Source of the DNA: Candidatus Omnitrophota bacterium
GTDB taxonomy: Bacteria; Omnitrophota; Gorgyraeia; Zapsychrales; Zapsychraceae
Direction of reading: 5' to 3'
Assembly (NCBI GenBank): GCA_020053475.1
Contig: JAGVNC010000010.1
Span: 1 to 41,965, forward strand
DNA: 41,965 nucleotides
The notes under the pieces were generated by a model. It did not search any database, had not been told where the DNA came from, and saw only the letters and a program-made list of their open reading frames with translations. This document shows, piece by piece, positions 1-41,965 of this stretch. Within the stretch, counting starts at the first letter, position 1; the number at the start of each line of letters is the position of its first letter. The translations under genes were made by a program, and so were the position numbers.

Positions 1-429
1 ACGATTGCAAGTAATGCCGTGGGGACAGCGGAGATTGATTTTATCAAGAGTTCAACGGCGACGGCGGGCCGGTTATTGGTTGCGGACGGCAACACGTTTG
101 GAAGTTTAGACAATGTTTCCATCTTAACGAATGAAGGTGGGCACGTGTATACAACTGGCGCGGGAACAAATTTAGGGTCTTGTGGGACATCTCCAACGTT
201 AGCCACAAATTCGAATGATGTGAATGGCAAAATTACTGTCGGGACAGTAGCCACATCATGTGTTTTAAATTTTGGAACAACGTGGCAAGCAGCTCCTTCT
301 TGCACAATGTCCTATAATACAGTAGGAAGAGTAGTCGCAACAGCAACAACAACCACAACCCTAACCTTTACTCAAGCGGTTGATTTAAGTAGCGCGGTTA
401 TAAGTTACCATTGTGAAGGGTTTAAATAG
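1..429 (+). CDS. 3' end of a repetitive secreted/fibre-like protein with Cys-containing C-terminal module (partial, open at window start)
   Basis: Frame is open from base 1 to TAG at 427-429. Thr/Ser/Gly/Val-rich beta-type sequence; C-terminal module SCGTSP...TSCVLNFG...SCTMSYN...YHCEGFK resembles C-terminal modules of tail-fibre-like repetitive proteins (from memory, not searched). Confidence 0.55.
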   Translation, partial: TIASNAVGTAEIDFIKSSTATAGRLLVADGNTFGSLDNVSILTNEGGHVYTTGAGTNLGSCGTSPTLATNSNDVNGKITVGTVATSCVLNFGTTWQAAPSCTMSYNTVGRVVATATTTTTLTFTQAVDLSSAVISYHCEGFK

Positions 430-467
430 TACCGCCTACCTATTGGCAAAAAAGAACGTGGTACCTA

Positions 468-496
468 TTGACACTTAAATATCCCCTTGATATAGT
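468..496 (+). promoter_or_regulatory. Putative sigma70-type promoter of the RAYT transposase (TTGACA-17-TATAGT)
   Basis: TTGACA at 468-473, 17-bp spacer, TATAGT at 491-496, 8 bp before the ATG at 505. Confidence 0.65.
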
Positions 497-504
497 GGGG
501 ATAT
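479..504. repeat. Perfect inverted repeat ATATCCCC-N10-GGGGATAT abutting the transposase start codon
   Basis: ATATCCCC 479-486 and GGGGATAT 497-504; the loop holds the -10 box. Confidence 0.8.
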
Positions 505-1137
505 ATGCCACGTGCCCCCCGTTATCAGGACGCCGGATACGTCCATCATGTCATTTGCCGCGGGAATGACCGGCAAATCCTTTTTAAATCACCCAAAGAT
601 TTCCGCGTTTATTTAGATCTTCTGAAAGAAGCCCGCCGTCTTTATCCTCTGCATGTCTACAATTATGTCCTTATGGATAACCATATTCATCTTTTGGTAG
701 AGCCATTGCAGGAGGGAAGCCTTTCTAAGGTGATGGAACATGTGTCCAAGCACTATGCCAAATATTTTAACGCGACGTACGGCCATGTCGGCCACGTTTT
801 TCAGGGAAGATTTAAGAGTTTTCTTATTGAGGAAACACGTTATTATTTCGCCTGTTCAAGGTACATCGACATTAATCCTTTAAAGGCCGGGATGGTAAGG
901 ATGCCGCAGGATTACCGCTGGTCGGGATTTGCCAAATTGGCCCATGGAAAAGAAGGGGAGTTTAAGTTGGATTTGCATGAATTGTATCAAGAGCTGGGAA
1001 GAACGGAGCAAGAGAGGCAGATTGGATACAGGGCGATTGTCTTGAATTATCAGGGGGAAGAGTTGGACTTATTGAATCAACGGCAGGGAATTTTGGGAGA
1101 ATCTGATTTTAAATCTAAAATTCAAATTCGTGCTTAA
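505..1137 (+). mobile_element. REP-associated tyrosine transposase (RAYT; Y1/IS200-like HUH transposase)
   Basis: MPRAPRYQDAGYVHHVICRGNDRQ..., HUH-type NHIHLLV, GHVFQGRFKSFLIE, and YFACSRYIDINPLKAGMV are hallmark motifs of the TnpA_REP/Y1_Tnp family. Confidence 0.93.
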
Positions 1138-1148
1138 TGTTTAATAAT

Positions 1149-4100
1149 ATGAAAAGAAGATTGTCCTTAATAACGGCGGCGGTTATAGGGCTTTGGCTTG
1201 CTCCTCAGTCTGCCATGGCCCAGGGGCTGACGATTCCTTCCGGTTCCACAGTGAATGTCAATGCCGGGACATTGAATGTCCCCGGAGACATCACCATTGG
1301 GGGGACATTGCAAACAACAACCGGAACGGTGACATTAACGGATGATTGGAGTAAAACAGGGACATTTACATCGGGCACAGGGACCGTAACCTTTAACGGA
1401 ACGAGCCAAAGCATTACAGGAGATTCTACATTTAATAACCTTTCCAAAGTTGCCGGATCCGATACCTTCATATTTCAAGCCGGAAGTGAACAAACGATCA
1501 AAAGCACCGGAACGCTGACACTTCAAGGATCAAGCAGTGCTTCAACGTTAACATTGAATAGCAGCAGCCCGCCGACTCAATTTAAAATCAATCTCCAGGC
1601 GGGGGGGACACAATCAATGACGTTTCTGAATGTCAATAATTCTAACGCGACGGAAACAAATTTGGTTCCTCAAAATTCAACAGGAACGGGGCAAGGCAAT
1701 GACGATCTAGAGGCACAACCGCATTGGGTTTTTGGGGCGGCAACCATGACATGGCAGGGAGATGTTTCCACAAACTGGGAGACGGGAGGCAATTGGGACA
1801 TCGGCATTAAACCGGGATCCAATGATCATGCTGTTGTTCCTGATGTAACCGGAGGCGGAGGTGTTCAGCCGATTCTCACCGCCAATGTTACCATCGATCA
1901 ATTAACGATCCAAGCCGCGGCAACGGTTTCTTTAGCCGGATTTAATCTTACCGTGGCTAACTCCGCCGGTATCTCCGGATCCGGGACACTTGATAATGAT
2001 GGGATAATTATCTTACAGGGGGTAGAAACAATCACGGCGGGGACATTAAATAAAGATGCCGGAACATTCCGATATGTTGGGACCAACAGCGGAGCCACAA
2101 GAACCATTATTGATTTTGGAACAACGGATTACTTCAATCTAGAGATCGCGGCCACGGGTGGGACTCCGGATAATTTCCTCATCGCTAATTCGACGAATAT
2201 GGCGCTCGCCGGATCGCTCACCATGACGTTAGGAACACTGAACGCGACGGGAGCCGATTTGGACGTCAACGGCAGTGCGACGTTCGCCGGAGGGAGTTTA
2301 CAGACGCCGGACAGCGCACATAGTTTTACCGTCGCGGATGATTGGACCAATACGGGAGGCACCCTAAGCCACTCGTCGGGGACCGTTACGTTTGACACGA
2401 CAACGACGGCCACCATCACCGGAAGTTCGACGTTTTATAATTTAACGTCAACGACCGCCGGGAAATCTTTCCAATTCGCCGATGGCAGTACGCAAACGAT
2501 TAATCATACTCTCACGTTGACCGGTGCTAGCGGCAATTTGATTACCCTGAATGTTGTTACCGGGGGGACAGAATTCTTCCTTAATTCCCCCAATGGGAAG
2601 CAAACAGTGTCCTTCTTAAATGTTAATAAGTCTGATGTTTCAGGGAGCGCCGGCAATGACATTTTCTGTTTAAGCTGTCAAGGGATTGGCCAAGGCAATG
2701 ATGATACCGAGGCCAGCCCGCATTGGGTTTTTGTGAATTCCGTCCAGGGAACCGTGTTCGAAGCGGAAGATAATTTCACGATTTATCAGGCTTCGATTAC
2801 AATCTATCGTGCTTCCACGGGAGTGGCGGCGGTTCCGAACGTGGACCTTCATGCCGAGGATACAAATCCGTATGTGACGGGCTTTGACGGAAATTATACT
2901 TTCCGCCCTGTCGATGGGCAATATTTTATTAGGATCGTTGCGCCCGGCTACGATTATCCTTCGACCAAAACCGAATTTCCCTCGGGTAGAACCATTATTA
3001 CGGGATCAAAAGGAGAGACATTCACTCTCTCAGGAAACTCCCCCACCATGGATCAGCCGGTTGATTTTAACGGGCAACTGTTACGCATTCAAAAGACGGC
3101 CAATAAATCGGAAGTGAGTGTCGGCCAAGTTGTAACCTATACCGTGACGATCGAAAATATAGGAACCATTACGGTCTTTGATGTGCTTTTGGACGACCGC
3201 ATTCCTCCCGGATTTAAGTATCTCAACGGCCGCGTCATTCTCGATGGGATTCCCATTACGGATCCAACAGGGAATCGCCCGGTTGTCTTTAGTGTCGGTA
3301 GTTTCACTCCCGGAACAATCAAGACGCTCAAATATCAATTGGTCGTTGGTTCCGGTGTCACCGAAGGCAGTTATGAGAATAAAGCCAAGGCGCGCTATGC
3401 CAGCGGTCAGCGGTTATCTAATTATGCGACGGAGACAGTTAAGGTCGTCCCCGATCCACTGTTTGATATGGGAACAATCATCGGGAAAGTTTTCTTCGAC
3501 AATAACGAGAATGGCCTTCAAGACGCGCCGGAGTATATCCATACCGATCGCGAAGTGATCCGCGAAGACCCTGTCCCCAATGTCCGTCTTGTCATGGAAG
3601 ATGGAACGGTCATCACCTCTGACCACCAAGGCCGCTTCAAGATCCCCGGCCTCTTGCCGGGCCGACATTTATTACGTTTGGATGAACGGTCGTTGCCGGA
3701 AGAAAGTTATCTGACGACCGACAAGGTGGTGGTGATCGATGTCACGCCCGGGTTATTAACCAAAGTGAACTTCGGGGTGGCGTTGGATTATGGGCGGTTC
3801 CGCAATAAGGATCAGGAATTCTTCACCCAGAAAGTCAAGATCGAACAAAACAAGGACAAACCGCAACCGCGCTTGAACGTCAGCCTGCGTGATGAAGAAA
3901 TTGTCACGCAGAATGGTTTATTTGCTGAAAATGCCGAATTTCGGATTTTTACCAACTATGCGCCGTTCATTGACTATTGGCGCTTCGATATTTTGGATCA
4001 AGATACGAAGAAAATTGTGAGGACATTTGAGGGAAATAATCTTAATATTTATGATTCAATTTTCTGGGATGGAAAGGGCAACGACGGCAAGCACATTCGC

Positions 4101-7100
4101 CTGGATCGAAACTATGCCTATGTTGTCCATGTCGAAGATGCGGGCAAGAAATTCGATGAAACCAAGCCGAAGGCATTGACATTTAAAGATTTTATTGATG
4201 AGAAAGAACTCGACATCTATCTTACCGAGCGCCAGGGAAAATTAAAAGACTATCACCAATGGATATGGGAAGAAAGTCGCAACGACAATGTCATCCAGCG
4301 TGCGATCCCCGTGGAAGGGGAGACGGTGCTCATTGATCGGTTTGATACCAATCTCAAGAGCGTGAAGGTCATGAAGGCCGGAGAGCTTGTTTCCGATGTG
4401 CCAATCCCCGAACGGCAAGGCCTGACAGCACGAGAATTATTGGAAGGCGATGTTTCGCACGATGAAACGGGGCAGCAGTTGGAGGTCATTTTGCCACAAG
4501 GGCAGTATGAAATTCTTGTCCAGCAGGATCAAGGGCTCGCGGAATCCCCAACATCCGCAACAGATGTGGAAGAATTTAACAATTACGACATGTTGCAGGA
4601 AATCCCTTCAACGGCCAGTGATACGTATGTTACCGATATCGAGGTCGGGGAAGATTATCTATTTTTCGTGGCCATGGGGGATGCCAAAGTCGGTTACACC
4701 ATCGCCAGTGGAAACGTGGAACCTGTCGAACATGAGGACAAATATACCGAAGGATTTTGGTCAGAAGGGAAACTCGCCTACTACTTGAAAGGGAAAATCA
4801 AAGGGAAATATTTGATCACATCGAGTTTTGACAGTGAGCGTCACCAAAAAGAACTCTTTAAGAATTTGGATCCGGACAAATATTATCCGATCTATGGTGA
4901 TGAATCTTCGTTGAATTATGAAGCCACTGATACTCAAGGGAATTTGTATGCTCTCGTTGAATGGGATCAATCATCGGCGCAGTGGGGCAATTATAGTGTC
5001 GGATTTGGGGACACGGAATTCGCCCAATATGCGCGCACTCTGTTTGGCGGGAAAGTGGATTATGAAAGTTTGGCGGCAACGAAGGATGGAACATCGCGAA
5101 CCAAAGTGATCACCTTCCGCGCCCGCGCCAAACAAAAATCAGCCCATAACGAATTTTTGGCAACAGGCGGATCGCTCTATTATTTTAAGCACAAAGACAT
5201 CATCGAGGGATCGGATAAAGTCAAAATCGAAATCCGCGACAAAATCACCGGGCTTGTTTTGTCCGAGAAAGAAATGGACGAAGGAGCCGATTATGAAATG
5301 GATTACGACAGCGGACGGTTAATATTCTGGAAGCCCGTGCCCACGCTCGTTGAAGCGTATTCGATTATTTCTAACGATCTATTGAAAGGGAATTTGGCTT
5401 ATGTCGTTGCCAATTATGAATACGAAGTCCAGGATAAATTCGATCAGGCGACATACGGGGCGCGTGTCCGTCAGGCAGTGACCGATCATGTGATCGTGGG
5501 AACAACGTATGTCAGCGAGAATCAACAAAATACTAATTATCAATTACGCGGATCGGATGTCACGTTGCAGTTAGGCAAGGACGCTTCCGTTACCGGGGAG
5601 TTTGCGCAAACAGAGTCAGAAGCCCAGCCCAGTTTTGTTTCGACAGACGGAGGGTTGTCTTTCAGTGAATTGTCCACGGTGGAAGATGCTCAAGGCAGGG
5701 CTTATGGGCTCAAAGGCGATGCGCGATTGTTCAACCGCTTAGGGGCGGGATCTTACTATAAATGGATTGATAATGATTTCTCGACATCGGCCACAACGGC
5801 CCAGCAAGGCAAAGAGTCCGCCGGATTCTTTGCGACATATGACATCGCCGATAATACACGATTAACGGCAAAATACGACATCCAAAAATTATTAGACGAC
5901 GGGAATCTGCAAACACAAGCGCAGGTCGGTGCCACAAAAACAGCCACGACATTATTACAATTGGTCCATGAAATGAAAAAGTTGCGGTTAACGGCCGAAT
6001 ATAATAAGCAGCAAGTCACCGAGAAGAAAGATCAATTTGTTTCCGCCACGAACACCGAAAGCGACCTTGTGGCCATGCGTGCCGATTATGATGTGAATGA
6101 TAAACTCACCGTGTCTGTAGCCCAGCAAATGGCGTTGACCGGTGAGGCCAACAGCCAAACGACACTGGGGGTCACGGCCAAGCCGACGGACAAGTTGACA
6201 GTGAAGGCGGAGGAAACGGTCGGAACTCAGGGGGCTGCGACCAAAGTGGGCGTGGCCGCCGCCATGAATGAGCGCGTAACATTGACGGGTGAATACGCGA
6301 TTGCCACCGACGGAACGCAAAGTATCAGCAATACGGGAACGATCGGAGCACAAACGAAGATCAATGAACAAACAGAGTTGCATACTTCTATCGGGATGGC
6401 CCAAGGGGCGGATGTCGGGAATACGACGACGGTGACCGTCGGAGGAACATCGGCTGTGGGCCAGGAGACGCAACTGTCCAGCGACGTGGCTGTTTCCCAG
6501 TCAGCGGAAGGCCAGTCCTCGACAGTCACGATAGGAGGAACATCCCAAGTCGATGAACAAACAAAAGCGTCTTCGCAGATCGCTGTCACGGACTCGGCGT
6601 TAGACGGCAAATCGACATCCTATACAGTCGGGACCGTCAAGAAAATTAATGACGCGATTGAATTGGCGTCAACGAAAACATTCGGCACATCCGCGGAGGG
6701 ACGAACAACAAGCGATACCTACAGCCTTATTAAAGAAAAAGATGGAAAGAAATTGGAAGGATCATTGTCGAGGAAATTGACGGATGGTGACAATTCGATT
6801 TCGGCATCGAATATCTTCGGCCTCTCCGGTGATATAACCGATCAATGGGCCGTGACGGGAAGCTATGAGCGCGGGAACATCCAGAATTTGGATGGAACCC
6901 GAACGGCAAGAGATGCCTTTGCATTTGGCGCCGGATATGTCGACAAAAATGAAGAGACAGGAAAGTCATTGCAAGGGTCAACAAAATTAGAATACCGCGC
7001 GGATCAGGGTGATGCGGACAAACGTCAATACCTCTTGTATGGCGCGCTTGAAGGAAAGGTGACCCCGGAGCTGAGCGTGTTTGGCCACGCGGAATATTCG

Positions 7101-8069
7101 CAGACACAAAATATCACGTTAGATACCGAGGATGCTCAATATAAGGAAATGGCCATCGGAGCCGCTTATCGTCCCATCTATCATGATCGATTAAATATTC
7201 TGGGCCGTTACACGTACTTGGAAGACAAATCTCCTGCCGGTCAAATCGATGCTTCGGAAACAGGGATCGATGAGGAAAGAGCGCATGTCTTTTCGACAGA
7301 AGCTGTTTATGATCTAACGGAAAAATGGCAACTATCAGAAAAATTCGCTTACCGTATTGCCGAGGAGAAAGTGACGGGCTTTAGCTTCGTGAAGACCCAT
7401 ACATGGCTCATGATTCATCGCTTAAATTACAACATCGACAGGGATTGGACGCTGGGAGGCGAATTTAGGACATTAACCCAAGAAGAAGCTGAAGACGCCA
7501 AGCGCGGGTTCCTTATTGAAGCGGCCCGGCGCTTAGGCGGATATGCCCAACTCGGGGTCGGATATAATTTTACTGATTTCGCCGATGATTTGACCCAGTT
7601 GAGTTATACGGCGCAAGGGCCCTTTATCCGGTTAACCGGCAAGTTTTATGACCGTACCCCTGAAGAAATTGAACGAGCGAAAGAACGTTGGTTAGAAGAA
7701 AAAATTGTTCATTGGTCATGGGCCATCGTTCAGGATGAGTTGGCCAAAACACACAGTCCTATTCTAGGACACAGCCCCATTCTAGGAGAATTGAACGAAT
7801 ACTTTGTTTTGGCCCAGCAGGCTCATGATCAAGGAAAGATTGAAGAATCCCATAAGATCTATAAAGATATCATTATGGCCGGGAGGATGATGGTTGAAGA
7901 AGCCGCGGAATATATCCGTGGGAGAGTCTACTACGAAGAAAAACTCAAAAGTATGTATGAATTGGCCGATCAATATTTTAAGAGCGGGCAATATGAGAAT
8001 GCGAAGAAAATATTAGAGAAAATCCTAGAAGAACTTCAATCAGGCATGGTAAAATCAACAAAACAATAA
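1149..8069 (+). CDS. Giant secreted/outer-membrane protein: repeat stalk, DUF11 and SdrD-B-like domains, beta-rich putative barrel, C-terminal TPR
   Basis: Signal peptide MKRRLSLITAAVIGLWLAPQSAMAQG; DUF11-like LRIQKTANKSEVSVGQVVTYTVTIENIG; SdrD-B-like IIGKVFFDNNENGLQDAPE; long alternating beta region; C-terminal YELADQYFKSGQYENAKKILEKIL. The ORF track starts at 1137, but ATG 1149 gives the better signal peptide. Confidence 0.8.
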   Translation: MKRRLSLITAAVIGLWLAPQSAMAQGLTIPSGSTVNVNAGTLNVPGDITIGGTLQTTTGTVTLTDDWSKTGTFTSGTGTVTFNGTSQSITGDSTFNNLSKVAGSDTFIFQAGSEQTIKSTGTLTLQGSSSASTLTLNSSSPPTQFKINLQAGGTQSMTFLNVNNSNATETNLVPQNSTGTGQGNDDLEAQPHWVFGAATMTWQGDVSTNWETGGNWDIGIKPGSNDHAVVPDVTGGGGVQPILTANVTIDQLTIQAAATVSLAGFNLTVANSAGISGSGTLDNDGIIILQGVETITAGTLNKDAGTFRYVGTNSGATRTIIDFGTTDYFNLEIAATGGTPDNFLIANSTNMALAGSLTMTLGTLNATGADLDVNGSATFAGGSLQTPDSAHSFTVADDWTNTGGTLSHSSGTVTFDTTTTATITGSSTFYNLTSTTAGKSFQFADGSTQTINHTLTLTGASGNLITLNVVTGGTEFFLNSPNGKQTVSFLNVNKSDVSGSAGNDIFCLSCQGIGQGNDDTEASPHWVFVNSVQGTVFEAEDNFTIYQASITIYRASTGVAAVPNVDLHAEDTNPYVTGFDGNYTFRPVDGQYFIRIVAPGYDYPSTKTEFPSGRTIITGSKGETFTLSGNSPTMDQPVDFNGQLLRIQKTANKSEVSVGQVVTYTVTIENIGTITVFDVLLDDRIPPGFKYLNGRVILDGIPITDPTGNRPVVFSVGSFTPGTIKTLKYQLVVGSGVTEGSYENKAKARYASGQRLSNYATETVKVVPDPLFDMGTIIGKVFFDNNENGLQDAPEYIHTDREVIREDPVPNVRLVMEDGTVITSDHQGRFKIPGLLPGRHLLRLDERSLPEESYLTTDKVVVIDVTPGLLTKVNFGVALDYGRFRNKDQEFFTQKVKIEQNKDKPQPRLNVSLRDEEIVTQNGLFAENAEFRIFTNYAPFIDYWRFDILDQDTKKIVRTFEGNNLNIYDSIFWDGKGNDGKHIRLDRNYAYVVHVEDAGKKFDETKPKALTFKDFIDEKELDIYLTERQGKLKDYHQWIWEESRNDNVIQRAIPVEGETVLIDRFDTNLKSVKVMKAGELVSDVPIPERQGLTARELLEGDVSHDETGQQLEVILPQGQYEILVQQDQGLAESPTSATDVEEFNNYDMLQEIPSTASDTYVTDIEVGEDYLFFVAMGDAKVGYTIASGNVEPVEHEDKYTEGFWSEGKLAYYLKGKIKGKYLITSSFDSERHQKELFKNLDPDKYYPIYGDESSLNYEATDTQGNLYALVEWDQSSAQWGNYSVGFGDTEFAQYARTLFGGKVDYESLAATKDGTSRTKVITFRARAKQKSAHNEFLATGGSLYYFKHKDIIEGSDKVKIEIRDKITGLVLSEKEMDEGADYEMDYDSGRLIFWKPVPTLVEAYSIISNDLLKGNLAYVVANYEYEVQDKFDQATYGARVRQAVTDHVIVGTTYVSENQQNTNYQLRGSDVTLQLGKDASVTGEFAQTESEAQPSFVSTDGGLSFSELSTVEDAQGRAYGLKGDARLFNRLGAGSYYKWIDNDFSTSATTAQQGKESAGFFATYDIADNTRLTAKYDIQKLLDDGNLQTQAQVGATKTATTLLQLVHEMKKLRLTAEYNKQQVTEKKDQFVSATNTESDLVAMRADYDVNDKLTVSVAQQMALTGEANSQTTLGVTAKPTDKLTVKAEETVGTQGAATKVGVAAAMNERVTLTGEYAIATDGTQSISNTGTIGAQTKINEQTELHTSIGMAQGADVGNTTTVTVGGTSAVGQETQLSSDVAVSQSAEGQSSTVTIGGTSQVDEQTKASSQIAVTDSALDGKSTSYTVGTVKKINDAIELASTKTFGTSAEGRTTSDTYSLIKEKDGKKLEGSLSRKLTDGDNSISASNIFGLSGDITDQWAVTGSYERGNIQNLDGTRTARDAFAFGAGYVDKNEETGKSLQGSTKLEYRADQGDADKRQYLLYGALEGKVTPELSVFGHAEYSQTQNITLDTEDAQYKEMAIGAAYRPIYHDRLNILGRYTYLEDKSPAGQIDASETGIDEERAHVFSTEAVYDLTEKWQLSEKFAYRIAEEKVTGFSFVKTHTWLMIHRLNYNIDRDWTLGGEFRTLTQEEAEDAKRGFLIEAARRLGGYAQLGVGYNFTDFADDLTQLSYTAQGPFIRLTGKFYDRTPEEIERAKERWLEEKIVHWSWAIVQDELAKTHSPILGHSPILGELNEYFVLAQQAHDQGKIEESHKIYKDIIMAGRMMVEEAAEYIRGRVYYEEKLKSMYELADQYFKSGQYENAKKILEKILEELQSGMVKSTKQ
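7751..7786 (+). repeat. 18-bp in-frame tandem duplication (HSPILG x2)
   Basis: acacagtcctattctagg / acacagccccattctagg, 16/18 identical, adjacent. Confidence 0.85.
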
Positions 8070-8108
8070 TATATACAAATTATATCTATTAATACTTCTA
8101 TATATAAA

Positions 8109-11100
8109 ATGAATTTTAAAATCCTGCGCCTTGGCTGGGGAGCGTTGCTCGTCATTGCCTTTTTTTTGTCTCCCGCTTTTGCCGGCCATCAGACAGAAGG
8201 CCCTGCCCCCGCATCTCCGACGCTGAAAGAACAAAAAAAGAAAGAAGGATACATCGTTAACCTTAAAGATCTTATTAATAAATCGAAAGAAAAGATCGGG
8301 AAGGTTGACGAAAAAATCAAAGAGCAGCAACGGCGTCAGCGGAACCTTGAAAGAGAAGAAAAAGCCCGCCAATACTATGAAAAGGCCATGCAGCTTTATG
8401 AAGAAGGCAAATATGATAAAGCCAGGGAATTGTGGGATAAGGCCATCAAGATTACCGAGCATCCCGAGATGAAAGACTACATCCGGGAAAGTGCGCATCG
8501 CTCCAAAAAACAAGAAGATGCTTTGCGCAAGGAAGAAGAGTTGCGTCTCCAGCGCCTAGAAGTTGAACGGGGGTATAGTGCTAAAGAAGTCGAAGATAAA
8601 TATCAGGAAGGAGTTTCTTTGTTTAAGCAGAATAAATTCCTTGCATCCCAAAATTCTTTTGAAGAAGTTGAGGACATGTTCCCGGATCACAAAGCCACGC
8701 GCAGTTATTTGATGATCATCGATCAAAATATCCGTGAAGAGCAACAACGCCTGATCGATGAAAAATTACGGGAAGAAGCGATTGCTCAACGGGAGGCAAA
8801 AGACGAATGGAAAAAAGAGCTTGAGCAAAAGGAAAAGGAACGCCAAGAACAATTGAAAGCTCAAGCGGAGAAATTATATCAAGAAGCAGTTAGGCTCTAT
8901 AAAGCAAGAAATTTTGAAGAGGCCAAGAAAAAATTCAAAGAAATTGAATGGATCATGCCAAACTACAAATTGGCTGTTTACTATTTGGCGCGTATCGAAA
9001 AGGGATTGGTTGACCAAAATATTGCCGAGGAAAAAGAGATTGCTCAGGAGCAAGCCGCTGCGGAAGAAAAAGAGATCATGGCTCGGCCAACGGCGGAAGA
9101 CAAAGAAAAATTAAAGAAGAAAGAAGAACAGCTTGTCGTGGATCGGATGAAGGAAGAGGCGGATTTTGTTTATCATATTGCCGTTTCACTCTATGAAGAA
9201 AAACTTTATAAAGAAGCCAACGAAAGATTCCAAGAAGCTCAAACATTGTATCCTCATTATAAGGCGGCCGATAAATATTTATCTCGCATTAAACATGAAT
9301 TGCAACGGCAATCTCGTGAAGAACAGAAAAAGCAGCAGGCCCACGCGCAGAGAATGGAACAACAGCAGCTCGCCAGCCTGCAGGCCCAAGATGCCGAGCG
9401 TCTCAAAAAAGAGCAAAAAAAGAAGGAAAAACAAAAGCAAGACATCGAGTCCCTTTATCAAGAAGGGTTCTCTTCGTTTAACGCCAAGGATTATCCTCAG
9501 GCCCAAGATCAGTTTGCTCAAGTCCTTGAGCAGGATCCCAACCATCGGCCAGCCCATAAGTATTTGAAAAAGGTGGAGAAAATATTATCGGAAGAACAAA
9601 AAGAAAAAGAGATTCAAGAAGCCAAACGATCGCCTAAGATAGAAACGCCAGAGCAAGCCGTTACGGATATCGTCGTCAAGCAAGCGATTGAAGAGCGGCA
9701 AAAACAATTGATGCAAGAGGCGGACGTGAAATACAAAGAAGCTTTGTCTCTTTTAAAAGATCGAAATTACGTTGTGGCTAAAAGAAAATTGATCCAGGTT
9801 GAGGCCATTTATCCGGGATATAAGGAAACCGAAAATTATTTAAGCCGTATCGATGAAGATATTCAGAAAAACAGTATCCAGAAGGGTCGTCCACAAAAAC
9901 GCGGTCTTAAGGAAAGCACTACCCCGGGAAGAAGTGAAATTGTTAATGTTCCTTCTGCCGCCGAACGCCCAAAAGCTAAAGCCAAATTTGTTCCCCCAAG
10001 TCCAGCTTTAGGCACTGCCAACCCGATATTGGGCAAAGAAACCCAGAAACAGGAAGAATTAAAACATTTATATGCCCAAGCTGTCAATTTATATAAAACC
10101 AAACAATATCTTTCCGCTCAAGAAGTTTTTGAGGCGATCGAACATCAATCCCCTCGCTATCAATCAACGAGAAGTTATTTAGAAAAGATCGGAAGGAAGT
10201 TAGAAGAGAAAGAGAATCGAGAGAGACAGGCCATCGAGCATGCCGCCCGCACTCAGGCTGCGGAGAGCCAGGAACTTGCTGTTCCTTCATCCGTAGGAAT
10301 TTTGCCGGCAAGCCAACCGGCCGAAGAGAAAGGCCGTGAAGCTAAATTAAAGAAAGAGGCAAGGGATCGGGCTGTTTTATTAAAGGCCGAGAGCGAAAAA
10401 TTAAGGAAAATTGAGCGAGAAAGACAAAAAGAAATTGAGCGTAAATTACGTGAAGAAGAATTAGCCCGTAAAAAAGAAGAAAAATTGCGGCTTGACCAGG
10501 AAAGGATCATTGCCAAGGAGTTGGCCGGTGGATATCGCAAGGAACGTTTATCCCGGGAACAGGCTGAAAAAGAAGCGCAACAGCTTGCGGCAAAGAAACA
10601 AAAAGAATTAGAGCAGACGATCCGACAAAAACAGATTGACAGTCAAAGCGCCCAAGAACAACAACGAAAGCAAGCAAAGCAAATAGAGTTGGCTAAACAG
10701 CAAGTGACTGAGAAAGAGGAAGAGCATAAGTCCAAAATTGTGCAGCAGCAAGAAATCAAGCGCCTTAAAAAAGAAATCGCACAACTCTATCGTGAGGCCA
10801 TCGCTTTTTATCAGAAAGAGAATATGCACCAGGCGAATGAAAGATTTAATGAGGTTGACATGCTGCTGTCGAGTGGCCAGTTGCCTAACGATTATTTAGC
10901 TGAATGGAGAGAAAGGCTCAATAAGGATAAGGAGAAGATCGGCCGTCATTTAAAAACCAAAAAAGAAAAAGAAGAGATTGCTGAGCGCAAACAAAAGGAA
11001 AAATGGGACAAAGAGAAAGCAGCGCTAGAACAACGTAAAAAAGATCAAGAATTCACCAAGATGAAAGGTGAAGTGAATCGCACGTACGAAGAAGCACTTT

Positions 11101-11930
11101 CATTATACCGGCAAAATAAAATAGAAGAATCTAAAGAGCAGTTCAAACGATTTGAAGATATGCTGGCGCAAAATAATTTTCCGGATAGTTATCGACGAGA
11201 AATGCGCGAGCGCTTGAACCGAGATCAAGAAAAAATGAAGCAAAAAATTAAGGAAGATTCGGCCAACGCCGCCAAGGCCGCCTTGAGGGAAGCCCCGGGG
11301 AAAGGCATGCCCTCTTTAGGCAAAAAGCAAACAGAAGAAATCCAAGCCTTAGAAAAGAAAATCCGAATTGAGCAAGAAAAATTGAATAAAGAGAAACAAA
11401 GATTTGACGTTACGCTCAACGCGGAAGAACAAAAAACAAAAGAACAGAAGGAAACTGCTCAACCCGAAAGGGCGCAAGGCATTGTCATTTCTCCCAAACA
11501 GCCCGCAAAGAAAAATTTGAACAAAGAAGATGCAAATCGTTTAGATAAGAACAAAAGCGAAGAAGTGGCTAAGATTGTCCGGGAACGCCAGAAAGAATTA
11601 AGCCGGCAACGTGAGCGGATCAGAAAAGAATTCCAAGAGAAGATTGAACGGTTGTATCGAGCGGCCGTGGAATTGCACCGGTCGGGGGCTCATGATCAGG
11701 CGCGGCGGATATTTAAGGAAATCCAAACAATGTCCCCAGGATATAAAAAAACAGAAAAGTATTTGGCAAAAATAGATTCAGCCCCCGCGGGATCTGCGCA
11801 AGGGAAGGGGCAGAAGTCTTCTTCTCTCCAGGCCGTTGTTGCCGAACATCCACATGAACAAACAACAAATGGCCCTTCTCGGTCAAAAGTTATTTCGCAA
11901 AATCTTGATTTGATTGAACACAAACCTTAA
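8109..11930 (+). CDS. Secreted TPR/coiled-coil repeat protein, Lys/Glu/Gln-rich
   Basis: Signal peptide MNFKILRLGWGALLVIAFFLSPAFAG; about ten units of the form LYQEAVxLYKxxxFxEAxxxFxEIExxxPxYKxxxxYLxxIE separated by charged coiled-coil segments. Confidence 0.85.
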   Translation: MNFKILRLGWGALLVIAFFLSPAFAGHQTEGPAPASPTLKEQKKKEGYIVNLKDLINKSKEKIGKVDEKIKEQQRRQRNLEREEKARQYYEKAMQLYEEGKYDKARELWDKAIKITEHPEMKDYIRESAHRSKKQEDALRKEEELRLQRLEVERGYSAKEVEDKYQEGVSLFKQNKFLASQNSFEEVEDMFPDHKATRSYLMIIDQNIREEQQRLIDEKLREEAIAQREAKDEWKKELEQKEKERQEQLKAQAEKLYQEAVRLYKARNFEEAKKKFKEIEWIMPNYKLAVYYLARIEKGLVDQNIAEEKEIAQEQAAAEEKEIMARPTAEDKEKLKKKEEQLVVDRMKEEADFVYHIAVSLYEEKLYKEANERFQEAQTLYPHYKAADKYLSRIKHELQRQSREEQKKQQAHAQRMEQQQLASLQAQDAERLKKEQKKKEKQKQDIESLYQEGFSSFNAKDYPQAQDQFAQVLEQDPNHRPAHKYLKKVEKILSEEQKEKEIQEAKRSPKIETPEQAVTDIVVKQAIEERQKQLMQEADVKYKEALSLLKDRNYVVAKRKLIQVEAIYPGYKETENYLSRIDEDIQKNSIQKGRPQKRGLKESTTPGRSEIVNVPSAAERPKAKAKFVPPSPALGTANPILGKETQKQEELKHLYAQAVNLYKTKQYLSAQEVFEAIEHQSPRYQSTRSYLEKIGRKLEEKENRERQAIEHAARTQAAESQELAVPSSVGILPASQPAEEKGREAKLKKEARDRAVLLKAESEKLRKIERERQKEIERKLREEELARKKEEKLRLDQERIIAKELAGGYRKERLSREQAEKEAQQLAAKKQKELEQTIRQKQIDSQSAQEQQRKQAKQIELAKQQVTEKEEEHKSKIVQQQEIKRLKKEIAQLYREAIAFYQKENMHQANERFNEVDMLLSSGQLPNDYLAEWRERLNKDKEKIGRHLKTKKEKEEIAERKQKEKWDKEKAALEQRKKDQEFTKMKGEVNRTYEEALSLYRQNKIEESKEQFKRFEDMLAQNNFPDSYRREMRERLNRDQEKMKQKIKEDSANAAKAALREAPGKGMPSLGKKQTEEIQALEKKIRIEQEKLNKEKQRFDVTLNAEEQKTKEQKETAQPERAQGIVISPKQPAKKNLNKEDANRLDKNKSEEVAKIVRERQKELSRQRERIRKEFQEKIERLYRAAVELHRSGAHDQARRIFKEIQTMSPGYKKTEKYLAKIDSAPAGSAQGKGQKSSSLQAVVAEHPHEQTTNGPSRSKVISQNLDLIEHKP

Positions 11931-12011
11931 AATCCTTCTCAATAAAAATAATCTGTGTTAATGCCGCAATGGTTTCTTTAATATTTATTTTTATTTGATC
12001 GAGGCGTGTTG

Positions 12012-14138
12012 ATGACGGAAAAGAAATTTCAAAATCGGTTGAGCGGCGAAAAGAGTCCTTATTTATTGCAACACGCCAATAATCCCGTTGATTGGTTCCC
12101 TTGGGGTGAAGAGGCTTTTGCCAGGGCCAAGAACGAAAACAAACCCATTTTTTTGTCCATTGGCTATTCGACATGTCACTGGTGCCATGTCATGGAAGAA
12201 GAGTCCTTTGAGAATGCCCAGTTGGCCCAACTCATAAATCAATATTTTATCCCGATTAAAGTGGATCGCGAAGAGCGGCCGGACATCGACGGTGTTTATA
12301 TGAGCGCTGTGATGGCGATGACTGGCCAAGGGGGGTGGCCTTTAACGGTCATCCTAACTCCCGATCAAAAACCGTTTTTTGGGGGGACATATTTCCCCCC
12401 CCTTGCCAAACGGGGAAACCAAGGATTGGGGGATGCCCTCACGTCTGTCCATCAAATGTGGGAGAATAACCGCGAACGGATTATGGAGTCGAGCGTTTCC
12501 ATCACCGAAATTCTTCAAGAACAGCAAAATCAGCCTATCGGTTCAGAAACATTCAATGACCATGTCCTCCACCGGGCTTATGAAGAATACGCCCGCAATT
12601 ATGATCCCCGGTACGCAGGGTTTGGGATTGCCCCCAAATTCCCAGCGAGCCACAATCTTTCTTTTTTATTGCGTTATCATCAACGGACAGGCCAGCGACA
12701 GGCGCTAGAGATGGTTGAACAGACATTGACCGCGATGGCCCGAGGGGGGATTTATGATCACCTGGGCGGAGGGTTCCATCGTTACGCGACCGACCAGCAA
12801 TGGCAAATCCCGCATTTTGAAAAAATGCTTTATGACCAGGCGTTGCTCGGCCGAACGTATTGTGAGGCCTATCAGGCCACTAAAAAGGATTTTTATGCGC
12901 GAATCGCGCGCGCGATTTTTGATTATGTGCTAACCCAAATGCAATATCCTTTAGGAGGGTTTTATTCCGCCGAAGATGCGGACAGCCTCGACCCGGATAA
13001 TCCCACGCATAAAAAAGAAGGGGCTTTTTATGCCTGGCGGGATGAAGAGATTCATCAAGAGTTGAGCCAGGAGGAGGCCGCCTTATTTGGTTACGTTTAT
13101 GGGATTAAGAAAGAAGGCAATGCCCGTCAAGATCCTCACGGGGAATTTACCGGAAAAAATATTATTGATCAAGAGCATGACGAAGAAGAGGCAGCTCAAC
13201 ATTTCCAAAAATCCATTGTCGAGGTAAAAGAAATGTTGGCTCAGGCCAGGCAGAAATTATGGCGTACTCGCCAACAACGCCCCCGGCCGCATTTAGATGA
13301 TAAAATTCTCGTCGATTGGAATGGCCTGATGATCGCAAGCCTGGCATTTGGGGCGTGTGTCTTGAATGAACCTCGTTACCGGGAAGCTGCCGAAAGGGCG
13401 GTGCGGTTTATTGAGGGTCGCTTAGTCACTAACGAGGGAAGATTGATCCATCGTTTTCGCGACGGCGAAGCTGCGATCCCCGGGACATTAGATGACTACG
13501 CGTTTCTGATCGCGGCGCTTTTGGACCTTTATGAAGGAACTTTTGAGATTCGTTATCTGCGATGGGCCCACGATTTGACCGAAATCATGGTTCGATTGTT
13601 TTGGGATGAAGAGAAGGGCGGGTTTTATGTGACAGCCCGGGACGGGGAAACACTCCTTTTCCGTCAAAAAGAAATTTATGATGGGGCCATTCCGTCGGGA
13701 AACTCCGTGGCCGCTTTCAATTTGGCCCGTTTGGCCGACTTTACATCCAATCAAGAATGGGCAGCAATGGTTGAAAAAATATTCAAGGCGTTTAGTGCAA
13801 CGATCAACCAGCATCCTAGCGCGTATGCGCAGATGCTGATTGCCTGTGATTTTCTGTTAGGGCCTTCGGCGCAAATCGTCGTCGCTGGATTCCTAAGCGA
13901 CCCGCTGACGACGAAGATGTTCGCGGGAGTTTATCAGCGTTTTCTTCCGCGCAAGGTCGTTATTCACCGGCCGGCGGACGAAGCATCGGCCCAAGAAACA
14001 ATTTCTCTCATCCCTTATGTTCAACAACAACAAGCGATCAAGGGGCAGCCCGCAGGGTACATTTGCGCAAACCATGTTTGCCGCCTTCCCGCTACCGATC
14101 TTGTCCAATTTACCGCCCAACTTGACGCGATGAAATGA
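12012..14138 (+). CDS. YyaL/SPATA20-like thioredoxin-domain protein (DUF255)
   Basis: [99 protein letters not shown] 12012 follows GAGG 12001-12004 (the ORF track uses GTG 12006). Confidence 0.93.
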
Positions 14139-14146
14139 GGAATCTT

Positions 14147-16111
14147 ATGAAAATATTCAAGGTGATGTTGAGCATTGTTCTTGTCGTTTTTGTCCTTGCT
14201 TTTGTAGGGCTCGGGATTTTCTTAAAGGCATTTAATCTGAATCAATATAAGGATCAAATTGCGCAAAAAATCAGCGAAGCGTTGCATCGCCCGATGGGCA
14301 TTGAGAATTTAAGCCTTGAGTTCTCCTGGAAACAAGGCATCGCGTTGGAGGTGAAAGGGGTCTCGATTAAAGAAGATCCGGCGTTCGCGCCGGCTCTCGG
14401 GTTCGAATCCCGGCCTCTTTCGGGGGAGGGAACATTGGCCACCATTGAGTCCGTTCATTTATTTGTTGATGTGGCGGCCCTGTTCAACGAGCGGCGTTTT
14501 GTCATTTCTCAAGTTGAGGTAGTGTCTCCGCAGTTAACGATCATCCGTAATCCCGACGGGGAATTAAACGTTCAACGCTTAGTTGCTGCTTCGCAAAATG
14601 TCCCTCCCGCGCCGCCGACTGAACAAAACAGCGCCAATGCCCCACCGGCGAATCAACATTCTCCCAGCTCTAAAACGCCGACGATGGATCAATTTGCTTT
14701 ATCCATTGAAGCGCTGCGTATCAATAACGGGAAAATCCTCTTCATCGATAAATCCCAGGTGCCGCCCCTGAATCTGGGGATGGAACAATTGAATGTTGAA
14801 ATCCAGCATTTTTCGTTAGATAAACCGTTCCTCTTTAATTTCGATGGGTCTGTCTTGGCGCAACAAAAAAATTGTCAAGGGAAGGGAACCGGCCAGGTGG
14901 ACGCTGCCCAGGGCCAACTGCGTTTAGACGATACTCGTGTAAGCCTAGATTTTTCTTCGATGGATGTCTCGTTGCTGAAAGAATATTTTGAAGGGCCGAT
15001 TGCGGGAGAAGCCAACTTGCATATTGCTCAAATGGTCGTTGGGAAAGAAGGGCTTATGGTTTTATCGGGGAAGGGAGAAGTGATCAACGGGAGAATCAAG
15101 CCAAAAAATTTTAAGTCTTCGATCGATCATATTGATGCGCAATGGGAAATGTCAGAAGCCGATTTAGCGCTCCAAGAATTATCGATGAATGTGGGGCCGG
15201 GGAAAGTGATCACGAAGGGCCGAAGTCAAGATTACCTGAAAACCAACAAATTTTCGTTCCATACGGATGTTGAAGATGTGTTCGTCGACCAAGTCGTTGA
15301 TTTTAGCCAGCTTCCTATCAAATTCGAGGGCAAGTTAAACGGGAGCATGGATGTCCAAGGCGAAGGAATGGATCCCGCTAAAATGTTAAGCACGCTTAGC
15401 GGGCAAGGTCATTATGAAATCAACGAAGGGGTATTGCGCGGCATGAATATTTTGAAGCTTTTCCTGGAGAGTGTCAGTCAAATCGGCAATTTAGGGGAGA
15501 AGCTTCATGCGCAGCTTTCCGATTATTATAAAGAGAAATTAGCCCAAGAAGATACAGTGTTTGACCAAATCACCGCTGATGCCTACATCAAAGAGGGGAT
15601 CATCTCCGTAACGCAAGCCCAGGCCAAAACCGCGGGATTTCATCTTCTGAGTCATGCTCAAATAGATTTAGCTCAAAATATTGACATGGATGCAAGCTTT
15701 TCCGTTGAAAAGGACTTGACCGACATGCTTGTCGCCGCCGCCGAACAATTTGCTTATATCGCTGATGAAAGCGGTCGCATCCGTGTGCCGGCAAAACACT
15801 ATCACGGGCCGTTGGCTTCCTTAAAAGTCCAGCCGGATACCGATTATCTTCTCAAAACGGTTTTTAAAAATGCCGTTCAGCAGGATCTAAAGCAACTCCT
15901 GCGCAAGGCTTTAGATATTGAAGATGTCCCAGAAGGGCAACATTCAGGGAATCCTCAGCCCAATGAAGGATCAACCTCCGGACAGGACTCGTCCGCGGAC
16001 TCGTCCGCGGACTCGCCTGCGGACTCGCCTGCGGGCTCGCCTGCGCAAGAAAATAAGGGAAACCCAGAGGACATTCTTCTGGAAAATGTCCTAGATATGA
16101 TTTTTAAATAG
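14147..16111 (+). CDS. AsmA family protein
   Basis: N-terminal TM helix, then LKAFNLNQYKDQIAQKISEALHRPMGIENLSLEFSWKQGIALEVKGVSI, typical of AsmA. The upstream ATG 14135 overlaps the preceding stop (ATGA). Confidence 0.85.
   Translation: MKIFKVMLSIVLVVFVLAFVGLGIFLKAFNLNQYKDQIAQKISEALHRPMGIENLSLEFSWKQGIALEVKGVSIKEDPAFAPALGFESRPLSGEGTLATIESVHLFVDVAALFNERRFVISQVEVVSPQLTIIRNPDGELNVQRLVAASQNVPPAPPTEQNSANAPPANQHSPSSKTPTMDQFALSIEALRINNGKILFIDKSQVPPLNLGMEQLNVEIQHFSLDKPFLFNFDGSVLAQQKNCQGKGTGQVDAAQGQLRLDDTRVSLDFSSMDVSLLKEYFEGPIAGEANLHIAQMVVGKEGLMVLSGKGEVINGRIKPKNFKSSIDHIDAQWEMSEADLALQELSMNVGPGKVITKGRSQDYLKTNKFSFHTDVEDVFVDQVVDFSQLPIKFEGKLNGSMDVQGEGMDPAKMLSTLSGQGHYEINEGVLRGMNILKLFLESVSQIGNLGEKLHAQLSDYYKEKLAQEDTVFDQITADAYIKEGIISVTQAQAKTAGFHLLSHAQIDLAQNIDMDASFSVEKDLTDMLVAAAEQFAYIADESGRIRVPAKHYHGPLASLKVQPDTDYLLKTVFKNAVQQDLKQLLRKALDIEDVPEGQHSGNPQPNEGSTSGQDSSADSSADSPADSPAGSPAQENKGNPEDILLENVLDMIFK
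15986..16045 (+). repeat. Five tandem 12-bp repeats encoding (D/G)S(S/P)A x5
   Basis: GACTCGTCCGCG x2, GACTCGCCTGCG x2, GGCTCGCCTGCG x1, contiguous and in frame. Confidence 0.95.
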
Positions 16112-16244
16112 GCGGAATTGTAAGCGGAATTTAGCTTGTTTTCTTATTTTTTTGCATATATAATGCACCTATTGAATTACAAAGAGGTTGGGTTAAAGTA
16201 ACGACATAATAATGAAGATAATCAGCACAATGAAGAATAAAATT

Positions 16245-16277
16245 AAAACAGCTTAGTTCCGAGCTGTTTTTTTGTTT
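16245..16277 (+). terminator. Rho-independent terminator-like hairpin
   Basis: AAAACAGCT (16245-16253) / AGCTGTTTT (16262-16270) followed by a T-rich tract, downstream of the AsmA gene. Confidence 0.75.
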
Positions 16278-16282
16278 TAACC

Positions 16283-16332
16283 CCCGCCTTGCACCGTCCC
16301 TGCCGGGACGGCATGGGAGCGGGGCAGGGAGG
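16283..16332 (+). repeat. 50-bp GC-rich palindromic element, copy A (carries SD of the PilZ gene)
   Basis: cccgccttgcaccgtccctgccgggacggcatgggagcggggcagggagg; 49/50 identical to 26930-26979; internal CCGTCCC-TGCC-GGGACGG hairpin. Confidence 0.95.
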
Positions 16333-16341
16333 GTTCGGCAT

Positions 16342-17490
16342 ATGGGGAATTCCGTAAAAGACGCGCGGCTAGAAGCAAGAAAAGAAATTCGCATTAAAGA
16401 AAAGAACCGCATTGCCTGGCACATTGAAAATAGCGAAGTCAAGGGTGTCGCCAAGATCCATAACTTAAGTACAGGCGGGATGCTGATCGAAACCAATTCT
16501 AGGTTTAAACCGGATCAAAATTGTATTTTTGCCTTTGATTCTGCCTTAGAGGACAAAGACAATTTTCTTCCGTCCAGTGGCCGGCTTGTTTGGTCAAAGC
16601 CTGCCAATGAAGCTCAGGACCGTTACTTGTGCGGTGTCCAGTTCCTGAATCCTTCGTCAGAAAAAATATCAAAAATCCGTCAGCGGATTGAAAAAGGAGT
16701 CAAGCGTTTGGGTAATTTACAACGGATGAACACGTTTTTTAGTATTGTTTTCATTCTCTCGATGATCGCGATGTTGGTTGTTCTGGGTGGATTGGTCAAA
16801 GGGATTTACCGTGATACGATTTCCTCCCACCATCGATTATTAGCGGCAGGCAACCAACAAGCGTCTGTCACACGTGCGTATCGGCAACTTTATAAGGATA
16901 CCAAAGTAAAACTTGATGCGGTCACCGAAGAGTTAATTCTGACCAATAAGCTTTACAAAGAAACACAGGCCCTGTTCGCAGAGGTCAAACAAGAGTTGGA
17001 GGAAACGAAGGGAGTCCTCTTTGAAACCGCAGGGATGTTAGCTCAGGCGAAGGAAGAAAATGCTAAGTTAACAGAGAAAAACTCTCTGGAATTGGCCAAG
17101 TCGAATGATCGCATCGGGGAATTGGAAACGTTAAAGTCACAATTAACGGCAGAGATGCAATCATTAGAGGATCAAATTAAATATTATGAAGGGAATGTGA
17201 AGAATATTGATGAAGGGAAAGGCCTTGTTGCCACATTGCATGAGACCATGAAAACCGTGAAAACAAAAATGTCGGCTTTTCGTCAAGAAGCTTTTGCGGC
17301 ACGCATTACAGCGGTCAAAGAGTATAATCGCCTTAAAAAAACGTTAGGCAACAACGGTTATTTGGTGAAGAATGGAGAGGCTGTCCGCATTAACATGAAG
17401 GAATACAATGCCGTTACGGTTGATTCTGTGATCAAGGGGACCACGCCGCGAAAGTCAGGTGTGGGCAATATCGACGTAACATTTTTTTAA
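16342..17490 (+). CDS. PilZ-domain protein with TM helix and coiled coil
   Basis: RKEIR (RxxxR) and NLSTGG (N/DxSxxG) PilZ motifs; TM IVFILSMIAMLVVLGGLVKGI; heptad-rich C-terminal half. Confidence 0.8.
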   Translation: MGNSVKDARLEARKEIRIKEKNRIAWHIENSEVKGVAKIHNLSTGGMLIETNSRFKPDQNCIFAFDSALEDKDNFLPSSGRLVWSKPANEAQDRYLCGVQFLNPSSEKISKIRQRIEKGVKRLGNLQRMNTFFSIVFILSMIAMLVVLGGLVKGIYRDTISSHHRLLAAGNQQASVTRAYRQLYKDTKVKLDAVTEELILTNKLYKETQALFAEVKQELEETKGVLFETAGMLAQAKEENAKLTEKNSLELAKSNDRIGELETLKSQLTAEMQSLEDQIKYYEGNVKNIDEGKGLVATLHETMKTVKTKMSAFRQEAFAARITAVKEYNRLKKTLGNNGYLVKNGEAVRINMKEYNAVTVDSVIKGTTPRKSGVGNIDVTFF

Positions 17491-17581
17491 GTTCCCCAAC
17501 CTCCCCTTTATTGACTAAACATATCTGTGTTTTCAAAAAGATGAATGTCCCGTGGCTATTCAATGATGGACTGCCTGATTG

Positions 17582-18352
17582 ATGAGGCGCCATTTTAGGA
17601 AAATCCTTAAGACCCAGGCTTGTCTTTCCCTCGAGCCAGGCCAATCGATTCCTTACCTTTTAACAAAATCTTCAAAACGTAAGTCTTTGGTCATCAGTAT
17701 TAATGAGCAAGGCCATCTAGGCGTTTATGCTCCTTTTTTTCTCTCCCAGGAGAAAATTCAGCAATTCCTCACTGATAAAACAAGTTGGATCAAACGTAAA
17801 ATTCAGGAAATCGAATCTAATCAAAGGGTCATTCAGGCAAAAAAGTTTGAAGACGGGGCTAATTTTTATTTTTTAGGGCACAAGTATCCTTTATCCTTTG
17901 AAGCATCCGTGAGTAAACGTTGTCGAATCCATTTTGAGGGCCATCAATGGAAAGTCTCGCTTCCGGGCCATTTAACGCCCGCCGAAAGACACCAGCAGAT
18001 TAAACATAAACTGATCAAATGGTACCGTCACCAGGCTGTCGAAGTTTTTGGAGGACGGCTGCCTCTTCATGCCGATCGAATGGGAGTTCAGCCACGGAAG
18101 ATGGCCATTCGCTCTCAAAAACGGCTGTGGGGGAACTGTCACTATTCCACCCAAACGATTTATTTCAATTGGCAGGTTGTCATGGCCCCCTTAGAGGTGA
18201 TTGATTATGTCATGGTGCATGAGCTATGCCATTTGATGGTCCCTAATCATTCAAAACGGTTTTGGAACAAAGTCAAAACGTATTATCCTAACCATAAAGA
18301 TTGCCAAGGATGGCTGAAAAGCCATACCATGGACTTGATGCTGCCTTTATGA
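17582..18352 (+). CDS. YgjP/SprT-like zinc metallopeptidase (DUF45)
   Basis: WGNCHYSTQTIYFNWQVVMAPLEVIDYVMVHELCHLMVPNHSKRFW; HExxH motif. Confidence 0.9.
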   Translation: MRRHFRKILKTQACLSLEPGQSIPYLLTKSSKRKSLVISINEQGHLGVYAPFFLSQEKIQQFLTDKTSWIKRKIQEIESNQRVIQAKKFEDGANFYFLGHKYPLSFEASVSKRCRIHFEGHQWKVSLPGHLTPAERHQQIKHKLIKWYRHQAVEVFGGRLPLHADRMGVQPRKMAIRSQKRLWGNCHYSTQTIYFNWQVVMAPLEVIDYVMVHELCHLMVPNHSKRFWNKVKTYYPNHKDCQGWLKSHTMDLMLPL

Positions 18353-18570
18353 TTCTTCACGTCAAAGTTATTCCTGGCGCCAAGAAGACGCTGGTCAAGC
18401 AAGAAGGCGAGATCTGGAAAGTTTATCTGCCTCAACCAGCACTGGAGGGCAAGGCCAATAAGGCATTGGTGGATGTGTTAGCCGAATTTTTCGGCGTTCG
18501 AAAAAATCAGATAGAGATTATAAAAGGATTGAAATCGCGCGTAAAAACTATTAATATAGATACTATTTAA
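18349..18570 (+). CDS. DUF167 (YggU) family protein
   Basis: MILHVKVIPGAKKTLVKQEGEIWKVYLPQPALEGKANKALVDVLAEFFGV; start overlaps the previous stop (ATGA). Confidence 0.88.
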   Translation: MILHVKVIPGAKKTLVKQEGEIWKVYLPQPALEGKANKALVDVLAEFFGVRKNQIEIIKGLKSRVKTINIDTI

Positions 18571-18582
18571 TAAACCCTTTTA

Positions 18583-18620
18583 ATCCCACATTGGCCCTTT
18601 GGAAGGGTTAAGTGTGGGAT
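18583..18620. repeat. Two-tier inverted repeat upstream of yqeY
   Basis: ATCCCACA (18583-18590) / TGTGGGAT (18613-18620) enclosing CCCTT (18595-18599) / AAGGG (18603-18607). Confidence 0.85.
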
Positions 18621-18655
18621 AAAATTTTGCTGTCAGGCCTAGCAGGGAGGAACCT

Positions 18656-19108
18656 ATGTCATTAGATGATCAAATCACTCAAGATTATATTACGGCCATG
18701 AAAAGTAGAGATCCGCTCAAATCAGGCACGATCAATTTCTTGAGGGCCCAGTTAAAGAACGTTCGCATTGAGAAAAAAATTGAGAAATTGGAAGATAACG
18801 ATGTGATTGCTGTCATCAAAAAACAAATTAAGCAACGCCAGGATTCCATCGACCAATTCCGTCAGGGCAACCGCCTGGATCTCGTGCAAAAAGAAGAGGC
18901 CGAGTTGGCTCTTTTAAAAGGGTATTTGCCGCAGGAATTAGAGGCTTCCCAATTACAGGCGATCGTTCAAGCGGCCATCCAAGAGACGCAGGCGACTTCG
19001 GTCAAAGACATGGGCAAAGTCATGAAGGCTGTCTTGGATAAAGTCGGCGGTCGTGCCGACAGCAAGACAGTCAGCGAATTAGTGAAAACATCGTTAGCGA
19101 AGGGTTAA
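18656..19108 (+). CDS. yqeY: GatB/YqeY domain protein
   Basis: SLDDQITQDYITAMKSRDPLKSGTINFLRAQLKNVRIEKK...LLKGYLPQEL; SD agcagggagg. Confidence 0.92.
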   Translation: MSLDDQITQDYITAMKSRDPLKSGTINFLRAQLKNVRIEKKIEKLEDNDVIAVIKKQIKQRQDSIDQFRQGNRLDLVQKEEAELALLKGYLPQELEASQLQAIVQAAIQETQATSVKDMGKVMKAVLDKVGGRADSKTVSELVKTSLAKG

Positions 19109-19115
19109 ATCAACA

Positions 19116-19901
19116 ATGTTCGGTCAAACGAGAAAACACATTGCCGTATCCCTTGTCATCATCTTGGGATTGATCGCCTTCTTTCAGTGGGCTTCGCCGC
19201 GCTATGTTCCACCGATTCTCGCGTATCATCATGTCCGGGAGGGCGCCTTGCCTTCGGACAGGGAAACAGTCAGCCCTCAAGATTTTGAAAAACAAATGGC
19301 GTACATCCACCAACATGGGTATCGGGTGTTGAGGTTGGAGGAACTCGCCGCCATGATTGAACAAAATAAGCCTTTCCCGCGCCATAGTGTCGTTTTAACA
19401 TTCGATGACGGATACGAAGATAATTATCACTTCGCCTATCCGATTCTTCAAAAATACGGATTTCCCGCGACCATTTTTATGATATCGGATGTCGTAGGAA
19501 CTTCAGGGTTTTTGACTTGGGACCAAACAAAAGAAATGCTTTCCCGGGGGATAACCGTTGGGGCCCATACGCGTCGTCATCGATATCTGCCCGACTTAAC
19601 GCCGGAAGAACAATCTGATGAAATTGAGGGGAGTAAGCGTATTTTGGGGAAAGCATTAGGCCAACCGATTGAATTTTTTGCTTATCCTGTGGGCGGATTT
19701 AATGAGACAATCCAGGCGTTAGTTAAAAGGGCCGGGTATCGTGCGGCCTGTACGACAAATCGAGGACGAGATAAACGTAATCGCAATGTCTGGGAATTGA
19801 ATCGGATCAGCATGCGTTCAAATAATACACAATCGCTTGTTTTATGGGCCAAGTTGTCGGGTTATTATAATTTATTTAGAAAATCAAGAAATCCTTACTA
19901 A
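19116..19901 (+). CDS. Polysaccharide deacetylase (NodB/CE4), membrane-anchored
   Basis: TM at N-terminus; VVLTFDDGYEDNYHFAYPILQKYGFPATIFMI, VGAHTRRH, FFAYPVGGFN. Confidence 0.93.
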   Translation: MFGQTRKHIAVSLVIILGLIAFFQWASPRYVPPILAYHHVREGALPSDRETVSPQDFEKQMAYIHQHGYRVLRLEELAAMIEQNKPFPRHSVVLTFDDGYEDNYHFAYPILQKYGFPATIFMISDVVGTSGFLTWDQTKEMLSRGITVGAHTRRHRYLPDLTPEEQSDEIEGSKRILGKALGQPIEFFAYPVGGFNETIQALVKRAGYRAACTTNRGRDKRNRNVWELNRISMRSNNTQSLVLWAKLSGYYNLFRKSRNPY

Positions 19902-19923
19902 GGGCGAGATAGGAAGAAATGGA

Positions 19924-22900
19924 ATGAGTGGAACAAAAGGACACAGTGATCACGTGAAATATCATTTGGATGCCAAGGGATGTTTCGCCATCGATGATTA
20001 CAATCACAGCAAAGCGTTTAGTAATTTTTTCCCGGGGATCGCCGGGTTGTGGGGGATTCCGATGTGGGTTTTTTATGTCAACCGCGGGCAAGCCATCAGC
20101 AGCTTCGGGGTTGAATCGAAAGATAAGGCATTCCTTGAGTTCCAGCCTGCCAATAAAGCTTATCGTTTAACGCCCCTCCAGGGGTTTCGGACATTGATTA
20201 AAGGGAAAAAAGCCAATAAGGAATTTTATTGGGAGCCCTTTCAAATCAACCTGCTAGGGACTCAATACAAAAAACAACAACGCATGTTGATCACGTCCCA
20301 TGACCTTACGCTCGAAGAAATCAATGTTGATTTGGGGATTTATATCAGCGTCAATTATTTTACCCTTCCGGATGAACCTTACGCCGCTTTAGTGCGGAAT
20401 CTCACCATTAGAAACTTAGGAAAAACATCATGTGATTTGGAGATCATGGACGGCTTGCCTGTCATCATTCCTTTCGGCCTCACCGATGGGATCGTCAAGA
20501 ATATGTCACGAACCGTCGAGGCGTGGGTCAAAGTCAGCCATGTGGAGGAAAAGATCCCTTATTATCGGCTTAATGTTGAGGTCTCAGATAAGCCTCAGGT
20601 CACTCATATCAAGAAAGGAAATTTCTTTTTTAGCTTTCTGCGCCAAGCTCGAGGCAAACAATTGTTGCCTCCCTTAATCGACCCTGCTCATATTTTCGCT
20701 CAAGCCCATGATTTTGCAGTCCCTCAGGCCTTTTTAGAAAAGACATTTAAGATGCCGACTCGGCAGTTTTTCAGCAATCGGATGCCCTCAGCGATGAGTT
20801 ACGCCCGATTTGTGTTAAAGGCGAAGGCTGAAGAGAAGATTACGTCACTGTTTGGCCATGCCTCGGAAGAAGAGGAGCTTAAAGGGATTGCCGAACAGGC
20901 TCTCCAAAATGATTTGATGGATAAAAAAGCCCTTCGCAATAAAGATCTTGTTTCGGAAATCAAGAATCATTCATTGACCGTCAGTTCCTCCAAAGAGTTT
21001 AACCTTTATGCTCAACAAACATTCCTGGATAACATTTTAAGAGGGGGGATCCCTGTTTCGCTCAATACCGGCGACGGGGTTGTCACCCTGAATGTGTATA
21101 GCCGTAAACACGGAGATCCGGAGAGGGATTATAATTACTTTGTTGTTGCCCCAACATTTTATTCGCAGGGCAACGGTAATTACCGCGACGTGAATCAAAA
21201 TCGCCGCAACGATGTTTGGTTTAACACCGATGTCATGGACCATCATGTCATTAGTTTCTTGAATCTTGTTCAAGCCGATGGGTACAATCCTCTGATTGTC
21301 AAAGGCACCACATTTACCGTTGAACATTCGCAGAAATTAAATTCCATCCTTAGGGATTCTTTTGCCGGCTCTGATATTCCCTTGATCAAAGATTTCCTGA
21401 AAAACAGTTTTCTCCCCGGGGGGCTATGGGATTTTATGGCCCAACGAAAGATCACCGTTAAAATCCCTCCTAAGGAGTTTCTTGGCCGGTTGCTGGAAAT
21501 TTGTCATAAACAAGAGTTGGCCGAGCATGGGGAAGGGTTTTGGACAGATCATTGGACATACAATCTCGATTTGATTGAAAGCTATCTTGAGATCTATCCT
21601 GAGAATCTCAAAAATCTGTTGTTGGAAAAGAACGTGTTTAGTTTTTATCATAACGGACATTATGTATTGCCTCGGGATCAACGTTACATTTTTACGGAAA
21701 AAGGTGTGCGCCAATATCAATCCGTCATGCACGATCCAAAAGCCGCTAAGCCCATTCACCATAAACTCAAAACAAAGCATGGCGAAGGCGGTGTCTACCA
21801 AACGCATTTGACCGCTAAGCTGCTTTGTTTGATTGCCAATAAGGTTGCTTCGTTGGATCCCAGCGGCATTGGGATTGAAATGGAAGCGGACAAGCCGAAT
21901 TGGTACGACGCCTTAAATGGATTGCCCGGGCTTTTAGGCTCCTCCATTAACGAGACATTCGAATTAAAACGGTTAAGCATCTTTTTAGAGGAATCCTTAA
22001 AGCAGCTGTCCCTGACGGAAAGTACGAAGATTCCCCTCTTTGAAGAACTGGCCGCATTGATCGTAGATCTAACTTCTTTATTAAATTCGGAAAGAGATCC
22101 CTTGGGATATTGGAACAAATCCAATGATTTGAAGGAAGATTATCGTCAGAAAATTCGCCATGGTGTCAGTGGAGAGGAAGCGTCTTTATCTTTAGGCGAA
22201 ATTAAAAATTTTCTGCAGGCGGTGATCGCGAAGACGGATCAGGCGATCAGTTTGGCCAAGAACGAACAAGGGTCCCTGGCCACTTATTTCTTCCATGAAG
22301 TGGCCCAATACGATGTCATTGACTGTAAACAAGCGCACGGCCCCACATTTGTCCGTCCGCGTAAATTTGTGAAAAGGACGTTACCCTTATTTTTGGAAGG
22401 ATATGTCCATGCCTTGAGAGTCGAGCCCAAACAGGACAAGTGCCGGGAGCTTTACCAGCAAGTTCGTCAAAGCGCACTGTTCGATAGAAAATTGAAAATG
22501 TATAAAGTGAATGAAGACCTCTCGGGGCAAAGTGAAGAGATTGGCCGGACAAAGATATTCCCTCGAGGTTGGTTGGAAAATGAATCGATCTGGCTGCATA
22601 TGGAATACAAGTTTTTCTTGGAACTTCTCCGCCGAGGATTATATGATGAATTTTATGAAAATTTCAATCACGCATTGATTCCTTTTCAAAAACCTCAGTG
22701 TTACGGCCGCAGCCCGCTGGAGAATTCTTCGTTTCTTGTCAGTAGCGCGCACGAAGATGATTCGTTGCACGGCCAAGGATTTGTGGCACGGTTGTCAGGG
22801 AGTACGGCGGAATTTTTGCATATCTGGTTGCGGATGAGCGTTGGCCCCAAGCCCTTTCATTTAAATACGAAGGGGGAAGTTTGTTTAACATTTGCTCCTG

Positions 22901-23211
22901 TTTTGGCCAAGGGGTTATTTACAACCCAATCTTCCGTTGTCGAATATTTTGATGCCGGAGGCGACAAACATAGCGTCGATCTCCCCGCCAATGTTTATGC
23001 GTTTAAATTTCTTGGGAATACGTTGGTTGTCTATCATAACCCTAAACGCAAAAATACGTTTGGGAGAAACAAGGCAACTGTTAAAGCCATTCATCTCACC
23101 TCAGCGCATAACCCCCAATCTGCCAAGATTTTTTCTTCCATCATCCCTGCATCTTACGCTCGTGATGTCCGGGAAAGAAAAGTCAAACAGATCGACATTT
23201 ATCTCGAGTAA
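19924..23211 (+). CDS. Cellobiose phosphorylase-like / GH94-like protein (function uncertain)
   Basis: GIPMWVFYVNRGQAISSFGVESKDKAFLEFQPANKAYRLTPLQGFRTL and C-terminal LHIWLRMSVGPKPFHLNTKGEVCLTFAPVLAKGLF resemble proteins annotated as cellobiose phosphorylase; assignment from memory only. Confidence 0.55.
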   Translation: MSGTKGHSDHVKYHLDAKGCFAIDDYNHSKAFSNFFPGIAGLWGIPMWVFYVNRGQAISSFGVESKDKAFLEFQPANKAYRLTPLQGFRTLIKGKKANKEFYWEPFQINLLGTQYKKQQRMLITSHDLTLEEINVDLGIYISVNYFTLPDEPYAALVRNLTIRNLGKTSCDLEIMDGLPVIIPFGLTDGIVKNMSRTVEAWVKVSHVEEKIPYYRLNVEVSDKPQVTHIKKGNFFFSFLRQARGKQLLPPLIDPAHIFAQAHDFAVPQAFLEKTFKMPTRQFFSNRMPSAMSYARFVLKAKAEEKITSLFGHASEEEELKGIAEQALQNDLMDKKALRNKDLVSEIKNHSLTVSSSKEFNLYAQQTFLDNILRGGIPVSLNTGDGVVTLNVYSRKHGDPERDYNYFVVAPTFYSQGNGNYRDVNQNRRNDVWFNTDVMDHHVISFLNLVQADGYNPLIVKGTTFTVEHSQKLNSILRDSFAGSDIPLIKDFLKNSFLPGGLWDFMAQRKITVKIPPKEFLGRLLEICHKQELAEHGEGFWTDHWTYNLDLIESYLEIYPENLKNLLLEKNVFSFYHNGHYVLPRDQRYIFTEKGVRQYQSVMHDPKAAKPIHHKLKTKHGEGGVYQTHLTAKLLCLIANKVASLDPSGIGIEMEADKPNWYDALNGLPGLLGSSINETFELKRLSIFLEESLKQLSLTESTKIPLFEELAALIVDLTSLLNSERDPLGYWNKSNDLKEDYRQKIRHGVSGEEASLSLGEIKNFLQAVIAKTDQAISLAKNEQGSLATYFFHEVAQYDVIDCKQAHGPTFVRPRKFVKRTLPLFLEGYVHALRVEPKQDKCRELYQQVRQSALFDRKLKMYKVNEDLSGQSEEIGRTKIFPRGWLENESIWLHMEYKFFLELLRRGLYDEFYENFNHALIPFQKPQCYGRSPLENSSFLVSSAHEDDSLHGQGFVARLSGSTAEFLHIWLRMSVGPKPFHLNTKGEVCLTFAPVLAKGLFTTQSSVVEYFDAGGDKHSVDLPANVYAFKFLGNTLVVYHNPKRKNTFGRNKATVKAIHLTSAHNPQSAKIFSSIIPASYARDVRERKVKQIDIYLE

Positions 23212-23711
23212 TGAAAATGCTCAAATTTCTTTTTAGAAAGATTGATCTTAGTTTATTCTTGGGATTTTTTTTGGGTTTTTCTTGCCCGCTTTCTTTTGCC
23301 CAGCCTGATATTTCTTTGGAAGCGTCCTGTGCGCGAGTATTTCAAGAAACGCAGTTATGCCCCCCGGAAGGCTGCCGCCTCAGTCAAGACACATGTATCC
23401 CTAAGGATTGTCTGGAAATCTCCGCCGAACATTGTCCTTTACAAAGTTGTCGATTGTTAAAAGGGTGTGAAGGACAAGACGTGTGTTATTATCTGGCAGA
23501 CATTGAAGAACCGACGTGTGGAACAATGGGATATGTCGGGCCCGTGGAATGCTGTGAGGGGCTCGTCAAACGTTGCGGGTCGGAATTTTTTGACGGAACA
23601 TGCGATATGATCGGCAAGGATTCCATTTATAGTGTCCCTATTTGTATTGCCTGCGGGAACGGCATGTGTAACCAATTCGAGGATGGGTGTAATTGCCCGG
23701 AAGATTGCTAG
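23211..23711 (+). CDS. Small secreted cysteine-rich protein
   Basis: Signal peptide then about 20 Cys; ends ACGNGMCNQFEDGCNCPEDC (CGNGxC...CxCPxDC motif). TAATG overlap with the upstream gene. Confidence 0.8.
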   Translation: MKMLKFLFRKIDLSLFLGFFLGFSCPLSFAQPDISLEASCARVFQETQLCPPEGCRLSQDTCIPKDCLEISAEHCPLQSCRLLKGCEGQDVCYYLADIEEPTCGTMGYVGPVECCEGLVKRCGSEFFDGTCDMIGKDSIYSVPICIACGNGMCNQFEDGCNCPEDC

Positions 23712-24853
23712 CCGTGAATGAACTTGAGGATTTCCTGGGCGGCTCGTTGACTGGCTTTTTGTGTCCCAAAAGATTTTTTGATTGACCTTAACTCCGCTTT
23801 CATTTCATCCCTTCGCTTGTCATCCGTAAAAATGTCTTTGAGCGCCTTCGCCAGCCGTGGGGCCGTTGCCTGAAATTGAAGCAATTCCGGGACAACGCAT
23901 TTACCGGCCATAATATTCACGAGGCTGATGCGGGGAATTTTGACAACATTTTTGCCAATCAACCATGTGACTAAAGACGTTTTATACACGACGACCATCG
24001 GCTTTTCGAGAAGTGCTGTTTCCAGCGTGGCTGTTCCCGAAGCGACCAGGCAAATATCACAGGCATTGATGCAGTCATATGTTTGGTTCTCAATGATTTT
24101 AATGGGAAGGCCGGAGGGCTGAATATATTGGTCTAAGAGTGTGCGATCAATGGTGGGCGCCTGCGGCAAAAGAAATTGCAATTGTGGGAATTCTTTGGAA
24201 AGAACAGAGGCTGTTTGTAGCATGACGGGAAGGAGGCGTTCGATTTCTCCTCGGCGGGAACCGGGGAGAAGCCCCAGGGTGAGTTTATCATCGTCAAGTC
24301 CGTTTGTTTCAAGGAATTCAGGTTTAGATGTTTCAACCTTCATCTGATCCATCAGGGGATGCCCCACAAATGTGACCGCGTAATCAAACTTCGCGTAAAA
24401 ATCCTTCTCAAAAGGAAACACCACAAGCATTAGATCAACGTGCCTTTTGATGGCCGCCACGCGCTGTTCATTCCAGGCCCAGACTTTGGGGCTTATGTAG
24501 TAAATGACTTTAATTCCTAATGCCTTAATTTCTTTCGCCAACCGCAGGTTAAACCCGGGAAAATCGATGAGAATGACCGCTTGAGGGCGTTGTTCTTTGA
24601 TTTTTTTTAGAAATGAATTAAAAACGTCTTTTAAGGTAAAATAATGTTTAATGACCTCGGTTACACCGATCATGGCCATTTTGGTTAAATCAGCTTCAAT
24701 TTTAACCCCGGCTTTTTTCATCTGGATGCCCCCAATCCCTGAAAGCGTTAGATTGGGATCCAATGCATTGAGTTCTTGGGCCAGATAAGAGCCAAAGAGA
24801 TCACCGGAAGCTTCTCCGGCTACCAGCATGATATGCGGTGAGGGATTGTTCAT
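23708..24853 (-). CDS. lpxB: Lipid-A-disaccharide synthase
   Basis: IMLVAGEASGDLFGSYLAQEL, VILIDFPGFNLRLAKEIK, VIYYISPKVWAWNEQR, LGLLPGSRRGEIERLLP. Confidence 0.95.
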   Translation of the reverse strand: MNNPSPHIMLVAGEASGDLFGSYLAQELNALDPNLTLSGIGGIQMKKAGVKIEADLTKMAMIGVTEVIKHYFTLKDVFNSFLKKIKEQRPQAVILIDFPGFNLRLAKEIKALGIKVIYYISPKVWAWNEQRVAAIKRHVDLMLVVFPFEKDFYAKFDYAVTFVGHPLMDQMKVETSKPEFLETNGLDDDKLTLGLLPGSRRGEIERLLPVMLQTASVLSKEFPQLQFLLPQAPTIDRTLLDQYIQPSGLPIKIIENQTYDCINACDICLVASGTATLETALLEKPMVVVYKTSLVTWLIGKNVVKIPRISLVNIMAGKCVVPELLQFQATAPRLAKALKDIFTDDKRRDEMKAELRSIKKSFGTQKASQRAAQEILKFIHG

Positions 24854-24935
24854 TATCGGAAGGGTGTTTATTTAGAACCCATTGAGATTGTTAGAGTTAG
24901 TAATTGAATAAATAAAAGGCACTATAACAAATCCC

Positions 24936-24964
24936 TCGACAAAAGTCAATGGATATGGTAATAT
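24936..24964 (+). promoter_or_regulatory. Putative promoter of msbA (TCGACA-17-TAATAT)
   Basis: TCGACA 24936-24941, 17-bp spacer, TAATAT 24959-24964, just before ATG 24976. Confidence 0.5.
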
Positions 24965-24975
24965 CCTCGGCTATT

Positions 24976-26769
24976 ATGAAAAATTATCTAAAATTACTGC
25001 AATTTGTCCGGCCCCATTGGAAATTATTTGCCATTTCTGTTTTTTTGATGCTTTTGGCGAGCCTTTTTGAGGGGTTCCAGTTGCCTATGCTGGTGCCGAT
25101 GATCGATAACATTTTCAACGACAAAGATATCATTATCCCCCAGCAACTTCCCGCCTTTATTGCCGAACCTATTGGATACATCAATTCTCTTGATCGGATG
25201 GTGATTTTTAAGCTTTTCCCTTTTTGGGTCATTGCGCTCATGATTCTAAAGCACATCTTTACTTACTTTTATTCCTATTTCATGAGCGATATTTCCCAAA
25301 AGGTGATGCGCGATATCCGTGACAGTCTTTATGGGAAGATTCAACGGCTTTCGTTGGATTACTTTACGAAGAAGCGCACGGGCGAGCTCATGTCAAGGAT
25401 TACCCACGACGTGAATATCATCGAAAATGCCGTTTCCTACGGGTTGATTGATTTGTTCCGCCAGAGTTTTATGATTGTCATTTATTTATTGATCGCGTTT
25501 GGGATCCATCCTAAAGCTGCGCTAGTCATCTTCGTTATTTTCCCTTTATTAGGATATCCGATGTATCGGATCGGCAAAGCCTTGAAGAAGATTGCCAAAG
25601 GCACCCAAGAAAAAATGGCCGATATTAATTCCATGCTGTTGGAAACCATTTCCGGTGTGCAATTGGTGAAGGCGTTTAATATGGAAAACAAAGAGACACA
25701 ACGCTTTAAAAGCCAAAACGATACCTACTATAAATTTCGGATGAAGGGGGTCAAAAGAACGTTGTTGATTAACCCCATTACAGAGATCGTCGGGATGGCA
25801 TGCGGATTGTCTATTTTCTTGTGGATGGGGTTGGATGTGATCAACAATCATCTTTCCTTAGGTATTTTCGTTTTGTTTTTCGGCTCAATCATGTCGATCA
25901 TCAGCCCTATTAAGAAATTGGGCAATGTGAACGCGATTATGCAGCAAGCATTGTCCGCAACTCAGAGGATTTATGATGTTTTAGACGCGCCGATTACCGT
26001 TAGCGAGGATCCCAAAGCAAAAGCACTCCCGGAAATGTGTCGAGGGATTTCCTTGAACAACGTCACCTTTCAATATCATGAAGAATCGGGGCTCATTCTT
26101 AAAGAGATCAATTTAACAATCAACAAAGGAGAGTTGGTCGCTATCGTCGGGCCGACGGGGGCGGGGAAGACCACATTGGTGAATCTCATCTCGCGGTTTT
26201 ATGATCCAACGACAGGCAGCGTGGACATCGATGGGACGGATGTTAAGACCCTGGCATTCGAATCGCTAAGACAACAAATTGGCATTGTTTCACAATCGAC
26301 GATTTTGTTCCATGATACCGTGAAGGCCAATATTGCCTATGGTCACAGTCACGCTGATCAACCCAGCATTGAAGCGGCCGCTCGCAAAGCTTATGCGCAT
26401 CATTTCATTGAACAAATGCCGTTAGGGTACAACACCGTCATCGGTGATCAAGGGATCCGGCTTTCGGGAGGAGAGAAACAACGCCTTTCGATTGCCCGGG
26501 CGATCCTTAAAAATCCGCCGATCCTCATTTTAGATGAGGCAACCTCCCAGCTGGACTCGGAATCGGAGAAATATATTCAGGAAGCTCTGGATGAGTTGAT
26601 GAAAGGCCGGACCGTCATTGCCATCGCCCACCGCCTGTCGACCGTAACAAGGGCGGATAAAATTGTCGTTTTAGAGCATGGCCGGATGGTAGGGTTGGGC
26701 CGCCACGAAGAACTTTTGCGTACGTGCCCCTTGTATGAGCGTTTACATCGGATGCAGTTTTCAATATAA
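24976..26769 (+). CDS. msbA: MsbA-type lipid A flippase / ABC exporter
   Basis: Fused TM-NBD; Walker A VGPTGAGKTTL; signature RLSGGEKQRLSIARAIL; Walker B ILILDEATS. ATG 24976 preferred over 24949, which lies in the putative promoter. Confidence 0.92.
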   Translation: MKNYLKLLQFVRPHWKLFAISVFLMLLASLFEGFQLPMLVPMIDNIFNDKDIIIPQQLPAFIAEPIGYINSLDRMVIFKLFPFWVIALMILKHIFTYFYSYFMSDISQKVMRDIRDSLYGKIQRLSLDYFTKKRTGELMSRITHDVNIIENAVSYGLIDLFRQSFMIVIYLLIAFGIHPKAALVIFVIFPLLGYPMYRIGKALKKIAKGTQEKMADINSMLLETISGVQLVKAFNMENKETQRFKSQNDTYYKFRMKGVKRTLLINPITEIVGMACGLSIFLWMGLDVINNHLSLGIFVLFFGSIMSIISPIKKLGNVNAIMQQALSATQRIYDVLDAPITVSEDPKAKALPEMCRGISLNNVTFQYHEESGLILKEINLTINKGELVAIVGPTGAGKTTLVNLISRFYDPTTGSVDIDGTDVKTLAFESLRQQIGIVSQSTILFHDTVKANIAYGHSHADQPSIEAAARKAYAHHFIEQMPLGYNTVIGDQGIRLSGGEKQRLSIARAILKNPPILILDEATSQLDSESEKYIQEALDELMKGRTVIAIAHRLSTVTRADKIVVLEHGRMVGLGRHEELLRTCPLYERLHRMQFSI

Positions 26770-26810
26770 TAATTAATACTATTAATTAGATTACCCTTAA
26801 AAATTAGTAG

Positions 26811-26839
26811 TTGCAAAAAAAAAGAATATTGGGTATACT
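26811..26839 (+). promoter_or_regulatory. Putative rpsB operon promoter (TTGCAA-17-TATACT)
   Basis: TTGCAA 26811-26816, 17-bp spacer, TATACT 26834-26839; predicts a leader of about 138 nt. Confidence 0.65.
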
Positions 26840-26929
26840 ACCACAACAAAATTAAGGTTAATCAACAATAATAGCGCAAGATTATGCTGACTAACATCAA
26901 GCTTAACAATTGCCTACTATTGAATAGCA

Positions 26930-26979
26930 CCCGCCTTGCACCGTCCCTACCGGGACGGCATGGGAGCGGGGCAGGGAGG
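26930..26979 (+). repeat. 50-bp GC-rich palindromic element, copy B (carries SD of rpsB)
   Basis: cccgccttgcaccgtccctaccgggacggcatgggagcggggcagggagg; one mismatch to copy A. Confidence 0.95.
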
Positions 26980-26983
26980 AGTG

Positions 26984-27778
26984 ATGGTGGTGGATGATTT
27001 AATCAAAAAATTGCTGGAAGCCGGGGTCCATTTTGGGCATCAAACGAAACGCTGGAACCCCAAGATGAAACGCTTTATTTTCGGCGAGAGAAGCGGGATT
27101 TACATCATTGATCTGGAAAAGAGCGTTGAGCATTTGAATAAAGCCCGTGATTTTTTACGTGACGTCGCCGCTAAGGGCGGGAAAATCCTTTTTATTGGGA
27201 CAAAAAAACAAGCTCAGCCGATCATTGAAGAAGAGGCCCAGAAATCGAATATGTTTTTTGTCAGTAATCGCTGGCCGGGCGGATTGTTAACGAATTTTCA
27301 GACCGTTAAGAAGTCCATTGGGCGGTTGAAAGCCATTGAAGAGATGCAGAGCAACGGCATTTGGGAGAATTTAAAGAAAAAAGAAACCAGTCAATTGACC
27401 AAAGAGCGAGAAAAGTTATTAAGAGATTTGGGGGGGATCCGGGAGATGCATCATGCTCCCGATGTTGTGTTTATTGTTGATCCTAAAAAAGAAGAAATTG
27501 CTGTCCGGGAATCCCGTAAATTAGGGATTCCCATCGTCGCCGTGGTTGATACCAATTGTGATCCTGATCTCATCGATTATCCTATCCCTGGCAATGACGA
27601 TGCGCTTAAGTCGATTCGTCTGCTGACGTCATTGATTGCGGAGAGCATCATTGATGGAAGAAAAGAATTTATGACCAGCGAGACAGCTCGAAAATCTTCT
27701 CAATCTCAAAAAAACGAATCAATTCAAGAAGAAACAGCTAAGCCAGTCGAAGTTACTTCAGCGGAACAATCTTCGTAA
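26984..27778 (+). CDS. rpsB: 30S ribosomal protein S2
   Basis: [65 protein letters not shown]-track start 26936 (TTG) only reads through the repeat. Confidence 0.97.
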
Positions 27779-27809
27779 TTATTTAAATTTTAGAGAAAGG
27801 GTCGTTTCC

Positions 27810-28340
27810 ATGGCAATTACGGCGAATGCTATTAAAGAACTGCGTGAGATGACGTCTTGCGGAGTGATTGAATGTAAAAAGGCGTTGGAAGAATCCAACG
27901 GCGATATTAAAAAAGCCAAAGAAATCCTGCGGCAACGAGGGTTGGAAATCGCGGCGAAAAAGGGAAGCCGCGAAGCGAAAGAAGGAAGAGTTGAGACCTA
28001 CATTCATCCGGGGAATCGGATTGGTGTTTTGGTGGAAGTGAATTGTGAAACAGATTTCGTCGCTAAAAACGAAGATTTTTGCAAGTTCACCCGCGATGTT
28101 GCGTTGCACATTGCCGCGATGAATCCCAAATTCATTAAGCGCGAAGATGTCCCTCAGGAACTTCTTGCCAAACAAGAGAACGCCGCTAAATACATCGAAG
28201 AAGTGTGCTTGTTAGAACAGCCTTTCGTGAAAGATCCGAGCAAAACGATCAAGGACCGTTTATTGGAACTTGTCGCCAGCATCGGAGAAAATATCTATAT
28301 CCAACGATTTATTCGTTATAAGGTCAATGACGTCGAGTAA
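27810..28340 (+). CDS. tsf: Elongation factor Ts (short form)
   Basis: [44 protein letters not shown]...[13 protein letters not shown]. Confidence 0.97.
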
Positions 28341-29055
28341 AACAAAACCTGTCTACAAACGTATCCTCCTGAAGCTCAGCGGAGAAGCCCTGTTGGGAAA
28401 CCAAGAGCATGGGATTGATGCTGAGACCTGCGCTTCTTTTGCCGAACAAATCAAAGAAGTCCATAGTTTAGGCGTTGATGTGGCCTTGGTTGTCGGTGGC
28501 GGGAATATTTTCCGAGGCCAAGTGGAATCGAAGCGTTTTGGGTTGGATCGTTCGGTCGCCGATTATATGGGGATGTTGGCAACGGTCCTTAACGGGTTGG
28601 CCCTTCAAAACGCGTTAGAACAAATTGGTCTTCCCACCCGTGTCATGACCGCTATTTCCATGTCGGCTATTGCCGAACCGTATATTCGCCGCAGGGCCCT
28701 GCGGCATTTGGAAAAGAGAAGAGTGGTTATTTTTGTCGCTGGCACCGGGAATCCTTATTTTACCACTGATACCGCGGCCGCTTTAAGAGCGAAGGAAATC
28801 AACGCGGATATTATTTTGAAAGCAACGAAAGTAGACGGCGTCTATACCGACGACCCCCTGCGTAATTCTTCCGCCAAAAAGTTTAAAAACCTTAAATTCA
28901 TTGATGTCTTGAAAAAGAACCTGCGGTTCATGGATTCGACGGCGATTAGTTTGTGCATGGAAAATGATCTGCCCATTGTTATTTTTAATTTGGCTCAAAA
29001 AGGGAATATCAAAAAGGTTGTTTTAGGAGAAAAAATCGGAACGGTCATTCAATAG
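28327..29055 (+). CDS. pyrH: UMP kinase
   Basis: [54 protein letters not shown]; start set to M20 of the listed ORF. Confidence 0.97.
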
Positions 29056-29067
29056 CGAGGATCTACC

Positions 29068-29628
29068 ATGATATCCAAAGAAATTATTCAACAGACGGAA
29101 GTCAAGATGAAAAAGACGATTGAATCAGCCCGTCGAGAATTCTCGGAAGTGCGAACAGGGCGGGCCCATCCTGGCATTATTGAGGGGCTCCATGTCGATT
29201 ATTTTGGGACGCCCACGATGATCAAACAATTAGGGACCATCGGAACGCCGGATCCACGCACCATCCTGATTCAACCGTGGGACCCGACGGTTATTCCCGA
29301 GATTGAAAAGGCGATCAATAATTCTAAATTAGGGCTCACGCCAAACAATGACGGCAAGTCGGTCCGCCTGTCGATTCCTCAGCTTTCGGAAGAACGCCGG
29401 GAAGAATTGAAGAAAATTGTTAAGGACATGGCGGAAAAGAGCCGCGTTTCATTGCGCACCATCCGACGGGATTCCAATGATCGGCTGAAAAAATTAGAAT
29501 CGGAGAAAAAAGTTTCGCAAGATGAAGGATTTAAGGCACACGATGAGATCCAAAAAATAACGGATCGTTTTATTAAAGAAATCGATCAATTGCTGGAAGA
29601 TAAAGGCAAAGCGTTGGTTGAACTTTAG
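29068..29628 (+). CDS. frr: Ribosome recycling factor
   Basis: EFSEVRTGRAHPGIIEGLHVDYFGTPTMIKQLGTI; IQPWDPTVIPEIEKAI. Confidence 0.97.
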   Translation: MISKEIIQQTEVKMKKTIESARREFSEVRTGRAHPGIIEGLHVDYFGTPTMIKQLGTIGTPDPRTILIQPWDPTVIPEIEKAINNSKLGLTPNNDGKSVRLSIPQLSEERREELKKIVKDMAEKSRVSLRTIRRDSNDRLKKLESEKKVSQDEGFKAHDEIQKITDRFIKEIDQLLEDKGKALVEL

Positions 29629-29646
29629 ATCTTGATAAGGATTTTA

Positions 29647-29719
29647 GACCCACTAGCTCATCTGGTAGAGCACAGCCCTTTTAAGGCTGGTGTGCCGCGT
29701 TCGAGTCGCGGGTGGGTCA
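29647..29719 (+). tRNA. tRNA-Lys (TTT)
   Basis: GACCCAC/GTGGGTC acceptor stem, CAGCC-CTTTTAA-GGCTG anticodon arm, GTTCGAGTC T-loop; no encoded CCA. Confidence 0.95.
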
Positions 29720-29739
29720 TTTGACTAGTGCTCAGAGAT

Positions 29740-29830
29740 CGGTGGTCAGTGGTCAGAAATAAAATTTGAGTCAGTGTTGTGATTCGCGAAAGTTGCCCGG
29801 GTGTCTTAAAGAACTGATCACTGACCACTG
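29740..29830. repeat. Imperfect inverted repeat in tRNA-Lys/tRNA-Leu spacer
   Basis: cggtggtcagtggtcag (29740-29756) vs ctgatcactgaccactg (29814-29830), 15/17 complementary, 57-nt spacer. Confidence 0.85.
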
Positions 29831-29842
29831 AAAACTGATTTC

Positions 29843-29923
29843 GGGCGGATGGCGGAATGGTAGACGCGCTAGTCTTAGGAACTAGTGGGGAAACTCATGG
29901 AGGTTCGAGCCCTCTTCCGCCCA
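29843..29923 (+). tRNA. tRNA-Leu (TAG)
   Basis: GGGCGGA/TCCGCCC acceptor stem, CTAGT-CTTAGGA-ACTAG anticodon arm, variable arm, GGTTCGAGCC; no encoded CCA. Confidence 0.93.
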
Positions 29924-29930
29924 TTAACGT

Positions 29931-29986
29931 CACACGTCAAAAGTCACAAGAAAAATAAGCTTTTAACTTGTGACATTTGACTTGTG
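29931..29986. repeat. Inverted repeat in tRNA-Leu/tRNA-Gly spacer
   Basis: cacacgtcaaaagtcacaag (29931-29950) vs cttgtgacatttgacttgtg (29967-29986), 18/20 complementary, 16-nt loop. Confidence 0.85.
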
Positions 29987-30011
29987 TCTTGTGACATATA
30001 AAATAAAATTT

Positions 30012-30085
30012 GCGGCGGTAATTCAGTTGGCTAGAATGCCACCTTGCCAAGGTGGATGTCGTGGGTTCAAATCCCATCCGCCGCT
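30012..30085 (+). tRNA. tRNA-Gly (GCC)
   Basis: GCGGCGG/CCGCCGC acceptor stem, CCACC-TTGCCAA-GGTGG anticodon arm, GGTTCAAATCC; no encoded CCA. Confidence 0.95.
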
Positions 30086-30130
30086 TATATTTAGTGGGTT
30101 AAATTCAATGGCTCATAAGGAACTAACGTT

Positions 30131-30161
30131 AAACCCAGCACCTTTTAAAAGGGCTGGGTTT
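30131..30161 (+). terminator. Strong hairpin, possible terminator after tRNA cluster
   Basis: AAACCCAGC-A-CCTTTTAAAAGG-GCTGGGTTT; long stem but no clear T-tract. Confidence 0.5.
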
Positions 30162-30224
30162 AATTATCGGGGCTTACCCTAGAGTCGACAATTGCGCACA
30201 GCTTAGATAAGAGGAGGATGTTGC

Positions 30225-30701
30225 ATGAAGATTATGGAATTTTTAAATTCACAAGCGATTTCGGCCGACCTTCAAAGTAAGATGAAAGAAGAAGTCATTG
30301 CCGAATTGGTTGGCCTTCTGATTGACGCGGGGGCAATAGATAAAAAGCATAAAAATAAAATTTTAGAAGTCCTCATGGCCCGTGAGGCATTAGGATCAAC
30401 GGCCATTGGGCAAGGGATTGCGATTCCGCATGGGAAAAGCGAATTCGTTAAAAAATTGGTCGGATGTTTAGGCATTTGTAGAAAGGGAATCGATTTTGAT
30501 TCATTGGACGGCGAACCCGTATATATTTTCTTTCTTCTGATCGCGCCGATGGATTCTGTGGGGCCGCACCTTAAAGCCTTGGCCAGGATATCACGCCTGC
30601 TGAAAGATAAATATTTTCGCGAAAGTTTGAAGGCCAGTGAAGACAAAAAGATGTTGTTGAAATTGATCCAGCAAGAAGATGGGCATTTGGCCAAACTATA
30701 A
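30225..30701 (+). CDS. ptsN: PTS EIIA (PtsN/fructose type)
   Basis: ALGSTAIGQGIAIPHGKSEFVKKLVGCLGI, FDSLDGEPVYIFFLLIAP; SD gaggagg. Confidence 0.88.
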   Translation: MKIMEFLNSQAISADLQSKMKEEVIAELVGLLIDAGAIDKKHKNKILEVLMAREALGSTAIGQGIAIPHGKSEFVKKLVGCLGICRKGIDFDSLDGEPVYIFFLLIAPMDSVGPHLKALARISRLLKDKYFRESLKASEDKKMLLKLIQQEDGHLAKL

Positions 30702-30703
30702 TT

Positions 30704-31945
30704 ATGACCAAGAATTTTATCAAATGGTTTTATCCTGGGATCAAGATTAAGCGATGGCTGTTTACATCCTCCATCGGTGTTTTCGTCGTGGGGATCGGGT
30801 TTGTGTTGGCCAATCAACCCTATCGTTTTATCAGCACGCTGGGTGTCGTCTGGATTATCTGCGGGATTGTGATTATTGTTTTAGGTGTGGGGAAGATGAT
30901 TGTGTCATTGTTGACTTTATTCCTTCCCGAAGGCGAACGAGATTTAGTGAATATTCTTTATAAACGAAGGTATTTGGAGCGTGGGCCCAAAATTGTGGCG
31001 ATTGGCGGCGGGCATGGACTTTCGCATTTGATTTATTCGTTGAAGGAATACACCTCCAATATTACGGCGATTGTGACCGTCGCGGATAGTGGAGGATCTT
31101 CAGGACGCCTGCGGGAGGAATTTAATATCGTGGCCCCGGGCGACATCCGAAACTGCTTGGTGGCGTTAGCGGATGCTCCGGCATTGATGGGGGAGTTGTT
31201 TCAATTCCGTTTCTCAAAAGATTCCCAATTGCAAGGGCATAATTTTGGGAATTTGTTTTTAACGGCCATGGTGCAATTAACGGGTGGAGATTTTGAACGT
31301 GCGGTTAAGGAATCGAGCAATGTATTAGCAATCCGCGGGAAGGTTGTCCCCTCGACGGTTGAGAATGTCCATTTGGTGGCCGAATACATGGACGGAACGC
31401 AGACACAAGGGGAAGCCAAGATCCCAAATCCTAATACCCGGATCAAGCATCTATCCTTGACGCCTCAAGAGGTCAGGCCGACCCAAGACGCTTTAAAGGC
31501 GATTGATGAAGCGGATGTCATTATTCTGGGGCCGGGAAGTTTATACACGAGCGTCATTCCCAATTTGATTATCAATAAGATGAGTGAAGCGATCGCCCGA
31601 TCCCAGGCGTTTAAGATTTATGTGTGTAATGTCATGACTCAAAACGGAGAGACAGATGGTTATTCGGCCAGTGATCATGTTTATGCCTTGGTTGAGCATT
31701 CAGACCCGAAGGTTTTAGACGTGTGCCTGATTAATAATGCGTCAGCGCCGCAAGAGGCATTGGTCCGTTATGAGCATGAAAATTCTTTCCCTGTTGCCGG
31801 GGACATTGAGAAGATCCGTGGAATGGGCTACAAAGTCGTTGCAACAGATTTGTTAGGCGTCACGGATTATGTTCGTCATGATTCGACGAAATTATTAAGG
31901 GCTCTGATTAAAATTATTGAAAGCAACAGGATTATTCGACGTTAA
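30704..31945 (+). CDS. yvcK: YvcK/CofD-like gluconeogenesis factor, with N-terminal TM segments
   Basis: KIVAIGGGHGLSHLIYSLKEYTSNITAIVTVADSGGSSGRLREEFNIVAPGDIRNCLVALA; ADVIILGPGSLYTSVIPNL. Confidence 0.93.
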   Translation: MTKNFIKWFYPGIKIKRWLFTSSIGVFVVGIGFVLANQPYRFISTLGVVWIICGIVIIVLGVGKMIVSLLTLFLPEGERDLVNILYKRRYLERGPKIVAIGGGHGLSHLIYSLKEYTSNITAIVTVADSGGSSGRLREEFNIVAPGDIRNCLVALADAPALMGELFQFRFSKDSQLQGHNFGNLFLTAMVQLTGGDFERAVKESSNVLAIRGKVVPSTVENVHLVAEYMDGTQTQGEAKIPNPNTRIKHLSLTPQEVRPTQDALKAIDEADVIILGPGSLYTSVIPNLIINKMSEAIARSQAFKIYVCNVMTQNGETDGYSASDHVYALVEHSDPKVLDVCLINNASAPQEALVRYEHENSFPVAGDIEKIRGMGYKVVATDLLGVTDYVRHDSTKLLRALIKIIESNRIIRR

Positions 31946-31962
31946 AACGATAGTGAGTTAAT

Positions 31963-32232
31963 ATGCGAAAAGTTACCCGGGAAATCACGATCAAAAACCC
32001 CCAGGGGCTTCATGCCCGTCCGGCAGCGATGTTCGTGCAGGTCGCCGCCAAGTATACTTCCAAAGTGACCCTTCAAAAAGGCGATGAAAAAGTCAATGGA
32101 AAATCCATCATGGGGATCCTGACATTAGGGGCCCAGAAAGATTGTCAAGTCATTCTTGATGTAGAAGGCCCGGATGCCGAACAAGCCGTTATGGAATTAG
32201 AAGAACTATTATTGAGGGATAATATCCAATGA
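31963..32232 (+). CDS. ptsH: Phosphocarrier protein HPr
   Basis: NPQGLHARPAAMFV (His site) and VNGKSIMGILTLG (Ser46-type site). Confidence 0.93.
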   Translation: MRKVTREITIKNPQGLHARPAAMFVQVAAKYTSKVTLQKGDEKVNGKSIMGILTLGAQKDCQVILDVEGPDAEQAVMELEELLLRDNIQ

Positions 32233-34007
32233 AAGAATTCGTTTTAAAAGGAATTCCAGCGGCCCCGGGGATCGCCAGCGGGCAGGCGTTTATCTTAGAC
32301 AAACAGGACTTTATTATTCCTGTTCGAGCGGTGATGAAGCAAGAAGTCCCCATTGAGATTGCGCGCTTTCAAGAAGCTCTCCTTAAAACCCGTCAAGAAA
32401 TTGCCGAAATTCAAAATAAGATCAGCCGCAAAATGGATGGGAAGCATGCGCAAATTTTTGATGCTCATCAGTTGGTCTTGGAAGACCAAGCGTTCATTGA
32501 CGAAGTCATCCAGCGCATTGAAAAGGACAAATTTTCGGCGGAATATACGTTTTCCGAAGTGTTAAAGAAATATGTGAAGATTTTTTCCAATATTAAAGAT
32601 GAATATTTGCGTGACCGCGTCCATGACGTCAATGACGTGGGGAGGCGCGTTCTTAAAAACCTCATGGATGAATCAAAACTTCATGAGTTGGATAATTTGG
32701 AAGAAGAAATCATTATTATCGGCCATGATCTTTCGCCGTCCGATACCGCAAGTATGTACAACAAAAATATTCTGGCCTTTGCAACGGATGTCGGGGGAAG
32801 GACATCCCATACCGCCATTATGGCCAAATCGCTAGGAGTTCCGGCGGTGGTAGGGTTGAAAAATGCGACACTGCGCATCGAAAATAACAATTTTATTATT
32901 GTCGATGGCCGCCAAGGGTTGCTCATTGTTAATCCTACGGAAGAAACGCGACGGATTTATCAGGATGTCAAAAATCGGATCAAGGCTTTTCGTGATCGTT
33001 TCCAAGAAATCAAAGATCTCCCAACCCAAACGACGGATGGGAAGAGTGTCGTTTTAATGGCTAATTTGGAACTCCCTGAGGAGCTTCCGTCCATCCGTCA
33101 ACATGGGGCCAGCGGGATTGGCCTTTACCGCACGGAATATTTTTATATGAATCGTGTTGATTTGCCTTCGGAGGAAGAACAATTCAAGGCCTATAAATAT
33201 GTGGCCGAAGCCATGCATTCTTATCCTGTGACGATCCGTAGTTTGGATTTGGGCGGTGATAAATTTATTTCAAGTTTACAGATCCCCCGGGACATGTATT
33301 CTTTTTTGGGCTGGCGGGCCATTCGTTTTTGTTTGGAGCGCCCGGATATTTTTAAAACACAATTACGGGCGATTTTAAGGGCGTCGGTTTTTGGCAAAAT
33401 ACGCCTGATGTATCCAATGATTTCAGGCATTGATGAATTACGTCAAGCGAACGCCATCCTGGAAGAAGTAAAAATCAACTTAAAGGAAGAAAAGATTAAA
33501 TTCGATGAGCAGATGCCTGTGGGCGTTATGATTGAGGTCCCTTCCGCCGCCTTGACTGCCGAAATTTTGGCTAAAGAAGCCGATTTTTTTAGTATCGGCA
33601 CCAATGACCTGATTCAATACACGTTGGCCATTGATCGCGTGAATGAACATACCGACGAACTGTATCAGCCAGGACATCCTGCTGTTCTGCGTTTGATTAA
33701 GAACACGATCGACGCCGCTCATGCGCAAAAAATTCCTGTAGGGTTATGCGGGGAGATGTGCAGTGAACCCGTTTTGGCTTTTATTTTATTGGGCTTAGGG
33801 TTAGATGAGTTTAGTATGTCTTCCTTAAGTATTTTACAAATCAAAAAAATGATTCGTACCGTCAGTCTGCAGGACGCTAAAGATTTAGCCGAGAAAGTGT
33901 TGAGCTTATCGACGGGACAGGAAGTCGAAGAGATTGCCCGAGAACGCGTCAAGCAGTTGGCCCCCGAAGTCATCCAGTCCGATCAGAAAGAAACTCGTTC
34001 ACATTGA
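32229..34007 (+). CDS. ptsI: PTS enzyme I
   Basis: GGRTSHTAIMAKSLGVPAVVG, GIGLYRTEYFYM, MIEVPSAALTAEILAKEADFFSIGTNDLIQYTLAIDR; ATGA overlap with ptsH. Confidence 0.95.
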   Translation: MKEFVLKGIPAAPGIASGQAFILDKQDFIIPVRAVMKQEVPIEIARFQEALLKTRQEIAEIQNKISRKMDGKHAQIFDAHQLVLEDQAFIDEVIQRIEKDKFSAEYTFSEVLKKYVKIFSNIKDEYLRDRVHDVNDVGRRVLKNLMDESKLHELDNLEEEIIIIGHDLSPSDTASMYNKNILAFATDVGGRTSHTAIMAKSLGVPAVVGLKNATLRIENNNFIIVDGRQGLLIVNPTEETRRIYQDVKNRIKAFRDRFQEIKDLPTQTTDGKSVVLMANLELPEELPSIRQHGASGIGLYRTEYFYMNRVDLPSEEEQFKAYKYVAEAMHSYPVTIRSLDLGGDKFISSLQIPRDMYSFLGWRAIRFCLERPDIFKTQLRAILRASVFGKIRLMYPMISGIDELRQANAILEEVKINLKEEKIKFDEQMPVGVMIEVPSAALTAEILAKEADFFSIGTNDLIQYTLAIDRVNEHTDELYQPGHPAVLRLIKNTIDAAHAQKIPVGLCGEMCSEPVLAFILLGLGLDEFSMSSLSILQIKKMIRTVSLQDAKDLAEKVLSLSTGQEVEEIARERVKQLAPEVIQSDQKETRSH

Positions 34008-34017
34008 GGGACTTGCA

Positions 34018-34794
34018 ATGAAGGCCTTGATATTAGCAGCTGGATACGGAATACGTTTATACCCGTTGGTCAAAAATACGCCTAAAGCCTTGTTAGAGAT
34101 ACAGGGCTGGCCCCTCATTCATTATATTTGCGATAAACTCAATGGATTAAAGGGGCTAGATGAAACATTGATCGTTACCAATGATAAATTTTATACACAT
34201 TTTGTGCAATGGGTTGAGCAACAAAAAAAGGACTGCTCTTTCAAGCTGACGGTGGTTAATGACGGGACCCTGACCCCCGAGACGCGATTAGGGTCCATTG
34301 GAGACATTGATTTTGTTTTGAAGCAAGGATTGGTTAAAGACGATCTGTTGGTCATTGGAGGCGATAACCTTTTTGATGAAAGCCTTCAGGGGTTTATCCA
34401 ATCGGCCGGAAAGAATCCTTCTTCTGTCACGATAGGGCTTTTTGCCATTGACAGCTTAGAAGAGGCCAAGAAATTCGGAGTGGTGAAAACAGATGCAAAA
34501 GGCAAAATTACCTTATTTGAGGAAAAACCAGCAAATCCATCCTCAACATTGATTGCCATGTGTTTGTATTTTTTCCCTAAAAAAACCCTTGGTTTTATTT
34601 CCGATTATCTGGTAGAATCACAAAAGTCAGATCGCGCCGGAGACTACATTCAATGGTTACAGGAACATCATGGAGTGTATGGTTTTACATTCCACGGGGG
34701 ATGGTTTGATATAGGAAGTATCGAATCCTACCAAGACGCACAAGCCAATTTTAAAGTGAATAAGCCTAAGGCAAAAAAAGGAGGGTTGAAGTGA
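34018..34794 (+). CDS. Sugar-phosphate nucleotidyltransferase
   Basis: [59 protein letters not shown]. Confidence 0.9.
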
Positions 34795-35969
34795 AAGGGA
34801 AGCATTTTATTTCATCAGAATCGGTTGGCCGAGGACACCCAGACAAGGTTTGTGATCAAATATCCGATGCAGTGTTAGATGCGGTCATGAAAGAAGACCC
34901 AAAAGGAAGAGTGGCCTGTGAAACATTTATTTCTACCGGGCTGGTGATTGTCGGTGGAGAAATTACAACCAAAACATATATTGATATCCACAAATTGGTG
35001 CGGGGAGTTCTACTGGACATTGGGTATACACATCCGAAATATGGATTTGATGCCAAAACGTGTTCTATTTTAAGCGCGATCAATAGCCAGTCTCCGGATA
35101 TTTCCCAAGGGGTTGATGCTGGCGGCGCCGGTGATCAAGGGATCATGTTCGGGTACGCTTGCGATGAAACTCCCGAGCTGATGCCTTTGCCGATTATGTT
35201 GGCCCACAAATTAGTCAGACGCGTTGAGGAAGTCCGTAAAACGGGTATTTTGAAATATTTGGGCCCGGATTGTAAAAGCCAGGTCACGATTGAATATTTT
35301 GACGACCGCCCTGTTCGTGTGGATGCTGTTGTGTTGGCCTGTCAGCATACCGAAGACATTCTTGATGAGACAGGAAAGAAGATTACGGCCAAAGCGCGTC
35401 AAGAAATTCTTGATGTTATTGCTAAACCTATCGTCGGTTATTTAACGGACAGCCAAACAAAATATTTTGTCAATGAGACGGGAAAGTTCGTCATGGGCGG
35501 GCCTCAGTCCGACACAGGAATGACCGGACGTAAGATTGTCGTCGACACTTATGGAGGCATCGTTTCGCACGGGGGTGGAGCTTTTTCTGGGAAAGACGCA
35601 ACAAAAGTAGACCGTTCGGCAACGTACATGGCCCGTTATATCACGAAAAATATCGTGGCTGCTCAATTGGCCCGTAAATGTTTGGTCCAGCTTAGCTATG
35701 CCATCGGATATCCTGAACCGATCAGCATCATGGTTGATACTTACGGGACAAGCGATGTTCCTGATGAAAAATTAGTCGAACTGGTGCGCAAACATTTTGA
35801 TTTGACGCCTCGAGGCATCATCAAAACATTGAATTTGTTGACCCCGATTTACCAGAAAACCGCCGCGTACGGTCATTTCGGACGAGAAGAATTCTCCTGG
35901 GAAAAGACCGATAAGGCTGTGACTCTGCGTAAAGAAGCTGAATCTTTGCTTGCCAAATCCGCAAGATAA
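34791..35969 (+). CDS. metK: S-adenosylmethionine synthetase
   Basis: [63 protein letters not shown] start with GTGA overlap. Confidence 0.96.
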
Positions 35970-36008
35970 AAGAATCTCACAAGATAATCCCTGAAGGATG
36001 GAGGAAGA

Positions 36009-37325
36009 ATGAGTAAATCAGCTACTGCAATGCATGATTATAAAGTCAAAGATATTTCGTTGGCCGATTGGGGGCGCAAGGAAATTGAAATTGCCGAATC
36101 GGAAATGCCGGGGTTGATGGCTATTCGTCAAGAATTTGGCAAGCAGCAACCCTTAAAAGGGGCGCGGATTTCAGGATGCGTGCATATGACCATTCAATCC
36201 GCCGTCTTGATCGAGACCCTCGTTGAATTAGGCGCTCAAGTGCGATGGTCTTCGTGCAACATTTTTTCCACGCAAGATCATGCCGCGGCTGCCATCGCTG
36301 TTTCCGGGACCCCTGTGTTTGCCTGGAAAGGCGAAACGATCGATGAATTTAATTGGTGTATCGAACAGACGATTAAATGGCCGGATGGCAAGGGGCCCAA
36401 TTTAGTCATTGATGACGGCGGCGATTTAACCACGATGCTTCATGAGCAATTCTCGCAGTTTTTGAAAGATATCCGCGGATTATCCGAAGAAACAACCACG
36501 GGCGTGCATCGTTTACATGAAATGGTGCGTAAAGGGACATTAAAAATTCCAGCCATCAATATTAATGATTCCGTCACCAAATCAAAATTCGATAATCTTT
36601 ACGGTTGCCGGGAATCTCTTGTCGATGGGATTAAGCGCGCGACCGACGTCATGATTGCCGGAAAGATTTGTGTTGTTGCCGGATATGGAGATGTGGGCAA
36701 AGGATGCGTGCAAGCTTTTAAAGGATTAGGGGGGCGGATCATTGTCACGGAAATTGATCCAATTTGTGCCCTGCAGGCAGCGATGGAAGGCTACGAAGTC
36801 ATGCGCATGGAGCAGGCGGCCAAAATAGGCGATATTTTTGTGACCGCCACAGGTTGCTGCGATATCATCCGCAGCGAGCATATGGATGCCATGAAAGATG
36901 GAGCAATCATCTGCAACATCGGGCACTTCGACGTAGAAATTGAAGTCGCTTATCTTAACGGCCGTAAAGATATTAAGAAAGTTGAGATTAAACCGCAAGT
37001 CGATCAGTATATTTATCCTAACGGCAAACGCTTGATTGTCTTAGCTGAAGGCCGGCTGGTGAATTTGGGTTGTGCCACGGGGCATCCGTCATTTGTCATG
37101 AGTAATTCTTTTACGAATCAAGTTTTAGCGCAAATGGAATTGTGGAAGAACTCCAGTCAATATGAAAATAAAGTTTATGTCCTCCCTAAATCATTGGATG
37201 AAAAAGTCGCGCAGCTCCATTTAGGGAAGCTGGGGGCCAAATTAGAAGCGCTGACGCAAAAACAAGCCGATTATCTATGCATTAAAAAGGAAGGCCCCTA
37301 TAAACCCGACACTTACAGGTACTAA
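36009..37325 (+). CDS. ahcY: Adenosylhomocysteinase
   Basis: [83 protein letters not shown]. Confidence 0.96.
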
Positions 37326-37348
37326 CCATCGCGGCCAAGATAATTAAA

Positions 37349-38308
37349 ATTAAGAAAATTGGTATTTTGACATCCGGAGGAGACGGCCCAGGCATGAATG
37401 CCGCCATCCGTGGCTGTGTCCGCGCGGGTCTAAAAGCCGGATTCGAGATTGACGGGATCATGCGTGGTTACGCAGGATTATTGAAGGAAGAAATTATTCC
37501 GTTAAATCATCGCTCCGTTTCGAATATTATTAGCCATGGCGGGACCATTTTGAAAACAGCCCGTTCCAAGGAATTTGCAACACCCTCTGGCAAAGAAGCG
37601 GCTGTTAAAATTTTGCTTAAGCATAATATCGATGCCCTTATCGTGATTGGGGGAGATGGGAGTTATCGAGGGGCCGCGGAACTTTGGCAAAAGTTCGATT
37701 ATCCTGTGATTGGATTGCCGGGCACGATCGATAACGATCTTAACGGAACGGACCAAACGATCGGTTGTCATACGGCGGTGAATACAGCCTTGGATGCCAT
37801 CGATAAAATACGAGATACAGCGCATAGTATGGAACGTGTGTTTATTGTTGAGGTCATGGGAAATAAATCGGGTTATATTGCGGTGGAAGTTGCATTGGGC
37901 GCCGGAGCCGAAGATGTCATTGTCCCCGGAAGAAAATTTGATTATGAGCGGATGTGCCGTGATATTAAAGAAGGGAATAAAAAAGGAAAGATTAGCTGGA
38001 TCATCGTTGTCGCCGAAGGCGCCGGCCATGCTCATGAAATCGCCAACACGATTACGACGATGACGGGATTAGAAACACGGTTTGTCGTTTTAGGCCATAT
38101 TCAGCGAGGCGGGACTCCAACCGGTCAAGATAGAATCATGGCCACCCGCTTAGGGGCGGCAGCGATTGATTTGATTCAACAGGGAATGTTTGGTAAGGCG
38201 GTCGGTGTCCTTCAAGATGAAATCAATGTGATTGACATCAAGGATGCGACTCATAAGGAATTCAGGCATTTAGACGATTTTTGTCATTTAATAAAATTAT
38301 TAACTTAA
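37349..38308 (+). CDS. pfkA: ATP-type 6-phosphofructokinase; canonical start codon not found
   Basis: KKIGILTSGGDGPGMNAAIRG, IVIGGDGSYRGA, GLPGTIDNDLNGTDQTIGCHTAVNTALDAIDKIRDTA. Start placed at ATT 37349 by the expected MKKIGILTSGGD; the first standard start is TTG 37367. Confidence 0.88.
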   Translation: MKKIGILTSGGDGPGMNAAIRGCVRAGLKAGFEIDGIMRGYAGLLKEEIIPLNHRSVSNIISHGGTILKTARSKEFATPSGKEAAVKILLKHNIDALIVIGGDGSYRGAAELWQKFDYPVIGLPGTIDNDLNGTDQTIGCHTAVNTALDAIDKIRDTAHSMERVFIVEVMGNKSGYIAVEVALGAGAEDVIVPGRKFDYERMCRDIKEGNKKGKISWIIVVAEGAGHAHEIANTITTMTGLETRFVVLGHIQRGGTPTGQDRIMATRLGAAAIDLIQQGMFGKAVGVLQDEINVIDIKDATHKEFRHLDDFCHLIKLLT

Positions 38309-38329
38309 TTCAAGAAGGGAATACAAGCA

Positions 38330-39322
38330 ATGCCAACAATCTATTATGAAAAAGATGCAGAGTTAGAAGCGTTTAAGAAAAAGAAAATCGCCGTCATCGG
38401 GTATGGGATTCAAGGCCGCGGACAAGCGTTAAGTTTACGCGACAGCGGACTTACTGTGATTATCGGCCAGCGGCCGGGGGGCGTGAATTATACCAAAGCC
38501 AAAGACGATGGCTTTGAACCCGTCGAGGCCAGCAAGGCGTCTAAAGAAGCCGATGTCATTATGCTATTGACCCAAGATCATTTACAAGCAGAAATTTATA
38601 AGAAAGATATTAAGCGGAATTTGAAAAAAGGAAAATCGCTCGCCTTTTCGCACGGATTTAACATTCATTTCGGCCAAATTAAACCGTCTGCGGATGTGGA
38701 TGTGTGGATGATCGCCCCCAAAGGCCCCGGCGCCTTGGTGCGTCGTCAATTCGAAGAAGGCAAAGGCGTTCCGTGCCTGGTGGCGGTGCATCAAAACCCT
38801 TCCGGGAATGCGCTTAAAGATGCGTTGGCTTATGCATGCGGGATCGGCGGAGGCCGGGCCGGCATTATTGAAACGACATTTAAAGAAGAAACAGAAACGG
38901 ATTTGTTCGGTGAGCAATCTGTTTTGTGCGGAGGGACAAGCGAGTTGATTAAGGCTGGGTTTGAAACATTAGTTAATGCCGGATACCAGCCGGAGATTGC
39001 TTATTTTGAATGCCTGCACGAATTAAAGTTGATCGTCGACCTTATTTATGAAGAAGGGATCAAGGGCATGCGCCAGCGTGTTTCCGATACGGCCGAATAC
39101 GGGGATTATACCCGGGGGCCGAGGATCATCACGGGCCGGACCCGTAAAGAAATGCAAAAAATATTAAAAGAAATCCAATCCGGGAAATTTGCCCGTGAAT
39201 GGATGCGCGAAAATAAAAACGGCAGGCTTAATTTTAACAAGTATCGCCAAGAATCCGAAAATCATCCCATCGAAAAAGTGGGGGCCCAATTGCGCCAAAT
39301 GATGCCCTGGATGAAAAAGTAG
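38330..39322 (+). CDS. ilvC: Ketol-acid reductoisomerase (class I)
   Basis: [72 protein letters not shown]. Confidence 0.95.
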
Positions 39323-39337
39323 ATTGAGTGAATTGCC

Positions 39338-40873
39338 ATGATTCAATCAGCCCCTAAAGAGAGAGTGTTAATTTTCGATACCACTTTGCGCGACGGCGAA
39401 CAAGCGCCGGGCGCCAGCATGAACGCGCAAGAGAAGCTGGACATCGCCCATGCGCTGGAACGCCTACGCGTCGATATCATCGAAGCGGGATTTCCCGTCA
39501 TCTCCAAGGGGGATTTTAATTCCGTCAAATTGGTGGCGGAGCATATTAAAAACTCTATTGTTTGTGGTTTAGCGCGGTGTATTAAAAAAGATATTGATGC
39601 GGCAGCTGAAGCGTTAACGTCGGCCAAACAGGCGCGGATTCATGTTTTTTTGGCAACTTCCAAAATCCACATGGAGCACAAATTTAAAAAGACGGAGGAT
39701 GAGATTTTTCAGATTGCCGTCGATCATGTGAAATACGCCCGTCAGAAATGCGAGAATATCGAGTTTTCTCCGGAAGACGCGTCGCGTTCAGATAAAAAAT
39801 TTCTTTATCGCATCATCGAAGCGGTGATTAAGGCCGGAGCCACGACCGTGAATATTCCCGATACGGTAGGCTACAGCATGCCGGCGGAGTACGGTCAATT
39901 AATCGCGGATATTAAGAATAATGTCCCTAATATTGATAAGGCAGTGATTTCGGTTCATTGCCATGATGATTTGGGACTTAGTGTGGCCAATTCATTGGCC
40001 GCGATCCTTAACGGCGCGCGTCAGGCGGAGTGCACAATCAATGGGATCGGCGAGCGTGCGGGCAATGCGTCCATGGAAGAGATCGTCATGGCTTTACGAA
40101 CACGCAGTGATTTTTACGGATGTGATACGAATATCAATCCCAAGGAATTTTTCCGCACGTCGCGTTTGGTCAGTAAATACACGGGGTTTGCCGTCGCTCC
40201 CAATAAAGCCATCGTCGGCCAAAACGCGTTTCGTCATGAAGCGGGGATTCATCAAGACGGGATGCTCAAAAATCGTTCCACCTACGAGATTATGCAGCCT
40301 AAAGACGTTGGGTTTACTTTAACCGGGCTGGTCTTAGGGAAACATTCCGGGAGGCATGCTTTTAACGACCGTTTAAAGAGTTTAGGGATTACGTTAAAGC
40401 CCATTCAATTGGATAAGGCCTTTGAGCGGTTTAAAAAAGTGGCGGATAAAAAGAAACAGGTATTTGATGAGGATTTGGTCGCGATCGTCGAGGACGAAGT
40501 CAAAGTGTTCCATGAAGCGTGGAGTTTTGTCAGATTGGAATCCAAGAGTGGAACAAACATCAAGCCCAACGTCCATGTGGTCTTGAAATCCAAGAACAAA
40601 TCTTATGAAAAGGAAATGACCGGGGACGGCCCTATCGACGCTTGTTATAAAGCCATTGATGCGATTACGAAGATGAAAGGGCAGTTGCTGGATTATTCGA
40701 TCCAATCCGTCACCCAGGGGAAAGATGCCCTGGGAGAAGTTACGGTCAAAGTCAAGATCCAGGAGAAAGTTGTCATTGCCCAAGGGACCAGCACGGATAT
40801 TTTGGAAGCATCGGCCAAGGCCTATTTAAATGCCGTCAACAAGGTGATTGCCCAAGCCCTTCAGAAGAAATAA
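39338..40873 (+). CDS. leuA: 2-isopropylmalate synthase
   Basis: IFDTTLRDGEQAPGASMNAQEKLDIAHALERLRVDIIEAGFPVIS, VHCHDDLGLSVANSLAAI, NGIGERAGNASMEEIVMAL. Confidence 0.95.
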   Translation: MIQSAPKERVLIFDTTLRDGEQAPGASMNAQEKLDIAHALERLRVDIIEAGFPVISKGDFNSVKLVAEHIKNSIVCGLARCIKKDIDAAAEALTSAKQARIHVFLATSKIHMEHKFKKTEDEIFQIAVDHVKYARQKCENIEFSPEDASRSDKKFLYRIIEAVIKAGATTVNIPDTVGYSMPAEYGQLIADIKNNVPNIDKAVISVHCHDDLGLSVANSLAAILNGARQAECTINGIGERAGNASMEEIVMALRTRSDFYGCDTNINPKEFFRTSRLVSKYTGFAVAPNKAIVGQNAFRHEAGIHQDGMLKNRSTYEIMQPKDVGFTLTGLVLGKHSGRHAFNDRLKSLGITLKPIQLDKAFERFKKVADKKKQVFDEDLVAIVEDEVKVFHEAWSFVRLESKSGTNIKPNVHVVLKSKNKSYEKEMTGDGPIDACYKAIDAITKMKGQLLDYSIQSVTQGKDALGEVTVKVKIQEKVVIAQGTSTDILEASAKAYLNAVNKVIAQALQKK

Positions 40874-40889
40874 TTGTTTCTTCCATTGG

Positions 40890-40946
40890 AAAATCTTTAG
40901 ACCATTCTTGTCAGTGAGGGAACGCAATGGTTTGAAGATTTTTTAT
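40890..40946 (+). terminator. Long interrupted hairpin followed by T-rich tract, upstream of aroE
   Basis: AAAATCTT-tag-ACCATT ... AATGGT-ttg-AAGATTTT then TTATT. Confidence 0.6.
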
Positions 40947-40953
40947 TAAGTGT

Positions 40954-41823
40954 ATGCGATCTAAAAAGATAACATATGGGATTATCGGTTACCCGCTGAG
41001 GCACACGCTGTCCCCGGCCATGCATAACACAGCATTCCGGGAATTAAAAGCCAACGCCACGTATAAAGCTTTTTCGCTCAAAGCAGATCAGCTGGATGAT
41101 TTCTTTGTCAATTTAAAGGAAAAATCGAGTCCTATTTTTGGGCTTAATGTCACCATCCCCTACAAAGAAGAAGTTCTCAAGTATATGGATACATTAACCC
41201 CTTTTGCCCAACGCGTGGGTGCCGTCAATACGATTGTCATCTCACCGGAGCGGACATTAACCGGGCATAATACGGATGGCCCGGGATTTTTAGCCCATCT
41301 CGTCGAATTAAAAATCAATACCAAAGGAAAACGTGTGGCGATTTTAGGGGCAGGAGGTTCGGCGCGGGCTATTTTGGCAACGTTGTGTCTTATCCCTGAA
41401 CGTCCTGAATCCATCAAAATTTATAATCGCACAAGTTCTCGCTTAGATGATCTTCTGGAAGATCTTAAGACGAGATTCGATGTAAGCATCATTCAACCCG
41501 TCACCCAGGTTGAAGATCTCAATGTCGAGATCGCCGATATCTTGATTAATACGACATCGGTAGGCCTGGGGAAAGATGATCCTTGTATCGTGGATGAAGA
41601 GGCGTTACATTCGAATTTATTCGTTTATGATTTAATTTATAATCCTGCCCAGACAGCGTTGCTCAAGGCCGCCCGGCGCAGGGGGGCCAAAACCGCCAAT
41701 GGGGCAGGCATGTTGTTTTATCAAGGAGTTTTAGCGCTTCAACATTGGGCGGATATGGTTTTAGACGACGAGATTAAACAAAAAATGCGAAAAAGTTTGC
41801 AAAAAGAATTGGAGTCGGCATGA
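40954..41823 (+). CDS. aroE: Shikimate dehydrogenase
   Basis: YGIIGYPLRHTLSPAMHNTAFRELKANATYKAF, GLNVTIPYKEEVLKYMD, GAVNTIV, NTDGPGF. Confidence 0.95.
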   Translation: MRSKKITYGIIGYPLRHTLSPAMHNTAFRELKANATYKAFSLKADQLDDFFVNLKEKSSPIFGLNVTIPYKEEVLKYMDTLTPFAQRVGAVNTIVISPERTLTGHNTDGPGFLAHLVELKINTKGKRVAILGAGGSARAILATLCLIPERPESIKIYNRTSSRLDDLLEDLKTRFDVSIIQPVTQVEDLNVEIADILINTTSVGLGKDDPCIVDEEALHSNLFVYDLIYNPAQTALLKAARRRGAKTANGAGMLFYQGVLALQHWADMVLDDEIKQKMRKSLQKELESA

Positions 41824-41965
41824 TCCCCGACAATCTTTTCATCGGAACCTGCATGTTTGTCCTGGGATCTTGCGTCGGTAGTTTTCTCAATGTTTGTATT
41901 GTGAGGCTCCCGCATGAAAAATCGGTTGTCTGGCCGGGATCCCATTGTGTGCAGTGCCAAAAACC
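41820..41965 (+). CDS. pilD: Prepilin peptidase (A24), N-terminal fragment truncated by window end
   Basis: MIPDNLFIGTCMFVLGSCVGSFLNVCIVRLPHEKSVVWPGSHCVQCQK; GSFLNVCIVRLP is typical of PilD N-termini. Confidence 0.85.
   Translation, partial: MIPDNLFIGTCMFVLGSCVGSFLNVCIVRLPHEKSVVWPGSHCVQCQK

Follow-up and report, generated by a model that had tools for sequence, protein, structure and literature searches.

The window, i.e., the whole stretch of DNA analyzed (41,965 nucleotides, contig C57 of a Candidatus Omnitrophota assembly of 2.03 Mb in 109 contigs), harbors two copies of a 50-mer on the same strand, at 16283–16332 and 26930–26979. As reported in the preliminary description, they share one orientation and are identical at 49 of the 50 positions, with a single G/A mismatch in the tetraloop; lengthening the pair to 55 nt gives an identity of 95%. 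The CCGTCCC-TRCC-GGGACGG stem and the outer CCCGC/GCGGG pairing described initially are both present, and shuffled sequences are expected to contain 0 occurrences of the 18-nt stem-loop. By minimum free energy, each copy folds preferentially in a different register, the 5′ CCUUGC being paired with the 3′ GCAGGG.

In copy A (16282–16332, + strand), the 5′ arm CCCCGCC (16282–16288) and the 3′ arm GCGGGG(C) (16319–16325) are followed by AGGGAG(G) (16326–16332), and 10 nt separate the end of AGGGAG from the ATG (16342) of a PilZ-domain gene (16342–17490, + strand; Pfam PilZ, 1.1e-11). Copy B (26928–26979, + strand) comprises the 5′ arm CACCCGCC, the 3′ arm GCGGGG(C) at 26966–26972, and AGGGAG(G) at 26973–26979, the end of AGGGAG being 5 nt from the ATG (26984) of rpsB. 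The latter gene (26984–27778, + strand; Pfam Ribosomal_S2, 1.4e-97) encodes ribosomal protein S2 and is matched in 52 of the 55 genomes searched, its own genome counted; its start is taken here as ATG 26984, while the mechanical ORF list has TTG 26936. The 3′ end of the 16S rRNA from the same genome is GGATCACCTCCTTT (the usual anti-Shine–Dalgarno, anti-SD, being CCTCCTTT), hence GGAGG is a valid SD core, and the view that the 3′ end of the 50-mer is the apparent SD of the next gene stands for both copies.

The loop between the arms holds a 27-bp palindrome, CACCGTCCCTGCCGGGACGGCATGGGA at 16292–16318 (+ strand) in copy A and CACCGTCCCTACCGGGACGGCATGGGA at 26939–26965 (+ strand) in copy B, delimited by its other copies in the genome and by in silico excision. 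Without it, copy A reads CCCCGCCTTG|GCGGGGC, a sequence found intact elsewhere in the genome; the insert also makes copy A a weak match to the covariance model of the module. The phenomenon extends further than the two-copy element claimed before, and, judged by its sequence, the 50-mer is a composite of two different nested elements, an SD-bearing hairpin module and the 27-bp insert, rather than one unit. Its sharp edges result from this nesting.

The hairpin module and its coupling to AGGGAG

The outer module follows the pattern AA-GCCCCGCC-NN-GGCGGGGC-AGGGAGR, usually with 4–8 nt more before the start codon; its feet are AAG and AGGGAG. Script searches covered 97% of the genome (1.963 Mb, GC 45.5%), leaving out the tails of 17 contigs. 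Modules precede about 30 unrelated genes of the 2.03-Mb genome and are in the sense orientation every time. Two outcomes that the preliminary description had named as fatal to its proposal, i.e., only two copies genome-wide or random placement and orientation relative to starts, are contradicted for the module by this census. The genes served include those for ribosomal proteins S2 and L9, ACC carboxyltransferase, aspartate carbamoyltransferase, a phosphoglycerate-mutase-like protein, PhoH, a fatty acid desaturase, STAS, a response regulator, and ExbB/MotA. Across 31 curated modules, the gap from AGGGAG to the start has a median of 7 nt (mostly 5–7 nt), the start codons being our ORF choices save where homology fixes them. 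In L9, the profile match begins at residue 1, right after the module, so this start is sound. Module loops differ in sequence and length and most of the stem is retained; certain variants possess GCCTGCC/GGCAGGC stems or further nested palindromes (C66, C102, C34, and C24).

The hairpin and AGGGAG are coupled: a compact GC hairpin adjoins 21 of 136 AGGGAG start sites, whereas among the 1034 start sites with a different SD core it does so at 4 (Fisher p = 4.7e-17), and two of these four represent the same locus or family. The compact-hairpin filter was picked after a long-span scan of hairpin energy proved too noisy; an independent stem-only test agrees with its result. Among the CCCGCC-N2-5-GGCGGG hairpins, 17/40 carry AGGGAG, and all 17 lie in sense orientation directly 5′ of a start (background 33%). 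A dispersed repeat appears, then, to supply a translation-start signal, and we infer that AGGGAG is used as an SD. The outer element would be an SD-tagged palindrome, i.e., a GC hairpin (GCCCCGCC-NN-GGCGGGGC and its relatives) with AGGGAG at the 3′ foot, which may have spread to, or been retained only at, sites just before start codons, where AGGGAG would act as a ribosome-binding site (RBS) immediately preceded by a stable hairpin.

The main rival to this reading is that GC palindromes of several families insert widely and land beside AGGGAG sites native to the genes, a preferred or tolerated target, in which case the two would never have formed a single mobile unit. We consider it unlikely, although several observations point in its direction. 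The remaining 23/40 hairpins have no AGGGAG, hence hairpin and SD are separable, and the GCCTGCC..GGCAGGC palindromes are mostly devoid of an SD. Two loci, on C76 and C107, have common flanks and AGGGAG but different hairpins, meaning that the hairpin is exchangeable without the SD; this pair fits the rival at least as well. On the other hand, the ordinary SDs of the genome are of the AAGGAG and AGGAGG types, and a compact GC hairpin is found at 0/335 such sites.

Comparison with other genomes bears on the same question. The strict module pattern yields 14 matches here; of 385 further genomes sampled from the phylum, 2 have one match each and the remaining 383 have 0; read backwards, it gives zero matches in the phylum sample. 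The covariance model finds about two dozen strong matches in this genome and few strong full-length ones per relative. In one relative (G038), modules stand at a cold-shock-type gene and a bifunctional-nuclease-type gene, the orthologues of which here lack the hairpin. In the two pairs, the hairpin-less orthologues show AAGGAGG (the SD used by the cold-shock-type gene here) or no clear SD, not AGGGAG, which argues against a hairpin landing beside a native SD. Both readable pairs, the only ones compared, differ in module presence, indicating that modules were gained or lost. We infer that the modules spread by mobility and not by repeated local evolution.

Repeated local evolution would be expected if the module were a non-mobile functional leader, regulatory or mRNA-stabilizing (e.g., the target of an RNA-binding protein), arising repeatedly and kept by selection. 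The constant position and orientation before starts, housekeeping genes included, together with a loop of variable sequence and length on a mostly kept stem, would suit such a leader. Still, we find it improbable: the genes served lack a common pathway, the module is lineage-restricted, and its primary sequence is near-identical. The covariation of the stem does not exceed that of shuffles, so a covariation-supported stem was dropped. The idea of a protective hairpin at a fixed promoter distance was rejected, as the position of the −10 element is inconsistent; several modules sit 0–50 nt past an upstream stop codon. A known structured RNA leader was likewise rejected, since the Rfam 15 covariance models scoring over the gathering threshold revealed three tRNAs only within the window. 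The hairpin exposing or sequestering the SD was rejected because the predicted SD accessibility does not differ among the real modules, their hairpin-deleted and shuffled versions, and other genes; the means of 0.33 in the four nested copies vs. 0.49 in simple modules come from too few copies to interpret.

As a side observation, a leader of ~66 nt, GTAC..TCCCATTTTYATCTGGGATAAA-hairpin-AGGGAGAAATGGGATG, is common to three unrelated genes, on C66 near 40648 (L215), C76 near 3296 (L007), and C107 near 11477. In this leader, ATCCCATTT has two potential alternative pairing partners, ATCTGGGAT and the start region AAATGGGAT, resembling a translational switch.

The 27-bp palindrome and its parent sequences

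The inner element, CACCGTCCCTRCCGGGACGGCAYGGGR, occurs in 10 copies in the genome, as does its core TGCACCGTCCCTRCCGGGACGGCAYGGG, and the aligned copies are invariant across ~27 nt only. Its feet are G and S, and a G precedes the insert in 10/10 copies. Four copies lie in SD modules, five in AT-rich fold-back repeats, and one in an ORF; three copies, two on C57 and one on C23, carry the complete SD tail. Accordingly, the portable hairpin with an RBS envisaged at the outset corresponds to the outer module and not to the 27-mer, 6/10 copies of which (those in the AT-rich repeats and the ORF) supply no SD.

Excision of the 27 bp restores the parents. The three SD-tailed copies then read CCCCGCCTTG|GCGGGGC, one of them differing at a single point of the stem, and the C76 copy reads GCCTGCCTG|CCGGCAGGC. 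The five AT-rich fold-back copies become TTTTG|GATTTT or TTTTG|GATTTA, and the C108 copy regains a clean reading frame. The rejoined parents, e.g., TAAAGCCTGCCTGCCGGCAGGCAGGGAG, are found intact elsewhere as matches of 24–28 nt at five sites and 16–17 nt at three, the null of 60 random joins having a mean of 12 and a maximum of 16; for C23, which has the point difference, and C108, which lies in unique coding DNA, the rejoined match is at the background level. No target duplication of at least 2 bp is seen at the ten junctions, and the parent rejoins directly. The ORF on C108 encodes a GltD/NfnL-like oxidoreductase, in which the insert represents nine in-frame codons (PVPSRQGRC) matching a gap of roughly equal length against 4ylf, 5vj7, and 5jca. 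The 27-bp palindrome would insert after G and choose other repeats in most cases, the region close to the apex of the SD hairpin among them. Its tolerance would be explained by a position upstream of the SD or by the reading frame being kept (27 nt being 9 codons).

Beyond this genome, a search of 54 relatives that allowed up to 2 mismatches did not find the core. The exact 27-mer has no match in 85,488 species genomes, a set from which this or a very near genome was possibly left out; the exact 24-mer is likewise without a match in the species genomes, and neither it nor the module matches viral contigs. The AT-rich fold-back repeats (AAACTCAAAATCC..GGATTTTGAGTTT) themselves occupy 78 places on 32 contigs, and the five carrying the 27-mer do so at the identical point of the unit.

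Likeness to known repeats

REPs are characterized by GTAG or CGTC tags and lie mostly downstream of ORFs, GTAG being able to give a TAG stop codon, and some RAYT genes are devoid of flanking REPs (PMC3733652). The present elements resemble REPs as dispersed palindromes, those of REPs being 20–40 bp, ending on one side in a short unpaired tag, and sometimes residing within genes (PMC3733652); they are also short and present in many copies (10 27-mers and about 30 modules), and the stop-supplying GTAG tag has a parallel in the SD-supplying AGGGAG. Unlike REPs, the AGGGAG tag is located at the 3′ foot and directly before starts, and neither the module nor the 27-mer has GTAG or CGTC at its foot. 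A cognate RAYT flanked by copies is also missing: the genome has three Y1_Tnp genes, including one with an IS200-like domain at 505–1137 of the window, and none of the three has a GC hairpin of either family within 700 bp. Mobilization by a RAYT, and specifically by the gene at 505–1137 as proposed earlier, was rejected on this ground. Classical REPs moved by a RAYT-like Y1 transposase of this genome, a possibility raised by the many short palindromes and the three Y1_Tnp genes, are therefore highly improbable, given also the missing tag and the location of modules at gene 5′ ends rather than downstream of ORFs (PMC3733652).

The original label of REP/MITE-like elements is apt for short dispersed palindromes and fails on the tag, the RAYT flank, and the target duplication at the 27-mer, which does not show the duplicated target site that accompanies the terminal inverted repeats of a MITE. 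The Rickettsia palindromic elements (RPEs) are located between genes as well as in frame inside conserved protein genes (PMC2229807, PMC10969869), and the one 27-mer adding nine codons to the GltD/NfnL-like gene is comparable. However, RPEs measure 105–146 bp, whereas the insert, of 27 bp, is intragenic in a single copy and resides mostly in other repeats; this separation is by length. Insertion sequences known to target REPs (PMC1525189) are alike in landing in palindromic repeats and differ in that what inserts here is a palindrome of 27 bp devoid of coding capacity. Short GC-rich or hairpin repeats that spread through a genome are also known as mitochondrial GC clusters and repetitive hairpin-forming elements, but these are organellar and are not noted for supplying an SD (PMC4478555, PMC2800124). 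Lacking the REP tag and a flanking RAYT, the elements are regarded as a variant resembling REPs, RPEs, and REP-targeting insertion sequences and not as members of these groups. No family whose tag is the RBS of the following gene was found in the open-access literature searched.

Origin and significance of the nest

The most probable explanation is that palindromic mini-elements have spread in this lineage, one family being SD-tagged and retained at starts and the second landing in palindromes or fold-backs. We regard it as rather probable that the locus represents a nest of two such dispersed elements, the outer one SD-tagged and situated at starts and the inner 27-bp one inserting into repeats. 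The stronger version, in which a mobile SD-tagged hairpin replaces the initiation region of the gene it lands before and is itself parasitized by a hairpin-preferring 27-bp palindrome, is put forward tentatively. Against spread by mobility, neither a transposition intermediate, nor a target duplication, nor an empty site in the same genus was seen for the elements; the unaltered predicted SD accessibility, the stem covariation at the level of shuffles, and the separability of hairpin and SD likewise weigh against the explanation of an SD-tagged element.

In bacteria, dispersed palindromes are known to influence how stable an mRNA is, to provide stop codons, and to add peptides in frame. If the SD-tagged modules do move, they would represent about 30 natural swaps of translation-initiation regions, S2 and L9 included, making it testable whether repeats spread by serving as RBSs, and the SD-tagged hairpin would be a translational counterpart of promoter-bearing insertion sequences. 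The 27-mer, in turn, has ten precisely defined junctions, from which one may study how so small a palindrome spreads when it has no evident transposase.

Other repeats were encountered in the same genome. A palindrome-rich dispersed repeat of ~130 bp (CCACGGGY..RCCCGTGG, GAGCTTCGCTCGACGCCCTTTGGGCG; e.g., C2:11454, C73:56, and C85:13032-13125) has about 28–31 copies, mostly at contig ends, hence it probably breaks the assembly. A CRISPR-like array at C40:39518-39860 has the repeat GTCGCGCCCCATGCGGGCGCGTGGATTGAAAC, of which six units were seen. The palindromic family GGAAGGCTTCGCCTTCCCGGGATTTAATCCCCGAAATCGCAAAGCGATTTCAGGGGAT, occupying 59 places on 35 contigs, is larger than the family studied here.
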